NCBI GenBank assembly: GCA_016285515.1
Contig: JAEEQW010000002.1
Location: 124,001-188,000, forward strand
Length of the DNA: 64,000 nucleotides
Source of the DNA: Bacteroidales bacterium
GTDB taxonomy: Bacteria; Bacteroidota; Bacteroidia; Bacteroidales; BM520
Direction: 5' to 3'
A model generated the notes under the pieces. It made no database searches, had not been told where the DNA came from, and saw nothing but the letters and a program-made list of their open reading frames with translations. Made by a program: the position numbers and the translations under genes. Positions 1 through 64,000 of this stretch are shown here, in pieces (the first letter of the stretch is position 1; every line of letters begins with the position of its first letter).

Positions 1-960
1 GTAATTAGGATTTGCATCGAAAGTTCTTGAGGCAATGCCTGAAATAAGGTCCTCACGTTTCTTCCATGTTGTGTCGAAAGTTAATTCTGACTCTGCTGCG
101 AGGAACTGTCCGATATTTTCTTCATTGACAAATTCCTTGTAAAGGTCGTTCACATTGGAAACCAACTTGGCTCTGTCTTCCTGTGTCGGTACTATATCCC
201 TTACGATATAAGCAATGTTTCTTGTTTCATCTGTCTTATATTCTTCCTTATGAGAATTGTAATATTTTGACAATTCAGCATTGGAAACTGCAAACAGAGA
301 ATCAGGATAATCCTTGAACCTGCGAGCAACCATTGCCACATCGTAGTTGGTGTTTTTCTCCTTATATTCTTTTTCAGCGAAAGCGTTAGGAATATAATAT
401 CCTTTGGAGATCATATTATCGTATTTGGATTCTTCTGTTTCCTTTTTGATAGCTGATTCAAGGTAAAGATAATAATCCCTTGTCGTAGCAGGAACCATGC
501 TTGAATTGTTGAGGTTCTGAATGATATAATCAAGCTGAGCGCGGTTAAGTTCGCCTGTGTTAGGATCAGTGAAATTGGAAACGATGTACTGGTGAGGCTC
601 AGGACCTCTGATGAGGTCGTTCATTTCCTCGTCGGTAACTTTAATACCAAGCTTTTTGTATTCATCATTAAGCAAACTTTGTCTAACCATGTCGTTCCAC
701 ACAGATTCTCTGATTTGATACGACATTTCGGATAATGTCTTAGGATCGGTATTGAAAGATCTGATGTTGGTGATATTTTCAACCTCCTTATTGAAGTCGG
801 AGGAAGAAATCTTCTCACCATTGACCGAGCCAACATTATAATACTTACTGTCTCTTCTTGAACCACGTCCCAAGTCACTGAGTATGAACGCTAAAAGAGC
901 GCCGCCAATGACTATCATCAAAAGCACCGAATGCTTTCTTAATTTGCTAATTGCTGCCAT
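1..960 (-). CDS. ppiD: PpiD-like peptidyl-prolyl isomerase / SurA-N chaperone, N-terminal part
   Basis: The reading frame opens at the ATG complementary to 958-960 and runs off the left edge, so only about 320 N-terminal residues are visible. The product begins with a short cytoplasmic segment and one membrane anchor (LMIVIGGALLAFILSDLG), followed by a SurA-N-type periplasmic region (VNGEKISSSDFNKEVEN). This is the layout of PpiD, an inner-membrane-anchored folding factor for envelope proteins. The parvulin domains would lie beyond the window, so isomerase activity cannot be judged. It is transcribed divergently from nqrA and has a good Bacteroidota promoter (1019-1050). Confidence 0.8.
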   Translation of the reverse strand, partial: MAAISKLRKHSVLLMIVIGGALLAFILSDLGRGSRRDSKYYNVGSVNGEKISSSDFNKEVENITNIRSFNTDPKTLSEMSYQIRESVWNDMVRQSLLNDEYKKLGIKVTDEEMNDLIRGPEPHQYIVSNFTDPNTGELNRAQLDYIIQNLNNSSMVPATTRDYYLYLESAIKKETEESKYDNMISKGYYIPNAFAEKEYKEKNTNYDVAMVARRFKDYPDSLFAVSNAELSKYYNSHKEEYKTDETRNIAYIVRDIVPTQEDRAKLVSNVNDLYKEFVNEENIGQFLAAESELTFDTTWKKREDLISGIASRTFDANPNY

Positions 961-1018
961 TTCTTTATATATTTTTCTATTTTAATCGTTTATTAAGAAG
1001 TTCAAAATTTTTAGCCTG

Positions 1019-1050
1019 CAAAAGTACTTCATAATTTTCGAATGAACAAA
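1019..1050 (-). promoter_or_regulatory. Bacteroidota-type promoter for ppiD
   Basis: On the minus strand a -7 box TACTTTTG (complement of 1019-1026) lies 20 bases downstream of a -33 box TTTG (complement of 1047-1050). This closely matches the TTTG/TAnnTTTG consensus of the Bacteroidetes primary sigma factor. The ppiD start is about 60 bases downstream. Confidence 0.6.
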
Positions 1051-1097
1051 CTTTTTAGAAATTTTTTTAAATCATCTCTCTGTTGAACATATTTCTA

Positions 1098-1105
1098 TAT
1101 CTTTG
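1098..1105 (+). promoter_or_regulatory. -7 box (TATCTTTG) for the nqr operon
   Basis: TATCTTTG matches TAnnTTTG and lies 28 bases before the nqrA ATG. I do not see a well-spaced TTTG -33 box, so this is a partial match only. Confidence 0.4.
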
Positions 1106-1133
1106 CACCTAATTAATCACCTCAAGAAAGTTA

Positions 1134-2492
1134 ATGCAGAAAACATTATATAAGGTAAACAAAGGGCTCGACATTAAAATCGATGGGACAGCCTTATTTC
1201 AGACAGACGAATATCACACTGATATCTATGCCATCCGTCCCGATGACTTTCATTGGATAACACCAAAACTGTCGGTTGAAGAAGGCGACCAGGTAATAGT
1301 CGGAACCACTGTTTTCTGCTCCAAAGATGACGAAAGAATCCGTTTCGTTTCGCCGGTCAGCGGACAAATCGAAAGAATTGTCAGAGGCGAAAAACGCCAT
1401 ATCAACCATATAATCATAAAATCTGACGGCAAACTCAATTCCGAAACAGTCAATCTGCCCGAAATCATCAGCAAAGAAACAATTATCGACACTTTACTGA
1501 AATACGGTCTTTGGACCTTCGTCAGACAAAGACCATTCGGTTGCATTGCCGACTACCACAACAGTCCAAAAGCCATTTTTATCTCATGTTTCGACAGTGC
1601 ACCGCTTGCACCGGATTACCAGTTCATTCTCAACGGCTATGAAAATGAATTTCAGGAAGGCATCAACATATTGTCGAAACTAACTGGCGGAAAGACTTAT
1701 CTTTGTCTTGACAGCAAAAGAGACAATTCCTTCTTTGAGAGAACAAAGAATGTTGATTTACAATATTTTAGCGGTCCTCATCCTGCCGGTAACGTTGGTA
1801 CACAAATCAACAGAATATCACCTATTAATAAAGGTGAATATATATGGTATATTGAGCCACAATACGTCGCCACCATTGGCAGACTGTTTCTCAACCGACA
1901 GCTTGATTTCACAAAAACAATTGCCGTCACTGGACCGGTAGTCGGTAACCCGCGATACGTCAAAATCATCAACGGAGCATCTCTCAAAGACGCATTTACT
2001 TTGAAGGCTGTTGACAAATCGGGGTTTGAAACAGATGAAACAAGATTCATAAGCGGTAACATTCTCAGCGGCCACAAGGTTGATAATGAATGCTTTATAG
2101 GTTATTACGACCAACAGATAACGATAATAAAGGAAGGTGGAAGGAGGCGTGTTCTCGGCTGGATGTATCCCGGTCTGAAACTTTGGAGCAACTCCAACAC
2201 CTACCTCTCTAAATTCATCACACGAAAATCCTACAATGTTGACACCACACTTCACGGAGGCCGACGTGTGATGATGTTTTCGGACACTTACGACAATGTG
2301 TTCCCTATGGACATTATGCCGATGGAACTGTTGAAGGCATGTGTAACCAAAGACATTGACAAAATGGAAGAGCTTGGCATTTATGAAGTTACGGAAGAAG
2401 ACTTTGCCTTGTGCGAAGTGGTATGTCCTTCGAAAACCGAATGCCAACAGATAATTTACGATGGTTTAACCCTCATAAGAGAACAGGCATGA
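1134..2492 (+). CDS. nqrA: Na+-translocating NADH:quinone reductase subunit A
   Basis: The 452-residue protein has the usual length and full-length resemblance to NqrA, including the start KVNKGLDIKIDGTA and the conserved internal segment YFSGPHPAGNVGTQI. NqrA is the peripheral cytoplasmic subunit of the Na+-NQR complex, which oxidises NADH, reduces ubiquinone or menaquinone and exports Na+. It is the first gene of an uninterrupted nqrABCDEF operon. Its stop codon overlaps the proposed nqrB start by ATGA at 2489-2492, a sign of translational coupling. Confidence 0.95.
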   Translation: MQKTLYKVNKGLDIKIDGTALFQTDEYHTDIYAIRPDDFHWITPKLSVEEGDQVIVGTTVFCSKDDERIRFVSPVSGQIERIVRGEKRHINHIIIKSDGKLNSETVNLPEIISKETIIDTLLKYGLWTFVRQRPFGCIADYHNSPKAIFISCFDSAPLAPDYQFILNGYENEFQEGINILSKLTGGKTYLCLDSKRDNSFFERTKNVDLQYFSGPHPAGNVGTQINRISPINKGEYIWYIEPQYVATIGRLFLNRQLDFTKTIAVTGPVVGNPRYVKIINGASLKDAFTLKAVDKSGFETDETRFISGNILSGHKVDNECFIGYYDQQITIIKEGGRRRVLGWMYPGLKLWSNSNTYLSKFITRKSYNVDTTLHGGRRVMMFSDTYDNVFPMDIMPMELLKACVTKDIDKMEELGIYEVTEEDFALCEVVCPSKTECQQIIYDGLTLIREQA

Positions 2493-3649
2493 GCAGGATA
2501 GAGAAAACAAGCGAGAAGCTTACACGCAAGTTTAAAACCAACAAAGGGTTATCTCATTTCTATGCTCTTTTTGACGCCATAGACAAATTTCTGCTGACGC
2601 CTGACAGCACTACCATACGAGGAAGCCACATACGCGACTCTGTCGATGTGAAACGACTGATGACAACAGTGATGATTGCACTGACCCCATCGCTTTTCTT
2701 CGGTTTCTGGAACACCGGCTATCAACATTTTCTGTCATACGGCATTCAAGCCGCATTCTGGAAATGTTTCGGGTTCGGATTTCTGAAATGGCTGCCCATT
2801 GTATTGGTGACTTATATCAGCGGACTGGCAGTGGAAGTGTTTTTCGCACAAATACGAAAAGAAGAAGTTGCGGAAGGTTTCTTTGTCACAGGAATGCTGA
2901 TTCCGATGATACTTCCTCCCGAAATTCCGCTATGGACAGTGGCAGTGGCAACCATTTTCGCCACCCTGTTTGCAAAAGAGGTCTTCGGCGGCACCGGATA
3001 CAATTTCCTCAATCCTGCACTTGTAGCGAGAGCTTTCATTTTTTTCGCATTTCCTTCGGTCATTTCCGGTGACAGTATCTGGATAGCCGACAAAGCCGAT
3101 GCTTTCACGGGTGCCACACCATTGGCAGACGTTGCCCTCGGTAATATTTCATCTCTTCCGTCAATAAAAGACATGTTTCTTGGAACAATTCCAGGATGTC
3201 TCGGAGAGACTTCAACTCTTGCAATTCTCATCGGGGCAGCGCTGCTGATTGTCACCAACGTTGCAAGTTGGAGAATAATATTGTCCGTCATAATTGGCGG
3301 ATTGGCAGCCGGCTTCACCTTCAACCTTATCGGCACAACTCCGGCAATGTCAATACCACCCTATTATCATCTGCTCATGGGCGGTTTCATGTTTGGGGCG
3401 GTGTTCATGGCAACTGACCCCGTAACCTCACCTCATACCAACAGCGGCAAACTCATATATGGTCTGCTGATTGGCATTCTTACTGTTGTCATCAGAGTCT
3501 GCAACAAGGGATATGCCGAAGGAATGATGCTGTCAATATTATTGATGAATGTATTTACTCCTCTGATCGATTATCTGTCAATCCAACGCAACATAAACAA
3601 AAGAGTAAGTCGCTGGAATTCCGCCAAGTCAAATAAAAACTCAAGATGA
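2489..3649 (+). CDS. nqrB: Na+-translocating NADH:quinone reductase subunit B
   Basis: A 386-residue polytopic membrane subunit. An upstream in-frame ATG at 2411 would add 26 residues overlapping nqrA; the start at 2489 is preferred because it overlaps the nqrA stop as ATGA and gives the family-typical N-terminus before the segment FLLTPDSTTIRGSHIRDSVD. The motif DAFTGATPLADVAL contains the threonine that carries covalent FMN in NqrB. The residues GGTGYNFLNPALVARAF are also conserved. NqrB carries part of the Na+ path and the quinone site. It overlaps nqrC by ATGA at 3646-3649. Confidence 0.95.
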   Translation: MSRIEKTSEKLTRKFKTNKGLSHFYALFDAIDKFLLTPDSTTIRGSHIRDSVDVKRLMTTVMIALTPSLFFGFWNTGYQHFLSYGIQAAFWKCFGFGFLKWLPIVLVTYISGLAVEVFFAQIRKEEVAEGFFVTGMLIPMILPPEIPLWTVAVATIFATLFAKEVFGGTGYNFLNPALVARAFIFFAFPSVISGDSIWIADKADAFTGATPLADVALGNISSLPSIKDMFLGTIPGCLGETSTLAILIGAALLIVTNVASWRIILSVIIGGLAAGFTFNLIGTTPAMSIPPYYHLLMGGFMFGAVFMATDPVTSPHTNSGKLIYGLLIGILTVVIRVCNKGYAEGMMLSILLMNVFTPLIDYLSIQRNINKRVSRWNSAKSNKNSR

Positions 3650-4383
3650 AACATTACAGCAACAGATACATATTTATATATGTGACGGTTTTGGTACTTA
3701 TTGTCGCAACAGTACTTTCGATAATCGTCAACAGGCTGAAACCGCTGCAGGACTACAACAAAGAGACTGAAAAAATACAGCAGATACTAAGTGCTGCCGG
3801 ATATGAAGGAATCGACAGAAACGAGGTGCAGAAGCTGTTTTCGGAAATATCCGATGAACTTGTAGTTGACAAGACCGGTGCTGTGATTTCAAGATATAAT
3901 TCCGGCACATTTTCAGAAGGCAACATACGTGCCTTTGACATTGATGACAAGACCGAATATCTTAAGGCAATAAATGGCGAGGATTATCATCTTCCGATAT
4001 TTGCAATCAACAACAATGTCTTTGTCGTACCTGTCCATGGAAAAGGATTATGGGGGCCGATATGGGGTTACGTAGCAGTCGCAGATGATGGCAAAACCAT
4101 TGTTGGAACGGCATTTTCACACGATTCGGAAACGCCAGGGCTCGGCGGGGAAATCTCCAGTGAAAAATTTCAGTCGGGATTCAAAGGCAAAAAAATATTT
4201 GACCGAAATAACAATTTCGTGTCGGTAAAGGTAATAAAAGGAGGGGTAACCAACAGCAACTGTGACCCGCAATACGCGGCAGATGCAATATCCGGTGCCA
4301 CCTCAACATCGAAGGGGGTTGATGATATGCTCAGAACCTGTCTTGAGCTATATGTGCCATTCTTCAACAACTATTTAAAATAA
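3646..4383 (+). CDS. nqrC: Na+-translocating NADH:quinone reductase subunit C
   Basis: A 245-residue protein with one N-terminal membrane helix (YIFIYVTVLVLIVATVLSII) and a periplasmic FMN-binding domain. The motif SGATSTSKGV near residue 215-225 holds the threonine to which FMN is attached by a phosphoester bond, which requires an ApbE flavin transferase encoded elsewhere. GLWGPIWGYVAV is also family-typical. It is coupled to nqrB by a four-base overlap. Confidence 0.95.
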   Translation: MKHYSNRYIFIYVTVLVLIVATVLSIIVNRLKPLQDYNKETEKIQQILSAAGYEGIDRNEVQKLFSEISDELVVDKTGAVISRYNSGTFSEGNIRAFDIDDKTEYLKAINGEDYHLPIFAINNNVFVVPVHGKGLWGPIWGYVAVADDGKTIVGTAFSHDSETPGLGGEISSEKFQSGFKGKKIFDRNNNFVSVKVIKGGVTNSNCDPQYAADAISGATSTSKGVDDMLRTCLELYVPFFNNYLK

Positions 4384-4388
4384 TCGTC

Positions 4389-5000
4389 ATGCTGTTAAAA
4401 AAATATTTAGGACCATTAAATAAAGAAAATCCAATACTGGTACAGGTTTTAGGTGTCTGTTCCGCATTGGCCGTGACAGCGCAGGTGAAACCGGCGGTCG
4501 TAATGGGAATTTCGGTGGCCGTAGTCTGCGGTTTTTCCAACCTGATTCTTTCTTTGCTGCGGAACACCATTCCCCAGCGGGTAAGAATCATAGTGCAACT
4601 GGTAATAGTCGCGGCATTGGTCATCATTGTGGACCAGTTTCTGAAAGCATATTTCTATGACATCAGCAAAATGCTGTCAGTGTTTGTCAGCCTCATCATC
4701 ACAAACTGCATTGTCATGGGACGCATTGAAGCGTTCGCACTATCGCACAAACCAATCCCGTCATTCATCGATGGTTTGGCAAACGGCATCGGTTACGGTC
4801 TCGTCCTTCTGATTGTATCATTCTTCAGAGAACTGTTGGGATCCGGAACATTATGGAACCATCAGGTGATTCCACAATCATTCTATTCCAACGGATATCT
4901 CAACAACGGACTGATGGTTCTGCCGCCTATGGCACTGATAATCATCGGCGTAATCATCTGGATTCAAAGGTCAATACACAAGGAATTACAGGAGGAATAG
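4389..5000 (+). CDS. nqrD: Na+-translocating NADH:quinone reductase subunit D
   Basis: A 203-residue hydrophobic subunit with six predicted membrane helices, of the RnfA/NqrD/NqrE family. It starts MLLKKYLGPLNKENPILVQV, typical of NqrD, and contains LIITNCIVMGRIEAFA. NqrD and NqrE are inverted-topology homologues that together hold an Fe or 2Fe-2S centre in the membrane. It lies five bases after nqrC and three before nqrE. Confidence 0.95.
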   Translation: MLLKKYLGPLNKENPILVQVLGVCSALAVTAQVKPAVVMGISVAVVCGFSNLILSLLRNTIPQRVRIIVQLVIVAALVIIVDQFLKAYFYDISKMLSVFVSLIITNCIVMGRIEAFALSHKPIPSFIDGLANGIGYGLVLLIVSFFRELLGSGTLWNHQVIPQSFYSNGYLNNGLMVLPPMALIIIGVIIWIQRSIHKELQEE

Positions 5001-5003
5001 ATT

Positions 5004-5618
5004 ATGGGATACTCATTGACAAGTATTTTCTTCAAGTCGATATTCACAAACAACATGGTCTTTGCCTATTTTTTAGGCATGTGTTCATATCTTGCAGTGT
5101 CGAAGAATGTGCGGACTTCCTTCGGGCTTGGAATGGCAGTATGTTTTGTTCTAATAATCACAGTTCCTGTTAATTACCTCATCAACAAATATCTGTTGGA
5201 GCCCGGTGCCTTAGAATGGCTGTCTGACAAGTTCAACAATGTTGACCTGTCATATCTTTCGCTGATAATATTCATAGCCGTCATTGCTTCCATAACGCAA
5301 ATACTTGAGATGATAATCGAAAGGTTTTCGTCATCATTGTACAACGCTTTAGGAATATATCTTCCGCTGATAGCCGTGAACTGTGCCATTTTAGGATGTT
5401 CACTTTTCATGCAGGAATACCACTTCCCGAATTTGGCATACAGCACAATATACGCAGCGGGTTGCGGTATCGGATGGATGCTCGCCATCGTCGCCTTTGC
5501 CGCAATACGTGAGAGGCTGAAGTTTTCGAATATTCCGAAACCCCTGAAAGGACTTGGAATTGCATATATAACAACAGGATTAATGGGTATGGCGTTTATG
5601 GCGCTGACGGGAATGTAA
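5004..5618 (+). CDS. nqrE: Na+-translocating NADH:quinone reductase subunit E
   Basis: A 204-residue polytopic subunit homologous to NqrD and RnfA. Typical segments are SIFTNNMVFAYFLGMCSYLA near the N-terminus and LPLIAVNCAILG in the middle; their cysteines contribute to the membrane iron centre. It sits between nqrD and nqrF with gaps of 2-3 bases. Confidence 0.95.
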   Translation: MGYSLTSIFFKSIFTNNMVFAYFLGMCSYLAVSKNVRTSFGLGMAVCFVLIITVPVNYLINKYLLEPGALEWLSDKFNNVDLSYLSLIIFIAVIASITQILEMIIERFSSSLYNALGIYLPLIAVNCAILGCSLFMQEYHFPNLAYSTIYAAGCGIGWMLAIVAFAAIRERLKFSNIPKPLKGLGIAYITTGLMGMAFMALTGM

Positions 5619-5620
5619 CT

Positions 5621-6853
5621 ATGACTATAATATTGGAAATTGCGGTTTTTGTAGCGATAATATGGCTATTGGTGGCAATCCTCCTCTTGGCACGGAAGAA
5701 GTTTGTGCCGGAAGGAAAGGTGAAAATAACCATCAACGATGAGAAGGTTGTGGAACATGAGCGTGGATGCACACTTTTACAGGCTCTTAATGACGAACAG
5801 ATTTATATGCCGTCGGCATGCGGCGGAAAAGGAACTTGCGGAACATGCAAAGGTATCGTAAAATCGGGCGGCGGCACAATTCTGCCTAACGAACTGCCGC
5901 ATTTAAGCAAGAAATTGCAGGAACAGAATTACAGACTGTTCTGCCAGGTAAAAGTCAGGGACGACATAAGCATCGAAGTCCCCGATGAAATCTTCGGAAT
6001 AAAAAAATGGGACTGCGAAGTAGTGTCGAACAACAACATTGCCACTTTCATCAAAGAACTCGTGCTGAAACTCCCACAAAACGAAACTTTAGATTTCCGT
6101 TCCGGAGAATACATCCAAGTTTATGTCCCAAAATGCAGCATCAGGTTCAGTGATTTCACCATTGACAACAAATATCAACAGGACTGGCAGGACATGAATT
6201 TGTTCAACTTGACGATGAAGAACCCAGAACCTACTGTCAGAGCTTATTCCATGGCCAATCCGCCATCAGAAAACAACATTATCAGACTGAATGTCAGAAT
6301 CGCCACACCACCATTCGACAAAAAGAAACACGATTTCAAAAAAGTCAATCCCGGTATCTGTTCGTCATACATCTTTTCGCTGAAACCATCTGACAAGATA
6401 ACAATATCAGGAACTTACGGTGATTTCTTCGTAAGAGACAACGACAACGAAATGATGTTTATCGGTGGTGGTGCAGGAATGGCGCCGCTGCATTCTCACA
6501 TCTTAGACCAGTTTAAGATGAAACACACCTCAAGAAAGACAACATTCTGGTATGGCGGACGTTCAGTCAGAGAATTGTTTTATATTGATGATTTTGAACA
6601 ACTTGAGAAAGAAAACGACAACTTTGAATTTCATATTGCACTATCCGAACCGCTACCTGCTGACAAATGGGAAGGATACATCGGATTCATCCATCAAGTC
6701 ATATACGAGAATTATCTGAAACATCATCCACGCCCCGAAGACATTGAATATTATATCTGCGGACCTCCGCTGATGCTCAGCGCAGTGCTGGAAATGCTCG
6801 ACAGCCTCGGCGTACCAAAAGATATGATATGTTACGATGACTTCGGCGGATAA
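5621..6853 (+). CDS. nqrF: Na+-translocating NADH:quinone reductase subunit F
   Basis: The 410-residue electron-entry subunit. Domains in order: one membrane helix (residues 4-24), a plant-type 2Fe-2S ferredoxin domain with Cys67, Cys73, Cys76 and Cys108 (CGGKGTCGTC and LFCQV), a flavin-binding domain with RAYSMANPP for FAD, and an NADH-binding domain with GGGAGMAPL and CGPPLM. All key cofactor motifs are intact. It accepts hydride from NADH and passes electrons to the rest of the Na+-NQR. Confidence 0.97.
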   Translation: MTIILEIAVFVAIIWLLVAILLLARKKFVPEGKVKITINDEKVVEHERGCTLLQALNDEQIYMPSACGGKGTCGTCKGIVKSGGGTILPNELPHLSKKLQEQNYRLFCQVKVRDDISIEVPDEIFGIKKWDCEVVSNNNIATFIKELVLKLPQNETLDFRSGEYIQVYVPKCSIRFSDFTIDNKYQQDWQDMNLFNLTMKNPEPTVRAYSMANPPSENNIIRLNVRIATPPFDKKKHDFKKVNPGICSSYIFSLKPSDKITISGTYGDFFVRDNDNEMMFIGGGAGMAPLHSHILDQFKMKHTSRKTTFWYGGRSVRELFYIDDFEQLEKENDNFEFHIALSEPLPADKWEGYIGFIHQVIYENYLKHHPRPEDIEYYICGPPLMLSAVLEMLDSLGVPKDMICYDDFGG

Positions 6854-6866
6854 ACAAATATTTTTA

Positions 6867-6874
6867 TATTTTTG
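6867..6874 (+). promoter_or_regulatory. -7 box (TATTTTTG) before rbfA
   Basis: TATTTTTG matches TAnnTTTG in the 43-base gap between nqrF and rbfA, about 22 bases before the rbfA ATG. It suggests rbfA has its own start site as well as any read-through. No -33 box is evident. Confidence 0.4.
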
Positions 6875-6896
6875 CATTTTGCAAAAAAATTTGAAG

Positions 6897-7238
6897 ATGG
6901 AATCAATACGACAACAAAAAGTACAAGCACTCATTCTCAGAGAATTAGGCGAATATATAAGACAGAAGAACAACGAATGGTGCCACGGAATGCTCCTGAC
7001 AGTCACGAAAGTCAAGGTTTCGAGAGATTTTTCATACGCCAAAATATATATCAGCATATTCGGGCAAAGCGACCACAATGTCACCCTTGACGTAATCAAA
7101 AGCCATTCGAAAGAAATCCGATATTATCTCGGCAACCAAACAAGCAACCAACTGAGAATCGTTCCGGAACTGACCTTTATAGAGGATGACTCCCTGGATT
7201 ATATTGAAAATATTGACCGTCTGCTGAAAGAAAATTAA
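6897..7238 (+). CDS. rbfA: 30S ribosome-binding factor A
   Basis: A 113-residue KH-type protein. The frame is open back to 6837 inside nqrF, but the ATG at 6897 gives the family-typical start MESIRQQKVQALILRELGEY and follows a plausible ribosome site (TTTGAAG). The core KVSRDFSYAKIYISIFG matches RbfA. It binds immature 30S subunits and helps 16S rRNA processing. In Bacteroidota it is often followed by a LolE/FtsX-type permease, as here. Confidence 0.88.
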   Translation: MESIRQQKVQALILRELGEYIRQKNNEWCHGMLLTVTKVKVSRDFSYAKIYISIFGQSDHNVTLDVIKSHSKEIRYYLGNQTSNQLRIVPELTFIEDDSLDYIENIDRLLKEN

Positions 7239-7251
7239 GTTCGTTCCGACA

Positions 7252-8472
7252 ATGAATTTTCCCCTGTACATTGGGTTCAGATACCTTAAAGCCAAGAAAA
7301 ACCGGAATGTAATCAACATAATATCAATGATTTCCATCATTGCTATATGTGTCACGACTGCGGCTCTCGTTGTAGTTCTGTCGGTTTTCAACGGTTTCGA
7401 AGAACTCGTGGCTTCAATGTACAACACTTTTGACCCCGACTTGCAAATCACCGCAGCAAAAGGCAAAACATTTCATAAAAGCGATTTGGACCTCACAGCA
7501 ATAAGACAGATTGACGAAGTGATATCAGTGTCTGAAGTCGTGGAAGACAATGCTTTAATCAAAAATGGGGAGGAACAGATAATAGCCACCATCAAGGGAG
7601 TAAGCAATGATTTTGCAGAAGACGGACATCTTGACGACATGATTCTTTTCGGCAACCCCAAGTCTCTGAAAAATGGTATGGCTGTAGTAGGTTTCGGTGT
7701 CGGATACAACATAGGGCTATTTATGAGCGACCTGCCCAAGCCGGTTACTGTCATGATTCCGAAACGCACATCTTCCAATCTGCTCAATCCTGCAAATGCC
7801 TTCAACTCACACATCGTCACCGTCAATGGAGTCTATTCCATACAACAGGAACTCGATGACAAATACATAATAATTCCTGTAGAAATGGCACGTGAACTGC
7901 TCGAATACACCGATGAAGTGAACTCCATCGAAATCCGCCTCACCCCGGGAATCAAGTACAAGGGCATCCAGAAGAAAATCCAATCCATGGTCGGAAAAGA
8001 CTATGTGGTAAAGAACCATTTCGAACTTCAGGAAACGCTTTATAATGTAATGCGCAGCGAAAAAATGGCTGTTTATCTCATACTCAGCTTCATACTGCTC
8101 ATTGCGGCATTCAATCTGATAGGGACACTTTCAATGCTTATCATCGACAAGGAAAAGGACAACACCATCATCTGGAGCATGGGCGCAACACAACAGACTG
8201 TCAAAAAAATATACTATATCGAAAGTCTCCTTATGACAACAATCGGCGCAATATCAGGAGTCGTGCTCGGCGTCATCGTCTGCCTCATTCAGATTCGTTT
8301 CAAACTGATAAAATTCGCCCCGGGTTCCTCCTTCATTGTTGATGCCTACCCCATCAAAATCCTCGGTGGAGATTTACTGCTGATTTTCTCAACCGTCATA
8401 ATCATCGGTGCTTTAACGGCATTAATTCCAATTTCAAGATTAAAAATCACAATAAACTACAACAGAAAGTAG
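7252..8472 (+). CDS. FtsX/LolC-E-like ABC transporter permease
   Basis: The 406-residue protein has the MacB/LolE layout: an N-terminal segment (FPLYIGFRYLKAKKNRNVIN) and membrane helix, a large periplasmic domain (about residues 45-265), then three C-terminal helices forming the FtsX domain. It probably belongs to a lipoprotein-releasing or related mechanotransmission ABC system, with its ATPase encoded elsewhere. The gap to rbfA is 13 bases. Assignment to LolC/E rather than another FtsX permease is inference from neighbourhood and length. Confidence 0.8.
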   Translation: MNFPLYIGFRYLKAKKNRNVINIISMISIIAICVTTAALVVVLSVFNGFEELVASMYNTFDPDLQITAAKGKTFHKSDLDLTAIRQIDEVISVSEVVEDNALIKNGEEQIIATIKGVSNDFAEDGHLDDMILFGNPKSLKNGMAVVGFGVGYNIGLFMSDLPKPVTVMIPKRTSSNLLNPANAFNSHIVTVNGVYSIQQELDDKYIIIPVEMARELLEYTDEVNSIEIRLTPGIKYKGIQKKIQSMVGKDYVVKNHFELQETLYNVMRSEKMAVYLILSFILLIAAFNLIGTLSMLIIDKEKDNTIIWSMGATQQTVKKIYYIESLLMTTIGAISGVVLGVIVCLIQIRFKLIKFAPGSSFIVDAYPIKILGGDLLLIFSTVIIIGALTALIPISRLKITINYNRK

Positions 8473-8494
8473 TTATTACTTATATTACTCAAAA

Positions 8495-10336
8495 ATGAGA
8501 ACTTTCAGAAACCTCTTCAAATACATCTCAAAATACAAAGGCTATCTTGTATTGATGTTTGTTTTTGCAGTTTTGTCAACATTGTTCTCAATAATTTCCT
8601 TCGCATTTTTCATACCCGTCTTCGAAATACTCTTCAAGACTAAAGACATGGTTATGGTTCCACCTGAACCGTTGAGTTTCAGCAATTTGAGTACAAATGC
8701 AATCAAGGAGAACTTTTATTATTTCCTCAATGAAATAATCTCGAAGTACAGTCCGCAGACAGCCCTGCTATATGTAGTTATAATCATAATAATAGTCTTC
8801 TTTTTCAAGGATATATTCCGCTATCTCACATCTTACTGCATCTCCCCTATCCGCCAGGGTGTAATCAAGGAGTTGCGCAATACGCTGTTCCATCAGATAC
8901 TTATTCTGCCGCTGTCGTTTTATTCACATAGGAAAAAAGGAGACATCGTCACACGTCTGACAGCCGATATTCAGGAAATAGAAAATTCCGTCATGAGTTC
9001 CCTGGAACTCGTCATTATCGAACCTATCACTCTGATTTTCTATGTCATAACACTATTGATAATCAGTCCGCAGCTCACAGTGTTTGCGTTCATACTGATG
9101 CCTGTCAGCGGATTTATGATAGGCAAAATCGGAAGCACACTGAAGAGCTATGCCACCAGAGGACAGTCCAAACTAGGCTCACTGATTTCGGATATGGAAG
9201 AAACCATCGACGGGTTACGAATAATTAAAGGTTTCAATGCAATAGATCATACCTACAATAATTTCAAAAACAAAAATGACGATTATACGAAGACCATGAT
9301 CAGACTATTGAGAATCAAGGATATAGCATCCCCTTTGAGTGAATTTCTCGGAGTTTGTCTCGTTGTGGCAACCGTATGGTACGGAGGAAGGCTAGTCCTT
9401 TCTAACCAGTCATTTTTACCTGCTTCAGCCCTGATAGTCTATATTGCAATATTTTCACAACTTCTGCCACCTATAAAGAGTTTCTCAAAAGGTTATTCCG
9501 AAATCAAGAAAGGTGCCGCATCCATGGACCGTATAAATGAAATTCTCGATGCAGATGAGGTCATAACTGAAAAAGAAAATGCCATTGACATCAACACCTT
9601 CGAACACTGCATTGAATTTCGTGATGTATCGTTCAAATATGAGGACACTTACATACTGAAGGACATCAATCTGAAGATTGAAAAAGGCAGGAAGATAGCT
9701 ATTGTGGGACCATCGGGCGCAGGAAAAACAACCATTATTAACCTGATGTGCCGTTTCTATGACTGCACTAAAGGAGGGATACTCATTGACGGAATCGCAG
9801 TTCCTGACTTGAGAATAGACAAACTACGCGGTCTGTTCGGCATAGTCACACAAGATACAATATTGTTCAATGACACAGTGACTAACAACATTTCATTCGG
9901 ACTTGAGAACTGCAATGAGGAAGATGTCATCAAGGCTGCCAAGATTGCCAATGCTCATGATTTCATCATGGAATTACCTGAAGGCTACCATACTATCATT
10001 GGCGACCGCGGAACGAAACTGTCGGGAGGTCAGAGGCAGCGTCTTAGCATAGCCCGTGCCCTGCTGCGCAATCCACAGATATTGCTTCTTGACGAGGCGA
10101 CATCATCCCTTGATACAGAATCCGAACAGTTGGTTCAGCAGGCTCTCGAAACATTGATGAATACACGCACATCCATTGTCATAGCGCACAGATTGTCAAC
10201 CATAGTCAACTCCGATGAAATCCTTGTCCTTGATGACGGACAAATCGTTGAGCATGGAACACACAAGGAATTATATGCGCAGAAAGGCCTCTACACGCGG
10301 CTCTGCGACATGCAATCCATACAAGGACAGGTCTGA
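8495..10336 (+). CDS. MsbA-like ABC exporter (fused permease and ATPase)
   Basis: A 613-residue half-transporter. The N-terminal 330 residues form a six-helix exporter membrane domain; the C-terminus is a nucleotide-binding domain with Walker A GPSGAGKTT, signature LSGGQRQRLSIARAL, Walker B ILLLDEATSSLD and the H-loop histidine in IVIAHRLST. All catalytic motifs are intact. The Bacteroidota homologues are usually annotated as MsbA-type lipid A/lipid flippases. It lies 22 bases after the permease and ends 30 bases before a convergent gene. Confidence 0.85.
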   Translation: MRTFRNLFKYISKYKGYLVLMFVFAVLSTLFSIISFAFFIPVFEILFKTKDMVMVPPEPLSFSNLSTNAIKENFYYFLNEIISKYSPQTALLYVVIIIIIVFFFKDIFRYLTSYCISPIRQGVIKELRNTLFHQILILPLSFYSHRKKGDIVTRLTADIQEIENSVMSSLELVIIEPITLIFYVITLLIISPQLTVFAFILMPVSGFMIGKIGSTLKSYATRGQSKLGSLISDMEETIDGLRIIKGFNAIDHTYNNFKNKNDDYTKTMIRLLRIKDIASPLSEFLGVCLVVATVWYGGRLVLSNQSFLPASALIVYIAIFSQLLPPIKSFSKGYSEIKKGAASMDRINEILDADEVITEKENAIDINTFEHCIEFRDVSFKYEDTYILKDINLKIEKGRKIAIVGPSGAGKTTIINLMCRFYDCTKGGILIDGIAVPDLRIDKLRGLFGIVTQDTILFNDTVTNNISFGLENCNEEDVIKAAKIANAHDFIMELPEGYHTIIGDRGTKLSGGQRQRLSIARALLRNPQILLLDEATSSLDTESEQLVQQALETLMNTRTSIVIAHRLSTIVNSDEILVLDDGQIVEHGTHKELYAQKGLYTRLCDMQSIQGQV

Positions 10337-10365
10337 AATCCATACGTATAAGACAGGCATTTATA

Positions 10366-12993
10366 TTATCTCATCACGTGTATCACACCACGCATAACCG
10401 TCTGATAATCGCCATCATACGAATAACTATAGACGACACACACATAGAAATAAACGCCTACCGAAACATCGTTTCCTGTTAAAATGTCTTTCCCATCCCA
10501 TTTGATTTCCGGGTCTGAAGTCTCAAATACAAGTCTGCCCTGACGATTGTAGATTGACATCTCCACTTTTTCCACGCTCGAATAAGTCTTTGGCACAAAC
10601 AAATCATTGTATCCGTCACCGTTTGGCGTGAAGACGTTAGGCAGAATATAATTCGGGCACTCATTGCCATACGCGCAAACAATATTCGATTCATCGCTGC
10701 AATTTCCGTTGACATCTATTGCCGTGACATAGTAACATCCGGCAAGTTTGTTATCATTACTATAAGTATATACGGTATCGTGAGGATTTCCCAATAAAGA
10801 ATCAATAAGTTGGAAATCAGAATCAAACGTTTTCTGAAAATATATATAATAACCGTCAATATCATCATTTTCGGGAATTGTCCACCTAAGAATGTCAACT
10901 GTTTCTTCGCAATCAACATCCAAAAACAGTACAGGGACAAACGGTGGGTCAACATCTTCCGGAATCGCACACTTGACTTGAGAATAATTGATGACCGGAT
11001 TAACAAAACCTCCTGCTGAGAAATATCCTGTTGATTCAATCATGAAACAATATTCCCTGCCATTCTCAAGTTCACCCACAACATAGGAATTGCCAACTAT
11101 CGAATCGGCAATCAATTCTTTATCAGAGTTATATATATTATAATAATCATTTATCCATGGGACAGAACAGTTCCACGAAAGAGCCAGTTTCCTGTCTCTC
11201 GGCTCTATGGCAAGATAAATAGAGCTTGCATTTTTTGACTTACCAATTAAACAATCACTGCCATCGGGCTCATTATAAAGTTCTACAAAATAATCAAATT
11301 GGCAATTCAAAGTATTGATTTTACTGTCGGTTACGATTGTATCGTTAAAAATATCGTAAGAAGCATGAAGTATTTCATAATTGCCTCCATTGGCATTTCT
11401 ATAGAGAATATAATGGTATGGACCAGGATAAATCAAAGTGTCAAGTTCGGTCGGCGGAGAAATAATGACTTCTATTTCACCATCAATGGAATCAGTAGCC
11501 AATACTGACACTTTGGTAATTACAGGCAAATCCTTTTTGAGCATGACTGATATTTTCTCGGAACTTTTGCTGAGAATGGACGGTGAATCTTCATTCCCAT
11601 AGAAAGCAACAAGTCTGTAACTGTAAATAATGCCTGGAGAAAGTCCCTCCGTTCCACCATCATCGGTATAGGAGAATGCACTGCCCCCTTTGCCTGAAGT
11701 CATAACAGTGGCTATCTTTTTATAGCCAAGTCCATAAGGAATTCCCGTTTCACAATATGAAGCTTCATAATTGTCGGCCATTGAGGTTCTATATACGAAA
11801 TATCCTGCCACATTATTGCATTTATGCCGTTCCCAATAAAGCTCAATTTTACCTATTATCGCCTCAGAGAGAATCCATTGCGGGGAACCGGCTATAACGC
11901 GGATGTCATAATGGGCATAATTGCTCAGATTAATGCTATGATTTCTCTCCGTAGCTTTGAAATGGAGGGTATAAATCTTGGATGACACGTCATTGCAGTC
12001 AACGGGCCATATCAATGAGCAGACGGTTTTGCCTTGGGTAATACTGTCAACTTTAAATACAGCCCCCATATCCTCATCAAATATTTCGCCTGTTGCCTCA
12101 ACATCAATTAAATCATTGTCAACATCAGTTGCAATAATAGATAAAACCAAAGTATCTCCGGCTATGACACAATTATTTCCAATGATTTGAATCTGAGGCA
12201 GTTCCTGGCCACAGGCATACACCTGAATCTGGAAGTCACGTGTCACATAGCCGATGCAGTAGCCACGCCGCCATTCGTATATTCTGTAAGCAACATTATA
12301 TTCGCCCTGCATAATCGGTGCATCCCAAATAAAATCACCGGATACCGGATCAAGCACGAGACTGTTGGAGGCTGGGGGGATAGTATAACCTGCGATATCC
12401 ACGCCATTTGCGCCCTTGCAGGCCACAAGTTCGTATGAAAGGCTGTCACCATCAGGGTCGTATGCACCGGCATTGGTGACAAAAAGTTTATTTACACATG
12501 CGCGGTCAACGGGATACATGGTTGTAAGCGGGGAGCTGTTTGTCCCCATAAAATTGTCTATTACAAGCAATGTTTCAATGTAAAAGGGCACATTAACTGA
12601 ATTGGGTATGTTAATCACACCATAATTCCGGTTTGGGTCCTCCACGCTTATTACAAACTGTCCGTTGCCTGCGTATGTATGTTCCGTGACATATTTGTTT
12701 ATTCTCACATCCCTGTATCCACTAAGCATTTCACCGCAGCGACAATAATAACCCGAAGGACTGACACCATATTCGCCATTTGACCTTCCAACTATTTCAG
12801 AAGTTCCGTCACCCCATGACACTTCAAGCTCACATCTGTCAGCCCCGCTCGGCGAATAGGTAACTGTAGTCACTGTAATTTCGTATGTGTACCCCGAAAC
12901 ATGGCGGAAAGTGATTTCACCACCCCTGTTATGGGTGGCAAAAGCACCAAATGCAAGCAAAAAAAACAGTGATGACAGAACAAATTTCCTCAT
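10366..12993 (-). CDS. T9SS surface protein with gliding-motility C-terminal domain
   Basis: An 875-residue secreted protein. The ATG at 12993 (rather than TTG at 13011) gives a clear signal peptide (MRKFVLSSLFFLLAFGAFA). It continues with THNRGGEITF and WGDGTSE, a PKD-like N-terminal region common in Bacteroidota adhesins, then cadherin-like and fibronectin-III-like repeats. The C-terminus carries LPNVFTPNGDGYNDLFVP and a type-B T9SS sorting domain (TIGR04131 type). It would be exported by the GldKLMN machinery encoded at 32.6-38.4 kb and anchored or released at the surface. Substrate unknown. Confidence 0.85.
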   Translation of the reverse strand: MRKFVLSSLFFLLAFGAFATHNRGGEITFRHVSGYTYEITVTTVTYSPSGADRCELEVSWGDGTSEIVGRSNGEYGVSPSGYYCRCGEMLSGYRDVRINKYVTEHTYAGNGQFVISVEDPNRNYGVINIPNSVNVPFYIETLLVIDNFMGTNSSPLTTMYPVDRACVNKLFVTNAGAYDPDGDSLSYELVACKGANGVDIAGYTIPPASNSLVLDPVSGDFIWDAPIMQGEYNVAYRIYEWRRGYCIGYVTRDFQIQVYACGQELPQIQIIGNNCVIAGDTLVLSIIATDVDNDLIDVEATGEIFDEDMGAVFKVDSITQGKTVCSLIWPVDCNDVSSKIYTLHFKATERNHSINLSNYAHYDIRVIAGSPQWILSEAIIGKIELYWERHKCNNVAGYFVYRTSMADNYEASYCETGIPYGLGYKKIATVMTSGKGGSAFSYTDDGGTEGLSPGIIYSYRLVAFYGNEDSPSILSKSSEKISVMLKKDLPVITKVSVLATDSIDGEIEVIISPPTELDTLIYPGPYHYILYRNANGGNYEILHASYDIFNDTIVTDSKINTLNCQFDYFVELYNEPDGSDCLIGKSKNASSIYLAIEPRDRKLALSWNCSVPWINDYYNIYNSDKELIADSIVGNSYVVGELENGREYCFMIESTGYFSAGGFVNPVINYSQVKCAIPEDVDPPFVPVLFLDVDCEETVDILRWTIPENDDIDGYYIYFQKTFDSDFQLIDSLLGNPHDTVYTYSNDNKLAGCYYVTAIDVNGNCSDESNIVCAYGNECPNYILPNVFTPNGDGYNDLFVPKTYSSVEKVEMSIYNRQGRLVFETSDPEIKWDGKDILTGNDVSVGVYFYVCVVYSYSYDGDYQTVMRGVIHVMR

Positions 12994-13069
12994 CTTCAAC
13001 AGGTTATTCAATTAATTAATTTATTTGACAAAATTAATTCAAAAATCAAATAGTCAATCAAAAAAATAG

Positions 13070-13077
13070 TATTTTTG
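13070..13077 (+). promoter_or_regulatory. -7 box (TATTTTTG) before the RSH gene
   Basis: TATTTTTG matches TAnnTTTG and lies 22 bases before the proposed ATG at 13100. No clear -33 box. Confidence 0.4.
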
Positions 13078-13099
13078 TAAACAATTGCAAAAAAGAACA

Positions 13100-15337
13100 A
13101 TGGAAACGGGGAACACCAATTTTGAAGAAGAAAAAGAGTCAGTGTATGCTGCTTATAATGAGCTTGTTGACATTCTGAAGGGAAATGGTTTTTCCGAAAT
13201 TGATTTGACTGTCATTGATAAGGCATTCAAGCTTGCCGTACAGGCTCACGGTGATGTTCGGCGCCGAAGCGGTGAATTATACATTTTCCATCCGATAAGT
13301 GTTGCCAAAATATCCGCAACTGAACTTTACCTTGATGCTCCTGCCATTGCAGCAGCACTGCTTCACGATGTCGTGGAAGATACCGAATACACACTCGATG
13401 ACATTACAGAACAGTTCGGAATTGAAATCTCCAACATAGTTGACGGACTGACCAAGATATCAGGTGACCCCACCGAGAAGATGGATGAGATGAAAGACAC
13501 ACGCCAGTCTGAAACCATCAAAAAAATACTCGTTTCCCTATCCTACGACCCTCGTGTCATCCTTGTCAAACTTGCCGATCGTCTTCACAATCTCCGCACC
13601 ATTGACTCCATGCCTCACGAAAAGCAGGCAAAAATCGCTGCAGAGACTAAAATCATATATGCTCCGCTTGCCCTTCGTCTCGGCTACTATAAAATAAGAT
13701 ACGAACTCGAAGACCTGTGCCTCAAAATAACCGATTCCGACATATACTACTTCATCAAAGCCAAATTGGAAACCATAAAAGAATCCATTGAGGAACAATA
13801 CCAGAAATTCATTTCAAAGCTCAGCGACGATATCGAAAAAGAAGGTATTAAGGTTAGGATGTACTATGACCTCTGCAGCATTTCAAAAATATGGCTCACA
13901 ATGTCGGACAAAAATCTGTCCTTTGATGAGATTGACTGCAAATATGACATCAAAATGGTTATCGATTGTCCGGTCAATCTTGAAAAAACCGACTGTTGGA
14001 GAATGTATTCCATAATTTCCGAACACTATAGTCCGAAGCCCAACAGCCTGAAAGACATGATTTCAACGCCAAAAGCAAACGGCTATGAGTCCATCCGCGT
14101 AATATTTCTTGACGATGACGGACAATGGATTAAAGTGCTTATACGCAGTACCCGCATGGATGACATTGCAGAAAAAGGCGTCGCCGGCCTTTGGAAACAC
14201 AGAGCATCCGAACAGGGGGAAAACAAAATCGACCAATGGATCAAAGCCATGGTCGATATCATGAGCAATGAAAAAGACGAATCTTCCATCGAGTTCGTGG
14301 AAAACTTTAAGGCTAACCTCTTCAACAAGGAAATATATGTCTATACTCCGAAAGGAGAGATGAGAACAATGCCTAAAGGCTCAACAGCTCTTGATTTTGC
14401 ATACGCCATCAGCTCTGAAATTGGTAACAACTGCATGGGTGCAATCATCAACAACAAACTTGAATCCATCAACACGGAACTTCATACCGGCGACAAAATC
14501 AGAATTCTGACTTCTGAAAACCAATATCCCAAACAAACATGGCTTAATTACGCCATAACCCCAAGAGCACTCAACCATATCAAAAAGGCACTCAATAAAA
14601 GCAAGAAATCACACTTCGAAGAAGGCAAAAAAATGGTCGAAGACTGGCTCAAAGAAAATAAGATAGAACCCAATGATGCCAATATCAATAAAGTGCTTCG
14701 TCTTTCCATGTACGACACCCTTCTTGACTTATTCTATAACGTAGCCATATCCAACCTAAAGCTCGAAACATTCAAGAAATACATCAAGTCAAAAGAAAAG
14801 CACAATTTCTTCACATCATTCTTCAAAACCAAGGATTCAGCCCAAGAAATCAACATCGAAGAACAAACAGAAGAAAATCATCTGCTTATGGCGCTGACTC
14901 AAAAGAGACAGGACATTCTATATACACTCTGCAAAGACTGCAATCCTATTCCAGGCGATGATGTAATTGGCTTCACAAATCCCGATGGTGCAATCACTGT
15001 CCATAGGACCAACTGTGAAAAGGCTCTTGCCTTGATGGCAAAATACGGCAATAAAGTAATCAAGGCCAAATGGCCAAAACAGGAATCCGAGAGTGGCTTC
15101 CTTACCGGCATAAACATTGAAGGCATTGACAGCCAGGGACTTGCAGGTTCAATGACCCAGCTCATTGCAAACAATTATAATATCAATATCCGTGAAATTT
15201 CGCTTAAAGCCGATAACGGCATATTCCACGGAAGAATCATTCTGTATGTCAGCGACACCAATAACCTCAACACCATAATCCATGCACTGGAAGGAATCAA
15301 AGGTATCAAGAAAGTCCACAGAATAAACAAAATCTAA
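13100..15337 (+). CDS. RelA/SpoT homologue, hydrolase intact, synthetase degenerate
   Basis: A 745-residue long RSH protein (ATG at 13100; a TTG at 13085 is less likely). The (p)ppGpp hydrolase (HD) domain is intact: RRRSGELYIFHP with His64, HD at 89-90, ED at 93-94 and LADRLHNLRT with Asn164. The synthetase domain (about 245-370) is present but altered where catalysis happens: the usual K in SIxxKM is Thr (IWLTM), the YDLxAIR motif reads DCKYDIK, the usual NGYxSLH has Arg333 for His, and the ExQIR motif reads KVLIR with Lys345 for Glu. TGS, zinc-finger-like (CKDCNPIPGD...HRTNC) and ACT domains follow. I infer a hydrolase-only RSH, the mirror image of E. coli RelA; a second RSH elsewhere would supply synthesis. 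Confidence 0.85.
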   Translation: METGNTNFEEEKESVYAAYNELVDILKGNGFSEIDLTVIDKAFKLAVQAHGDVRRRSGELYIFHPISVAKISATELYLDAPAIAAALLHDVVEDTEYTLDDITEQFGIEISNIVDGLTKISGDPTEKMDEMKDTRQSETIKKILVSLSYDPRVILVKLADRLHNLRTIDSMPHEKQAKIAAETKIIYAPLALRLGYYKIRYELEDLCLKITDSDIYYFIKAKLETIKESIEEQYQKFISKLSDDIEKEGIKVRMYYDLCSISKIWLTMSDKNLSFDEIDCKYDIKMVIDCPVNLEKTDCWRMYSIISEHYSPKPNSLKDMISTPKANGYESIRVIFLDDDGQWIKVLIRSTRMDDIAEKGVAGLWKHRASEQGENKIDQWIKAMVDIMSNEKDESSIEFVENFKANLFNKEIYVYTPKGEMRTMPKGSTALDFAYAISSEIGNNCMGAIINNKLESINTELHTGDKIRILTSENQYPKQTWLNYAITPRALNHIKKALNKSKKSHFEEGKKMVEDWLKENKIEPNDANINKVLRLSMYDTLLDLFYNVAISNLKLETFKKYIKSKEKHNFFTSFFKTKDSAQEINIEEQTEENHLLMALTQKRQDILYTLCKDCNPIPGDDVIGFTNPDGAITVHRTNCEKALALMAKYGNKVIKAKWPKQESESGFLTGINIEGIDSQGLAGSMTQLIANNYNINIREISLKADNGIFHGRIILYVSDTNNLNTIIHALEGIKGIKKVHRINKI

Positions 15338-15414
15338 TATTTTTTCCCCCAAGACTGTAACCAAATTTTATTATTGCGTCATAATGGCAAAGAAAACATT
15401 AAAACAATAATAAA

Positions 15415-15870
15415 ATGGATTACAAAAAATTCAGAAGAAGCACGTCAAACAAAGTTATAGCTGGTGTTTGCGGTGGTCTTGGCGACCTTTTTGAAGTTGA
15501 CCCTATTATTTTCAGAATCATCTTCCTGATTTTACTTTTTATTGCAGGTGGCGGTCTGATAATATACATTATCATTTGGATCTTGACTCCAAAGGACAAT
15601 GAAATTAAAAATACATATTTCTCATACCAAAAAAATGGGCAAACAAACATTTCCAATACCGACGGCAACACATCCCAAACTGGTAATCAGGAGATAAAAC
15701 GTGGAAGTCTGATAGGCGGTATAACTCTTGTGGTATTGGGCTGCGCATTACTGATTGACAATTACTTTCACATCGACTTCAACTATATTTGGCCGACAAT
15801 CCTCATTGCAATAGGTGTTGCTCTCCTTATACGCGCCATGAACAATAAAGACAATAAAGACAATGAATAA
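15415..15870 (+). CDS. PspC-domain membrane protein
   Basis: A 151-residue protein. Residues 1-62 are a PspC domain (KVIAGVCGGLGDLFEVDPII, then a membrane helix ending in ILTPKDNE). A polar linker leads to two further hydrophobic segments (SLIGGITLVVLGCALLIDN and WPTILIAIGVALLIRAM) resembling the LiaF transmembrane region. Such proteins take part in envelope-stress sensing. It lies 27 bases before a LiaF-like gene, so the two probably form a pair. Exact function not known. Confidence 0.8.
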   Translation: MDYKKFRRSTSNKVIAGVCGGLGDLFEVDPIIFRIIFLILLFIAGGGLIIYIIIWILTPKDNEIKNTYFSYQKNGQTNISNTDGNTSQTGNQEIKRGSLIGGITLVVLGCALLIDNYFHIDFNYIWPTILIAIGVALLIRAMNNKDNKDNE

Positions 15871-15897
15871 AAAACCAATTATCAATTTATTATAATC

Positions 15898-17001
15898 ATG
15901 AACTTTAACTTTAAAAAGATATTCTGGAGCATAGTTCTTATAGCAGCAGGTGTGATAATCCTTGGAAATAATGCCGGCTGGTTTTACCTCAGCTGGGACG
16001 ATATAGTGCCGTTTATTTATGTTGGACTAATAATATTAGGTATTTCCATTCTGCCCATAAAGGATTCCATCAAGCTGATAAGCAGCGGTTTAACACTCCT
16101 AGCAGCATTATTTGTCTTCATATTTGCCGAACCTCGCAATGACCGCTCATCTCTCAAACATATTTTCGGAAATTCAGATTGGATCTACGATAATGACGAC
16201 CAGGACGATGACGATGATATTTGGGATGACAATGACATTTGGGATGACAATGACATTTTAGATGACAGTGATATTTTGGATGATAATGATATTTTGAATG
16301 ACGATGGCATTTTGGATGACGACAAAGACGATAATTCTCAAAGGTATTCGAGACATGGTAGAAAAAACTTACCACAGGCCATGATTTCTTATGCACATGA
16401 AACCGAAGTTGACTTTGACATAACCGCTTCTGCCGGAACTTATTCAATAGGCTCATCCAAAGAAAGCGGCAACCTAGTGAATCTAAATCAGTCAGGGCCG
16501 ACATGCGCTTATTCACTCACATCGGAAGATATAGGACAAGACAGGAAAAAAATCAACTTTTCCATCAGTGGGGCAATTAATAATATTGACAAATCAAAAA
16601 TTGACTCAACAAAGTACAATCTTCAACTCAACTCGCATCCTGTATGGAATTTCGACATTGAAAGCGGTGCTGCTTCCATTAACATTGACGGTAGGGATAT
16701 CAAAATAAAGAATATAGACATAGAGCAAGGAGTTGCAAGCACCAACATCATTGTCGGCAACAAGTATCCGGATGTCAACATATCTGTTTCGTCCGGAGTA
16801 TCCACATTGAAAATCAAAATTCCAGAGGATGCATATTGCAAGATAAATAATGAAGGAGCTCTCAACTTAAAGAATCTCAAAGGCTTCACCAACAAAGGGG
16901 ACGGCAAATATATTTATAATGAGAAAAGCTCCAACCCTTCCTGTCGCATCAACATTAACCTTGAAACAGCTCTTTCAACTCTGAACGTCGAAACGTATTG
17001 A
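15898..17001 (+). CDS. LiaF-like / DUF5668 membrane protein with Asp-rich repeat linker and toastrack-type C-terminus
   Basis: A 367-residue protein. The N-terminus holds three to four membrane helices (IVLIAAGVIILGNNAGW onward) typical of DUF5668/LiaF N-domains. Residues 97-143 are an acidic tandem repeat (DIWDDN/DILDDN units). The rest is a beta-rich domain (VDFDITASAGTYSIGSS, FDIESGAASINIDG, SVSSGVSTLKIKIPEDA) like the adhesin-like or toastrack domains of LiaF and related stress proteins. It forms a pair with the PspC gene. The 3' end overlaps a convergent truncated BRO/Fic gene by 27 bases, showing that a deletion or insertion junction lies right behind it. Confidence 0.75.
   Translation: MNFNFKKIFWSIVLIAAGVIILGNNAGWFYLSWDDIVPFIYVGLIILGISILPIKDSIKLISSGLTLLAALFVFIFAEPRNDRSSLKHIFGNSDWIYDNDDQDDDDDIWDDNDIWDDNDILDDSDILDDNDILNDDGILDDDKDDNSQRYSRHGRKNLPQAMISYAHETEVDFDITASAGTYSIGSSKESGNLVNLNQSGPTCAYSLTSEDIGQDRKKINFSISGAINNIDKSKIDSTKYNLQLNSHPVWNFDIESGAASINIDGRDIKIKNIDIEQGVASTNIIVGNKYPDVNISVSSGVSTLKIKIPEDAYCKINNEGALNLKNLKGFTNKGDGKYIYNEKSSNPSCRININLETALSTLNVETY
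16200..16330 (+). repeat. Imperfect 18-bp tandem repeat encoding D-I-x-D-D-N units
   Basis: About seven degenerate copies of an 18-base unit (for example GACATTTGGGATGACAAT) sit inside the LiaF-like gene and encode the Asp-rich linker between membrane and beta domains. Unit length is a multiple of three, so copy-number change would lengthen or shorten the linker without a frameshift. Confidence 0.8.
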
Positions 17002-17637
17002 TACAGCTACATTGGATACGCATAATTTGTCCACAATCTCATCGAAAGTGTTTTGTGGCATCTGTTCTATGATGGCCAAGTTTTGCATCAGATATTCCGC
17101 TCGACAAAAGACGGTGCCGCCTTTTGAGATGGTCTTGGTGCGAATTTTTCCCGCAAAATCGTAAAGTCCTCCGAAGATATAGGCGTGAATCTGCTGAAGG
17201 CATTCGACAGTGCCGGGATTCATGCTATCGAGGATACCGCTTTCAACCAGCGTATAGGCTTTTTTCTTGCTCTGCCCATCGATGCTGTTATCGCTGTAAA
17301 TGAACCAATCAAGAAAAGCGTTTGCCCGATTATTTGGATAGTTCTTGGCCAGGGTCTGCACACCTTCGGCATCAAGCGCATCGGCGGCACGCTGCTTCCC
17401 ATCGGGGGCCATAAATTTGAAGTCGTGAGTGACGCTCACGAGTTGAACACCAGTCGTGGTTAGTTTCTTCTTCAGCCAACGCCAATAGTTACCGGCTTTC
17501 TGGTAGTCTTCTTCGTTGTTGATAGCCCGCACGATGTCGGTAGCCGAGAACCACCATTTGGAATTAATTTCGTCCCAAACGGCACGGACCTCGTAGTCGT
17601 TGAAGAAGCGGATGGATTTTTTGGTGGGCATGGTCAT
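16975..17637 (-). pseudogene. BRO-N plus Fic protein, truncated before the Fic active site
   Basis: A 220-residue frame. Residues 1-110 form a BRO-N-type DNA-binding domain (IRFFNDYEVRAVWDEINSKW, WFSATDIVRAI). From about 138 the chain matches the N-terminal half of a Fic domain (LQQIHAYIFGGLYDFAGKIR, IEQMPQNTFDEIVDK). The next segment should be the AMP-transferase motif HPFxxGNGR, but the frame diverges (CVSNVAVSIRFDVQS) and stops inside the end of the convergent LiaF-like gene. The catalytic motif is therefore missing. I infer a 3' deletion that joined this gene to the neighbouring operon; the DNA-binding part could still be functional. Confidence 0.75.
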
Positions 17638-17655
17638 ATATATGAAATCATTCGG

Positions 17656-19185
17656 CTATTGTTTTACAAATTTCCTGACTTCCCCATTCGCGCGAAGCAC
17701 ATACACCCCCATAGGCAGGTCACCGACCACGACCCTGTTCACCTTGTCATTGAGTTGAACAGACTTCACGGTTTTCCCGTTTAAGTCGATAATCTCCGCC
17801 AAACAATCCGCTTGATCCACATACACATTGATGTAATCAACAGCTGGATTTGGACAAACCCGAAGCGATGGTTCGGGTTGCAGAGGCGATGACAGCGCCG
17901 AATACAACTCATCGGAATGCGCCGCAATCACGGCTTCAATCGTCCTGTTGCACACAGCGCAGAAAGGAGCATAATCGCGCATCATGCAATGCATTTGCGG
18001 ACGATAGATGCCATGCGTCAAATAGCCTCCACCCTCAAAAGCCCCTACAGTATTATAATACTGATTGTTGGCCGGCGTGGGTATCGGCGTACCAGGCGCG
18101 ACGAGGTCGGCCCATTTCGATTCAAAATCCACCAAAGTGGTCAGATTGGGCTCCCATGGCTCCACCTCCAAATTGTAAAGCAAACCCAAAGGGTTGTCAG
18201 GCTCCTCGTATTCGTCGCCCAAACCCGCGAAAGCATGACCGAACTCATGGATGATGACGCTGGATGACGACATGTTGCCCGCCGTGCTCATCGAATAAAA
18301 GTTGTAAAACCCGCCACCGCCATACTGACTGCTGTTCACCAAGATGTAAATATGGTCGTAAGGCGCGTTGGACGCCACATCTTTCACCGAGAAATAATCA
18401 CGAGTGGTACAATAGCGGTCGATATAGAATGTGTAAAAATGCGAGTTAAGAATGGTACGCACCCACGTGTGGAGCGCGGGAATGTCAACGCCACTTTCCT
18501 CCGAAGGGGCCAGCACGGCACGGAAATTGAACTCACCAATATGGCTCGCAAAGGGCTCCTGCTGGGCAAACACATCCACCAGACTCTGACAATGTTGCTG
18601 AAACTGCGGCATCTCGTCAGCGGTATAGCCTTCAGGCAGAATCACAATATCGACCTTGCATTCCGGCGTGCCGTTGACCATCAAATCATAAACAGGAAAC
18701 ACATAACGCTGCTCAGTGCTGTTAAACATCTCATCAGGCTCATACAACTTCGAAAACACCTCATCAAACTCACCGTCGGCATTTCTGATTTCGAGAATGA
18801 CATACGCCTCCTGACGCGGCATCGGCACGTTCACCGACTCTTCATAGCAGCGTTCCATGAACGTGGCCTCATCGGTGGTCTGCCATTCGCGGAACAAGGT
18901 GTTGTAACCCCTTGAATAAATGAGCGTATTCGTCTGCGCGTCAATCACTTTCACCCGGTTAGTACCATAATTGAAAGGATCAATCAAATTGACTTTGGAG
19001 CCGCCGAAATATGGCTCCAAAATGAAACGCTCAAACACATAGTGCGAGCTGTCGGAACGGCCGCATTGAAACACATCCATGCGCAACGAGCCTTCATCAA
19101 GGAAATACTGATCAAAAGAAATGTTTTGCGCGCCCGAAAGCAGCGATAACGCCATCACAAAAAGAAAAATCAAGGCTTCTTTCAT
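17656..19185 (-). CDS. M64-family metallopeptidase with T9SS sorting domain
   Basis: A 509-residue secreted enzyme. The ATG at 19185 gives a signal peptide (MKEALIFLFVMALSLLSG). The zinc motif HEFGHAFAGLGDEY begins at residue 313 and matches the IgA-peptidase M64 family. The preceding VDIVILPEGYT segment is also characteristic. The last 75 residues (SLRVCPNPAVDYINVYVD to the C-terminus VLRANGEVRKFVKQ) are a type-A T9SS secretion tail. It is thus probable cargo of the T9SS encoded in this window. Base composition is richer in GC than the nqr or gld genes, as in the neighbouring lipoprotein. Confidence 0.87.
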   Translation of the reverse strand: MKEALIFLFVMALSLLSGAQNISFDQYFLDEGSLRMDVFQCGRSDSSHYVFERFILEPYFGGSKVNLIDPFNYGTNRVKVIDAQTNTLIYSRGYNTLFREWQTTDEATFMERCYEESVNVPMPRQEAYVILEIRNADGEFDEVFSKLYEPDEMFNSTEQRYVFPVYDLMVNGTPECKVDIVILPEGYTADEMPQFQQHCQSLVDVFAQQEPFASHIGEFNFRAVLAPSEESGVDIPALHTWVRTILNSHFYTFYIDRYCTTRDYFSVKDVASNAPYDHIYILVNSSQYGGGGFYNFYSMSTAGNMSSSSVIIHEFGHAFAGLGDEYEEPDNPLGLLYNLEVEPWEPNLTTLVDFESKWADLVAPGTPIPTPANNQYYNTVGAFEGGGYLTHGIYRPQMHCMMRDYAPFCAVCNRTIEAVIAAHSDELYSALSSPLQPEPSLRVCPNPAVDYINVYVDQADCLAEIIDLNGKTVKSVQLNDKVNRVVVGDLPMGVYVLRANGEVRKFVKQ

Positions 19186-19194
19186 CTTATACAA

Positions 19195-19561
19195 GGTTTT
19201 TCAAGTCAGGGATCTCAATCGTTGAACGTACAAAGATACAAAAAAAACGCACTTATTCTTATGAATTGACACACTCGAATATTTTTCTTTTCATTGCATT
19301 TTTTCACCTTCCCATGTTTACTATTTTGAGAGCAGTACAGCACATTTCATCATTTTCACGCTACAGAATTACAGTTTTTCATCAATTTTTTCCCTTCATA
19401 CCTCTCCATTCCAATTTTTTTTCGTTTCTTTGCTTTGTCAAATCAACGAAGTAATAACCAACAAATTATAAAGACAAAACTATCATCCAAAATAACTTAA
19501 TCATTGAGCCTTACGCTCTTGTTCTCAATCCTATAATATTCTCACATAATACCTACAAGTC
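19195..19561. other. Divergent intergenic region with a minus-strand promoter
   Basis: This 367-base AT-rich gap separates two divergent secreted-protein genes. On the minus strand TATCTTTG (complement of 19231-19238) fits a -7 box for the M64 gene. I see no convincing gene: the 62-codon plus-strand frame inside it is composed mostly of Phe, Ser and Ile codons from homopolymer-rich DNA. Confidence 0.5.
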
Positions 19562-21436
19562 ATGAACAGAATCAACTTACTTTTGGGCGTAATCATCGCC
19601 TTCACGCTGTGTCTGATGGCTGGCTGCAAAAAGCAGGAAACCACAGGCAAAATCCAAGGTTTCGTGACCAATGCCGTCACTACCGAACCCATACAAGGGG
19701 TGAACATCTCGCTCAGTCCCACGGGTGCCTCGGCGGTAACGGGCAGCGACGGACGCTACGAGTTCAACAACCTCGAACCCGGCAACTACACCGTTCAAGG
19801 TATGAAGAACGGCTTCGAGAGTAACACCAAGAACATCAGCATCTCGGCGGGCTACGTGTCATCGGGCGACATGCAACTGAAGCCCAGCGTCAGCGGTTTC
19901 CGCCTCAACGTGGAGTACCTTGACTTCAGCACCAACTTCTCGCAGCTGCAGTTCAAGATAATCAATGCCAGCGAGACCTTGCCGCTGAGTTGGGAAATCA
20001 TGGAAAGCATGAACTGGATGACAGTCACGCCTTCGACAGGCAATCTGCATGGCGGCCAAGAAGCCACCATCACTGTGAACATCGACCGCTCGCTCATCTT
20101 GCAAAGCACCACGGCCAACCTCACCGTACGCAGCGCCGACCAAAGCGTGGTTCTGCCCGTGAACGTGACCGTTTCGGGCAACAACGGCCCGCAGCTCCAA
20201 TTGAGCGAGACCTACTTGGACTTCGGCACTTCGGCCAACAGCTTGGCTTTCTACGTGATGAACATCGGTCCCGTGGGCACATCCCTCAACTGGGTCTGCT
20301 CCAATATCAACGTGACTTGGCTGACGCTGATGCCCACCTCGGGCTATACCGCCGGCGGCTCCAGCACTATGGTGACCGCCACCATCGACCGCAGCCAAAT
20401 CACGGGCATGGTCTCCACTTCCGTCACCGTGAACGGTGCAGGCGCTTCACAAACCATCACCTTCAGTGCGGCGGAGAGCGGCACAGGTACGGCCATCCTG
20501 CAACTGAGCGAAGGCTCGCTCGACTTCGGCGAGATCGAGACCATCAAGACTTTCCAGGTACGCAACGTGGGCAGCAACGGCACCACGCTCAACTGGACCA
20601 TTTCAACACCTTCTGTTGATTGGCTGAGCTTCAATCCCATGTCGGGCACTACCAGTTCGGGCAGTGGCACCTTGGTAACCGCCACCATCGACCGCTCGAA
20701 GATTCACAGCCCCGTTTCGACCATAGTGACGGTGAACGGCTCCTTCAACAGCGCAAACCTCAGCGTTTCAGCCACCTATCAAGACAACACTTTGGTGGTC
20801 AGTGAAGGCTTATTCTGCTTCTTCAACTTTGACGGCTCCGAGATTGTGGACTACTTTGGCAACTACACGGGCATCAGTGCGGGTGCGGAGGTCTCAACGG
20901 ATACCCCGAGCGGTGAAGGCCAGTCGATGCAGTTTAATGGCGAAGATGCGTACATCATCGTTCAAGACAATATTGTTCCTGGGGGTGGGCCATTTACGAT
21001 GAATTTCTGGTTCAAAACGGGTAGGAACAGTCAGATTATTGTTGGTAGTGACAAATACAATTATTATAACTATACAACCTGTCTGGGATTGGACAATAAT
21101 TCGTGCATTGAATATCGTTCTGGCGTTGAACATTCTTATAGTCCTGTAACTTGGACGACCAAATCGGCTTCCAATTATGTGGATAATCGTTGGCACATGC
21201 TGACGTTAACCTTTGATGGAAACACAGGCATGATGTTCATTGATGGTGTGTTGTTTGAGACGAAAGCCAATAATGAGTTAAAATGGGCATCGGACGTGAA
21301 TACAAGTTATCTCGGTACAACCGCAAATAAAAATGGAAATTTGGGCTTCTACAACGGCAAGCTAGACAACTTCCGCAGCTACAACCGTGCCTTGACGACT
21401 AATGAGATTCAAATGCTTTACAACGCAAAGCAGTAA
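19562..21436 (+). CDS. Surface lipoprotein with BACON-like repeats and LamG-type domain
   Basis: A 624-residue lipoprotein: signal peptide with lipobox ending MAGC (Cys22) followed by KKQ. Domains: a carboxypeptidase-regulatory-like beta domain (VTNAVTTEPIQGVNISLSPT, residues 33-108), three BACON-like repeats of about 95 residues each containing LDFGT or LDFGEI and WLTLMPTSG or WLSFNPMSG, and a C-terminal LamG/concanavalin-like domain (FNGEDAYIIVQDN, WHMLTLTFDGNTGMMFIDG, LDNFRSYNRALTTNEI). This architecture suggests carbohydrate binding at the cell surface. No susC/susD pair is nearby. The 5' part is GC-rich with GCC/GGC codons, unlike the core genes here, suggesting different ancestry. Confidence 0.85.
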   Translation: MNRINLLLGVIIAFTLCLMAGCKKQETTGKIQGFVTNAVTTEPIQGVNISLSPTGASAVTGSDGRYEFNNLEPGNYTVQGMKNGFESNTKNISISAGYVSSGDMQLKPSVSGFRLNVEYLDFSTNFSQLQFKIINASETLPLSWEIMESMNWMTVTPSTGNLHGGQEATITVNIDRSLILQSTTANLTVRSADQSVVLPVNVTVSGNNGPQLQLSETYLDFGTSANSLAFYVMNIGPVGTSLNWVCSNINVTWLTLMPTSGYTAGGSSTMVTATIDRSQITGMVSTSVTVNGAGASQTITFSAAESGTGTAILQLSEGSLDFGEIETIKTFQVRNVGSNGTTLNWTISTPSVDWLSFNPMSGTTSSGSGTLVTATIDRSKIHSPVSTIVTVNGSFNSANLSVSATYQDNTLVVSEGLFCFFNFDGSEIVDYFGNYTGISAGAEVSTDTPSGEGQSMQFNGEDAYIIVQDNIVPGGGPFTMNFWFKTGRNSQIIVGSDKYNYYNYTTCLGLDNNSCIEYRSGVEHSYSPVTWTTKSASNYVDNRWHMLTLTFDGNTGMMFIDGVLFETKANNELKWASDVNTSYLGTTANKNGNLGFYNGKLDNFRSYNRALTTNEIQMLYNAKQ

Positions 21437-21475
21437 GCCTGAACAAGCATCGATAGGTTTTTGACCCATAATCGC

Positions 21476-21514
21476 AGCCGCCCTTTTGCTCGTTGAGAGG
21501 AAGGGCGGCTGTTT
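21476..21514 (+). terminator. Rho-independent terminator
   Basis: A 10-bp perfect stem, AGCCGCCCTT (21476-21485) with AAGGGCGGCT (21501-21510), is followed by GTTT and lies 40 bases after the lipoprotein stop. Confidence 0.75.
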
Positions 21515-21541
21515 ATGTTTCCCCTACCCAATTAATCGACA

Positions 21542-21645
21542 TCATCTTAACGGTCTGTCCGACAAGGTCTTGCACGTTTTCTCAAATTCCTCTTCGGTCT
21601 CGTACATGAAGCCCACGATGATGCCGGTGAAGATGGTGCCGCTGT
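21542..21645 (-). pseudogene. Possible fragment of a MiaB/MtaB-like methylthiotransferase
   Basis: One minus-strand frame reads IFTGIIVGFMYETEEEFEKT, which resembles the TDxIVGFPGETEEEFExT segment of MiaB-like radical-SAM tRNA-modifying enzymes. No more of the gene is visible on either side, and the frame closes after about 35 codons. I read it as a short relic; chance similarity is possible. Confidence 0.35.
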
Positions 21646-21672
21646 GCGGGAGTCATTTTGTCGGTCATGACG

Positions 21673-22344
21673 TTACCAGATAAAAGGCAAAACCTTGTAT
21701 TTCACCCGTTGTTTGTATTCGCTGTAGCCCTCCAAGCCTTGTTCCAGAATGGCTTCCTCGTTGCGGATGCGTTTGGCGATGAGTGGAAGATACAGCAACA
21801 TGATAAGAAATGAGAAAAGCGAGGCCAGCACCAGTGGCATCATCAAAAAGAGGATGGTGGTGGCCATATACATCGGGTGACGCACCACACCATAGAGGCC
21901 AGTGTCAATCACTTTTTGGTGCTCTTGCACCTCGATAGTGCGTGAGAGGTAAGTGTTTTCGCGTAGCACCTCGGCATAGAGGCCATAACACACCAGGAAA
22001 AGCGCTGCAGCCACCCATACCACCCAATTGGGCAGCACCAGCCATTGGAAGCGCCAGTTGAGTCCGGCAACGATGAAGGCAGCGACAAAGAGCAGACCGC
22101 TCAGCGCCACGACGGTCTTTTGTTCTTTCTCCTGCTCCTTGGCGTTGAGCCGTTTCTGGAGCAGTTCGGGGTTCTTCACCATCATGACGAGACCTGCAAT
22201 GAACATCGGCACAAACAGGATGCCCATGAGCAGCCAACCCTGCCAGTAGTGGAGCGAGCCACCAGGCAAAAAGATTAACAGGCCGATGATGACGGCTCCG
22301 AGGAGGAACTTCGAGAGGGCTTGGAAGAAGAGTTTGGTGTTCAT
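21673..22344 (-). CDS. Isoprenylcysteine carboxyl methyltransferase-family membrane protein
   Basis: A 223-residue protein with five hydrophobic helices. The conserved C-terminal signature is present: VIDTGLYGVVRHPMYMA followed by RIRNEEAILEQGLEGYSEY, which forms the SAM and substrate site of ICMT/PEMT-type methyltransferases. The ATG at 22344 is preferred over TTG at 22353. Bacterial members have poorly known substrates (lipids or prenylated small molecules). It is upstream-adjacent to a YqaE-type gene in the same direction. Confidence 0.8.
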   Translation of the reverse strand: MNTKLFFQALSKFLLGAVIIGLLIFLPGGSLHYWQGWLLMGILFVPMFIAGLVMMVKNPELLQKRLNAKEQEKEQKTVVALSGLLFVAAFIVAGLNWRFQWLVLPNWVVWVAAALFLVCYGLYAEVLRENTYLSRTIEVQEHQKVIDTGLYGVVRHPMYMATTILFLMMPLVLASLFSFLIMLLYLPLIAKRIRNEEAILEQGLEGYSEYKQRVKYKVLPFIW

Positions 22345-22371
22345 AGTATACAAATCTGGTTGAATGGTTAA

Positions 22372-22530
22372 TTATTCGTTCTTATTAAGTATCACCAGTG
22401 CTCCAATAACGCCCGGCACCCACCCGCAGAGGGTAAGCAGGAACACAAGGAGCACTGACCCACACCCGCGGTCGATGAATGGGGCCGGCGGCGGGAAGAA
22501 AATGGCAAGGAGGACACGTAAAATGGACAT
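22372..22530 (-). CDS. YqaE/Pmp3-family small membrane protein
   Basis: A 52-residue protein beginning MSILRVLLAIFFPPPAPFID and ending VPGVIGALVILNKNE. Two membrane helices and the central FFPPPAPFID...CGWVPGVIGA pattern identify the Pmp3/YqaE family, small proteolipids linked to cation balance and membrane potential in yeast and plants. It lies 27 bases upstream of the ICMT-like start and six bases downstream of the TSCPD gene, so the three probably form an operon. Confidence 0.85.
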   Translation of the reverse strand: MSILRVLLAIFFPPPAPFIDRGCGSVLLVFLLTLCGWVPGVIGALVILNKNE

Positions 22531-22535
22531 GGTGA

Positions 22536-22787
22536 CTATTTTTTAAGGGTTTCCAATGCCCGACAAAGCTGGTCTGGGCAAGATGTGGGCTTGTCCCCGC
22601 AACGGATGCCGTTGAGTTTATTAATTACCTCGTCCACCTTTGGGTCTGTCACCAAACGGCAGATCGCCTGCAAATTACCATGACAACCGCCATAAAAGGA
22701 AACCTGCTGTATCACATCCTGCTCATCTACAGTCACATCAATAAACTGCGAACAAGTACTTTGGGCTTTGTAGAGGATGTGTTTCAT
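22536..22787 (-). CDS. TSCPD-domain protein (TIGR03905-like)
   Basis: An 83-residue protein (ATG at 22787; TTG at 22805 would add six residues). The sequence contains YGGCHGNLQAICRLV and GIRCGDKPTSCPDQLCRAL, matching the TSCPD domain found at the C-terminus of vitamin-B12-dependent ribonucleotide reductases and as stand-alone small proteins. The clustered cysteines suggest metal binding. Function is not established. Confidence 0.85.
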   Translation of the reverse strand: MKHILYKAQSTCSQFIDVTVDEQDVIQQVSFYGGCHGNLQAICRLVTDPKVDEVINKLNGIRCGDKPTSCPDQLCRALETLKK

Positions 22788-22885
22788 ATTTTTTTTACTA
22801 TTCAATATTAATTTTGCTAAGATATTATTTTATCATAATTATTATCAATGTTTTATGGATTCCTGCAACCTTATCATATTGTATT

Positions 22886-24226
22886 TCAGAGTACGAAAGG
22901 CTCCTTTGTCAATTCATATTTACCTTCTATTTGTTTTGCTATTTCTGTAATATCACTAATTTCCTTTTTTATATGAAACAACCAATACTCGTTACCGCGT
23001 GGATTAAAACCAATTTTTTTTAAATAATCTTTATCACAAGGTAACACTTTTTCATTTGTAAGCTCAAAAGCCCACTTCTTTTCACCATGATGAAGATATA
23101 ACCATTCAATATTCTTTTCGATTTGACTATACTGAATAGCTCCAATCCTTTTTCCACCACGTACATAATAAACATTAAACTGTCTGATGAGTGATAAATC
23201 TTTTAAATTTTTCACATAACCTACAAGTATATGATGGTTACTATATTTATTGATACATTCTTTTATAGACATTGCCAATACAAAAGCTAAACGTGGAGGA
23301 ACTGCATTCCCAACCATCTTGTAACCATCCCTTATATCTTTATAATAGAAATAAAAACTATCAGGAAATGTTTGTATTCTTGCACATTCACGTACACTTA
23401 AACGCCTATATTTGCTTTCAAATCCTTGTACGAATTTTCTTTCATTATAAGACACGTAAACCATTTTTGGAGCCTGAGGATGTAAAGGTTCATTTTTGGC
23501 TTGAGCTTGTATAGTATAAGATTGTTCGTCCCATGAACGAACACGGTTTCTTGCCATAAATTTTCGATCAAAAGCTCCTGTATAATAATCATGATTTTGA
23601 ATTATCTCATTGTTTTGTTTAACCATTTCCGTATTATATGGTTTTGGTGACAATTTTAAATCACCAATTGCTTGTTGTAGTGTAATTTTTTTGTTCTGTT
23701 TTGAAACCGGAAAAAAATATTCAGCATCAATGTCATTTCGAATACCAACGACTATTACTCTCACACGATCTTGAGGAATTTGAAAATCCGAACTATTAAT
23801 CAACTCGTATTTTACAATATACCCTATTTCTCGAAACATTTTCAAAAAAAAATGAAATGTTTGAATATGTTGAGATGATAACATTCCAGGAACATTTTCC
23901 ATGATAAAAAATTTAGGACGCTTTCCTTTTACAATTCGAATATAATCAAACATTAAACGCCCTCTTGCATCATTTAATCCAAGACTTTTACCACCTAGAC
24001 TCCATGATTGACAAGGAGGTCCGCCAATAATTCCATCACAGTCTGGAATCTCAGACACATCTAATGTCCTTATATCTGATGTGTTTAGAAATGTTTTTGG
24101 ATGATTACACCTATACGTTTCATGAATGCTAGTATCATATTCATTAGCCCATATGACATTAAATCCTGCTTTGCGAAAACCCAAATCAAATCCACCACAT
24201 CCTGCAAATAAAGATATTACTTCCAT
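22886..24226 (-). CDS. DNA (cytosine-5) methyltransferase, second of a HaeIII-type locus
   Basis: A 446-residue C5-methyltransferase with all core motifs: SLFAGCGGFDLGF (I), [14 protein letters not shown] with catalytic Cys72 (IV), MENVPG (VI), QDRVRVIVVG (VIII), SVRECARIQTFP (IX) and GNAVPPRLA (X). It resembles M.HaeIII throughout but the target-recognition area differs (YTIQAQAKNEPLHPQ where the neighbour has [15 protein letters not shown]). About 105 residues follow motif X (from YSNHHILVGYVKN), absent from M.HaeIII; role unknown. The start overlaps the end of the nuclease gene by ten bases. Confidence 0.9.
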   Translation of the reverse strand: MEVISLFAGCGGFDLGFRKAGFNVIWANEYDTSIHETYRCNHPKTFLNTSDIRTLDVSEIPDCDGIIGGPPCQSWSLGGKSLGLNDARGRLMFDYIRIVKGKRPKFFIMENVPGMLSSQHIQTFHFFLKMFREIGYIVKYELINSSDFQIPQDRVRVIVVGIRNDIDAEYFFPVSKQNKKITLQQAIGDLKLSPKPYNTEMVKQNNEIIQNHDYYTGAFDRKFMARNRVRSWDEQSYTIQAQAKNEPLHPQAPKMVYVSYNERKFVQGFESKYRRLSVRECARIQTFPDSFYFYYKDIRDGYKMVGNAVPPRLAFVLAMSIKECINKYSNHHILVGYVKNLKDLSLIRQFNVYYVRGGKRIGAIQYSQIEKNIEWLYLHHGEKKWAFELTNEKVLPCDKDYLKKIGFNPRGNEYWLFHIKKEISDITEIAKQIEGKYELTKEPFVL

Positions 24227-25173
24227 ATACAATTAATTGTTATTATGTTAGGTGGTACACCGATAAACTGAATGTCAAATTTCAGAGAAGGTTCTACAAT
24301 AGTTGAAGCATTATGTATCCTAAAAGACAACGACCATCCGTTATTCAAATACAGTTCCGCTGTACTCTTTGATTTAGGCTTGAAACGCAGAGATATGATC
24401 TCAGTCGGCAAATCAGCCTTTGGAATAATCAGTGTCGACTTTGTCTTTTTTCCATCCTTGTTCAGCTCGCCCCGAAGATTGAAGGACTGGAATTCGGTAA
24501 GTTGCTTCTTGTCAATAGCTACGACTTTATAGAAATCACGTATACCAAGCAAATAGGATATCAGTCTTGCAGGAATAGTATTGTCAGCTTTGTATGCTCT
24601 GTACATTTCCTTAATGAAGGCATTGACTATCGGAAAATATACGGTATCTTCCTTATTGGTCATATCGTGCCAGGAAAAATTTTCTTCTTTGAGATACCGC
24701 AATCTTGCAAATATCGGCTTAATGGTATTCCAATAGTTTTCATCACAAGGCATACCATACCATTTTGCTCCGAAATCAATTTTAGAACTAAGACGGGAAT
24801 GTTTCGCAGCAAAGTGATTGTGCTTCATGGAAAGCCCGATATCCCAGCGGATTGTCTTTCTTGTAATTACTATGTCACGAACATCTCCGCTCTCAGCATC
24901 GAAATCCTTATTGATAGAGAGGACAACTATATCATTATCTCCGTCACATTCAATGATAAGCGGTTCGGCTGAAAACAAAGTATCAACAAACGCACCGGCA
25001 GCTCGAAGGTATGTCTGTTGTTCAGTAATGCTCTGCTTTTTCCACGCTCTACGAGCTGCCATGACCGATTCTTCATCAATAGTAACAGGACGTCTGGCAG
25101 CTATTCTGTCTTTCAACTCTATAATACAAGCATATTCAAATGCTCTGCCTTGATCGTTGCTCTTGGAACTCAT
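24217..25173 (-). CDS. HaeIII-family type II restriction endonuclease
   Basis: A 318-residue protein with the R.HaeIII family pattern: SNDQGRAFEYACIIELKDRI at the N-terminus, GDVRDIVITRKTIRWDIGLS (putative catalytic acidic cluster) and KHNHFAAKHSRLSSKIDFG in the middle, and FRIHNASTIVEPSLKFDIQF near the end. By homology it would cut GGCC. The start codon shares one base (TAATG) with the stop of the upstream methyltransferase, so protection and cleavage are translationally linked with the methyltransferase first. Confidence 0.9.
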   Translation of the reverse strand: MSSKSNDQGRAFEYACIIELKDRIAARRPVTIDEESVMAARRAWKKQSITEQQTYLRAAGAFVDTLFSAEPLIIECDGDNDIVVLSINKDFDAESGDVRDIVITRKTIRWDIGLSMKHNHFAAKHSRLSSKIDFGAKWYGMPCDENYWNTIKPIFARLRYLKEENFSWHDMTNKEDTVYFPIVNAFIKEMYRAYKADNTIPARLISYLLGIRDFYKVVAIDKKQLTEFQSFNLRGELNKDGKKTKSTLIIPKADLPTEIISLRFKPKSKSTAELYLNNGWSLSFRIHNASTIVEPSLKFDIQFIGVPPNIITINCIWK

Positions 25174-26183
25174 TATTCTGTCTTCAATTCTTTTTTTATT
25201 GCTGTCGCTATTTCATAAGCCAAATTAACGGGTACTGCATTACCTATCATCTTGTAACCATCATTCACGCTTTCATAGATAAATTTGAAATCATCAGGGA
25301 ATCCCTGCACTCTTGCCACTTCTCTGACCGTCATACGGCGATAAAGATGTTCTTTACCCTCTACAAAGCGACAATCATTTTTGCCCACTTTAATCATCTT
25401 TGGAGCTTGTGGGTGAAGCTGGCACTGTCTGCCCGATGCCTGTACAGTAAAGGCTTGTTCGTCCCATGACTTCACTCTGTTTCGGCTCATGAAGATCGGA
25501 GAATATTCTCCTGTGAAATACTCATTATTATTGATAGCATCAGGATTGTGATGATTCCGTTCTGCCGAAGGAACAGCCGTCTCCTGCAAATCCCATATAA
25601 TATCTCTGAGTGTGAGTTTTTTCTTATCATCAACAGTTGACCCGACAGGAAACTTGAAGTCGATACCCAAATCTTTTCGGAATCCGATATAGAATACTCT
25701 TTTACGTTCCTCGGCAACACCATAATCCTTAGCGTTTACAAGCGTAAGAGTAACATTATACCCGCTTTCCTCAAAGAGCTTTATGATGTTCTGTACCGCT
25801 TCATTATGCCTGTTTGCAAGCATGCCGCTGACATTTTCTGCAAGGAAAAACTTAGGCCGCACTTTACGGAGGATTCTTATATAATCAAAGAATAGTTGTC
25901 CTCGTTCATCATCTATACCACGCAAAGATCCTGCCTCAGACCATGATTGACACGGAGGACCTCCGATAATACCATCCACATCTGTAGGGAAATCAGCTTC
26001 ATTCACCTTTCTAATATCACCTTCTATCAAATGTGTCTTAGGATGATTTACCTTGAATGTTTCAAATATAGTTGGATCAAACTCATTTGCTATTAGAATT
26101 CTAAAACCAGCTTTCTCAAATCCCAGATCCAATCCTCCACAACCCGAAAACAGAGATACTATTTTATATTTTTTCATTGGCAT
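25173..26183 (-). CDS. HaeIII-type DNA (cytosine-5) methyltransferase
   Basis: A 336-residue enzyme close to M.HaeIII along its full length: [37 protein letters not shown] (catalytic Cys78), [47 protein letters not shown] (recognition region), [14 protein letters not shown] and [13 protein letters not shown]. It should methylate GGCC and protect against the adjacent nuclease. Two ATGs (26183, 26177) are possible. A 56-base gap separates it from the upstream ASCH gene. Confidence 0.93.
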
Positions 26184-26239
26184 AAAAAATCTTTTTTTTT
26201 AGTGTCAAGGACTAAATTAATGAAAGTAAACTTTCTTCA

Positions 26240-26614
26240 TTATTCTATATATGCAAAAGATTGTGGCGCAAAGTTCAAATTATAATCACTTAAATCTCGT
26301 GCTTGCCTATATCGTGTAATTTTTCCTATTTTTATTGCATACGCTTTTTCTTTGTTAGCAAAATAAGACAAGTAAAAATCATGTGTTATACCTGAATAGT
26401 GAGATGTTTTCTTCCAAATAGTTTCAACATCATCATTCAAAATATCTTCAATGGAAAACTCGCCAATAACTTTTTGCACAGGAGAAGAGGCATAGACAAC
26501 TACTTTCTGCACATTGTCATTTTTAAAAATAGATTTTCGAAACTCGAATTTCTTGGTTCCGTCAAAAATCTTTTCCGCGAACTCTGGTTTAATGGATAAT
26601 AAAACTGTCTTCAC
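26240..26614 (-). CDS. ASCH-domain protein
   Basis: A 124-residue protein whose first part, VLLSIKPEFAEKIFDGTKKF then EFRKSIF, is the signature of small ASCH/PUA-like proteins that bind RNA or modified nucleotides. Its start lies 26 bases inside the 3' end of the PIN-GNAT-EVE gene, so the two are very probably co-translated. With two PUA-like folds encoded side by side, the pair suggests sensing of an RNA or modified base. Function is not known. Confidence 0.7.
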   Translation of the reverse strand: MKTVLLSIKPEFAEKIFDGTKKFEFRKSIFKNDNVQKVVVYASSPVQKVIGEFSIEDILNDDVETIWKKTSHYSGITHDFYLSYFANKEKAYAIKIGKITRYRQARDLSDYNLNFAPQSFAYIE

Positions 26615-28091
26615 TTTTTGTCTCCTTTATTATTGTCAAAAATTGTTCTTTGGTAATCTTCTTAAATCCACGAGGAGCATCATTTACACCGGATAATACT
26701 TTTAGGTCTATCAAATCTTTCATGTTTATTCTATGAGGAAATGAATAAACATATAAGAATTTTACTACAAAAGGCTTGTCTTTACGAAATTGCCACATCA
26801 CTCTTAAATCTTGTTCGGGAAAAACACTGCCTTTTCTGCAATAACGAACATATTCTTCTTCATCACTAAAATCATAACGCAAAGTTTCAACAATTCCTAT
26901 AGTAGTCACAACACTTTTATAATAGCCTCCTGTTCTGTAAAACACCAACAAATCACCTTGGTTTGGATGAGGAGGCATAGCCCAAGAAACATACACTTTG
27001 CCTATGCCATTCCGATGAGGGAAGTCCTCAATAAACTCTTCTGGGGACTCCGTGTTAAGAATAGAATCAGGCAATAATTCTGTATGGTATTCTGGATAAA
27101 TCGGAACAAGAAAGATATCTTTGTCGTCTAAAATATACGGATAGGTTATCCTCAAATTGGCTAATTCAACTTTTGGTCTGAAATCCCTAACGTAAACTCT
27201 TTCTCCGTCTTTCGTTCCCCAATATATGAAACCCCATTGCTCCAATAGGTTTATTAAACGTTGTTGCTCATCGCGTTTGTCAAAAATCGTTACATAGATT
27301 TCGTCTACGTGATTCTTGAGTGCATTGTCAAAAATAATCTTTAAAAACCGTTCCCCTAATCTAAACCCATTATTTATCACCTTAAAAGTGCCAATCTTTA
27401 GCCGTTTTTTTGGTGGCAAAACAGGGTCAATGTTCGAATAATCTTCATCCTGTCCTTCTACTTTCAAATAGAGAAAAGAAAGCAACATCCCATTATTGGA
27501 ATTGACTGTTATATATGCTTCTTCATCATACTTCTTAATAAACCATTTGTCAAATCCTGGATAATCTTCCTTTAAACTATCAAAGAACTTATCGCTAAGA
27601 TTTATTCTCCCAAACTTTAATTTCTGGACATTCAAAACTTTATAGTCAACTAAATCAGGATGTTCGGCAAATACTTTTTCAAGAAAAGCATCAATTGAGA
27701 AAACTTTGTCCGACAAATACAATTCATCTGCTTTACGATGAATCTTCTTGTCCTCGGTTATCAATATGTCAACTCTTTTAACATACAATTCGTTCAACAA
27801 CAATGTATCAATCTTGTCGTTGTCGGTTGTATCCATTCTGTCAGATACCTCCTTTACTTCTTTTTGTATTGGTGATGGAATCTCTATTATCTCATAGCTG
27901 TCCAGTTTCACCATGAATGTATCAACAGTTTCTTTATTGGGATTCTTTTTGATTTCGTTAATTGTGGCAGAATGAATGCATTTTGTATATTTCCCTCTAT
28001 CCAACCAACGATAAAGAATGCCTATGTCTTGAGAAACAATCCTATTGGCTTCTCTATGAATGATGATGTTGGTGTCAAGTAGCGCTTTCAT
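26589..28091 (-). CDS. PIN nuclease - GNAT - EVE/ASCH-like three-domain fusion
   Basis: A 500-residue protein of three parts. Residues 1-145 are a PIN domain with its acidic set: Asp6 (ALLDTNIIIHRE), Glu46, Asp92/Asp95 and Asp114 (ILITEDKKIHRKA). Residues about 150-315 look like a GNAT acetyltransferase (KVINNGFRLGERFLKIIFDN and the end LLEQWGFIYWGTKDGERVYV). Residues about 330-500 resemble an EVE/ASCH PUA-like domain (QGDLLVFYRTGG, VVTTIGIVETLRYDF). Co-located ASCH gene and a HaeIII system suggest a toxin-like or defence role: a ribonuclease governed by nucleic-acid or modification sensing. Domain boundaries for the second and third parts are my estimate. Confidence 0.7.
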   Translation of the reverse strand: MKALLDTNIIIHREANRIVSQDIGILYRWLDRGKYTKCIHSATINEIKKNPNKETVDTFMVKLDSYEIIEIPSPIQKEVKEVSDRMDTTDNDKIDTLLLNELYVKRVDILITEDKKIHRKADELYLSDKVFSIDAFLEKVFAEHPDLVDYKVLNVQKLKFGRINLSDKFFDSLKEDYPGFDKWFIKKYDEEAYITVNSNNGMLLSFLYLKVEGQDEDYSNIDPVLPPKKRLKIGTFKVINNGFRLGERFLKIIFDNALKNHVDEIYVTIFDKRDEQQRLINLLEQWGFIYWGTKDGERVYVRDFRPKVELANLRITYPYILDDKDIFLVPIYPEYHTELLPDSILNTESPEEFIEDFPHRNGIGKVYVSWAMPPHPNQGDLLVFYRTGGYYKSVVTTIGIVETLRYDFSDEEEYVRYCRKGSVFPEQDLRVMWQFRKDKPFVVKFLYVYSFPHRINMKDLIDLKVLSGVNDAPRGFKKITKEQFLTIIKETKSEDSFIIH

Positions 28092-28110
28092 ATTTTTTAG
28101 CTTATTTTAT

Positions 28111-29109
28111 TTATCGCCAAAGCTTTTTCCAAGGAATAAATATTATTGCTGAAAAAACAATCATTATAAATATCGCCACCCAAAATTCCCATGGCAAACA
28201 TTCGAACCATTTAGGTCCTGACATCCATTCTTTTTTCCTTAATGTATACATGCCAAACACTAAACTACATAAAACATTTGCGGTAATCGCTAATAATAAT
28301 TGTTTGCTACCAATAACCTCTTCCTCAAATTCCGAAAAAAAGGTAAAAATTCCATCGTCAGATTTGTTGTCTTTGTTGAAAACAATTAAACATTCGTTTT
28401 CTTTCATCTTCTTTGATTTAGGAAGATAGTTATTAAACGCATCCGATTCTAGAATCCGTATGTTTTTTAGCTTGTTACTGTCTAGATAAGAAATGTTGTA
28501 TCGACTTGGAACTACATGAAAACAGAAACAATATTTTATCGTATCACTTAACATATAACCACTATTCAACAAATCGTTTATGTGATTGGGAAGATTTCTT
28601 CTTTCATTCACTTTAACGTCATAGATATAGGTGGTTTTTGCAATTCCTTTTTTTACAATTGCAAGATTTCGAACTCCAGTTTGTATGTATAGTCTAATAT
28701 AATTATTCGTAGTTTGACTTAGATTGCTAACCGTAAAAGAACAAATACCTTCTTCAACAACAATATTCTTTACAGGTAACATTCTTAAGGAGTTGCGTGA
28801 GGAAAAATCCAAAATAGCTCCATTTCTTTTATCTCCGCTTATGGGTTTGTTCGCTTTGATAGTGTCGTTAAAAATAAATTTGCAATTATCATCGTCTCGT
28901 ATTAACGAATCCATCAAGCAAGTAATCCTGTCTGTTTTCTTCAGAAAAGGCAGAGATAATTTTATATCGATGTCTTTTACATTTGGATTCGTTAGAAATT
29001 CCAAACCGATTTCCATTGCAGCATCTGAACTAACAAAATCCCAGGTACAGATGTGCAAGCGATCAATACTGATTTTCGTATTTGATAATATGAAGTACGT
29101 ATTGTTCAT
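28111..29109 (-). CDS. Unknown protein with two C-terminal membrane helices
   Basis: A 332-residue protein I do not recognise. About 265 residues of mixed alpha/beta sequence precede two helices (LLLAITANVLCSLVFGMYTL and EFWVAIFIMIVFSAIIFIPW) near the C-terminus. There is no signal peptide, so the large domain is probably cytoplasmic. It is the first gene behind the promoter at 29159-29187 and lies 19 bases before the PIN-GNAT-EVE gene, so it is likely part of the same operon. Confidence 0.6.
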   Translation of the reverse strand: MNNTYFILSNTKISIDRLHICTWDFVSSDAAMEIGLEFLTNPNVKDIDIKLSLPFLKKTDRITCLMDSLIRDDDNCKFIFNDTIKANKPISGDKRNGAILDFSSRNSLRMLPVKNIVVEEGICSFTVSNLSQTTNNYIRLYIQTGVRNLAIVKKGIAKTTYIYDVKVNERRNLPNHINDLLNSGYMLSDTIKYCFCFHVVPSRYNISYLDSNKLKNIRILESDAFNNYLPKSKKMKENECLIVFNKDNKSDDGIFTFFSEFEEEVIGSKQLLLAITANVLCSLVFGMYTLRKKEWMSGPKWFECLPWEFWVAIFIMIVFSAIIFIPWKKLWR

Positions 29110-29158
29110 AACGATAAAGTCTTCAATTATTTAGTAATCATAATTGATGTTTAATTTG

Positions 29159-29187
29159 CAAATATACAAAAAATCCCCTAAACCAAA
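29159..29187 (-). promoter_or_regulatory. Promoter of the defence island operon
   Basis: On the minus strand a -7 box TATATTTG (complement of 29159-29166) follows a TTTG (complement of 29184-29187) by 17 bases, a near-consensus Bacteroidota promoter. It is about 50 bases before the start of the membrane-protein gene. Confidence 0.5.
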
Positions 29188-29283
29188 CAGGATTTTCCCG
29201 TTTTGTGGCAGAAAAAAGTTTTAGTTTACGTTGTTTTTCTTTCCTCTCACGATTTCATGGAAAAGTAATTTCATCTTTACCCA

Positions 29284-29481
29284 TCACATTTTCCCCCGCA
29301 GTGCGTCGGTGGCGAGTTCCATGCGGCTGAAAGCGAACCATTTCTTGCCCAAGTCCTTCAGCGAGGCGCCGATATGATACTCCGTGTCGTCGATGCAGAG
29401 GAAGCGGTCGTGGGCATTTGGGAATGCATCAATGGCGATAGGGCGATGTTGATAAGTTGTGCCACCGACATATAGAAACAC
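29284..29481 (-). pseudogene. C-terminal remnant of an ORF6N-domain protein
   Basis: The frame contains HDRFLCIDDTEYHIGASLKD then LGKKWFAFSRM, which matches the conserved C-terminal end of ORF6N-domain (phage-type) regulatory proteins in Bacteroidota. The whole N-terminal DNA-binding part is missing; residues before about 20 do not match. I read it as a truncated relic bordering the defence island. Confidence 0.65.
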
Positions 29482-30073
29482 GAAGCGTTATGCTCGTATT
29501 GTCGTAAAGAATGTAAGATATTTCTATAGTATGCAAGAGAGGCATAACGGTTTACGCTGTTTTAGCGTGAATTGTTTGCTGCATCTTCAAGCTAAGGTAT
29601 CTCACAACCTCTTACGACAGAAGTGGCATATTAGAGCCATGCTTCTTTTGTTGAAGCGGTTCATTGAGGCACAAATGAACAGATAAATATCTTTATTATG
29701 ATAGATGGTACATTATGTGCTGCCTTTATCTGTACAACAATTAGTGCGGGATGGGTAATTAAAACGAAAGCAACATGTGAGCAAAACTATGATTTTGTAT
29801 GGCTTTACCAAACATGGTTTTACAATTTGATTACACCAATCACGCTGATTTCTCAACTTGTAGTACTAATCATCAATTGGGTTAATGCAAGTTTTATATC
29901 ATCATTTCCAAAGCAAACCAATGAAAAGACAGAAAGAATGCGCCGCATGATTGTTGCGCCATCTTCGTTTCTCTATGTGAAATTTTTGACAAAAATGTCA
30001 ATTATTTGAAATAGAAGTATTACTTTTGCTGTGTGAATTTTTCGTCATATATGTCAAAAATTTGAAATAGGCT
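29482..30073. other. Gene-poor region with inverted repeats and a weak ORF
   Basis: This 590-base stretch holds no gene I can name. GCGTTATGC (29485-29493) and GCATAACG (29542-29549) form an inverted repeat, and ACGCT/AGCGT (29554-29568) forms a small hairpin. A 103-codon plus-strand frame (29698-30009) encodes two hydrophobic stretches (CAAFICTTISAGWVI, LITPITLISQLVVLIINW) and could be a small membrane protein, but it has no recognisable homology and no clear ribosome site. Decayed mobile DNA is the likeliest reading. Confidence 0.35.
29996..30070 (+). promoter_or_regulatory. Promoter bracketed by two direct repeats, upstream of a DUF4143 ATPase
   Basis: A -7 box TACTTTTG (30021-30028) is flanked by two 19-base direct repeats, TGTCAATTATTTGAAATAG (29996-30014) and TGTCAAAAATTTGAAATAG (30052-30070), identical at 17 of 19 positions. 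The second copy ends three bases before the ATG. The placement, one site upstream of and one downstream of the transcription start, is typical of an operator pair used for repression. Confidence 0.55.
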
Positions 30074-31327
30074 ATGAGGATTGAAAGAGATAGATATCTG
30101 AACCAACTGAAGTCGGCTCGACACAATGGGCTTGTCAAAGTGGTTACAGGACTTCGCAGATGTGGCAAATCGTATTTGCTGTTTACGCTTTTCCATGATT
30201 TCCTGCTTGGGGATGGTGTTGAAGAAGACCATATTATCGAAATTGCCCTTGATGACTTGGACAATGTGGCTTTGCGAAAGCCAGAAACGCTTCTTTCGCA
30301 TATCCGCACATATCTTAAAGACAATAAGATGTATTATGTCATATTGGATGAAATCCAACTTGTGCCAGGTTTCGTTGAGGTGCTGAACAGCTTGTTGCAC
30401 AATAGGAATGTGGATGTTTATGTTACGGGTAGCAATTCACATTTGCTTTCGTCAGACATAGCAACTGAATTTAGGGGACGTGGTTTTGTCATCCAACTTT
30501 ATCCGCTTACATTTGCTGAGTTCTTGACAGCATACGAAGGGAGTCAAGATGACGCGTGGGAGGATTATTATACTTATGGCGGACTTCCACTTGTGTTGAA
30601 TATCGATGGTGATAAGGGCAAGAGCGACTATCTTTCCAATCTTTATGAAACCGTTTATCTTTTGGATGTAAAGGAGAGACACGGCATCCGTAACTTGTCG
30701 GAGTTTAAGGAGTTGATACAAGTTTTGGCTTCTTCCATAGGCTCACCCGTCAATCCGTTAAAATTGTCGAATACTTTCAAAAGCGAGAAACATTCAAAAA
30801 TAGCAAGTGCCACAATTTCAAGATATTTAGATTATTTGACAGATGCTTTTATTGCGGAGAAGGTGTTGCGTTATGACATCAAAGGGAAAAAATATATTGG
30901 AACTTTGTCAAAGTACTATTTTTCGGATTTAGGCATTAGGAATGCCATCCTTGGGTTTAGGCAGCAAGAAGAAAACCATATTATGGAGAATATAATTTAT
31001 AATGAGTTGGTTTCCAGAGGATATAGGGTTGATGTTGGGAATGTGCTGATTCGAACCACGGACAAAAACGGTCAACCGATACGAAAATCCTTGGAGGTTG
31101 ATTTTGTAGTCAATGAAGGCAGCCAGAGATACTATATTCAGTCTGCGCTGGATATGCCAAATCAGGAAAAAGTTGACCAAGAAAAGAAAGTATTGACTGA
31201 AATTCCCGATTCATTTAAAAAAATCATAGTGGTTAAAGACAGAATCAAACTAAAAAGGGATGAGAAAGGAATCGTGACAATGAGTATCTTCGATTTCCTT
31301 CTCAACCCTGATGCTATCAATTTGTAA
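30074..31327 (+). CDS. AAA_14 / DUF4143 ATPase
   Basis: A 417-residue protein. The N-terminal AAA_14 ATPase has Walker A GLRRCGKSYLLF and a Walker B segment YYVILDEIQLVPGF; TGSNSHLLSSD holds sensor 1. The C-terminal DUF4143 region contains LEVDFVVNE, the remnant of a PD-(D/E)xK-like fold. The family is very common in Bacteroidota and often lies in accessory regions; cellular role remains unclear. A second family member is at 61656-62981, and an N-terminal remnant of a third is fused to a lipoprotein at 51 kb. Confidence 0.85.
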   Translation: MRIERDRYLNQLKSARHNGLVKVVTGLRRCGKSYLLFTLFHDFLLGDGVEEDHIIEIALDDLDNVALRKPETLLSHIRTYLKDNKMYYVILDEIQLVPGFVEVLNSLLHNRNVDVYVTGSNSHLLSSDIATEFRGRGFVIQLYPLTFAEFLTAYEGSQDDAWEDYYTYGGLPLVLNIDGDKGKSDYLSNLYETVYLLDVKERHGIRNLSEFKELIQVLASSIGSPVNPLKLSNTFKSEKHSKIASATISRYLDYLTDAFIAEKVLRYDIKGKKYIGTLSKYYFSDLGIRNAILGFRQQEENHIMENIIYNELVSRGYRVDVGNVLIRTTDKNGQPIRKSLEVDFVVNEGSQRYYIQSALDMPNQEKVDQEKKVLTEIPDSFKKIIVVKDRIKLKRDEKGIVTMSIFDFLLNPDAINL

Positions 31328-31343
31328 AAAATGTAATGCAAAC

Positions 31344-32564
31344 TTAACGCCTGAAAAACAGGCAGCTGTCGCCATAGCTGAGGAAGCGGAAACCGTGATT
31401 CAGCGCATAGTCATAAACTTCATGCCAGCTGTTTCCTATAAATGATGAAATAAGCAACAGCAAAGTGCTTTTTGGCTGATGGAAATTAGTTATAATTGCA
31501 TCAGCGATTCGACAGGTGTATTCAGGGGTAATCATCAACGAAGTATAAGCCTCCAACATAGGATATTCATGCTTGTCAAGCCATTCCAACACAGTAGCAA
31601 GGCTTTGGCTGACAGTAATATCGTCCCGTATAGGACATTCATACGGATACCATTGGTCGAGTTCAAGCACACCTTCAAGTGACGGATTTTCAATAAGTTT
31701 TGCGCCAAGCCAGAACAACGATTCCAATGAACGACAAGAAGTCGTCCCTACAGGAATCACACACGACTTTCCACAGGCATTGAGGAGTTTCTCGACAAGA
31801 CTCCTTTTAATGGAAATACGTTCCGAATGCATATTGTGTTCCTCTATATATTCTTCATTTACAGGCTTGAACGTGCCGAGACCGACATGCAGAGTCAAAT
31901 ATGCTGTGTCAATACCCTGCTTTTCCAAAGAGGCAATCAGTTCCGGAGTAAAATGGAGTCCGGCTGTGGGAGCAGCGACTGAACCGTTCTCAAGCGCATA
32001 TACAGTCTGATAACGTATATTGTCCGACTGCTGGGTTTCACGACGAATGTATGGAGGCAACGGAATCTTGCCGAAATAGTCAAGTATGTTTGCAAAAGTA
32101 CAGTCCTCATTCCACGAAAAAACTATTTCGGAATGGTCTTCACAAATGTTCGCACGTTCAGCTGTTACAGTAACCAGATGATTGTCAACAGTTATCTCGG
32201 AATGCAGTTTGCCTGATGTCCATCTGCGGGAATTGCCGACAAGACAGTTCCATACGACATGGTTCCGCGCATTCAGTTCTTGTGCAATATTTCCCGAATT
32301 GGCAGGTTCAAGACAGAACAACTCAATTCTTGCACCAGAATCTTTGTAAAAGACAAGCCGTGCCTTTACGACTTTTGTGTCATTGAAAACAAGCAATGTG
32401 GATTTTGGCAGATAATCACCTATATTTTTAAAAACATCTTCTCTAATACGCTGATTATCATATATGAGAAGTTTTGAACAGTCTCTTTTCTCAAGTGGGA
32501 AGAAAGCTATTTTCTCTTCTGGCAGAGGATAGTTGAAATCCTCAATTTTGATTTTATTCTGCAT
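31344..32564 (-). CDS. queA: S-adenosylmethionine:tRNA ribosyltransferase-isomerase
   Basis: The 406-residue protein matches QueA: FNYPLPEEKIAFFPLEKRD at the start, STLLVFNDTKVVKARL, APTAGLHFTPELIASLEKQG, LHVGLGTFKPV and NFHQPKSTLLLLISSF. QueA transfers the ribosyl part of SAM to preQ1 in tRNA during queuosine synthesis. Length is somewhat above the 340-360 of Proteobacteria, as usual in Bacteroidota. It converges on the DUF4143 ATPase and is divergent from porP. Confidence 0.93.
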   Translation of the reverse strand: MQNKIKIEDFNYPLPEEKIAFFPLEKRDCSKLLIYDNQRIREDVFKNIGDYLPKSTLLVFNDTKVVKARLVFYKDSGARIELFCLEPANSGNIAQELNARNHVVWNCLVGNSRRWTSGKLHSEITVDNHLVTVTAERANICEDHSEIVFSWNEDCTFANILDYFGKIPLPPYIRRETQQSDNIRYQTVYALENGSVAAPTAGLHFTPELIASLEKQGIDTAYLTLHVGLGTFKPVNEEYIEEHNMHSERISIKRSLVEKLLNACGKSCVIPVGTTSCRSLESLFWLGAKLIENPSLEGVLELDQWYPYECPIRDDITVSQSLATVLEWLDKHEYPMLEAYTSLMITPEYTCRIADAIITNFHQPKSTLLLLISSFIGNSWHEVYDYALNHGFRFLSYGDSCLFFRR

Positions 32565-32580
32565 CAGAAAAATTTTGATG

Positions 32581-32588
32581 CAAAAGTA
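32581..32588 (-). promoter_or_regulatory. -7 box (TACTTTTG on minus) for queA
   Basis: CAAAAGTA on the plus strand is TACTTTTG on the minus strand, 17 bases before the queA start. No well-spaced -33 box. Confidence 0.4.
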
Positions 32589-32611
32589 CTATATTATTGC
32601 CAAATTATCAC

Positions 32612-32619
32612 TAATTTTG
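32612..32619 (+). promoter_or_regulatory. -7 box (TAATTTTG) for porP
   Basis: TAATTTTG fits TAnnTTTG and is 23 bases before the porP ATG. It is divergent from the queA element. Confidence 0.4.
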
Positions 32620-32642
32620 CGCCGCTAAATTTGTGTATCGTA

Positions 32643-33623
32643 ATGAAACTTAAGGAATACCGCATTATATTGACATGTGCGCTTTTTGCCGTTGTGTCCT
32701 TCACAGCAAGTGCCCAGCAGCAAATCCAACTTACACAGAACATGTTCAATATCATGTCGTATAACCCTGGATACATGGGGCACAGAAATGCAATTAATAT
32801 ATTAGGTACGATACGCAACCAATGGACAGGATTCGGTGTTGATTCCGTTTCCACAACAACTTCCAGCGGCAAAACGAGGACCTCGTATGCTCCGGTTGCC
32901 TATCTGATAAATGCCGACCTGCCGATTACATTTCTTCACGGTGGTGTGGGCATAAACATTACCTCCGACAACATAGGCTCATTCAGCAACGTGACCATGA
33001 ATATCGGATATGCCTATCAGAAAGTGCTTGTCAACGGTGGCAAGTTAGGAATAGGTGCCCAGCTGAAGCTTGACAACATAGTCCTTGACAAAAATTCGCT
33101 TGACCCCAATGCGGAAGACCCTCTTATCAGCAACATGAACCAAAACGATTTCATGGCTGATGCCAACCTGGGTGTTTTTTATTCAAAGCCAAATTCACTA
33201 TTTGCAGGAATATCGGTTTTGAATCTGCTTGAAACAAAAGGCAAAAACACCTTTTATCAGGAGAAACGTTCTTTCAATGCGTTGGCAGGATATGAATTCC
33301 GCCTCACATCTTTACCTAAAGTAAAATTCACGCCGTCAGTATTGTTAAAGACCGACTTATCCACATTCCAGATTGATGCGAACATCCTCGCAACATTCAA
33401 TGACAAATTCTGGGGCGGAGTCAACTACAGGCTCAATGATGGGATAGGATTAATCTTCGGGTTGTCATGGAAAGACCTGATGGCAAGTTTCTCATACGAC
33501 ATCCCCATGTCGAAACTCATCAGGGGCGGCAATTTCGGCAGTTTTGAAGTGTTATTGGGATACGGTTTCAAATTCAACAACAACAAAGGTTTAAAAACAC
33601 AGAAAAACACAAGGTATCTATAA
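32643..33623 (+). CDS. PorP/SprF-family type IX secretion outer-membrane protein
   Basis: A 326-residue protein. The ATG at 32643 gives a signal peptide ending SFTASAQQQ. LTQNMFNIMSYNPGYMGHRN is the PorP/SprF signature, followed by an alternating beta-barrel pattern (GGVNYRLNDGIGLIFGLSWK near the end). PorP members associate with the T9SS core, and this one directly precedes gldKLMN, the usual order in the phylum. Confidence 0.9.
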   Translation: MKLKEYRIILTCALFAVVSFTASAQQQIQLTQNMFNIMSYNPGYMGHRNAINILGTIRNQWTGFGVDSVSTTTSSGKTRTSYAPVAYLINADLPITFLHGGVGINITSDNIGSFSNVTMNIGYAYQKVLVNGGKLGIGAQLKLDNIVLDKNSLDPNAEDPLISNMNQNDFMADANLGVFYSKPNSLFAGISVLNLLETKGKNTFYQEKRSFNALAGYEFRLTSLPKVKFTPSVLLKTDLSTFQIDANILATFNDKFWGGVNYRLNDGIGLIFGLSWKDLMASFSYDIPMSKLIRGGNFGSFEVLLGYGFKFNNNKGLKTQKNTRYL

Positions 33624-33704
33624 ATTTTATCGACAAAACAATAAAACAGGCATAAATGCGTTTAAACAAGAAATTATCTGTAAGAAAAAAAACAAACATT
33701 TAAT

Positions 33705-35063
33705 ATGAAAAGCAAGCTCATTACAGCTGTAATAATTTTGATTGCAGTTTTTTTAACATCCTGTAAAAACTCAGGCAACGGCGAGTTAATCGGTGTTGAC
33801 AGCAAGCAATCATACACTCCATCCGACCCATACGGCATGGCATACATTCCTATGGGCAGTTTCACAAGGGGTGTTGGTGATCAGGACTTGGCCGGCTCAA
33901 ATTTCTATCAGCCTAAAACCATCACAGTGTCAGCATTTTATATTGACGAAACCGAAATCACAAACTCCGAATACCGTCAGTTTGTCAATTGGGTCAGAGA
34001 TTCCATAGCCTACAAAATGCTGGGTGAAGCGGAACCTGAGAAATACCTCATAGAACAAACCAAGGAAGGCGTTGATCTTGAGGAACCTCTTATCAATTGG
34101 AAAACCAAGATAGAATGGGACAAACCTGAAGTTCAGGAAGCTTTGGCAGATTTATATGTTCCCGAGCATGAGGTCTATTATAATTCCAAGGAGATTGATG
34201 CAAGAAAGCTCTACTATGAATACAAATGGATAGACATGCAGGCTGCTGCAAAGAAAGACCTGACTGATGAAAGCAACAATCCGCTTGACGGTGCTTTCGC
34301 AAGTCGTCCTCAGGGAAGAAAAGACCGTTCTGTTTTCATCAGATCGGAGAAAATAAACATTTATCCTGACACTTTGTGCTGGATAAGCGATTTTGCTTAC
34401 ACATACAACGAGCCATTGGCAAAGTATTATTTCTCCCATCCTTCCTATAGCCATTACCCTGTTGTCGGTGTCAACTGGAACCAGGCAAGAGCATTCTGTG
34501 CATGGAGAACCGCACTCAAGAGTGCATATTCCGAAGACAAGGCAGCAGCAATCAACGAATATCGTCTTCCTACCGAAGCCGAATGGGAATGGGCTGCAAG
34601 AGGAGGTTATGAACGCAATCCTTATCCATGGGGTGGTCCTTATACATTTAACGAAAAAGGCTGTTATCTTGCCAATTTCAAGCCAAGCAGAGGCAATTAC
34701 GCTCTTGACGGAGGTAGCACCACACTTATAGTCGCTCACTTCCCGCCTAATGATTTCGGCCTTTACGATATGGCAGGCAATGTCTCGGAATGGACAATTG
34801 ACGCATTCGACGAATCAAGTTATAACTACGAATGGGATATGAACTCCTCATACACATACAATGCACAGGACGGTGATGCTCCTGCCATGAAGAGGAAAGT
34901 TATCCGCGGTGGTTCCTGGAAAGACGTATATGCCAACATACAGACTTCCACCAGAGACTATCAATATCAGGATTCGGCAACATGTTACCTCGGATTCAGA
35001 TGTGTACAGAGTTATCTCGGACGTCAGAAGGGTGACAGCAAACGTGCTTCGGCAAAATATTAA
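33705..35063 (+). CDS. gldK: T9SS lipoprotein GldK/PorK
   Basis: A 452-residue lipoprotein with lipobox ending LTSC (Cys20) and a formylglycine-generating-enzyme-like (sulfatase-modifying) fold: AYIPMGSFTRG, ETEITNSEYRQFVNW, VGVNWNQARAFCAWRTALK, RLPTEAEWEWAARGG, DMAGNVSEW and GFRCVQS. GldK forms a periplasmic ring with GldN under the outer membrane. First of four consecutive gld genes. Confidence 0.92.
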   Translation: MKSKLITAVIILIAVFLTSCKNSGNGELIGVDSKQSYTPSDPYGMAYIPMGSFTRGVGDQDLAGSNFYQPKTITVSAFYIDETEITNSEYRQFVNWVRDSIAYKMLGEAEPEKYLIEQTKEGVDLEEPLINWKTKIEWDKPEVQEALADLYVPEHEVYYNSKEIDARKLYYEYKWIDMQAAAKKDLTDESNNPLDGAFASRPQGRKDRSVFIRSEKINIYPDTLCWISDFAYTYNEPLAKYYFSHPSYSHYPVVGVNWNQARAFCAWRTALKSAYSEDKAAAINEYRLPTEAEWEWAARGGYERNPYPWGGPYTFNEKGCYLANFKPSRGNYALDGGSTTLIVAHFPPNDFGLYDMAGNVSEWTIDAFDESSYNYEWDMNSSYTYNAQDGDAPAMKRKVIRGGSWKDVYANIQTSTRDYQYQDSATCYLGFRCVQSYLGRQKGDSKRASAKY

Positions 35064-35111
35064 TATTTGATAATTAACAAATTAAAAGAATAAAAGAAAG
35101 GTATTTTTAAA

Positions 35112-35894
35112 ATGAACGCTATTCAAAAACTGACAACAGGTCCAGGCTACCAGAAATTTATAACAATGATGTACGGCTTAGGTGCATCTATCGTAATCAT
35201 CGGTGCTCTCTTCAAAATCCAGCACTATCCGGGAGCATCATTAATGCTTATGATAGGTATGGGCACCGAAGCTATCATTTTCTTCTTCTCGGCTTTCGAA
35301 AAACCACACGTGGAGCCGGACTGGAGCCTTGTATTTCCTCAATTTTCAGAACAATACCATGGCGTTAAATCAGATAAATCGGTTGATTTAGGCAGTCTCG
35401 CAGGCGGCGTTTCCAACCAACAGACACATATTCAGCAGGTAAGCTCAAGTGCTTCCGCAGAACTTGACGGACTTCTTAAAAAAGCCAACATTGACGAGAA
35501 ACTTCTCGCAAGTCTCGGCGAAGGCTTCAGAAACCTTAACAATACAGTGTCCTCCTTAAACGACATCACTGCAATAGGCGATAAAAGCAAAGCTCTCGGT
35601 GATTCACTCGTAAAAGCAGGCAGGACAACCGAAGACTATAACATGAACCTCGCTTCCGTTAACGCTTCATACGACAAAATAGCAAAAAAACTCAGTGAAC
35701 AGGCCAACGCTAACTCAGAAGCCCAGCAATCACTCAACAAAGCTATGGAACAGTTCGTTGCAACTTTGGAAGCGACTTCCAAAACCAACGTGCAATTTCA
35801 ACAGGAATCAGCTAAATTAGTAAAAAGCATCGCCGAACTTAACCAAGTTTATGCAAACATGCTCAACGCTTTTAATGTTAACAACAAAAAGTAA
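35112..35894 (+). CDS. gldL: T9SS inner-membrane motor protein GldL/PorL
   Basis: A 260-residue protein with two N-terminal membrane helices (MMYGLGASIVIIGALFKIQH and SLMLMIGMGTEAIIFFFSAF) followed by a cytoplasmic region rich in coiled coil (residues 120-255). The glutamate in the second helix is the conserved proton-path residue of the GldLM motor. Partner: GldM, encoded eight bases downstream. Confidence 0.93.
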   Translation: MNAIQKLTTGPGYQKFITMMYGLGASIVIIGALFKIQHYPGASLMLMIGMGTEAIIFFFSAFEKPHVEPDWSLVFPQFSEQYHGVKSDKSVDLGSLAGGVSNQQTHIQQVSSSASAELDGLLKKANIDEKLLASLGEGFRNLNNTVSSLNDITAIGDKSKALGDSLVKAGRTTEDYNMNLASVNASYDKIAKKLSEQANANSEAQQSLNKAMEQFVATLEATSKTNVQFQQESAKLVKSIAELNQVYANMLNAFNVNNKK

Positions 35895-35902
35895 TTTAGA
35901 AT

Positions 35903-37498
35903 ATGGCTGCATATAAAGAGACTCCTCGGCAGAAGATGATTTCAATGATGTACTTGGTATATACTGCCATGTTAGCATTGAACGTATCAGTTGAGGTCCT
36001 GAATGCTTTCACAACCGTAAACGAAAGCGTTGAAGAATCAAATTTGGCTTTGGACGGAAGAATCAATGAAACCTACGCTAAATTTGACCAACAATACGCA
36101 ATCAATACAGGTAAAGTTGAAACCAACTACAAGAAAGCGCAAGCACTTAAACAGAAAAGCGCAGATCTTATCAATTATATTGACTCCCTAAAATACGAAG
36201 TGATCAGCAGAACTGAAAAATGCGACATTGAATATGCCAAGAACACTCCGTTAACTCTCCTGAAAGCAAAAGACAATTATGATGAACCCACAAACTTCTT
36301 CATCAACAACAACAAGGCAAAAGAACTGCAACAAACCATAGAGCAGTACAAATCCGAAATCAGACAACTTCTTCCTGAAAAGATTCAGGATTCATTTGAC
36401 CTCGGCCTTGTCGTTGACGGCGAATACCAAAACGCCAATAATGAAAAAGAAGACTGGGCCACACACAATTTCTTCCATACTATCCTTGCCGCTGATGTGA
36501 CCATCCTGAACAAGCTTGTCATGGATGTCCACAATACTGAATATAGCGTTGTCAACTATCTTTACAGTAACATCTCTGAAGAGAACTTCAAATTCGACAA
36601 GATCGACGTAAAAATAATTCCACAGTCGAATTACATTTTCGTTGGCGACAAATATGAGGCTGACGTTCTCGTTGTTGCATACGATACTGCACAATCTCCC
36701 ACAGCATACATCAAAGTGGGTGCCGACAAAGTCTCTGAAAAGGAAATCAGTACAGCAACTCCGTTCAAAGCAACAAATGGCAACGGTCTGGTACACATTT
36801 CCCTGCCTTCAAGCCGTGAAGGCATAAACAAATTCGCAGGTTTGCTGCAGATGCAGTCTCCAACAGGCGAAATCAACACATACCATTTCTCGGATCAGTT
36901 TATCGTTGCCAGACCATCTATGAACGTCTCTGCAACAAAGATGAATGTATTCTATGCAGGTGTCGAGAACCCTGTAACCATCGCCGTTCCAGGTTACGGT
37001 ACCGCCCAAATAGAAGCATCCATAACTAATGGAACTATCACCAGAAAAGGTGATTCATGGGTCGTCAAAGTCCCTGAGACAGCAAAGACAACAACCATCA
37101 AAGTCAGCATCAACGATGACGGCAAAAGAGTAAACATGGGCTCAGCTGAATACAGAGTCAAGAGAGTCCCAAGCCCTACACCTAAAATCGCCAACACCAC
37201 CAGCGGAAACATAAGCCCTAACGCAATGATTGCCGCAGGCGCCATAATCCCTCAGATGCCTGATGACTTTGAATTTGACTACAACTTCACAATCACAGGA
37301 TTCAATTTCATCGGAACACGTAGAGGCGGTGACCTGTTCGAAGTCTCGGCTAAGAACAACCTCCTTACTGACCAGATGAAGGAATATATCAGAAATGCCC
37401 GCTCCGGCGACAAAATCTGGATTGAGGACATTACAGCCAAAAGTCCTGACGGCGTAACACGTAAATTAAGCACCATAAGTCTTGTAATTACTAAATAA
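35903..37498 (+). CDS. gldM: T9SS motor shaft protein GldM/PorM
   Basis: A 531-residue protein. The N-terminus PRQKMISMMYLVYTAMLALN contains the single membrane helix that sits inside the GldL pentamer. The remainder forms a helical bundle (residues 40-220) and periplasmic beta domains. It converts proton motive force to rotation and couples to the GldKN ring. Full length, no defects seen. Confidence 0.94.
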   Translation: MAAYKETPRQKMISMMYLVYTAMLALNVSVEVLNAFTTVNESVEESNLALDGRINETYAKFDQQYAINTGKVETNYKKAQALKQKSADLINYIDSLKYEVISRTEKCDIEYAKNTPLTLLKAKDNYDEPTNFFINNNKAKELQQTIEQYKSEIRQLLPEKIQDSFDLGLVVDGEYQNANNEKEDWATHNFFHTILAADVTILNKLVMDVHNTEYSVVNYLYSNISEENFKFDKIDVKIIPQSNYIFVGDKYEADVLVVAYDTAQSPTAYIKVGADKVSEKEISTATPFKATNGNGLVHISLPSSREGINKFAGLLQMQSPTGEINTYHFSDQFIVARPSMNVSATKMNVFYAGVENPVTIAVPGYGTAQIEASITNGTITRKGDSWVVKVPETAKTTTIKVSINDDGKRVNMGSAEYRVKRVPSPTPKIANTTSGNISPNAMIAAGAIIPQMPDDFEFDYNFTITGFNFIGTRRGGDLFEVSAKNNLLTDQMKEYIRNARSGDKIWIEDITAKSPDGVTRKLSTISLVITK

Positions 37499-37510
37499 TA
37501 ATATTATATC

Positions 37511-38362
37511 ATGAAAAAATTTTTGTTTCTCACAGTTGCGGTAATCCTCTGCTCTTTGTCAATACCGGCTTCGGCCCAGTATGTTGACACACCTAAAGAC
37601 GGATTCTACCAAAAGAACAACTATGCCGACAAGGAACCAATCCCCTACCCGGAAGTTAACGAATCGGACATTATGTGGTCAAAGAGAATCTGGAGAACTA
37701 TTGATCTGAGAGAAAAAGCCAACCAGTTCCTGTATTATCCCGAAGAACCTCAGAATGACTGGAAAAACCTAATGAGCGTTATTGTTGACGGCATCAACAG
37801 CGGCGACCTTACCGCATACGATGCTTCCAACGATGCATTCACATCACCTCTGTCCTACGATGAGGTAATGGAAAAACTCTCAGGTTCAGTCGATACAATC
37901 CATATCCAACGTGCTGTAGAACCTTACGACTGGTATGACACAATCATTACCAACGATTTCTCAAGTCAGGACATCAAAGCCTTCCGTATCAAGGAAGACT
38001 GGTTCTTCGACAAAAAACGTTCGGTAATCGAATGCAGAATCATCGGAATCTGTCCAGTTAAAGATGTCTATGACAAATCAACCGGCGAATTCAGAGGTAC
38101 AGCCCCACTGTTCTGGATATACTATCCGGACGCACGTAGGACTTTTGCAAAATCCTGCGCTTTCAATCCTAAGAACGATGCAGTAAGATTGTCATACGAA
38201 GACATCTTCGCAAGAAGAATGTTCACAAGCACAATCTATAAAGAATCAAACACTTACGACAGATACATCTCCGACTATGCCACAGGTCTGGACGCTCTCC
38301 TCGAAGCTGAGAAAATCCAGGAAGCAATCAGAGAGTTCGAAAGCAATATGTGGCAATACTAA
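37511..38362 (+). CDS. gldN: T9SS periplasmic protein GldN/PorN
   Basis: A 283-residue protein with signal peptide (KKFLFLTVAVILCSLSIPAS) and the family segments IMWSKRIWRTIDLREKANQF, FRIKEDWFFDKKRSVIECRI and GTAPLFWIYYPDARRTFA. GldN forms the ring complex with GldK. It ends immediately before the recG GTG start. Confidence 0.93.
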   Translation: MKKFLFLTVAVILCSLSIPASAQYVDTPKDGFYQKNNYADKEPIPYPEVNESDIMWSKRIWRTIDLREKANQFLYYPEEPQNDWKNLMSVIVDGINSGDLTAYDASNDAFTSPLSYDEVMEKLSGSVDTIHIQRAVEPYDWYDTIITNDFSSQDIKAFRIKEDWFFDKKRSVIECRIIGICPVKDVYDKSTGEFRGTAPLFWIYYPDARRTFAKSCAFNPKNDAVRLSYEDIFARRMFTSTIYKESNTYDRYISDYATGLDALLEAEKIQEAIREFESNMWQY

Positions 38363-40462
38363 GTGGATACTTTAAGTAACTCCATAACTTACATCAAAGG
38401 TGTAGGTCCCGCTAAAGCTGATATTCTATCATCAGAAGCGCAGATCTACACCTTTTCTGATTTGTTGGAATTCTACCCTTTCCGCTACATCGACAAACGC
38501 ATAATCAATACAATTTCCTCCATCAACGAAACTACCGAGGAAATCCAGCTTAAAGGCAAAATATTACGCCTCGATCTCATTGGCAGCGGAAAGTCAATGC
38601 GAATGGAAGGCAAATTCAGCGATGGCACAGGCATCATCTCTCTCGTCTGGTTCAAGGGTATCAAATGGATTAAAGACAAACTGAAACCCGATACCACCTA
38701 CATAATCTATGGCCGACCGACCATTTTCATGGGTGAATACAGCATCTCCCACCCTGAAATAGAAACCGTCAATGAATACAACGAAAGCGCCAAACTCCAC
38801 TACTACCCTGTCTATCGTACCTCCGAGAAGATGAAAAACGCAGGACTAAACTCAAAGGGTATGACTGTAATTGTCAGCAACCTGCTTGAGAAAGTCTATG
38901 ACAGCATAGATGAAAACCTGCCTCAGAACATTCTCGAAAAATACAGACTGATTTCACGTAAAGACGCCTTTAAAAAAATCCATTTCCCACTCACCGAACA
39001 AGATATCATCGAAAGCAAAAGACGCCTTAAATACGAAGAATTGTTCTTCCTCCAGCTTTCAATAGTCTCATCAAAAATAAAACAGTCAACCGCCAACAAA
39101 GGATTCATTTTCTCGAAAGTCGGCGAACTGTTCAACACATTCTATCACAACAACATACATTTCGAACTGACCAATGCACAGAAACGTGTCATAAAGGAAA
39201 TCCGGAACGACTGCCGTACCGGACACCAGATGAACCGATTATTGCAAGGTGACGTAGGTAGCGGCAAAACTCTCGTTGCCCTAATGAGCATGATAATCGC
39301 AATCGAAAACAACTTTCAAGCATGCCTGATGGCACCAACGGAAATCCTCGCCCAGCAACACTTCAAGACAATCACAAAGATGACTGAAGGGCTTCCGATT
39401 AAAGTGGCTCTCCTAACCGGTTCAACAAAAAACAAGGAAAAACAAAAGATAATCCAAGAACTTGCCTCGGGTGACATCAATTTACTGATAGGTACGCATA
39501 TTCTGATAGAAGATTACGTAATCTTCAAACAGCTTGGCCTCTGCGTAATTGACGAGCAACACCGCTTCGGTGTGGCACAACGCGCCAAAATGTGGGGGAA
39601 AAACACAACTCCGCCACATATCCTCGTCATGACCGCAACACCTATTCCACGTACCCTCGCAATGACACTCTACGGCGACCTTGACTACTCCGTCATAGAT
39701 GAACTTCCACCTGGAAGAAAGCCTGTTAAAACGATATATCTTCCTGAATCAAAACGACTTAGCCTCATCTTTTTCCTAAAGGACCAGATAGCTCAGGGAA
39801 GACAGGTCTATATGGTCTTTCCACTTATCAACGAATCAAAGAAACTCGAACTCAAAGATTTGATGGACGGATACGACAGAGTGGCAAGGGAATTCCCGAT
39901 ACCGCAATATCAGATATCCATCGTTCACGGACAGCAAAAACAGAACGTGCAGGACATCGAAATGAAAAGGTTCATCGACAACGTGACACAAATAATGGTG
40001 GCAACGACAGTCATTGAAGTCGGAGTTGACGTTCCGAACGCAACCGTCATGGTAATTGAAAATGCCGAAAGATTCGGATTATCGCAATTGCACCAGCTGA
40101 GAGGCAGAATAGGACGCGGAAGCAACCAGTCGTACTGCATCCTCATGACAGGCGAAAAGGTGAGCAATGAAGCCAAAAGCCGTATCAATACCATGGTCAA
40201 TTCCAATGACGGGTTCATCATAGCGGAATCAGATCTCAAACTACGCGGTCCGGGCGACATATACGGCACCCGCCAAAGTGGCTTGCTAGACCTCAAACTC
40301 GCCGACCTGTCACAAGATGAAGCAATAGTTAAAGTGTCACGCGACGACGCCTTCAAACTGCTTGATGAAGACCCGAAACTTGAAAAACCTGAAAACAAAC
40401 CTACAGCATTGTTTCTTTCAAACATGAAAAACAGCAGAAACCTGTGGGGAAAAATATCATAA
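38363..40462 (+). CDS. recG: ATP-dependent DNA helicase RecG
   Basis: A 699-residue protein with a GTG start abutting the gldN stop codon. Domains: N-terminal wedge/OB domain (residues 1-230), helicase motor with Walker A LLQGDVGSGKTLVAL, DEQHRFG (the RecG-type DEQH box), MTATPIPRTLAMTLYGD, and VGVDVPNATVMVIENAERFG plus LHQLRGRIGRG (motifs V and VI). RecG remodels stalled forks and branched DNA. Transcription may run through from the gld operon. Confidence 0.95.
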   Translation: MDTLSNSITYIKGVGPAKADILSSEAQIYTFSDLLEFYPFRYIDKRIINTISSINETTEEIQLKGKILRLDLIGSGKSMRMEGKFSDGTGIISLVWFKGIKWIKDKLKPDTTYIIYGRPTIFMGEYSISHPEIETVNEYNESAKLHYYPVYRTSEKMKNAGLNSKGMTVIVSNLLEKVYDSIDENLPQNILEKYRLISRKDAFKKIHFPLTEQDIIESKRRLKYEELFFLQLSIVSSKIKQSTANKGFIFSKVGELFNTFYHNNIHFELTNAQKRVIKEIRNDCRTGHQMNRLLQGDVGSGKTLVALMSMIIAIENNFQACLMAPTEILAQQHFKTITKMTEGLPIKVALLTGSTKNKEKQKIIQELASGDINLLIGTHILIEDYVIFKQLGLCVIDEQHRFGVAQRAKMWGKNTTPPHILVMTATPIPRTLAMTLYGDLDYSVIDELPPGRKPVKTIYLPESKRLSLIFFLKDQIAQGRQVYMVFPLINESKKLELKDLMDGYDRVAREFPIPQYQISIVHGQQKQNVQDIEMKRFIDNVTQIMVATTVIEVGVDVPNATVMVIENAERFGLSQLHQLRGRIGRGSNQSYCILMTGEKVSNEAKSRINTMVNSNDGFIIAESDLKLRGPGDIYGTRQSGLLDLKLADLSQDEAIVKVSRDDAFKLLDEDPKLEKPENKPTALFLSNMKNSRNLWGKIS

Positions 40463-40483
40463 TTACCTGTAAATCAACATATC

Positions 40484-43342
40484 ATGCAAAACCGATTCTT
40501 TATCCTCGATGCAATGGCCCTTATCTACAGAGCATATTTTGCAATGATCCGCAGCCAACGAATCACCTCAAACGGTGTCAACACTTCGGCAGCATTCGGT
40601 TTTATTAATTTCCTGTACGACATACTGCAAAAAGAGAAACCAACTCACATAGCTGTCTGCATCGATTCGATGACGCCGACTTTCCGCCATGAGGAATACG
40701 GGGAATACAAGGCTAACCGCGAAAAAATGCCTGAAGAGATAGCTTCCAATCTTCCTTATATCCGCGAAATCATCAGCGCTTTCAACATTCAACTCATAGA
40801 ACGTCCCGGTTTTGAAGCCGATGACCTGATAGGCACCCTCGCCACAAAAGCAAGCCAACTTGATGACTTCGAAATATTCATTGTCACACCTGATAAAGAC
40901 CTCAGCCAAGTCGTCAACGACAAGGTGAAACTTTTCAAACCGGCTCACGGCAAAACCCCACAGGAAATCCTCGATGTGGCGGCCGTTTGTGAAAAATACA
41001 ATGTGTCAGAACCTAAACAGGTAATCGACTACCTCGGACTTGTAGGCGATTCCTCTGACAACATACCCGGTGTTGCAGGAGTAGGTCCTGTTGCAGCCAA
41101 GAAACTTATCGGCGAATTCGGCACAATCGAAAACATCATCGCCAATGTTGACAAAATTAAAAACAACAGCCTCAAAAATAAAATTATGGCAAATATAGAT
41201 AATGCCATTCTTTCAAAACATCTTGCTACTATCATCACTGACGTTGATTGCGAAAAGGATATAAGTAGTTTTGCTGTCCAGCCGCCTGATGCAGAGGCAG
41301 TTATAAATATTTGTGAAAAACTCGAATTTCGTCTTTTCGAAAAACGCTTCATCACCGACCTCTCCCTTTCAGGAAACTTTCCGCTGCATAAACAAGACTC
41401 CACAACCCAAGTCTCTGACACACAAGCAAACAACTCAAACACCCAACCAGTCTCTTTGTATGACAATGACTCCATGTTAGGAGGCCTTTTCGCACCGGAA
41501 GAGATGAAAAGTCTTGAAATACCAAAACATAACAACATAAATAACACAGCACACGACTATAGACTTGTAACATCAGAAGAAGATATCGACAAACTAATCA
41601 AACTTCTCGAAGAAACCAAGACATTCAGTTTCGACACCGAAACCACCGGTCTCAATGCCAATGACTGCGACTTGGTTGGCATGTCATTTTCAATTGAACC
41701 ACATAAGGCTTTCTTCGTGTTATGTCCTGACAATTACAATGATACTCTCAGCATACTCAAGAAATTCCAGCCGCTGTTCACTTCCAAGGACAATCTGATA
41801 ATAGGTCAGAACCTTAAATTCGACATGCTCGTCCTCGCACTTTACGGCATTACAATAGAATCGAGAATATTCGATACAATGATTGCACATTACCTGATAA
41901 ACCCTGAAAGTCAACACAATATGAATTTTCTGTCGGAATTATACCTCGACTATTCGCCTGTCGAAATCGAGACTCTGATCGGTAAAAAGGGAATTAATCA
42001 GGGCAATATGAGGAACATTGAGACTGAACCGCTGAAGGAATACGCCGCTGAAGACGCCGATGTCACACTGCAATTATATTATAAGCTGGAAAAGGAAATC
42101 CACGATACAGGTTATGACAAACTATTTGAAAATGTGGAAATGCCCCTTGTGAAAGTACTTACGGCGATGGAACACGAAGGCGTAAAAATAGATACTGACT
42201 TTCTCAGCAAATACTGCATCTTAATGTCGGATGACATACGTAATCTGGAGAAACAAATTTACGAATTTGCCGGTCAGCAGTTCAACATAGGTTCTCCGAA
42301 ACAGCTCGGAGAAATACTTTTCGACAAACTTCATCTTGCCGACAAGCCTAAAAAGACCAAAAAAGGGCAGTATTCCACCAATGAGGAGGTACTTCAGAAA
42401 CTGCAGTACACGCATCCCATCATACAATGCATCATCGACTACCGCTCGTTGTCAAAGCTGCTTTCAGGCTACGTGGAACCCCTTCCACAACTGATAAACC
42501 ACCGGACAGGCATGGTGCATACAACATTCAACCAGGCAATCGTGGCAACCGGACGACTCAGTTCCAACAATCCTAACCTGCAGAATATACCTGTACGCAC
42601 AGAACGCGGCAAGGAAATACGAAAGGCTTTCATCCCACGCGACAATGAGCACATCATAATTTCCGCAGACTATTCGCAAATAGAACTCCGCCTCATAGCT
42701 CACATCGCAAATGACAAAAACATGCAGCAGGCATTCATTGAGGGACAGGACATACACAAAGCAACGGCAGCCCAGATTTTCGATGTGGATATCTCCGATG
42801 TTGACAGCGACATGCGCCGGATGGCCAAAACCATCAACTTCGGCATAATTTACGGAATGTCAACTTTCGGACTCGCTGAAAGGCTTCATGTGCCAAGGAT
42901 AAAGGCATCATACATCATAAACCAGTATTTCGAAAAATATCCTGCCATCAAGCAGTATATGACCGACATAGTGGCATTCGCAAAGGAAAACGGCTACGTG
43001 GAAACCATCATGGGACGCCGCAGATACATTGCCGACATCAACTCGGCAAATGCCAACGTCAGAGGATATGCAGAACGAAATGCCATCAACGCCCCTATTC
43101 AGGGTTCATCGGCAGATATGATAAAAGTTGCCATGGTGAAAATCTACAACCGAATGAAAGAAATGGGACTTCAGTCGAAAATGATTATCCAAGTTCACGA
43201 TGAATTGGTATTCGACGCTCTCAAGACCGAAAAAGACACTCTCATCGACATGGTAGTCCATGAAATGGAAAACGCAGTGAAACTGGCGATTCCGATAGAA
43301 GTTTCAGTCGGAATCGGCGATAACTGGCTGGAAGCTCATTAG
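40484..43342 (+). CDS. polA: DNA polymerase I
   Basis: A 952-residue three-domain enzyme. 5'-3' exonuclease: residues 1-290 (FILDAMALIYRAYFAM, FEADDLIGTLA). 3'-5' exonuclease: active-site residues present (FSFDTETTGLNANDCDLVG). Polymerase: DYSQIELRLIAHI (motif A), RRMAKTINFGIIYGMS (motif B) and VHDELVFDA (motif C). All domains are intact, including proofreading. It lies 22 bases after recG. Confidence 0.96.
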   Translation: MQNRFFILDAMALIYRAYFAMIRSQRITSNGVNTSAAFGFINFLYDILQKEKPTHIAVCIDSMTPTFRHEEYGEYKANREKMPEEIASNLPYIREIISAFNIQLIERPGFEADDLIGTLATKASQLDDFEIFIVTPDKDLSQVVNDKVKLFKPAHGKTPQEILDVAAVCEKYNVSEPKQVIDYLGLVGDSSDNIPGVAGVGPVAAKKLIGEFGTIENIIANVDKIKNNSLKNKIMANIDNAILSKHLATIITDVDCEKDISSFAVQPPDAEAVINICEKLEFRLFEKRFITDLSLSGNFPLHKQDSTTQVSDTQANNSNTQPVSLYDNDSMLGGLFAPEEMKSLEIPKHNNINNTAHDYRLVTSEEDIDKLIKLLEETKTFSFDTETTGLNANDCDLVGMSFSIEPHKAFFVLCPDNYNDTLSILKKFQPLFTSKDNLIIGQNLKFDMLVLALYGITIESRIFDTMIAHYLINPESQHNMNFLSELYLDYSPVEIETLIGKKGINQGNMRNIETEPLKEYAAEDADVTLQLYYKLEKEIHDTGYDKLFENVEMPLVKVLTAMEHEGVKIDTDFLSKYCILMSDDIRNLEKQIYEFAGQQFNIGSPKQLGEILFDKLHLADKPKKTKKGQYSTNEEVLQKLQYTHPIIQCIIDYRSLSKLLSGYVEPLPQLINHRTGMVHTTFNQAIVATGRLSSNNPNLQNIPVRTERGKEIRKAFIPRDNEHIIISADYSQIELRLIAHIANDKNMQQAFIEGQDIHKATAAQIFDVDISDVDSDMRRMAKTINFGIIYGMSTFGLAERLHVPRIKASYIINQYFEKYPAIKQYMTDIVAFAKENGYVETIMGRRRYIADINSANANVRGYAERNAINAPIQGSSADMIKVAMVKIYNRMKEMGLQSKMIIQVHDELVFDALKTEKDTLIDMVVHEMENAVKLAIPIEVSVGIGDNWLEAH

Positions 43343-43358
43343 TCAAGAAAATTATTAG

Positions 43359-43366
43359 TACCTTTG
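43359..43366 (+). promoter_or_regulatory. -7 box (TACCTTTG) before the glycosyltransferase gene
   Basis: TACCTTTG matches TAnnTTTG in the 44-base gap after polA, 20 bases before the next ATG. Confidence 0.4.
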
Positions 43367-43386
43367 TCAAAAATTATTCAAACAAA

Positions 43387-44340
43387 ATGGATTTATCAGT
43401 CGTTGTTTCAATATATAATGAAGAAGAAGGAATAGAGCACTTTTTCGATGTTCTTGAAGGCGAATTAAACAAACTTCCCTACACTTACGAGGTGCTGATG
43501 ATAAATGACGGCAGCCGCGACAACACCTTGTCGGAACTGAAGAAACTTTCCGAAAGAAACGAACACATCCGAATCGTCTCATTTTCAAGGAATTTCGGAC
43601 ATGAAGCCGCTATGCTGGCAGGAATAGACAACAGCAGAGGAAAGGCTATTATATGCATGGACAGCGACTTGCAGCATCCGCCTGCAAAAATCGCTGAAAT
43701 GATGAAACTGTGGGAGAAAGGTGCTGAAGTCGTCACCATGGTCAGAAGTGAAAGAAAAGACGACAAGGGACTGCACAAATGGCTGTCACGCAGTTTCTAC
43801 CGATTGGTAAACAAACTATCAGACATAAAAATTGATGAAAACGCCTCCGATTTCTTCCTCATCTCCGACAAAGTAGGAGACCTGCTAAGAAAAGACTACA
43901 GGGAACGCTCCCGCTTTCTCAGAGGAATCGTACAGTCGGTAGGTTTCAGACGCGAAAAAATCGAGTATGTGGCAGAGGAAAGAAAAACCGGAAAAAGTCA
44001 TTACTCATTCCGCAAACTCGTCAAACTCTCCCTGCTCGCCATCTCATCATTCTCAAAAGTTCCACTGCAAATAGGCATCATAGTGGGACTGCTATTCGTA
44101 TTGCTAAGCATTGTTTTGTTAATATACTCATTAGTCATGTATTTCTGCCAACGGCCAACATCAGGATACACCACACTGATAGTCTTTCTCAGCCTGTTTT
44201 CCGGCATCCAACTGATGATTATCGGCGTCATCGGAGAATACATCGGCTACATCTATGATGAAGTGAAAGGCCGCCCGATTTACATAATTGACAAAATATA
44301 TGAATCTCAAAGCAAAGAGCAGGATGACAATAAGAACTAA
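43387..44340 (+). CDS. GT2-family glycosyltransferase, DPM1/GtrB type
   Basis: A 317-residue protein: GT-A fold with LSVVVSIYNEEEGIEHF, INDGSRDNT and the DxD-type MDSDLQHPP, then two C-terminal membrane helices (IGIIVGLLFVLLSIVLLIYS and LIVFLSLFSGIQLMIIGVIG). This is the layout of polyprenyl-phosphate sugar synthases (DPM1, ArnC, GtrB). The overlapping downstream membrane protein could be the partner that uses the lipid-linked sugar. Confidence 0.9.
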   Translation: MDLSVVVSIYNEEEGIEHFFDVLEGELNKLPYTYEVLMINDGSRDNTLSELKKLSERNEHIRIVSFSRNFGHEAAMLAGIDNSRGKAIICMDSDLQHPPAKIAEMMKLWEKGAEVVTMVRSERKDDKGLHKWLSRSFYRLVNKLSDIKIDENASDFFLISDKVGDLLRKDYRERSRFLRGIVQSVGFRREKIEYVAEERKTGKSHYSFRKLVKLSLLAISSFSKVPLQIGIIVGLLFVLLSIVLLIYSLVMYFCQRPTSGYTTLIVFLSLFSGIQLMIIGVIGEYIGYIYDEVKGRPIYIIDKIYESQSKEQDDNKN

Positions 44341-46630
44341 AAACTTTATTGGTTGTATTCTCACTGTATTTCTGACGGTTATAGCAGTAATAATCCTTGA
44401 CGGAGCTGGAATCCTGACCAACATCGGAAGCAATTTCACATCACCTGACGGTGATGGGCTGAAGGACTTCTACAACACATACTACCATGTTGAATACGAC
44501 TCCTCGGCATTTCATAGTTCAAGTATGAATTACCCTTACGGAGACTATTACACTTATACCGGTGCAATGCCGCAGGTCTTTGTACCGCTGCGCATCGCCA
44601 AAAGCCTCGGAGCCGATAACTGCAGCCAACTTGTATTGCCGCTCAACAACATTTTCCTTATATTGTCAATATTCATCTGCGCCATAGCCTTGTTCCTGAT
44701 TTTCAGAGAATTGGGATTGAATTATTTTATATCGGTATTAGGGGCAGTACTCATCACCATGCTCTCGCCACAACTTGAACGCATCGGCTCTCACATTACT
44801 CTCGGATACATGTTCATCCTACCGCTGATGATTTATTGGTTCATCCGTTTAATCAAAACCAACAATATCGCCTATTCGATATGGGAAGGACTGCTTTTGC
44901 TCTGGAGCGGATTCGTGCATCCCTATTACCTGATTTTCTTCGGAATATTCAATCTTTGCTTTTGGCTGTACGTCCTAATTTGGGACAAACAATGGTTTGT
45001 AAAAAGGAAAACTGTCATACTGCATGTACTAATATCATTCTTGATTCCATGTATAAGCTTTCTCATACTAAACGGTATCGGAAACACACCTGCCGACAGA
45101 GCTGCTGTACCATACGGCTTGAAAGCCTACGCAGGACGTCTTGAAGGAGTATTCTTTCCCTACGGAAGAAGCTATTTCCACAAACCAGAGTTCCTCCACA
45201 ATATAGAATGGGAAGCCATATCGTACATCGGAATTGTCAGCGTCTGTATCACCATTTCCTGTCTTATCAAATTTATAACCAACATAATACAAAAACGCTG
45301 GTCCCATTTGTTTGATGTCACCGGCAACAGGATGCTGAATGTGTTTCTCGTCATCAGTATAATAGTTTTGCTGTTCTCCATCGGAGTACCTCTATTATGG
45401 GTCAATCCGCGCTATCTCAGCTATTTGGGACCCTTGGCGCAGATAAGGGCTCTCGCCAGATTCGAATGGCTTTTCTTTTACATGATTAACATTGTCACAG
45501 TTTATCTCCTCGGAAGATGGATAGTCAGCAGTGGGAAAAACAAAGCACTCCACTACGGAACAGGCATTATCATACTTCTGATTATGAGCTGGGAAGTCTA
45601 TAGTTACAACAAAAACTTTTCATTGGTGAATGAAAATCCATTACTGACTGACTATGACAACCATCTTCCCGAGAACCAATGGGTGAAGGAGTATCAATGG
45701 TCTGACTATCAGGCTATTATTCCATTGCCGCTGTTTCATATCGGAACCGAACACATCTGGATTGACGACAACGCAAACATGTTCAAACAGGCGGCTTATG
45801 TGTCATTGAAAACCGGACTTCCGATGAGCGGCAACTATGCTTCAAGGTCACCAATCAAATGTTCGTACAACAATATTGCCCTGAAATGGAGTCCGTTGGA
45901 ACAATACGCTTTACTGAACGATCTGCCAAACAGAAAGCCGTTTTTAGTTGTGGTGCCAAAGGATGACAACCTGCTGAATGAAAATGAAAAAAATATCGTC
46001 AGCCATTCACAATTACTGTTCGATACCGGAAATCACAACTATTACCGATTGGAATGTGACGACTTGGAAAAAAACTATCAGGAATACAAGTCACAGCAGG
46101 AAGAAAAATGTCAGACGGGTTCAGTATTTGAAAGAGGTAACGGTGTTTGGAGTGACCGTGAAGACGGTCTGCTCATCGTAACTGACTGGGATAACCTGCA
46201 AAGTGAAAAGAAATTCTTGGGAAACGGAGCCTTACAATGCGACTTAAGCCGATATAACAAGTTGTGGGACAATGTAATTGAAACAGACAAAGATGAAATT
46301 GAAATTTCGTTCTGGATGAGCGATTTCACCGAAGACATGTACGCCCGCAGCGTGATTGAGATATGTACGAAGAAAGACGACGGAGAGACCAGATATTACG
46401 AAATGAATGACATATTCCGGCACGTGGTCAACTTGTACAACGGATGGGCTCTTATCAGTGTTAGAATACCTGCTTCAAAGGGAACAAATCATCTTAGCGT
46501 TGTAGTAGGCAACCTAAAGATAATGCCGCATCAGGTATGCTTTGACAATTTAATCATACGAGACACTGATGTTAATGTGCTTTCAACAGACGGGGAGAGC
46601 ACTTTATTGAACAACAAGTGGGTCAGATAG
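44324..46630 (+). CDS. Large polytopic membrane protein, possible glycosyltransferase
   Basis: A 768-residue protein. The ATG at 44324 overlaps the GT2 gene by 17 bases; an earlier in-frame ATG at 44288 is less likely. About ten membrane helices span residues 10-450, with an early luminal loop SPDGDGLKDFYNTYYHVEYD carrying acidic residues where GT-C enzymes place catalytic Asp. A soluble C-terminal part ends in a beta-sandwich-like domain (from about residue 600). I infer a GT-C-like transferase that uses the product of the adjacent DPM1-type enzyme. Family not securely recognised. Confidence 0.6.
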   Translation: MTIRTKNFIGCILTVFLTVIAVIILDGAGILTNIGSNFTSPDGDGLKDFYNTYYHVEYDSSAFHSSSMNYPYGDYYTYTGAMPQVFVPLRIAKSLGADNCSQLVLPLNNIFLILSIFICAIALFLIFRELGLNYFISVLGAVLITMLSPQLERIGSHITLGYMFILPLMIYWFIRLIKTNNIAYSIWEGLLLLWSGFVHPYYLIFFGIFNLCFWLYVLIWDKQWFVKRKTVILHVLISFLIPCISFLILNGIGNTPADRAAVPYGLKAYAGRLEGVFFPYGRSYFHKPEFLHNIEWEAISYIGIVSVCITISCLIKFITNIIQKRWSHLFDVTGNRMLNVFLVISIIVLLFSIGVPLLWVNPRYLSYLGPLAQIRALARFEWLFFYMINIVTVYLLGRWIVSSGKNKALHYGTGIIILLIMSWEVYSYNKNFSLVNENPLLTDYDNHLPENQWVKEYQWSDYQAIIPLPLFHIGTEHIWIDDNANMFKQAAYVSLKTGLPMSGNYASRSPIKCSYNNIALKWSPLEQYALLNDLPNRKPFLVVVPKDDNLLNENEKNIVSHSQLLFDTGNHNYYRLECDDLEKNYQEYKSQQEEKCQTGSVFERGNGVWSDREDGLLIVTDWDNLQSEKKFLGNGALQCDLSRYNKLWDNVIETDKDEIEISFWMSDFTEDMYARSVIEICTKKDDGETRYYEMNDIFRHVVNLYNGWALISVRIPASKGTNHLSVVVGNLKIMPHQVCFDNLIIRDTDVNVLSTDGESTLLNNKWVR

Positions 46631-46710
46631 TTATAAGCAGTGGGAAAAATTAAATGGGGAAAAATAAAAGAGGAACTCACAAAATGAAGACATTTGTAAG
46701 CCCCCCTTAG

Positions 46711-46784
46711 CGCCCCAAGCTAGACTTGAACTAGCGACCCTCTGATTAACAGTCAGATGCTCTAACCAACTGAGCTATTGAGGC
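46711..46784 (-). tRNA. tRNA-Asn (GTT)
   Basis: On the minus strand the sequence folds as a cloverleaf: acceptor GCCTCAA pairs with TTGGGGC (one G-U pair), D-arm AGCTCAGTTGGTTAGAGC, anticodon arm TCTGACTGTTAATCAGA with anticodon GTT, and T-arm TTCAAGTC. No CCA is encoded. A TACTTTTG element lies about 22 bases upstream. Confidence 0.93.
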
Positions 46785-46805
46785 AGTGTCATTTTTTTGA
46801 CGATG

Positions 46806-46813
46806 CAAAAGTA
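46806..46813 (-). promoter_or_regulatory. -7 box (TACTTTTG on minus) for tRNA-Asn
   Basis: CAAAAGTA on the plus strand reads TACTTTTG on the minus strand, 22 bases before the tRNA 5' end. Confidence 0.45.
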
Positions 46814-46835
46814 CTACATTTTTTGAAATAATACT

Positions 46836-46843
46836 TATTTTTG
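46836..46843 (+). promoter_or_regulatory. -7 box (TATTTTTG) before the PfkB kinase gene
   Basis: TATTTTTG fits TAnnTTTG and lies about 40 bases before the kinase ATG. Confidence 0.4.
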
Positions 46844-46882
46844 CAAAAAAAATTTTAAATAACACATTTTTTATAGAACAAC

Positions 46883-47857
46883 ATGAAAATAATTGGCATA
46901 GGAAACGCTCTTACAGACATAATTGTTCCCATTAAAGACTACGAAATCATTGATTCCCTGAATATTCCTCACGGTGGAATGGTAATGATTGACAAAAACC
47001 AGTTTCTTGAAATAAACAAACATATCGCCAACATCAACAAGTCAATGGTTGCAGGCGGGTCGGCGGCAAATACCATATACGGTCTCTCCAAACTTGGAGT
47101 TGAAACATCCTTCATCGGAAAAGTGGGCATGGACACCATCGGCGACAACTACGAACAGGACATGCTGAAAGCCGGAATAAAACCCGACCTGATAAGAACT
47201 GACACTCCAAGCGGCTGTGCCATCGTGCTGATAACCCCTGACGGGGAACGCACTTTCGCTTCATATCTCGGTGCAGCACAGGAACTTATGCCAGAAAACA
47301 TATCCGAAGAAAATTTCATGGGACATGATATCCTTCATATTGAAGGGTATCTGCTCTTCAACTACGACATAGTGCTGAAAGCAATGCAAACAGCCAAAAA
47401 TCTTGGCATGAAAGTATCTCTCGACCTCGCTGCACATAACTTTGTGGAGGAGAACAGACCAATCATCAAGGATTTGATTAAGAATTATGTTGATGTCTGC
47501 TTTGCCAACGAGGAAGAATCAAAGGCAGTGACAGGACTTCAACCGCGCGAAGCCCTCGACTGTATCTCCGAAGATTGTGATTTTACTGTTGTCAAGTTGG
47601 GTTCCAAAGGTTCTCTTATCAAACATAACGGCACAGTCTATGAAGTCGGCACGCCTCACGTGGAATGCGTTGATTCAACCGGTGCCGGCGACTTATATGC
47701 ATCCGGACTGCTTTACGGAATCGCAAAGGGCTATAATGCTGAAACATGCGGTAAAATAGGTGCGATAATCGGCAGCATTGTCATCCAGAACTATGGTGCA
47801 AGAATCAGCGATAAAAACTGGGAGACCATACGACAGAAAATCGATGAGCTGGTATAA
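46883..47857 (+). CDS. PfkB-family carbohydrate/adenosine kinase
   Basis: A 324-residue ribokinase-fold enzyme with both signatures: GGSAANTIYGLSKLG near residue 58 and the catalytic DSTGAGDLYASGLLYG near 270. In Bacteroidota this ortholog is usually annotated as an adenosine or related kinase; the substrate cannot be fixed from sequence. Its stop shares a base with the dnaG start (TAATG). Confidence 0.88.
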   Translation: MKIIGIGNALTDIIVPIKDYEIIDSLNIPHGGMVMIDKNQFLEINKHIANINKSMVAGGSAANTIYGLSKLGVETSFIGKVGMDTIGDNYEQDMLKAGIKPDLIRTDTPSGCAIVLITPDGERTFASYLGAAQELMPENISEENFMGHDILHIEGYLLFNYDIVLKAMQTAKNLGMKVSLDLAAHNFVEENRPIIKDLIKNYVDVCFANEEESKAVTGLQPREALDCISEDCDFTVVKLGSKGSLIKHNGTVYEVGTPHVECVDSTGAGDLYASGLLYGIAKGYNAETCGKIGAIIGSIVIQNYGARISDKNWETIRQKIDELV

Positions 47858-49803
47858 TGATTAAGCAGGAGACCATACAGGCGATACTGGATACCGCAAA
47901 CATCGAAGAAGTTGTCGGAGATTTCGTGTCTCTCAAGAAAAGAGGCGCCAACCTGATAGGATTGTGCCCCTTTCATAACGAGAAGACACCATCGTTCACT
48001 GTCTCACCGGCAAAAGGCATCTATAAATGCTTCGGGTGCGGTAAGGCCGGCAATGCCGTCCATTTTATAATGGAACATGAACATTACTCCTACTACGATG
48101 CTCTCAAATACCTCGCCGCCAAATACAAGATTCCTGTCATTGAAACTGAAAGGACACCCGAAGAAATCCAGCTCGACAACGACAAAGACCGTCTTTTCAA
48201 CATCAATGCCTTCGTGCAGAAATATTTCACCGACAATCTGCTCAATACGGAGGCAGGTCAAGCCATAGGGCTCTCCTACTTCAAAAAACGCGGCTTCAAC
48301 GATGCCACAATAAACACATTCCAACTCGGTTACAGCATTGACAGCTTCAACGCACTCATCGACTATTGCCACAAAAACGGATACAAAGATGATATCCTCG
48401 CCAAATCAGGACTTGCAGTGGTCCACGATGACGGAAAGATGTTCGACAGATTCAGAGGTCGTGTGATGTTCCCAATTCACAACCTTACCGGCAGAGTCAT
48501 CGGTTTCGGAGGCAGGATATTAACTTCCGACAAAAACACGGCAAAATACCTCAACAGCCCTGAAAGTGACATCTACCATAAAAGCGACACCCTGTATGGT
48601 ATCTATCTGGCAAAAAACTCCATAGTGTCAAAGAACTTCTGCTACCTCGTAGAAGGATATATGGATATGATAACCATGTATCAGGCTGGCTTTACAAACG
48701 TTGTCGCCTCATCAGGCACATCATTGACCACCAATCAGATAAGGCTGATAAAGAGGTTCACCAACAACATCACAATAATCTATGACGGTGATGCTGCCGG
48801 CATCAAGGCTTCGCTCAGAGGCATAGACATGGTTCTCTCCGAAGGTCTCAACGTAAAAATCATTCTGCTGCCAGAACCGGAAGATCCCGACTCCTTCATC
48901 AAAAACAACCGCACATCCGATGTCATTGACTATTTTGAGAACAAACCCCGTGACTTCATCAGATTCAAAACAGAGCTGCTTCTAAATGATGCCAAAGACG
49001 ACCCGATTAAAAAAGCCGAGGTCATTAAAGACATCATCGCATCAATCGCTGTCATACCCGATGAAATCTATAGGGCGATGTATATCAAGGAATGTTCCGA
49101 CCTTCTCGGTGTAAAAGAACAGTCTGTCATATTTGAAGTCAACAAGATAATCAGAAAAAAACTTGGCAAGAAATATAACGACCCCGACATAGAGGTTCAT
49201 GACAACTCCACCCAACAGCCTCTGACACAGGAGGAACAAGATATCGAAAAGAACAACAGCTTTGACATTTATGAAAGGGCTATCATAGAAAAACTGTTTC
49301 TTTACGGTGACATACAAAGCAACTACAATCTGGGTGCTGAAAATGAGGCTCAAACATTAAGCAATGCCGAATTTATCATAAACGAACTTGATGCCGAAGG
49401 CATAGAATTCAACAATCAATTATACAGCAGGATTCTCAACATATACCGTGATAATCTCCACAATGGCTTCATACCCGGCCAGCGATATTTCATCAACAAT
49501 GCCGACCGCGAAATATCGACTCTAGCAGCCAACCTTATCAGCACCCCTTACTCCCTCAGCGAAAAATGGAAGGAGAATCACATATTTCCACGTATGGAGA
49601 CCGATGACATTCCAAGCACCATCATCAAAACACTGTTGAGTTTCAAGTCGGCTTTTATCAAAAGACTTCGCGCCGAAATACAAGAGAAACTGAAGAATGC
49701 TGAAGACAGCAAAGAAATGGAGGACTTACTAGAAACTGACAAGCAGTACAAGCAAGTGGAAATCAACATTGACAGCCTGCTCAACCGCACAATCAGCTAT
49801 TAA
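47857..49803 (+). CDS. dnaG: DNA primase DnaG
   Basis: A 648-residue primase. CHC2 zinc domain: Cys37, His40, Cys58, Cys61 (LCPFHNEKTPSF and YKCFGCGKAGNAVHF). Catalytic core with toprim motifs LVEGYMDMI and IIYDGDAAGIKAS. A C-terminal helicase-interaction region follows. It makes RNA primers for replication. The start overlaps the kinase stop by one base. No defects. Confidence 0.96.
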   Translation: MIKQETIQAILDTANIEEVVGDFVSLKKRGANLIGLCPFHNEKTPSFTVSPAKGIYKCFGCGKAGNAVHFIMEHEHYSYYDALKYLAAKYKIPVIETERTPEEIQLDNDKDRLFNINAFVQKYFTDNLLNTEAGQAIGLSYFKKRGFNDATINTFQLGYSIDSFNALIDYCHKNGYKDDILAKSGLAVVHDDGKMFDRFRGRVMFPIHNLTGRVIGFGGRILTSDKNTAKYLNSPESDIYHKSDTLYGIYLAKNSIVSKNFCYLVEGYMDMITMYQAGFTNVVASSGTSLTTNQIRLIKRFTNNITIIYDGDAAGIKASLRGIDMVLSEGLNVKIILLPEPEDPDSFIKNNRTSDVIDYFENKPRDFIRFKTELLLNDAKDDPIKKAEVIKDIIASIAVIPDEIYRAMYIKECSDLLGVKEQSVIFEVNKIIRKKLGKKYNDPDIEVHDNSTQQPLTQEEQDIEKNNSFDIYERAIIEKLFLYGDIQSNYNLGAENEAQTLSNAEFIINELDAEGIEFNNQLYSRILNIYRDNLHNGFIPGQRYFINNADREISTLAANLISTPYSLSEKWKENHIFPRMETDDIPSTIIKTLLSFKSAFIKRLRAEIQEKLKNAEDSKEMEDLLETDKQYKQVEINIDSLLNRTISY

Positions 49804-49848
49804 ATGCAGCCGGCTGGCCCCAATGGGAATGCCAAGTTCATACTAATT

Positions 49849-51156
49849 CTAATCTGTCTTCAATTTCCATTTCACCACTTTGGTCTGGCATGTTTCTTCA
49901 TCTTGCGTTGTTGCCGTAATGGTAAGGGTTTTAGGATTGAATGTGTAGTCCACATCAAGAGCGTGGTATGTATAGCAAATACCATACGCGCCATCTTCTT
50001 TTACCCAATCACTTTCATCCACACACACTCCTTTAACAACCGTAACCTTCTTTATTTCACCATATTCCTTCTTGCCAGGGAAAAAGTGAATATGGTATTG
50101 TGGAATTCCGTCATTAAAAGTAACTATCTCCATATTATACCCCCATTCTGAGGAGCTTCCGGACCAGACACTTTTTAGAACATAGAAAGTGGAATCGTGA
50201 TAGTCAAACTGCCACACATCCAAAACATTCCTCTTACAATCAAACCTTCTGTCCCCTTGCCATTCTTTACACACCAACTTTCCATCAGAATCTATATATT
50301 GATAATATGTCACCAACTCCACCATTGTTCCTCCACCGATGTTCCGTGTAGTATAAAACTTATACTTTCCGTCTGGAGAGGCAGACACTCTGATTGGATC
50401 GTTTGAAGTCCTATTCCACTGGTGGAATGTAACAGGGTTCGACAAGTGAAATTCCAATCGGCCGAGAAAAATATCCTCCCATAAATAATTATAATGATTT
50501 AAGCGATTTTCATACCACTTTACGTTTATTATGTCAAATTCCTTCTTGATATCCTTCACGCTTTTATACGGAGTCGTCTTAATGTTGAGCCTTCGCGCTT
50601 GAGAGGCAATAGAATCAATTTCTATATCTGAAAAGTTGTGATTTTCTATCCTACCGCCTGTAATAGAGTTAAGATAGTAGTAATTGGGACTATGAACGAT
50701 TGGCAATTCCTCATTAGACAGGTTATGGTCTTCCATTCTGTCACCTGTAACAGAGTCGTAATTGGAACTTTGAATAACTGACAGTTCCTCATTAGACAGG
50801 TTATGGTCTTCCATTCTGTCACCTGAAATAGAGTCGTAATTGGAACCATGAACGACTGACAGTTCCCCATTAGCCTCCTTACCGCCTTTGCTTTTACAAC
50901 CAACCAGCAAAATGGCGCAAAAAACGACAAGAGCTGCACGTTTCAGGTTCCCTGCCACCTTTGAATAAGCTTCACTATTGCCCGCGTAATTGCCATAACG
51001 ATGACCAATGCCAGCAACGCAATTACGTTGCTTGAACGAATTGAACAACAAGTACGACTTCCCGCAACGAAAGACTCCAGTAAAAATATTGACAAGACGA
51101 TAATGTTTGTGCGAGATAAGTTTTTGCAGGCACTCACTGCGATTAAATTCTATCAT
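49849..51156 (-). CDS. Lipoprotein with tandem repeats, in-frame with an AAA_14 remnant
   Basis: The open frame is 435 codons, but the first 43 (51156-51028) are the N-terminus of an AAA_14 ATPase (VNIFTGVFRCGKSYLLFNSF). Codon 67 is GTG at 50958 and is a plausible true start: it gives a signal peptide and lipobox (VVFCAILLVGCKSK, Cys87 of the long frame). Next come three copies of a 26-residue unit (NYDSxxGDRMEDHNLSNEEL). The remaining 290 residues are an unknown extracytoplasmic beta-rich domain. If translation began at 51156 the lipobox would be internal and not work, so the shorter form is favoured, though I see no strong ribosome site. Confidence 0.6.
   Translation of the reverse strand: MIEFNRSECLQKLISHKHYRLVNIFTGVFRCGKSYLLFNSFKQRNCVAGIGHRYGNYAGNSEAYSKVAGNLKRAALVVFCAILLVGCKSKGGKEANGELSVVHGSNYDSISGDRMEDHNLSNEELSVIQSSNYDSVTGDRMEDHNLSNEELPIVHSPNYYYLNSITGGRIENHNFSDIEIDSIASQARRLNIKTTPYKSVKDIKKEFDIINVKWYENRLNHYNYLWEDIFLGRLEFHLSNPVTFHQWNRTSNDPIRVSASPDGKYKFYTTRNIGGGTMVELVTYYQYIDSDGKLVCKEWQGDRRFDCKRNVLDVWQFDYHDSTFYVLKSVWSGSSSEWGYNMEIVTFNDGIPQYHIHFFPGKKEYGEIKKVTVVKGVCVDESDWVKEDGAYGICYTYHALDVDYTFNPKTLTITATTQDEETCQTKVVKWKLKTD
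50705..50880 (-). repeat. 78-bp tandem repeat inside the lipoprotein gene
   Basis: The block CTCATTAGACAGGTTATGGT recurs at 50710 and 50788, a period of 78 bases (26 codons), with a more diverged third copy on the lower-coordinate side. It encodes the repeated NYDSxxGDRMEDHNLSNEEL units. Confidence 0.8.
51028..51156 (-). pseudogene. N-terminal remnant of an AAA_14/DUF4143 ATPase gene
   Basis: Codons 1-43 read IEFNRSECLQKLISHKHYRL then VNIFTGVFRCGKSYLLF and align with the first 45 residues of the intact ATPase at 30074 (VKVVTGLRRCGKSYLLF). A TACTTTTG element on the minus strand (complement near 51212-51219) is probably the old promoter. The rest of the gene has been deleted, and the lipoprotein frame now follows directly. 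Confidence 0.7.
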
Positions 51157-51307
51157 AAGATTGCTTTGTTTTCAAAAAGTGGAAATAAGGACATTTTTTG
51201 TAAATCGGTGACAAAAGTATTATTCTTTCTGATAATCCGCAAGATGTAAAGAGATTTTTTCTTGTTCGGAGTAAAGTCGATATCGGTTTGAAGATGCCGG
51301 CAGGTGT

Positions 51308-51335
51308 GTAGAGACGCGATTAATCGCGTCTCTAC
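51308..51335. repeat. Perfect 28-bp palindrome at the distal end of the CRISPR array
   Basis: GTAGAGACGCGATT (51308-51321) is followed by its exact reverse complement (51322-51335), with no loop. It sits nine bases outside the last (leader-distal) CRISPR repeat. It resembles dispersed REP-like palindromes seen in several phyla, and as RNA it would fold into a strong hairpin that could end the leftward pre-crRNA. Confidence 0.75.
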
Positions 51336-51343
51336 CAACACAC

Positions 51344-53438
51344 ATCTTAATCCTTGTTTTAGTGGAAGTTCCTATCGGAGGAGTTCCAACAAGAACAGAT
51401 AGAACGCTATAAAAGTCTTAATCCTTGTTTTAGTGGAAGTTCCTATCGGAGCTATATTTCAATTACTCCATGGCTATCTGAGCGATGTCTTAATCCTTGT
51501 TTTACTGGAAGTTCCTATCGGAGCGACACAAAAGAAAATGAAAAGACAGGAAATTATTAAGTCTTAATCCTTGTTTTACTGGAAGTTCCTATCGGAGCCA
51601 TTTGCATTTATAATAATGATATTTAGCATATAATCTTAATCCTTGTTTTACTGGAAGTTCCTATCGGAGTTGTTCAAACATGTCGAACACAAACCGAAAG
51701 TCACTGTCTTAATCCTTGTTTTACTGGAAGTTCCTATCGGAGCAGGATTACTTCTGCATACTAACTTTGGGTTATTAGTCTTAATCCTTGTTTTACTGGA
51801 AGTTCCTATCGGAGCAACCTATTGGCAGTACACTACCGCTGATGTCGAGAAAGTCTTAATCCTTGTTTTACTGGAAGTTCCTATCGGAGAGTACGACAAA
51901 ATAACCGTTGACGAATTTCAAAAACGTCTTAATCCTTGTTTTACTGGAAGTTCCTATCGGAGGTGCCATGCTGACAACTGAAAAAGACGCTTATTGCTGT
52001 CTTAATCCTTGTTTTACTGGATGTTCCTATCGGAGTGTTATCTGACTACACTTCAAAGATTAATGATGGGATGGGTCTTAATCCTTGTTTTACTGGATGT
52101 TCCTATCGGAGTGGAAAACACAAACACTGTTGAGACAATCAACGTGGCGTCTTAATCCTTGTTTTACTGGATGTTCCTATCGGAGATCCAACAAAATTAA
52201 TGAATGTTTGTAATATATTCGTCTTAATCCTTGTTTTACTGGATGTTCCTATCGGAGTGGCTGCTGAATGTAGCTATGATAATTTATATGATAGTCTTAA
52301 TCCTTGTTTTACTGGATGTTCCTATCGGAGTCCGCAAAAAAAATGTCCAAATTCGTCATGGACATGAAGTCTTAATCCTTGTTTTACTGGATGTTCCTAT
52401 CGGAGCTAATTACCATATCAGTATTATTAATTGTAGTAATGGGTCTTAATCCTTGTTTTACTGGATGTTCCTATCGGAGTATATGAAGGCGTTCACAATC
52501 GTATTGCCCGACAATGTCTTAATCCTTGTTTTACTGGATGTTCCTATCGGAGTGAAAACAGAACAAGAACGTAAGTATGAAAAAGGCGAAGGTCTTAATC
52601 CTTGTTTTACTGGATGTTCCTATCGGAGTTAACAAAGTAAAAAGCAAAAGTGTTACACACACTTGGGTCTTAATCCTTGTTTTACTGGATGTTCCTATCG
52701 GAGTAGGAGAAAACAAAATGAAAAACAAGGAAATTTTGGGTCTTAATCCTTGTTTTACTGGATGTTCCTATCGGAGTGGAAGGAATTTTCAAAATGTTAA
52801 ATAAAAAGTTGGTCTTAATCCTTGTTTTACTGGATGTTCCTATCGGAGCAATTCAAACGGAGTTGTTGACCCTGCAAAAATTGCAGTCTTAATCCTTGTT
52901 TTACTGGATGTTCCTATCGGAGTATATATGTATTAGAAGTTGTGCCCGACACGGAATTAGTCTTAATCCTTGTTTTACTGGATGTTCCTATCGGAGCGAT
53001 GAGGCGGTGGAATACGAGAACTACAACTGCGTTGTCTTAATCCTTGTTTTACTGGATGTTCCTATCGGAGTTATATATAAGTATTTGAAAATCAATAATT
53101 TATTAAGTCTTAATCCTTGTTTTACTGGATGTTCCTATCGGAGAATAAAAGAAAAGTACGAAGAAATCACAAATAATGTTGTCTTAATCCTTGTTTTACT
53201 GGATGTTCCTATCGGAGCACACAAGGAAATTAAACAGACAATAATGTCAGAGTTGGGTCTTAATCCTTGTTTTACTGGATGTTCCTATCGGAGTCAAGTT
53301 ACTTGACTAAACAAGTAACAGACAAATTTGTCTTAATCCTTGTTTTACTGGATGTTCCTATCGGAGAGGTCTATGACGTGTCGAACGCCAATGGTTTACT
53401 TGTCTTAATCCTTGTTTTACTGGATGTTCCTATCGGAG
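51344..53438 (-). CRISPR. CRISPR array, 29 repeats and 28 spacers, transcribed leftward
   Basis: Repeats are 37 bp; on the transcribed (minus) strand they begin CTCCGATAGGAAC and end ATTAAGAC, the 8-nt 5'-handle type seen in type III and related systems. Spacers are 34-39 bp. Starts of repeats on the plus strand run from 51344, 51415, 51487 through 53330 and 53402. Three repeat variants are ordered: the two most distal copies read TAGTGGAAG, the next seven TACTGGAAG, and the twenty nearest the leader TACTGGATG. The copies at 51344 and 51633 also have A for the terminal G. Distal degeneracy, the AT-rich leader on the right, and the cas genes on the right all support minus-strand transcription. 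Confidence 0.98.
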
Positions 53439-53607
53439 ACCAAATTTTGTAAATTATTGATAATAAACTATATATAATTAAAATACAAGGCGTTTATGAT
53501 AATTCTCATCATCTTTTTGTACCTTTTACGCTACAAAAGTACATAATATTTCAAAATGTCAAAGAACTAATAAAACTATTTTATGGCGTGCGTCCGCATG
53601 GAACCAC
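53439..53607 (-). promoter_or_regulatory. CRISPR leader with its own promoter
   Basis: The 169-base AT-rich gap between the array and the TPR/OB gene carries, on the minus strand, a -7 box TACTTTTG (complement of 53534-53541) 18 bases after a -33 box TTTG (complement of 53560-53563). This is close to the Bacteroidota consensus. Transcription would start near 53527, leaving about 90 nt of leader before the first repeat, so the array can be expressed independently of the cas operon. Confidence 0.7.
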
Positions 53608-54900
53608 TCAATCATCATCTTGGGCAGGTATCTTCCGCCATGAACGCACCTGACTCGGCTTGTTACGCTCTATCTTCACAACCATGATTTCTATCCGGTC
53701 CCCCTTGTTGATGCTTTTGCGCCGCTTGCTGCTTTTCTCCCTGAAGAAGCCTGAATTTCTCTGTTTGGTGACAAAGGAAACGAAGCCCTTATCCTCATTG
53801 ATATGGGTCACTTGCACCACCACAGGTTTCGCTGTGCCGATAAACTTGTCTTCCGCCCAAGCCGAATGCTGGAGATATAGCACACGGTTGTCCTTTGCAG
53901 CCAGTACATCAGTCAATTCCTGCTGGCTTAAGTATCGGTGGATGCTCGCTGGAATTCTCCATTTGTTCTCCATGCGGATCCTGACCACTTCCTCAAACTC
54001 GTGTTTTGCTTCGGCATAGCAGCCTCTCTCTAACAATAGGATGGTCATCCTTTCCCTCAGGGCAATGCTCATCCGATCGGGTGTTCGGCATGTCATAGCC
54101 TTGCATAATGCGGAAAAACGCTGCTCCACGTCGCTGAGACTGTCGGCAATGAGCTCCCAAATCCAGAACTCATTCGGTTTTTTCTTCAGTAATGGCTTGA
54201 TGTGTCGCTCAATTTGCGCATCGCTTCCGCCCGTCACAATCATTAGCTTGATCAGGTAGTATGGGAGATAGATGTAAGTCGGATGCCTTTCGCATAGTTC
54301 CTCAAGCCGAGGAATCCATTCGTCAATGTCGGATTTGACGCCCTGCGACAAAAGTGCCTTGGAGTAAGCCATATATGTCTTCTCGGCCAACGAAAGCCCT
54401 TTCTTCCCATCGGGCAAAGTGGGTTCGGTGAAGTCGTTGGGAGTGAGATTGTCGAAATTCCACCAACGGCAAAATGAAGCAAAGCCCAGCCATTGGTCTT
54501 TCACCTTCAGGAAGGTGTTCAACATGCCCGAGTAAATATCGCCGGGTTTGGAGACATCCCACTGCGACACTTCTTTCCACAAGCTATCCAAAAAAGGAGT
54601 AGAGGCGGTGTCGCCTACACATTTCCGGACCATATTCCTGACCACCGCAAACATGGCGTTTAGAAACATCTCCTCATCGGAAGGCACCTTAAGATCCGTC
54701 ACTTTCTTGACGCACCGTAGGAATGCGTCCTGGTTTCCCAAGCTTGCACTTTGCTTGGCATAATCGTAAACGACCCACATCATGGCGCGTTTTGACCAGA
54801 TGCTTTCGGGGTCGGTCAAAGTCAACTCCTCGGCGGCGAAATACGCCTCCCGAAGTTTTCCCTCCTTGCGGAGTTTTGATATGTCGGCAAACTGGGTCAT
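53608..54900 (-). CDS. Helical-repeat (TPR-like) protein with C-terminal OB-fold, CRISPR-associated
   Basis: A 430-residue protein with no named family that I recognise. Residues 1-330 look like TPR-type helix pairs (LRKEGKLREAYFAAEELTLT, LALLERGCYAEAKHEFEEV-like units). Residues about 355-425 look like a cold-shock/S1-type OB fold (VVVQVTHINEDKGFVSFVT, INKGDRIEIMVVKIERNK), a nucleic-acid-binding unit. It starts one base after the cas2 stop and is the last gene before the leader. I infer an accessory adaptation or leader-binding factor; nothing in the sequence shows catalysis. Confidence 0.65.
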   Translation of the reverse strand: MTQFADISKLRKEGKLREAYFAAEELTLTDPESIWSKRAMMWVVYDYAKQSASLGNQDAFLRCVKKVTDLKVPSDEEMFLNAMFAVVRNMVRKCVGDTASTPFLDSLWKEVSQWDVSKPGDIYSGMLNTFLKVKDQWLGFASFCRWWNFDNLTPNDFTEPTLPDGKKGLSLAEKTYMAYSKALLSQGVKSDIDEWIPRLEELCERHPTYIYLPYYLIKLMIVTGGSDAQIERHIKPLLKKKPNEFWIWELIADSLSDVEQRFSALCKAMTCRTPDRMSIALRERMTILLLERGCYAEAKHEFEEVVRIRMENKWRIPASIHRYLSQQELTDVLAAKDNRVLYLQHSAWAEDKFIGTAKPVVVQVTHINEDKGFVSFVTKQRNSGFFREKSSKRRKSINKGDRIEIMVVKIERNKPSQVRSWRKIPAQDDD

Positions 54901-54901
54901 T

Positions 54902-55384
54902 TCAGAAAAACAGTGTGTTGGATGTTTTGATAATCACATCCACATTAATGGTCTGTCCTATTACCTTCATGGCTTTCAGGTAGTCTGTCGAGATGGGTAC
55001 AACGAGGATGCTGTCTTCGTTGTCGTAGCAGGCCTGAACCTCGGCGAGGTCGCTCTTTATTTGCTCGTATTTCGCGATGGGAAGATCGGCCAGAAAGATG
55101 GATTTCTGTACGCGGGTGCATCCCTGTCGCTCAAGGTATTTCACCACATGACGACGCACTTTGTTGCTCTCTATATCGTACATTACAAAAAATAACATTT
55201 GCGTGGCAGGTCTTTTTTTGTTTTTCACTATTCCGAACACTATTTTCAAACGCTCCTCCAACGAAGGCAGCTGGTCCAACTCATCGGACGGATGATTGGG
55301 AGGGGAATTGTCCTTCAATCCAGCAGCCTTCAACTTGGCCATTTCCTCCACAAAACTCAAAGGCGGTTTCTTTTTCCTTGGCAT
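54902..55384 (-). CDS. cas2: Cas2 with an extended N-terminus
   Basis: A 160-residue protein. The ferredoxin-like Cas2 core occupies about residues 60-160 (MLFFVMYDIESNKVRRHVVK, LERQGCTRVQKSIFLADL, SILVVPISTDYL). The first 60 residues (PRKKKPPLSFVEEMAKLKAA onward) are a charged extension absent from ordinary 90-100-residue Cas2 proteins. Cas2 bridges Cas1 dimers in the integrase. Gap to the primase is three bases. Confidence 0.88.
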   Translation of the reverse strand: MPRKKKPPLSFVEEMAKLKAAGLKDNSPPNHPSDELDQLPSLEERLKIVFGIVKNKKRPATQMLFFVMYDIESNKVRRHVVKYLERQGCTRVQKSIFLADLPIAKYEQIKSDLAEVQACYDNEDSILVVPISTDYLKAMKVIGQTINVDVIIKTSNTLFF

Positions 55385-55387
55385 AAC

Positions 55388-56413
55388 TTACGTATTTTCT
55401 ATCAAAAATGACTGTATCAGGTTAACTGCCAAATCATTGAACTCATCGTCCGTGCCCGTACGTGGCGACTTCACCACCGAAAAGCCCCGCTTGCCATAAA
55501 AAAGGTTTACCTCCGCTTGTCTTAACCGCATCTTCAGCCGTATTTTCTTTCCATAAGAGATATTGATGACTTCCGCCACCTCCACCCCAGTCTGGGTGAT
55601 GTATTTCCGCAAATCATCCATTATCTCGTTCAGCTGTTCGGGCACATAGACCGGTTTCTCCAGTTTCTTGGCAGCTTTAGGATTCAGGATGGCCTTGATA
55701 TTGGCCAAGATATCGCCGTCCACATCGGCCTTGAGTTCTTTCGTGTCTTCCTCCACCTGCTGCTTTTTCGTCACCTTTTCTTCTTCTTCAAGATGATGCT
55801 TCAAGTCAAACAAAGCAGTCGGGTCGTCGGCATCGACAAACCGCCCTATATTCACTGGCACAGCATCTGGACGATAAAACGCATCAAGGTCCACACTCAC
55901 AAAACAGGCCCGGGTCACATCGCAGGTCTGCTTGTCAACCACCTGTTCTATCTGGTATTGTCGGGCAAACTGCTGGGTAAAAGCCTTGTAGAACAGGGAG
56001 AAGAGACCTTTATCATAGCAGCGTTCCGACAGTTTGAACAGCACCTTCAGTCCATCCTCCCCCGGCGACACAAAGCAGAGCACCACCCGGTCATCCTGAA
56101 CTATGCGCTGTTTAAGCGCTTCCACCGACAATTCCTTTTCAGAGATTTTGTCAATATCCAGCATAAAGTATTCGATGTAGGCAAAGTTCTCACTTCTGCG
56201 GTAGGGCGGGTTGAAGATGCCGCAGACAATATAGGGCAGTTGCCGCTTTAGGGCACTGTAGCGTTTGTAGTCCAAGGCCCTCACAAGGCGCAACTGTCGA
56301 ATTTGTGCCTGCGTCTCCGGTTTGGGATTCCGCAGTGCGTGATAGATGTTCATCACCGGCACTTTCACCAAAGGGTCGTTGGTGGAGATAATATTCTTTC
56401 CGAAAAGGATCAT
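55388..56413 (-). CDS. BT4734/VirE-N-type AEP primase, CRISPR-associated
   Basis: A 341-residue protein of the archaeo-eukaryotic primase superfamily. Motifs: FMLDIDKI with Asp86 and Asp88, SPGEDGLKVLFKL (the SPSGxGLK block of BT4734-like domains), and DVTRACFVSVDLDAFY with Asp165 and Arg168. The C-terminal 130 residues are a separate domain with an acidic linker. Related CRISPR-associated primase-polymerases have been tied to adaptation. The start overlaps the cas1 stop by four bases (56410-56413), so it is translated with Cas1. Confidence 0.78.
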   Translation of the reverse strand: MILFGKNIISTNDPLVKVPVMNIYHALRNPKPETQAQIRQLRLVRALDYKRYSALKRQLPYIVCGIFNPPYRRSENFAYIEYFMLDIDKISEKELSVEALKQRIVQDDRVVLCFVSPGEDGLKVLFKLSERCYDKGLFSLFYKAFTQQFARQYQIEQVVDKQTCDVTRACFVSVDLDAFYRPDAVPVNIGRFVDADDPTALFDLKHHLEEEEKVTKKQQVEEDTKELKADVDGDILANIKAILNPKAAKKLEKPVYVPEQLNEIMDDLRKYITQTGVEVAEVINISYGKKIRLKMRLRQAEVNLFYGKRGFSVVKSPRTGTDDEFNDLAVNLIQSFLIENT

Positions 56414-57393
56414 AGTTCCGCTTTTTTAAATTGTTGTGCCAGATTTTGTGCATAGAGGAATATCTGATGCTGTCGTGAGCGCACATTGCCTTTCACTTCC
56501 ACGGATTCCTCCAGGTAATCGTTCAACGACTGTATAAGGACGCGCCGCCCCAAGGGTTCGAGCCAGTACGAGCCGTCTGATTGCACCGAGTAATACTCGT
56601 CGGTGACGGCATTTTGGAGGAGGAGGGTATAGACCACATAGTCCACCCACACGCGATAGAGTTCAATCACATCGTACACCAGCACAGGGCGGTTGTAGTC
56701 ATCGCGGTGAAGCACGCCGATGTAGGGGTCGATGCCTGCCTTGATGAGTGCGCCCTCCACTTTGCCGTACAGCACACCATATCCGTAATTAAGGAAGGCG
56801 TTGGGCACATCGAGGGCAGGATGCTGGCTGCGTTTCTCGAACCTGTAGTGTTCGGGGAGGAACATATTCAAGGCCTCAAAATAGATTTTGGAGGCAAGTC
56901 CCTCCCACCCCCGCAACGTGGAGGAGATATCGGAAATCACCTCACCGTCGATAGCAGCAATCTTTGTGCGGTAATCTTCCAGTCGGCGGATGGCGGTCTG
57001 CACACGGTTGGCAGTAGGCTCGTCATGTGCGGTCATTGCGAGGATCAAGGCTTGCTGATTCTCGATTTTGCGGCGGATGACATCCTTAATCCAGTCGATG
57101 GCATTATGGGAGAGCGAGAAATTGAGTTGTCCCTTACGGATGGTGGACACGGAGCCGTACTTTGGAGACCAGATGCGGCCTATGACATTGCCAGAGCGGT
57201 CCATAAATACAACCTCGATTTCGCGTTCCACGGCGAGCATCACGGCATCGGATGTGATTTGCGCCCCTTTGGATATCTGGATGGAAGTGATGCCCTCGGC
57301 GGGCACGCGCTGCCGCCCCTCCGAAGTGGAAATCACAAAGCCCTCATTGTCGCGGTTGAGGGATGTTCCGAATGAGTTAATGATGAGTTCCAT
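56410..57393 (-). CDS. cas1: CRISPR integrase Cas1
   Basis: A 327-residue Cas1 with the metal-binding residues in place: Glu164 (RGWEGLASKIYFEAL), His229 (GVLHRDDYNRPVLVYD) and Glu244 (YDVIELYR). The N-terminal beta domain (NSFGTSLNRDNEGFVI) and GYGVLYGKVEGALIKAGIDP are typical. No reverse transcriptase or Cas6 fusion. It is flanked by a helicase gene and the primase gene, all on one transcript. Confidence 0.97.
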   Translation of the reverse strand: MELIINSFGTSLNRDNEGFVISTSEGRQRVPAEGITSIQISKGAQITSDAVMLAVEREIEVVFMDRSGNVIGRIWSPKYGSVSTIRKGQLNFSLSHNAIDWIKDVIRRKIENQQALILAMTAHDEPTANRVQTAIRRLEDYRTKIAAIDGEVISDISSTLRGWEGLASKIYFEALNMFLPEHYRFEKRSQHPALDVPNAFLNYGYGVLYGKVEGALIKAGIDPYIGVLHRDDYNRPVLVYDVIELYRVWVDYVVYTLLLQNAVTDEYYSVQSDGSYWLEPLGRRVLIQSLNDYLEESVEVKGNVRSRQHQIFLYAQNLAQQFKKAEL

Positions 57394-57401
57394 AGAGCTG
57401 G

Positions 57402-58868
57402 TTATTCAATGAAGGGTTTGTTTAAAAGATGGATATATTGCTGAGTACGGGTCACAGCGGTGTAAATCCATTGATATTTTTCCTTGGTGGGATTGAGCAA
57501 CTTATTGCTCATATCTACAAAGACATGTTTCCACTCACCGCCCTGTGCCTTGTGGCAAGTCACTGCATAACCAAAGTTGCAGCGCAAGGCATTCAAATAG
57601 GAATCGCGCAGTAAGGCTTCGTGAAACTGCTCTTTGTTGTGCTTCTGCGTGATACAACGCTTTTTCATTCGTTGCACGAAATCAACAAACAGTGCGGTTT
57701 GTTTGCCCGAATCAAGGTTCAGTGTGCCGGAATAAAGTGTATCCGTGAGCAGTAGGGAAGCCACCTCCCGCTTAGTGAAAAGTTCACGCAATTTCACCGG
57801 AACAAACGTGAGATTGGCTAGAAGAAACGCTTTTTCGTAAGAAATTTTCATCACCTCTACCATATCCCCATTCATCAACCCCGTTGGATAATTATTTTGA
57901 ATAACCATTAGGAGATCGCCTTCCTGCAGTTGCAGATTCACAATGCCCAACTTGTTCCGAATTATTGCAGACAACTCTGCACATTTTTTGTTGCTTGGAG
58001 TGATAAATATTGCACTATTGTACCCCTCGTGTTTTACAATTTCCACATATTTGTCAGTCATTGCTCCAAAATCATAATAAAGAGAAGTCTCTTTGCAATG
58101 ACGAAGAGGCACACGCCCCCATACCCTTTGGTATCCATAAACGGTTTCTTTTTCAGGAGCGTTCTCACAAAGTTTACGAATTTGTTGCGAAGCAGGAATC
58201 AAGGTGCTGTCATCTGATTGGCGGAATATTTGAGTCAGCGAGTGTTCTTCGGCGGTCATTCCGAAATGCTGCCGGAAATATTCCGGGTTAAGAGCTGGAG
58301 ACTGCACCTCCTGAATAGGCGGCAGTTGGCAGGGGTCGCCAACAAAGATGAACTTGCTTTGAGGACGTGGGTCAAAAGCCAACAGTTCCTTGAGCAATCT
58401 GCCTGACCCGAATTTCGCCTGAGTGATGTTCTTTTCCTCAACATCCGCTACCATCGACGACTCATCCACCACGTATATGGTGGGTTCTGTATCTTCGGTA
58501 TTCAAAGTCACCGCTTCAAAGTTGAGGAACAGCTGTCCTGTTTTCCCGACAATGAGTTCTGTTTCCTTTGTTTCCGACAAGTCTTTGTTCAAGTCCGTGA
58601 ACGTGTAAATCATAGAATGGATGGTTGCGGCTTCCGTATCGCACACATTCGAGAGCACCTTGGCTGCCCGCCCTGTGGGTGCCAGTAGCCGGAATTGGAT
58701 TTTCTTCCGTTTGAGTTCCTGTATCAAAAAGCGCATCAAGGTGGTCTTGCCTGTACCTGCATAACCTTTGAGAATGAAGACGCGTTTGCTGTCCTGCTGC
58801 ACGAAAGATTTCAATGCATCAAGGATTTTCTCCTGTTGGGTGCTTAGGGTGATGTTGGAGGTGTTCAT
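57402..58868 (-). CDS. RecD2/Pif1-type SF1B helicase, CRISPR-associated
   Basis: A 488-residue helicase. Walker A GYAGTGKTT (35-43), LAPTGRAAKVL (motif Ia), VVDESSMV (motif II, residues 133-140), FVGDPCQLPPI (motif III), GYAVTCHKAQGGEWKHVFVD (motif V) and YTAVTRTQQYIHL (motif VI). The set is complete. It lies between the Csx20-like gene, which it overlaps by four bases, and cas1, eight bases away. The placement suggests a role in preparing DNA for spacer capture rather than general repair. Confidence 0.88.
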   Translation of the reverse strand: MNTSNITLSTQQEKILDALKSFVQQDSKRVFILKGYAGTGKTTLMRFLIQELKRKKIQFRLLAPTGRAAKVLSNVCDTEAATIHSMIYTFTDLNKDLSETKETELIVGKTGQLFLNFEAVTLNTEDTEPTIYVVDESSMVADVEEKNITQAKFGSGRLLKELLAFDPRPQSKFIFVGDPCQLPPIQEVQSPALNPEYFRQHFGMTAEEHSLTQIFRQSDDSTLIPASQQIRKLCENAPEKETVYGYQRVWGRVPLRHCKETSLYYDFGAMTDKYVEIVKHEGYNSAIFITPSNKKCAELSAIIRNKLGIVNLQLQEGDLLMVIQNNYPTGLMNGDMVEVMKISYEKAFLLANLTFVPVKLRELFTKREVASLLLTDTLYSGTLNLDSGKQTALFVDFVQRMKKRCITQKHNKEQFHEALLRDSYLNALRCNFGYAVTCHKAQGGEWKHVFVDMSNKLLNPTKEKYQWIYTAVTRTQQYIHLLNKPFIE

Positions 58869-59233
58869 GACAACTTATATTTTCTAAATTGCACAAATTG
58901 GAAAAAAGATTCTTTCCTTCCGTCGGGATATTCCACGGTTTCGCGCCGGGTGGTGGATGCCACGCAAGGGATTCCAAGGATATGCAGTCGCTGCACGAGC
59001 GCGAAGGTGAAGGTCATTTCGCCCATCAGATGCACTGTAACATCCTGACCCTCAGATATTTCCAAAACTTTACAAAGATACTCATCGACGATAGACGCGA
59101 TATAGTCCTCATCGCCGACAGGATCCACCGCAGGGAAAGGCAGGTCAACAATTTCGCCCGAAAGCTGTCTCGCAGCTTCGGTCTGCTCCGCACTCCAGTT
59201 GGCGGACGGGTGGTTGGAGAGGTTCAGGAACAT
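58865..59233 (-). CDS. Csx20-like predicted ring nuclease
   Basis: A 122-residue single-domain protein. FLNLSNHPSANWSAEQTEAA, VHLMGEMTFTFALVQRL and STTRRETVEYPDGRK followed by QFVQFRKY recall Csx20/Csx15-type CARF-like proteins, which have been predicted to degrade cyclic oligoadenylate. Two cOA-responsive effectors are encoded directly upstream, so a damping enzyme makes sense here. The family call is from memory of motifs and needs a profile search. Confidence 0.6.
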   Translation of the reverse strand: MFLNLSNHPSANWSAEQTEAARQLSGEIVDLPFPAVDPVGDEDYIASIVDEYLCKVLEISEGQDVTVHLMGEMTFTFALVQRLHILGIPCVASTTRRETVEYPDGRKESFFQFVQFRKYKLS

Positions 59234-59235
59234 AA

Positions 59236-60558
59236 TTATTGATTATTATTTAGTTTATAAAAACAAGTGATAGTACGCTCCACAAACTCGTTTACTTTTG
59301 CTTCGATTTCTTGTGGAGATGGCGAGTTTTCGTTGAAACCAGCATGATTGAAGTTATTTCTATAATCGCGGATTTCTTGGTAAATATGAACAAGTTCGTT
59401 ATTGTGTTTGCCGACAGACATTATCCATTTGTCCTGCAAAACACTCTCGATATCAACAATCTGAGTATCAGACAATTCTATCGGCCATTTGTCTTTACGG
59501 TTTTGCTTGTGGTTGATTTGAATATTCAATGCAATTTCCACAATTAGGCGCATATCTTTATCCATCAAATCAAAACCATGCCTTTCGCAGAAAAGGGTTA
59601 CAAAATTTTCTCTGAGCATAGTTATGGCTTGTTGGAAAAGGCCATTTTTAACACACCATTTTGCTGCTTGAAAACCATTCATAAAGTTAGGAAATACCGA
59701 AAATTCTTCCAACGAGGTATCAACTTTTTTTAATATCTGATGAAGTGGCTCGTCTTCGGGATTTACATCTTTACTTTCAAGGAAATCTGACAATTCACTT
59801 TTAAGACTTGAAAGGCTTTCCGAATTATGTATCTGTAACCCACGGCAAGTCTGACGCTCTTTTATGACAGTTTCAAGTTTGTCAACAATTTTTTTCAAAA
59901 CATCGGATTTGATAATAGACTTTAATTCCACGAGTTTGGTGACATTTCCGCTATCAAGGTAAGTACCAGCTGCGTATGTCCAATCCTGCAATACCGAAAT
60001 AGAAGTCAAATCCATTATTGGCTTAGAATCGGTTTCTGCCATAAAGTTTCCGTAAGTGATTGACTTTACGGTTACTTTTTTCAAGAACTTTGAATAATTA
60101 ATGAGAACGGTCAGAAGCATTGGCAGATAACGGAATGCATGGGTTATATCAAAATACAACTCATCTCCATCGTTTATTTCGTTGAAAATTGTATCAAAAA
60201 TATCCCATATTTCATCCGTGTCTTTGCCGTCTTTGATTGGTTTTGGTGTGAGGACAAATGGAAAATCCATTTTTTCGGACTCAGCTTTCAAGCCCTCTTT
60301 TTCAACGGGTTTGACCTGTCCGGCAACTCTTGCCATACCCTTATTCCACTGGTCGCTTTCAGCTTTGGATGTTAGAAATATTATCGCCACGTCATTTACC
60401 GTCCATGGATTATTTTCGACAGTACATTTTTCAACAAGATATTTCAATGTAGCAAGTTGAATATACCTTGTGGTGAACACAGGTCTTTCGTTGGCGGAAT
60501 ATGTACATTCCCCGTAGGGCCCCGTACCAAGTATTGATATAAACACTTTTCTTGCCAT
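59236..60558 (-). CDS. Csx1/Csx2-like CARF-HEPN ribonuclease (TIGR02221 type)
   Basis: A 440-residue protein. The CARF domain shows FISILGTGPYGECTYSAN, TTRYIQLATLKYLVEKC and FDITHAFRYLPMLLT. The C-terminal HEPN domain carries the RxxxxH motif as RNNFNH (Arg400-His405). When type III complexes make cyclic oligoadenylate, such enzymes become unspecific ribonucleases. It lies three bases after the Can2-like gene and two before the Csx20-like gene. Confidence 0.85.
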   Translation of the reverse strand: MARKVFISILGTGPYGECTYSANERPVFTTRYIQLATLKYLVEKCTVENNPWTVNDVAIIFLTSKAESDQWNKGMARVAGQVKPVEKEGLKAESEKMDFPFVLTPKPIKDGKDTDEIWDIFDTIFNEINDGDELYFDITHAFRYLPMLLTVLINYSKFLKKVTVKSITYGNFMAETDSKPIMDLTSISVLQDWTYAAGTYLDSGNVTKLVELKSIIKSDVLKKIVDKLETVIKERQTCRGLQIHNSESLSSLKSELSDFLESKDVNPEDEPLHQILKKVDTSLEEFSVFPNFMNGFQAAKWCVKNGLFQQAITMLRENFVTLFCERHGFDLMDKDMRLIVEIALNIQINHKQNRKDKWPIELSDTQIVDIESVLQDKWIMSVGKHNNELVHIYQEIRDYRNNFNHAGFNENSPSPQEIEAKVNEFVERTITCFYKLNNNQ

Positions 60559-60561
60559 AAT

Positions 60562-61659
60562 TTATTTCGTATTAATGTTAAACAATTCACTGTCCAAAAG
60601 CAAAGCTAATGCTTTTTCAGGAGGTAAACCAAGATTATCGTCTTGTAATGAGAATGAAATGATGCCATTGTCCTTGCATTTTTCCCGTGCCAGAATATTC
60701 ATTGGTGCATTGGTTACAAACAAGGCCTTACACCCCATACCTCCGTAATTTTTTACTGCTGCGGTAAACTTATCTATATCTGTGACTTCATGTATTTGCG
60801 TCTTGCTCTCTACAAACAACAGTTTACCGCCTGCATTTAAAATAATGTCTATTTCATTTTTGGGGGCATTATTTGAAGCAGGAAACTTACAGTTCAGTCG
60901 TATATCAGATGATTTATTCCATAATGCGAGCAGATTTGCCACCTTGTACTCAAACCATCCTGAATTAATTAGCAATTGACGCAAATGAGGAGATTTCAGT
61001 GTCACATTCAACACTTGCCCTCTGGCATTCCTTATACGACAGAGGAATTCTTTAGAATCTTTTTTCCAAAATAGTTCCGACCCGTTGGCAGTAATATATT
61101 CCGTGACATTTTGATGTTTTTCGAAATTATTCACCAACTCTTTGAATTCCGTAAATGAATGAGCCCGAATTTTTTCTATTTGTTGCACACAAACTTTGTC
61201 GGCATCATCATAACTGCCAAAAGACCTGTAATCCTTCAATTGATTACCGCGAAGCCGAAACTGAGCATCCATATCAAAATCCACCTTACGAGCACTTTTG
61301 TTCGACAAATTCCAAAGCATATTGTTCTGATCCACATAGAATAGCGTGGCGTTTGGCATTGTGCCGATAATTTTTGCAAAATAGAACGCCCACGGTTTGG
61401 TTCCGCTTGAGATGTTCACCGACACTTCATCGTCTTTATACTTTTCTGCGCACAGGGCAACTTTCTTCTCAATATCATTCAAATCCACAGGATCCATTTT
61501 CCGCCTTTCCGAAGGTATTTTCACTTCCTCCGAAATTCTTTCAGCAATTTCCCGCGATTCATCCGAATAGATATAGACTATCTTGTCGGGCTGTGTGGCC
61601 ACGATGCCAGTGTAAACCGGTGCCGGCTGCCCGCCGACGAGGGTGATATGGACTTTCAT
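60562..61659 (-). CDS. Can2/Card1-like CARF nuclease (DUF1887)
   Basis: A 365-residue protein. The N-terminal CARF domain includes NISSGTKPWAFYFAKII. The C-terminal PD-(D/E)xK nuclease has GWFEYKVANLL (Glu237), NEIDIILNAGG (Asp271) and FVESKTQ (Glu284, Lys286), so the catalytic set is complete. Card1/Can2 enzymes cut nucleic acid on binding cA4. It overlaps the upstream ATPase gene by ATGA (61656-61659). Confidence 0.88.
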   Translation of the reverse strand: MKVHITLVGGQPAPVYTGIVATQPDKIVYIYSDESREIAERISEEVKIPSERRKMDPVDLNDIEKKVALCAEKYKDDEVSVNISSGTKPWAFYFAKIIGTMPNATLFYVDQNNMLWNLSNKSARKVDFDMDAQFRLRGNQLKDYRSFGSYDDADKVCVQQIEKIRAHSFTEFKELVNNFEKHQNVTEYITANGSELFWKKDSKEFLCRIRNARGQVLNVTLKSPHLRQLLINSGWFEYKVANLLALWNKSSDIRLNCKFPASNNAPKNEIDIILNAGGKLLFVESKTQIHEVTDIDKFTAAVKNYGGMGCKALFVTNAPMNILAREKCKDNGIISFSLQDDNLGLPPEKALALLLDSELFNINTK

Positions 61660-62981
61660 AAATTCTCATTTAAAAGGTTTGATATTGCATACAAAGGATA
61701 AACCCGGATATTGTCATAGCTGGCGAAATTTTCCATCGAAGTACGTACACCATACTCGGAGTTCTTCTCTTTCATGAAAACCCTCAAACTTTGCATACTG
61801 CCTTTAGAGCTCGATTTCACCTCAACGGGAACAATCCCCTGCCCTACTTGAATCACATAATCCACTTCAGCCTGACTGTCTTTCTTTTCCCTATGCCAGC
61901 AATAGAGCCGCTTGCGCTCATAGCACGAACCCGCTTTCATGATTTCCGATGCCACAAACACCTCGGTCAACGAACCCTTGTTGGACAAATTTTCAATGCC
62001 TTGTATAACCAAATCCGCCATATTCAATCCCAACATTCTCAAAAGGACACCCGTATCGAACAGTGCCATGCGTTGATAGCGATCGTTGACTTCCGCACCC
62101 AAAGGAAGGCCATTGGCAGATGTGTGAACAACAGGGTAAACAAGCCCGGCTTTTACAAGCAATTCCAGGGTGAGTTTCACCTGACTTAGCGACAGGTTGT
62201 CATTGACATTGGAATACACAAATCTGCCTTGATGCTGGCGGGCAACAGATTCCAACACCATAGTCAATCGTTCTTCGGCAATGCGACGGTGGTATTTCTT
62301 GAAATCGTCTTTGTACGACTCCACTAAATCGTTCAGCACCAACTGACAGTTTCTTAAATCCTGACTTGCAACATATTCCGACACCACTTTGGGCATGCCG
62401 CCCATCAGAATAAAAATATTTAATAGTTGCAAAAGTTTGTTGTGAACAATTTCAAAAAGAGGATTTTGTGGACTGGCATTTCGATAGGCTTCGACCAGCA
62501 TTTCTTCATTGTTTGCTCGCAAAAACTCTTCAAAACTAAGAGGATACATAAAGACAGACCGTATTCTGCCCACGCCGAAGGAGGGCAGGTCTCCCAATAC
62601 GAATTCAAGCAACGAGCCTGCCGCTATCAAATGCAGTTCTGGATATTGCTCGTAGAAATAGCGCAATTTGTTGATAGCTTCCGGACATGCCTGGATTTCG
62701 TCAATAAAAAGCAGTGTTTCACCCGCCACAACCGGTTTTTTGACAAGATATGATATTTGGCGACAAATTTCCTGTGGTGTATGTCCCTGTGAAAACAAAC
62801 CATGCAATTCCCTATGTTCGTTCAAGTCGATTTCAACATAGTTTTTGAAACTTTTGCCAAGATGCCTCACACTTGAAGTTTTCCCAACCTGCCTGGCCCC
62901 ACGAATCAAAAGCGGCATTCTGTTGTCAGAATCCTTCCATTTCAACAATTCGCCATCTACGTCTCTTACAATATATTCCAT
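61656..62981 (-). CDS. AAA_14 / DUF4143 ATPase heading the CRISPR operon
   Basis: A 441-residue protein with Walker A RGARQVGKTSSVRHL, Walker B TLLFIDEIQACPEA and sensor AAGSLLEF, followed by DUF4143 with AEVDYVIQVGQGIVPVEVKS, a PD-(D/E)xK-like motif. Its stop overlaps the Can2-like start, so it is translationally coupled to the CRISPR genes. Whether this is functional or an insertion that took over the head of the operon is unclear. The promoter region is built of 33-bp repeats (62994-63092). Confidence 0.83.
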   Translation of the reverse strand: MEYIVRDVDGELLKWKDSDNRMPLLIRGARQVGKTSSVRHLGKSFKNYVEIDLNEHRELHGLFSQGHTPQEICRQISYLVKKPVVAGETLLFIDEIQACPEAINKLRYFYEQYPELHLIAAGSLLEFVLGDLPSFGVGRIRSVFMYPLSFEEFLRANNEEMLVEAYRNASPQNPLFEIVHNKLLQLLNIFILMGGMPKVVSEYVASQDLRNCQLVLNDLVESYKDDFKKYHRRIAEERLTMVLESVARQHQGRFVYSNVNDNLSLSQVKLTLELLVKAGLVYPVVHTSANGLPLGAEVNDRYQRMALFDTGVLLRMLGLNMADLVIQGIENLSNKGSLTEVFVASEIMKAGSCYERKRLYCWHREKKDSQAEVDYVIQVGQGIVPVEVKSSSKGSMQSLRVFMKEKNSEYGVRTSMENFASYDNIRVYPLYAISNLLNENL

Positions 62982-62993
62982 ATTTCAAACTTT

Positions 62994-63092
62994 AATTTTC
63001 GGTAGCAAAAATACGATTTTTATTTCAATTTTCGGCATCGGAAAATGAGTTTAAATTTCAATTTTCGGTATTGAAAATAATAACTTCAAAGC
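62994..63092 (-). promoter_or_regulatory. Three 33-bp-spaced repeats bracketing the ATPase/CRISPR-operon promoter
   Basis: AATTTTCGG starts at 62994, 63027 and 63060, exactly 33 bases apart; the copies at 63027 and 63060 share the longer preceding TTTC. A minus-strand -7 box TATTTTTG (complement of 63006-63013) lies between the first and second copies. One copy lies near the expected transcription start and one about 20 bases upstream of the -7 box, as expected for operators. The third copy encodes the C-terminus of the NUDIX protein. Confidence 0.55.
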
Positions 63093-63644
63093 CAAAGCCG
63101 ACCAAAGTTCAAACTTTGCCAAATCCAAATCTTCGATTCGTTTCCACTGCGGATTACCTATCTCGGCATCGAAAGTGAAGTTCACATTATCAACAAGCAC
63201 CTTGAACACTACACCTGTGTGGCAATGCCCAACTTCGGTTTCTTCTTCGTTAATCATACCTGCAAGTTCAAATTGGTTTTCGCTTAACTCGACACCAACC
63301 TCTTCCATAAACTCACGTCTAAGACCATTGACAAGACGTTGCGAAATGGTATCGCCGCCATCGTGGTCATTTATATGACCACCAATGCCTACAGAAAAAA
63401 CATCGGCAAGACGTTTCTCCGAACCATGTCGCTGATAACAAAACACTTCGCCTTGCTGATTGAGTAATACGGCGTATGGAATAAGCTGCTTGTGAGTGAA
63501 ATCGTTTTCTGCTACCGACCTGTTTATATATTCATACGGCAATGAATTGATGTTGTCAACACTCGCTTTCCAAATTTGCTCGCTCATATCGAACTGCCTT
63601 TTCATTGCATCAAGAGACACGCATATCACATTTTCGTCTTTCAT
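63051..63644 (-). CDS. NUDIX hydrolase
   Basis: A 197-residue protein with VFSVGIGGHINDHDGGD and a NUDIX box REFMEEVGV. In the box the usual first Glu (Gx5Ex7RE) reads Gln (ISQRLVNGLRRE), while the REx2EExG part that binds metal is intact. Substrate unknown. Its ATG overlaps the stop of the adenosine-deaminase gene (63641-63644), so the two are co-translated. It is upstream of the CRISPR operon on the same strand. Confidence 0.8.
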   Translation of the reverse strand: MKDENVICVSLDAMKRQFDMSEQIWKASVDNINSLPYEYINRSVAENDFTHKQLIPYAVLLNQQGEVFCYQRHGSEKRLADVFSVGIGGHINDHDGGDTISQRLVNGLRREFMEEVGVELSENQFELAGMINEEETEVGHCHTGVVFKVLVDNVNFTFDAEIGNPQWKRIEDLDLAKFELWSALALKLLFSIPKIEI

Positions 63645-64000
63645 AACAAACCTTTTTCAATTAGGTGAGCCAAATCATGCTCCACGTTTCTGATCAACTG
63701 TTTCTTTCGTTCATACGGATAGAAAGCCGAGCGGAATCCGTTGCATATTAATTGTAGGATATCCCATTTCGACAGTCCTCCTTGTGTCATACGTGCAGCC
63801 TTATGCAGTTCATGGGTCATGCCTGTTATTGATATGCCTGGGTCATCAGTATTTACAGAAACCTTCAGTTCCTTGTCGATATAGGCTTTGAGCGGATATG
63901 CAGACAAATTGGCTGTCTCTTTTGGAAAATAATTGTCACGGAAGCCCACAATCTGGAAATTGCTCGAAGGACACAACTCCACTCCTATACCCCGTTCCAA
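63641..64000 (-). CDS. Adenosine-deaminase-family protein, C-terminal part
   Basis: The visible 119 residues match the C-terminal third of the ADA/AMP-deaminase family: ELCPSSNFQIVG, YPLKAYIDKELKVSVNTDDP with the metal-binding Asp of the NTDDP motif, and a closing helical segment. The N-terminus lies outside the window, so it cannot be said whether it is a plain adenosine deaminase or carries an extra sensor domain, such as the CARF domain of the CRISPR-associated deaminases. Confidence 0.78.
   Translation of the reverse strand: MERGIGVELCPSSNFQIVGFRDNYFPKETANLSAYPLKAYIDKELKVSVNTDDPGISITGMTHELHKAARMTQGGLSKWDILQLICNGFRSAFYPYERKKQLIRNVEHDLAHLIEKGLL

Follow-up and report, generated by a model that had tools for sequence, protein, structure and literature searches.

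Antisense spacers in a type III-A CRISPR array of a Bacteroidales bacterium with a primase-polymerase adaptation module

How might a CRISPR array come to hold spacers that are systematically antisense to mRNA, when no reverse transcriptase is found with it? The question is raised by an array with 28 spacers between 29 copies of a 37-nt repeat, at 51344..53438 on the minus strand of a 64,000-nucleotide stretch of a Bacteroidales genome, here called the window. Type III interference requires a crRNA complementary to the transcript. A preliminary description of the array proposed that its spacers have this antisense orientation, and offered two routes to it: selection, or directional uptake by a helicase and primase. 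Is the bias real, and which route accounts for it?

Which strand becomes crRNA? The repeat reads GTCTTAATCCTTGTTTTACTGGATGTTCCTATCGGAG (37 nt) on the plus strand, and the spacers between its copies are 34-39 nt long. Variant bases are found in repeats 1-9 (GGAAG, with AGTGG and ATCTT at the extreme end), and the other repeats are identical. Since repeat decay is confined to the low-coordinate side, the low-coordinate end is the old end. A predicted Bacteroidota-type promoter, TTTG-N18-TACTTTTG, lies in the leader at 53534..53563 on the minus strand, some 96 bases ahead of the array and directed into its high-coordinate end. In nine related arrays the motif stands at a nearly fixed spacing, 129-135 nt from the leader-side repeat; counted anywhere on the leader side it is present in 11 of 22 arrays, the window included, as against none of 16 on the opposite side. 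The position of the promoter and the decayed repeats at the low end indicate that crRNA is made from the minus strand, as first described, and thus that it pairs with RNA of plus-strand sequence. Transcription of the minus strand would come from the leader, at 53439 and above.

Several features of the array and its relatives may be recorded here. A near-perfect palindrome, GTAGAGACGCGATTAATCGCGTCTCTAC, immediately adjoins the old end at about 51308-51337, and the predicted protein adjoining the array (49849-51156, minus strand) contains in-frame tandem peptide repeats, variants of LSVVHGSNYDSISGDRMEDHNLSNEE. The exact window repeat had no match in the genome-contig collection, and none in other genomes of the order with two mismatches allowed. 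Blocks of at least two spacers are duplicated inside four related arrays, L202, L199, L190 and L189 (in L202, for example, spacers 4-6 equal 7-9, and in L199 spacers 3-5 equal 6-8), which is consistent with repeat slippage.

Are the 28 spacers really biased? Both strands of each were scored, frames summed, under a codon-usage model for which the genome's own genes or those of relatives served as the training set; such statistics yield fractions for a set of spacers, with no certainty for any single one. Summed over the spacers, the log-odds of plus over minus come to 61.6, with p = 4e-5 in a two-sided sign-flip test; maximum likelihood puts the sense fraction at 1.0 (0.82-1.0), or at 0.99 (0.81-1.0) when the training set is larger. 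Corrected against composition-preserving shuffles the codon score gives z = 3.1, so that shuffled spacers, named beforehand as a possible refutation, do not reproduce it. The reported excess of A over T on the plus strand is likewise present (409 A against 271 T; p = 0.0005 by sign-flip). It seems clear from these results that the antisense claim stands. The window array thus shares the preference for the coding strand that natural type III spacers show, as read from the codon model and spacer overlap, protospacer searches having yielded none.

Other parts of the original argument carry less weight. An open plus-strand frame is indeed present in all 28 spacers, where mononucleotide shuffles average 23.1 (P of 28 = 0.0035). 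The count is correct, but open frames alone are weak evidence, because the minus strand is also open in 25 of the 28 and each strand has 44 open frames in all. The caution that short AT-rich segments are often open by chance was well placed, and we dropped open-frame counts as main evidence. Nor do the two spacers that had been taken for translation starts (52704-52739 and 52777-52811) require that reading: two ribosome-binding-site-plus-ATG spacers were observed against 0.8 expected from shuffles, which is not significant and what composition predicts, and there is no excess of such spacers over shuffles in the repeat class as a whole.

One would like to read the strand directly from protospacers. 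The 28 spacers, joined by N linkers, gave nothing significant in INPHARED and nothing in PLSDB. A search of 149 genomes of the order (7 others from the family, 148 others from the order) gave no match, and outside the array the spacers' own genome has no significant second copy of them. Arrays of three large relatives had no match in INPHARED. Codon-degenerate patterns, six built from window spacers and two from Prevotella arrays, had no match in IMG/VR; these patterns were built on the plus frame, so that any match would be no unbiased test of strand. With no protospacer found, it is from codon statistics and from overlaps between spacers that we infer target genes and strand.

Is the bias peculiar to this array? 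A search of genome contigs with the first 23 bases of the repeat, which are conserved, led to 115 loci, in Bacteroidota and a few other groups, and all class arrays were read in one common orientation. Over 1,250 class spacers the sense fraction is 0.85; over a de-duplicated set of 1,358 it is 0.85 (0.83-0.88), and this set takes in the 28 spacers of the window (1,330 without them) as well as loci retrieved around CAPP_B. Because several class arrays share one genome, the intervals were checked by resampling whole arrays, which gives 0.82-0.88. The controls were type II-C and type I arrays that lie close to other cas1 genes in these genomes, though in fewer genomes than the class; their sense fractions are 0.56 (0.48-0.64) and 0.47 (0.42-0.52), and their composition-corrected z ranges from about -1.4 to 1.4, where every class group exceeds 10. 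A second test, free of codons, compares orientation within clusters of overlapping or homologous spacers. All 32 independent class clusters lie in one orientation, and the control clusters are split, five the same and four opposite (Fisher p = 0.0012 against the class). The antisense bias is a property of the repeat class that is lacking in the type I and type II arrays of the same genomes.

These results bear on two alternatives. One might suspect an artefact, in which chance open frames and skew in short AT-rich sequences mimic coding content; the open minus frames in 25 of 28 spacers, and the equal frame counts on the two strands, are what such an artefact would give. The sign-flip and composition-corrected scores of the window, the class z-scores and the 32 to 0 overlap result refute this reading, and we regard it as scarcely credible. 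Alternatively, Cas1-Cas2 might sample one strand of replicating phage DNA, phage genes being mostly co-directional with replication. Replication has been raised as a possible source of strand biases (PMC8482600), and our orientation tests do not separate it from transcription, but the type I and type II arrays of the same genomes are unbiased, so that the effect would need an uptake confined to type III. We consider it very unlikely.

What machinery serves the array? Upstream of the leader, all on the minus strand, follow a DUF7017 protein with an S1/CSD-like C-terminal domain (53608..54900), cas2 (54902..55384), the CRISPR-associated primase-polymerase type B, CAPP_B (55388..56413; NF040562, 433 bits, cut-off 200), cas1 (56410..57393), a RecD-like SF1 helicase (57402..58868), a Csx20-like protein (58865..59233; PDLC01397, 1e-34), a CARF-HEPN protein of the Csx1/TM1812 family (59236..60558) and a Card1/Can2-like CARF-nuclease (60562..61659). 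The cas2 product has some 62 extra N-terminal residues, its Cas2 domain beginning at residue 63. The genes csm5, csm4, csm3, csm2 and cas10/csm1, with a Cas6-like gene that has no family match, lie 1.7-9.1 kb past the end of the window. Csm1 (596 bits), Csm2 (65), Csm3 (186) and Csm4 (187), all on L011, score above their cut-offs; Csm5, at 27 bits, is under its cut-off of 38, but its position fits. The Cas10 translation has both an HD motif (HDIGKFY) and a GGDD motif (SGGDD). With Csm1-Csm5 present, Csm5 by its sub-cut-off score and position, and with the HD and GGDD motifs of Cas10 and the Csx1-like and Card1-like CARF genes, we assign the locus to a complete type III-A (Csm) system. A type III system, which was said to need the antisense orientation, is therefore at hand. 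CAPP_B beside cas1 and cas2, with the RecD-like helicase, likewise places here the known Cas1-CAPP_B-Cas2-RecD adaptation module.

Two observations on these genes lie apart from the question of strand. The product of csm5 (L011:1688-3538, minus strand) is 616 aa long, with a long charged, coiled-coil-like C-terminal extension past the weakly matched Csm5 domain. In PADLOC the DUF7017 gene is best matched by PDC-M16B and the RecD-like helicase by PDC-M16A, both listed there as 'phage defence candidates'. The two candidates may thus belong to the CAPP_B type III adaptation operon and form no separate defence system.

Could the spacers be copied from RNA after all? An RNA source could give the observed orientation, and a reverse transcriptase encoded elsewhere, or too diverged, might have gone undetected, the genome being 98% complete and so not quite full. 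There is, however, no RVT_1 match in it, in agreement with the first description, and Cas1 is a stand-alone protein of 327 aa with no reverse transcriptase fused to it or beside it. Among 42 genomes with related arrays each detected Cas1 reading frame is at most 372 aa, and so without such a fusion, and no RVT_1 match is found near Cas1. RT-Cas1 alone, moreover, gives just a moderate bias (PMC5576922), and published CAPPs prefer DNA templates and are poor on RNA (PMC8211822). An undetected reverse transcriptase seems to us extremely unlikely.

A directional uptake from DNA deserves more attention. Here the Cas1-CAPP_B-RecD machinery would capture single strands of phage DNA under transcription or replication and always insert them the same way round, which would make spacers antisense ahead of any selection. 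On either side of cas1 lie CAPP_B and the RecD-like helicase, and DbCas1 binds both DbCAPP and DbRecD (PMC8211822). Does the bias follow CAPP_B? The family was found above its cut-off, beside cas1, in 24 of the 42 genomes. Where a genome has no CAPP_B match, and some of these assemblies are incomplete, the sense fraction is 0.88 (0.81-0.94); for the other class arrays, CAPP_B loci excluded, it is 0.84 (0.79-0.88). The bias thus does not track CAPP_B, which argues against the helicase-primase route, as does the poor use of RNA by CAPPs.

The structure of the spacers themselves also has a bearing on uptake. Compared with dinucleotide shuffles, class spacers have an excess perfect-stem length of 0.29 +- 0.03 bp, and stems of at least 6 bp occur in 12.4% of them versus 7.0% of shuffles. 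The excess is 0.16 +- 0.04 in type I controls, 0.03 +- 0.04 in II-C controls and 0.08-0.13 in random 36-mers from two Bacteroides phages. When both are taken from the same genomes, type III spacers surpass those of type I in stem length (p = 0.007); for folding energy p = 0.09. Hairpins are commoner at loci sampled more than once (17 of 69 versus 156 of 1,289, p = 0.005). In the window, stem-loops are seen in spacers 53294-53329 (GTTACTTG-actaaa-CAAGTAAC), 52331-52368 and 52629-52666, though 28 spacers are too few to show an excess alone. Type III-A uptake in S. thermophilus prefers single-stranded DNA hairpins of the coding strand (reviewed in PMC9048733), and the hairpin excess in natural arrays is possibly a trace of such uptake; the enrichment suggests that uptake is not wholly random. 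It is conceivable, though we would not expect it, that Cas1-Cas2-CAPP_B-RecD prefers stem-loop single-stranded DNA and inserts it with a built-in orientation, so that adaptation free of reverse transcriptase is partly strand-aware before selection. If that were true, it would have left its mark in the hairpin excess and in an 85% bias, where the reported type III average is 65%. Spacers with and without hairpins are, however, equally antisense (0.89 and 0.85), and unselected type III uptake in Thermus, also free of reverse transcriptase, shows no strand preference (PMC7515739). With these results and the equal bias where CAPP_B is not found, we think biased uptake unlikely to be the source of the orientation.

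What remains is selection, which of the two routes first offered appears the better explanation. The array would serve as the memory of the type III-A (Csm) system, its crRNAs complementary to phage mRNA. Cas1-Cas2, CAPP_B and the RecD-like helicase most likely take up DNA fragments almost or wholly irrespective of the coding strand. To survive infection, a cell would need a new spacer that pairs with a phage transcript and so activates Cas10/Csm, and nearly all retained spacers would therefore be antisense. The class sense fraction by array quartile, from oldest to newest, is 0.88, 0.82, 0.84 and 0.87; the lack of an age gradient along class arrays in this quartile test is as expected if the bias is imposed when the cell survives infection. 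Selection for RNA-targeting spacers, acting on nearly strand-blind uptake, is thus in our judgment the likely explanation of the antisense bias. The bias would arise at immunisation and not at uptake, two steps that natural arrays cannot separate, and the simplest reading would be that the selection operating in published type III systems acts here as well.

Why does this matter? This class of type III arrays, associated with a primase-polymerase, is widespread in Bacteroidota, and its strong strand bias can be shown without protospacers, with no reverse transcriptase detected at its Cas1. The codon-and-overlap test offers a simple way to orient arrays and to tell RNA-targeting from DNA-targeting systems when the phages are unknown. 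It also leaves a sharp experimental question: does Cas1-CAPP_B-RecD pick a strand or a structure at uptake, or is selection alone at work?

How does the locus compare with systems already described? A close counterpart is the type III DbCAPP operon of a Dysgonamonadaceae bacterium (Zabrady et al. 2021, PMC8211822), which has Cas1, Cas2, CAPP_B and a RecD-like helicase together with a Can2-type gene, as here. The window CAPP matches the NCBIfam model PrimPol_Db at 433 bits. Unlike the operon as given there, the window locus also has Csx20, a Csx1-like protein and the DUF7017 gene; no analysis of spacer strand was found in the sections of that study consulted. Thermus thermophilus type III is alike in lacking a reverse transcriptase and in the strong strand bias of its protective spacers: both strands are acquired without selection, and strong bias appears only after it (Artamonova et al. 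2020, PMC7515739). There selection was shown by experiment, and for the present array it is inferred. The type III-B system of Marinomonas mediterranea likewise requires antisense spacers for interference; it has an RT-Cas1, where our locus has a stand-alone cas1, and even so the functional orientation is only marginally favoured when spacers are unselected (PMC5576922). That natural type III spacers pair with mRNA was reported by Vink et al. (2021, PMC8482600), so that an antisense bias is not surprising in itself. Coding-strand matches average 65% in that work, and reach 88% in Moraxella III-B. The higher fraction in our class may reflect the difference in method or some contribution from uptake. 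Vink et al. measured the bias by protospacers; here, without them, one Bacteroidota repeat class stands at about 85%, with controls from the same genomes near 50%.

Follow-up and report, generated by a model that had tools for sequence, protein, structure and literature searches.

The locus studied here raises the question whether a tight run of genes for cyclic oligoadenylate effectors, a helicase, Cas1, a primase, Cas2 and a TPR/OB protein represents a new CRISPR adaptation system or a known one with added parts. A preceding sequence-only reading had favoured the former and proposed an undescribed system of five parts, namely the SF1B helicase, Cas1, the primase, an extended Cas2 and the TPR/OB protein. 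In the following, the window means the whole analysed stretch of 64,000 nucleotides.

Gene content and extent of the locus

As described before, nine same-strand genes are separated by four-base overlaps or by gaps of at most eight bases. We found the nine minus-strand open reading frames at the given positions, with spacings from the ATPase to the TPR/OB gene, in gene order, of exactly -4, 3, 2, -4, 8, -4, 3 and 1 bases. The CRISPR array follows the last gene of this unit. The features are:

51344..53438, probably minus strand, CRISPR array with 29 repeats of 37 nt and 28 distinct spacers of 34-39 nt
53439..53607, minus strand, putative AT-rich leader between the TPR/OB stop codon and the first perfect repeat
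53608..54900, minus strand, TPR/OB protein of 430 aa, PDC-M16B / TOTE family, with a TPR solenoid, DUF7017 (residues 210-347) and a weak S1/CSD-like OB match (363-413)
54902..55384, minus strand, Cas2 of 160 aa with an N-terminal extension of about 62 aa (TIGR01573 2e-13 on residues 63-159)
55388..56413, minus strand, CAPP_B primase-polymerase of 341 aa (NF040562 7e-130, 433 bits, cut-off 200)
55394..55642, minus strand, putative TBP-like domain at the C-terminus of CAPP_B, residues 258-340 (profile-profile 93% against the free-helicase C-terminus; HMM specificity)
56410..57393, minus strand, Cas1 (TIGR00287 2e-70)
57402..58868, minus strand, RecD-like SF1B helicase of 488 aa, PDC-M16A family minus the C-terminal part (PDC-M16A 1e-124, profile 8-489 of 721)
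58865..59233, minus strand, Csx20-like putative ring nuclease (PADLOC Csx20 1e-34; NF040559 29 bits, under the cut-off of 70)
59236..60558, minus strand, Csx1-type CARF-HEPN effector (TIGR02221 100 bits, cut-off 76)
60562..61659, minus strand, Card1/Can2-like CARF-PD-(D/E)XK nuclease effector (CARF_Card1 3e-9; PADLOC CARF4 CARF_PDDEXK 2e-134)
61656..62981, minus strand, AAA ATPase with DUF4143 (Pfam match)
63051..63644, minus strand, NUDIX hydrolase (PF00293 24.1 bits, cut-off 21.1), sharing 4 bases with the CARF-adenosine-deaminase gene upstream
63641..64000, minus strand, 3' part of a CARF-adenosine-deaminase (Cad1-like) gene (TIGR01430 7e-50, under cut-off)

Signalling and memory genes do lie together in this tight same-strand run, which may be one transcription unit, as had been claimed. 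The unit does not begin at the ATPase: the NUDIX gene lies 69 bases upstream and is followed in the whole genome, on the same strand and in this order, by the Cad1-like gene, csm5, csm4, csm3, csm2, cas10/csm1 and a putative cas6, a part that is mostly outside the 64-kb window. Among the genes past the window edge, Csm1 reached 596 bits and Csm2, Csm3 and Csm4 scored above their NCBIfam cut-offs; Csm5 scored 26.8 bits, below its NCBIfam cut-off of 38.3. The 230-aa gene upstream of cas10 had no NCBIfam match and is presumably cas6, judging from its position. The features of type III-A (Cas10/Csm1 with Csm2-Csm5, plus an array) are thus present, and the nine-gene unit makes up the latter half of a complete type III-A locus. 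Effectors that work without an effector complex are ruled out, as the csm genes lie directly beyond the window edge.

The repeat ending ATTAAGAC, which we take to be the handle, and mismatched repeats at the low-coordinate end indicate that the crRNA strand is probably the minus strand. Since the mismatched repeats occupy the far end of the array, we expect the leader at 53439-53607, where it would adjoin the TPR/OB stop codon, and this repeat decay makes the putative leader the expected integration site. No protospacer emerged when the array was compared with phage records, of which 3 matched with a best E of 0.7.

Comparison with CAPP operons

Cas1, a primase, Cas2 and a RecD-like helicase in type III loci are the published CAPP_B adaptation operon (Zabrady 2021, PMC8211822). 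Therefore, an undescribed five-part system is ruled out, as four of the parts belong to this operon. The fifth, the TPR/OB gene, lies in 15 of 25 judgeable CAPP_B loci, an association that appears to be new. The operon of DbCAPP from Dysgonamonadaceae likewise has a VirE_N/BT4734-like primase-polymerase between cas1 and cas2 and a RecD-like helicase, and it comes from a type III system of Bacteroidetes (PMC8211822). In the window the CAPP_B gene overlaps cas1 by 4 bases and is 3 bases away from cas2. The catalytic residues Asp86 and Asp88 bear the same numbers as in DbCAPP (D86 and D88; PMC8211822) and are invariant in 23/23 aligned CAPP_B proteins. For the DbCAPP system, the paper reports priming and polymerisation as well as Cas1-CAPP and Cas1-RecD contacts in yeast two-hybrid assays, and for CAPPs strand-displacement synthesis, with labelled leader and spacer strands in one figure (PMC8211822).

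The N-terminal extension of Cas2 was found in all 24 aligned Cas2 proteins from CAPP_B loci and is shortest in L117. Scanning viral contigs with the CAPP alignment retained 80 loci, every match falling within residues 1-205, and a PDB sequence search with this alignment returned nothing at E up to 0.1.

The window locus differs from the DbCAPP account in that class B is credited there with a 'diverse smaller C-terminus', the main-text passages naming neither a TPR/OB partner nor a TBP-like domain (PMC8211822). CAPP_A operons also combine a TPR protein or a helicase with primase, Cas1 and Cas2 (Marinitoga CAPP-TPR, Neobacillus CAPP-helicase); however, those operons carry the TPR or helicase part as a fusion with the primase (PMC8211822), whereas the window encodes two separate PDC-M16-family proteins.

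The TPR/OB protein and the helicase

The TPR/OB protein had been regarded as unknown, but databases do hold its family: it matches PDC-M16B with an E-value of 1e-99 across residues 3-427 and Pfam DUF7017 with 2.4e-33 (115.6 bits, cut-off 27.5). S1CSD-TOTE-1 gave 6e-4 (19.7 bits, under the cut-off of 27), and S1CSD-TOTE-2 matched 14/23 of its relatives at E up to 1 (best 7.5e-20). A poor single-sequence model (mean pLDDT 60) was helical over residues 1-311. Scanning contigs with the single protein yielded one weak locus (L006), 0 of 17 stretches were confirmed in a viral-contig scan with the TPR/OB alignment, and one unannotated phage record matched.

The helicase does not reach full coverage of the PDC-M16A profile and has 14 residues after motif VI. 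The two proteins are relatives of the PADLOC candidate defence pair PDC-M16, with the helicase domain matching M16A and the TPR/OB protein M16B. Unlike in PDC-M16, the helicase ends before the C-terminal part, a related domain being found on the primase instead, and the A and B genes, both part of a CRISPR adaptation operon, are kept apart by cas1, CAPP and cas2. TOTE conflict systems are named after TPR, OB, TBP and Effector (Aravind 2022, as cited in PMC12458937). The window locus shares the DUF7017-type TPR protein with them and has putative OB/S1-CSD and TBP-like domains, whose matches in the window are under the Pfam cut-offs, but carries Cas1-Cas2 in place of a fused effector. No effector is fused to the helicase or the TPR/OB protein within the window, and the CARF effectors of the operon are type III kinds. 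Pfam also holds a TOTE primase family, AEP-TOTE, which had no match in the source genome; the window primase matches BT4734-like_N instead. The family identities of these parts are well supported by profile matches. What appears to be new is the assignment of the TPR/OB protein and the helicase to the families that form a stand-alone candidate defence pair (PADLOC PDC-M16; TOTE domains).

A C-terminal TBP-like part was present in 21/24 free (stand-alone) helicases, among which we counted the one heading the CAPP_B locus of G724, and in 0/12 helicases of adaptation operons (Fisher 4e-7; 2e-5 without training rows), a contrast that likewise appears to be new. This comparison leaves out the partial helicase of G037 and two PIF1-type helicases (L104, L118); the tail measurement leaves out 4/22 free helicases without a recognisable motif VI. 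In a full-length scan of 17 helicases, TBP-TOTE was not among the 25 commonest Pfam families listed; the C-termini of seven free helicases were scanned alone against Pfam.

The C-terminal domain of the primase

Profile-profile alignment (hhalign) of the C-termini of CAPP and the free helicases gave probabilities of 92.9% one way and 93.7% the other, over 82 and 81 columns and with scores of 48-50, and five control pairs reached at most 0.4% and a score of at most 18. Moreover, an HMM built from the TBP-like part of 8 free helicases was run over 4051 ORFs and reference proteins. It matched 19 helicases and 17/31 CAPP-labelled sequences at E <0.1, 9 of them at <1e-3, and nothing else at E up to 1. 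The 31 sequences include the window protein, its fragment (L005) and L103, a 300-aa protein with a C-terminal match only. The Runella CAPP gave no TBP-like match. With Pfam, TBP-TOTE scored 0.0085 on the window CAPP_B (16.1 bits, under the cut-off of 27), and no CAPP fell below E 8e-4. A poor single-sequence model of CAPP (pLDDT 41) predicted helix-4 strands-helix for the C-terminus with low confidence and found nothing below E 0.1 in a PDB fold search. The match between the 'diverse' CAPP_B C-terminus and the C-terminal domain of a stand-alone helicase appears to be new as well. The strongest TBP-like matches in CAPP (L108, L117) come from loci with neither helicase nor TPR/OB gene. The domain therefore does not need those partners, which weakens the idea that it is an adaptor.

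Distribution of the genes

The TPR/OB gene was absent in 10 of the 25 judgeable CAPP_B loci, a count that excludes six loci with ends on contig edges (G037, G541, G562:C143, G547, G866, G835), and the RecD-like helicase was seen in 13/31 loci. Neither is therefore essential to CAPP_B loci. All five genes, whose joint occurrence the sequence-only reading had proposed to count, sit together in 7 of the 25. The arrangement is not confined to this genome: genes for the helicase, the primase and the TPR/OB protein are found again alongside cas1-cas2 in different families. When TPR/OB and CAPP families occurred in one same-order genome, they were at most 20 kb apart in 7/8 genomes (rough chance 2e-13).

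The same reading had named a TPR/OB gene found mostly away from Cas1 as speaking against it, and taken literally this is what we observed, since most TPR/OB genes are not at CAPP loci. This applies to 20/27 places with Pfam DUF7017 in 393 same-order genomes and to 12/14 places with E <1e-15 in 395 genomes of the phylum. Beside these free copies a PDC-M16A-type helicase was found in 11/20 and 8/12 cases, respectively (19/32, about 60%), where the two can be recognised as a different system; the remaining copies had none in the stretch fetched, some stretches ending at contig edges. A free pair also occurs in 53/5426 complete E. coli genomes; in 42, the match extends across at least 80% of the pair. 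The TPR/OB tree has 7 changes, at least 4 of them forced, and suggests repeated recruitment into adaptation operons. In the helicase tree the adaptation rows need 2 changes, suggesting that the helicase was recruited once or twice.

Proposed mechanism and alternative explanations

Instead of a new system, we propose a known CAPP_B adaptation operon into which parts of an equally known candidate defence pair were co-opted. The helicase, the TPR/OB protein and the small primase domain all look as if they had been taken from a distinct defence system that stands alone. Our main reading, to which we give a tentative probability of roughly 0.48, is a type III-A locus whose CAPP_B adaptation module co-opted parts of the TOTE/PDC-M16 pair, with the TBP-like domain as adaptor. 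We read this as co-option of a TOTE-type unit that unwinds DNA and holds the single strand. The helicase would unwind ends or bubbles of invader DNA and the TPR/OB protein would bind the exposed strand, with its TPR solenoid as the docking site for the helicase and, through the TBP-like domain, for the primase. The latter may then convert the strand into a duplex pre-spacer, or fill gaps after integration, and Cas1-Cas2 would insert the pre-spacer at the leader adjoining the TPR/OB gene. The TBP-like domain would be a transferable adaptor that ties the helicase to the TPR/OB protein in the free pair and the primase to it here.

Helicase and TPR/OB protein could also form an anti-phage pair of their own (PDC-M16), housed in a type III operon without any role in adaptation. 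This would fit the many TPR/OB relatives away from CAPP loci and the 19/32 adjoining a PDC-M16A-type helicase, the intact pair of TBP-bearing helicase and TPR/OB protein heading a CAPP_B locus in G724 (L163), and pairs that lie in convergent orientation with csm genes in two congeneric genomes (L096, L097) with no CAPP in the stretch. However, the adaptation-operon helicases are without the TBP-like part, cas1-primase-cas2 separate the helicase from the TPR/OB gene in the window, the latter lies between recD and cas1 in L110 and L116 and accompanies cas1-cas2 with no helicase in the stretch in L111 and L119, and DbCas1 contacts DbRecD in yeast two-hybrid (PMC8211822). We consider such a pair unlikely here.

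We similarly doubt that the module acts only after integration, with helicase and TPR/OB protein exposing, and CAPP filling, the single-stranded gaps beside the duplicated repeat and with no role in capture. The strand-displacement synthesis by CAPPs and the labelled leader and spacer strands speak for it (PMC8211822), but for some other CRISPR systems genetics has implicated host polymerases (PMC8211822), and an OB/TPR partner from a defence-pair family would be left unexplained. Service to the signalling arm, e.g. clearing cyclic oligoadenylate or coupling it to acquisition, seems very improbable: csx20 and the helicase gene do overlap by 4 bases in the window, and in G813 (L157) a second Csx20 is fused with the helicase in one 604-residue protein, yet this is one fusion among 12 adaptation helicases, and the profiles used recognised no signalling genes beside the free pairs.

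A bolder form of our main reading, which we also judge improbable, is that CRISPR adaptation in Bacteroidota repeatedly annexed a TOTE-type invader-sensing unit, with the TBP-like adaptor on the primase instead of the helicase. The TPR/OB scaffold that arms the stand-alone defence would here feed captured strands to Cas1-Cas2, and spacer capture would come to depend on sensing intermediates that arise as the invader replicates or is transcribed. The ring nuclease, whose gene is fused to the helicase gene or overlaps it, might tune this.

Significance

The link between CAPP_B and the defence pair bears on spacer selection and preparation in type III systems that have no reverse transcriptase. 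It gives a likely fold to the C-terminal domain of a biochemically studied enzyme and provides a concrete hypothesis that can be dissected, i.e. which protein holds the strand and what the primase C-terminus is for. Complete plasmids make this hypothesis testable (pSP2_2 of Runella sp. SP2, pPP6 of Persicobacter psychrovividus). Since the free pair is present in E. coli genomes, its two uses, stand-alone and in adaptation, can be compared. Innate and adaptive immunity would share parts, and the borrowed parts suggest a testable route by which viral DNA is captured for storage.

Organization of the locus

The nine minus-strand genes, running from 62981 to 53608, were separated by -4, 3, 2, -4, 8, -4, 3 and 1 bases, which confirms the same-strand unit seen in the sequence-only reading. 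Upstream on the same strand, the whole genome carries a NUDIX gene (69 bases off) and genes for a CARF-adenosine-deaminase, csm5 (its product scoring below the NCBIfam cut-off), csm4, csm3, csm2, cas10/csm1 and a putative cas6. The latter had no match in the NCBIfam profiles and is presumed to be cas6 from its position. The locus is type III-A. Downstream lies an array of 29 repeats and 28 distinct spacers with mismatched repeats at its low-coordinate end; therefore, the leader should face the TPR/OB gene. A 435-aa minus-strand ORF adjoining the array contains three 78-nt tandem repeats (window 50670-50903). The NUDIX gene overlaps the deaminase (Cad1-like) gene by 4 bases (window 63051-64000 and fetched stretch L005:7051-9680), and this pair is also present in locus L114. 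As Cad1 turns ATP into ITP according to a paper title (PMC11645235), the substrate of the NUDIX protein may be ITP.

The primase of the window is a CAPP of type B. The CAPP_B operon, described by Zabrady et al. (2021, PMC8211822), also encodes Cas1, Cas2 and a RecD-like helicase; it belongs to type III loci and is nearly confined to Bacteroidetes. The same authors demonstrated DNA priming and polymerisation and reported two-hybrid contacts of DbCas1 with both DbCAPP and DbRecD. Since this operon is already published, the earlier proposal of the five-part set as the best candidate for an undescribed system does not hold. AEP and PrimPol also appear among the abbreviations of a figure on adaptation-linked genes in a 2023 Science survey (PMC10910872). 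The accessible text of a 2023 review names no TPR/OB partner for class B (PMC10345425), and searches of the open-licence literature, figures and supplements aside, listed no paper linking CAPP_B with TPR/OB and TBP-like domains, of which a printed mention may exist.

Co-occurrence of the five genes

We compared 31 CAPP_B loci: 21 from 20 of 393 genomes of the order, those of genomes G111 and G037, six from 395 genomes of the class (three scoring under the model cut-off) and two on plasmids. For 25 of them it was possible to judge the end beyond cas2; in 12 of these the TPR/OB gene adjoined cas1 or cas2 or lay one gene off. The positions by genome were as follows.

Position of the TPR/OB gene in 25 judgeable CAPP_B loci
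At or near cas1/cas2 (12): window, G111, G646, G492, G634, G562 (contig C37), G411, G699, G640, G753, Runella (one gene between), Persicobacter
At the locus head beside a putative cas6 (3): G746, G724, G614
Not found, no genome-wide DUF7017 match at E <= 1e-7, a search that divergent forms would escape (6): G496, G659, G414, G643, G651, G429; short contigs, e.g. in G659 and G429, leave the locus head out of view
Not found in the fetched stretch (4): G902, G813, G993, G919

A RecD-like helicase was present in 13 of the 31 loci, a count that excludes the free-type pair of G724; some of the remaining loci end at contig edges. Two loci without it encode a PIF1-type helicase instead (L104:6380-8434, 684 aa with a weak TPR match; L118:2184-4601, 805 aa), which suggests that another SF1B enzyme can fill the helicase role. 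All five genes of the proposed adaptation set were found in 7 of 25 loci (window, G111, G646, G634, G699, G753 and Runella), with the helicase on the opposite strand in G634 and at the locus head in Runella. The Runella locus (L264, plasmid pSP2_2 of Runella sp. SP2) is type III-B, and the plasmid bears a second cas1-cas2-cas4 set.

Elsewhere, the TPR/OB protein and the helicase form a known pair. The window TPR/OB protein matched DUF7017 (2.4e-33) and the PADLOC candidate defence model PDC-M16B (1e-99), and the helicase matched PDC-M16A (1e-124) over profile positions 8-489 of 721 only. At E < 1e-15, DUF7017 was found at 14 places in 395 Bacteroidota genomes: two at CAPP loci, eight adjoining a long helicase in a stretch without CAPP and four with neither. 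At E <= 1e-7, 393 same-order genomes gave 27 places in 25 genomes, seven with a CAPP gene at most 20 kb away and 20 without one, 11 of the latter with an adjoining helicase; the model overlooks divergent TPR/OB proteins. The earlier interpretation is supported in part: helicase and TPR/OB genes recur at cas1-cas2 loci, but the TPR/OB gene lies mostly away from CAPP. Where order genomes had both families, CAPP and TPR/OB, by model score, they lay within 20 kb in 7 of 8 (rough chance 2e-13, an estimate that ignores clustering of defence genes).

The pair is also carried on Klebsiella and Chryseobacterium plasmids. TPR/OB matches occurred on 68 plasmid records (24 Klebsiella, 22 Escherichia). Among 5426 complete E. 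coli genomes, 53 contain the Klebsiella version of the pair, 42 of them over at least 80% of its length. In two genomes of one genus, free helicase-TBP and TPR/OB pairs are convergent to csm genes (L096:8774-12355 and L097:9227-12771); a gene for a 529-aa Cas1 lies close to the L096 pair, and the stretch is free of CAPP.

A TBP-like domain on free helicases and, probably, on the primase

All seven scanned C-termini of free helicases matched Pfam TBP-TOTE (6.7e-37 to 1.2e-5; one slightly under the cut-off), four with two units. Compared with the free-helicase C-terminus (n=8), the CAPP C-terminus (n=23), termed a 'diverse smaller C-terminus' in DbCAPP (residues 220-337; PMC8211822), gave 93% probability over 82 columns, and five control pairs gave at most 0.4%. 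When 4051 ORFs and reference proteins were searched with an HMM built from the free-helicase C-termini, it matched 19 helicases and CAPP-labelled sequences, 17 of 31 of the latter at E < 0.1 and nine of these below 1e-3, and nothing else at E <= 1. The two best CAPP matches came from loci that lack both helicase and TPR/OB (L108 and L117); Persicobacter CAPP matched at 2.1e-7 and Runella CAPP did not match. With TBP-TOTE itself, 10 of 23 CAPPs scored at E <= 1 (best 8.5e-4), the window CAPP under the cut-off.

A half-TBP has the order helix, four strands, helix, and a single-sequence model placed this order at CAPP residues 258-340, weakly (block pLDDT 40-58). From profile comparisons, a TBP-like domain appears to link helicase and primase. 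The tail after motif VI measured 14-32 residues in adaptation-operon helicases (11 of 11 measured) vs 204-263 in free ones (18 of 22 measurable). The TBP-like part was found in 0 of 12 adaptation helicases, the 448-residue Runella enzyme included, vs 21 of 24 free ones (Fisher 4e-7; 2e-5 without training rows), the three exceptions being about 980-995 aa long.

Proposed recruitment and mechanism

In relatives, it is established that CAPP primes and extends DNA and that Cas1 contacts CAPP and RecD (PMC8211822). In the proposed scheme, the helicase would unwind DNA, the TPR/OB protein would hold the single strand and act as scaffold via the TBP-like domain, CAPP would make a duplex pre-spacer or fill gaps, and Cas1-Cas2 would integrate. 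In loci L111, L119 and L123, the TPR/OB protein takes a divergent TPR form whose end is OB-like (in L119, 1.7e-14 to PADLOC's 'TPR repeats containing protein fused to cold shock-like domain'), which would fit binding of single-stranded DNA or RNA.

The N-terminal extension of Cas2 (window 55199-55384, about 60 aa), present in 24 of 24 aligned CAPP_B-locus Cas2 proteins and shortened in L117, is a possible docking segment. In G813, a Csx20 domain and the adaptation helicase are fused in one 604-residue protein (L157:3314-5128, minus) with a separate csx20 just upstream; this fusion is a direct protein link of ring nuclease and adaptation helicase. Short direct-repeat stretches lie between CAPP and cas1 or cas2 (L113:1187-1455 and L123:2875-3103), beside CAPP in both CAPP loci of G562.

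In the helicase tree (36 rows, three long branches), two changes are required for the adaptation label, which 12 rows bear; nine of these 12 form one supported group. In the TPR/OB tree (37 rows) the label changes seven times, at least four forced by well-supported branches, a soft number given ten long branches and three locus-head proteins labelled adaptation. Because of these label changes, the helicase seems to have been recruited once or twice and the TPR/OB protein more often, a pattern that, in our reading, favours selection over hitch-hiking.
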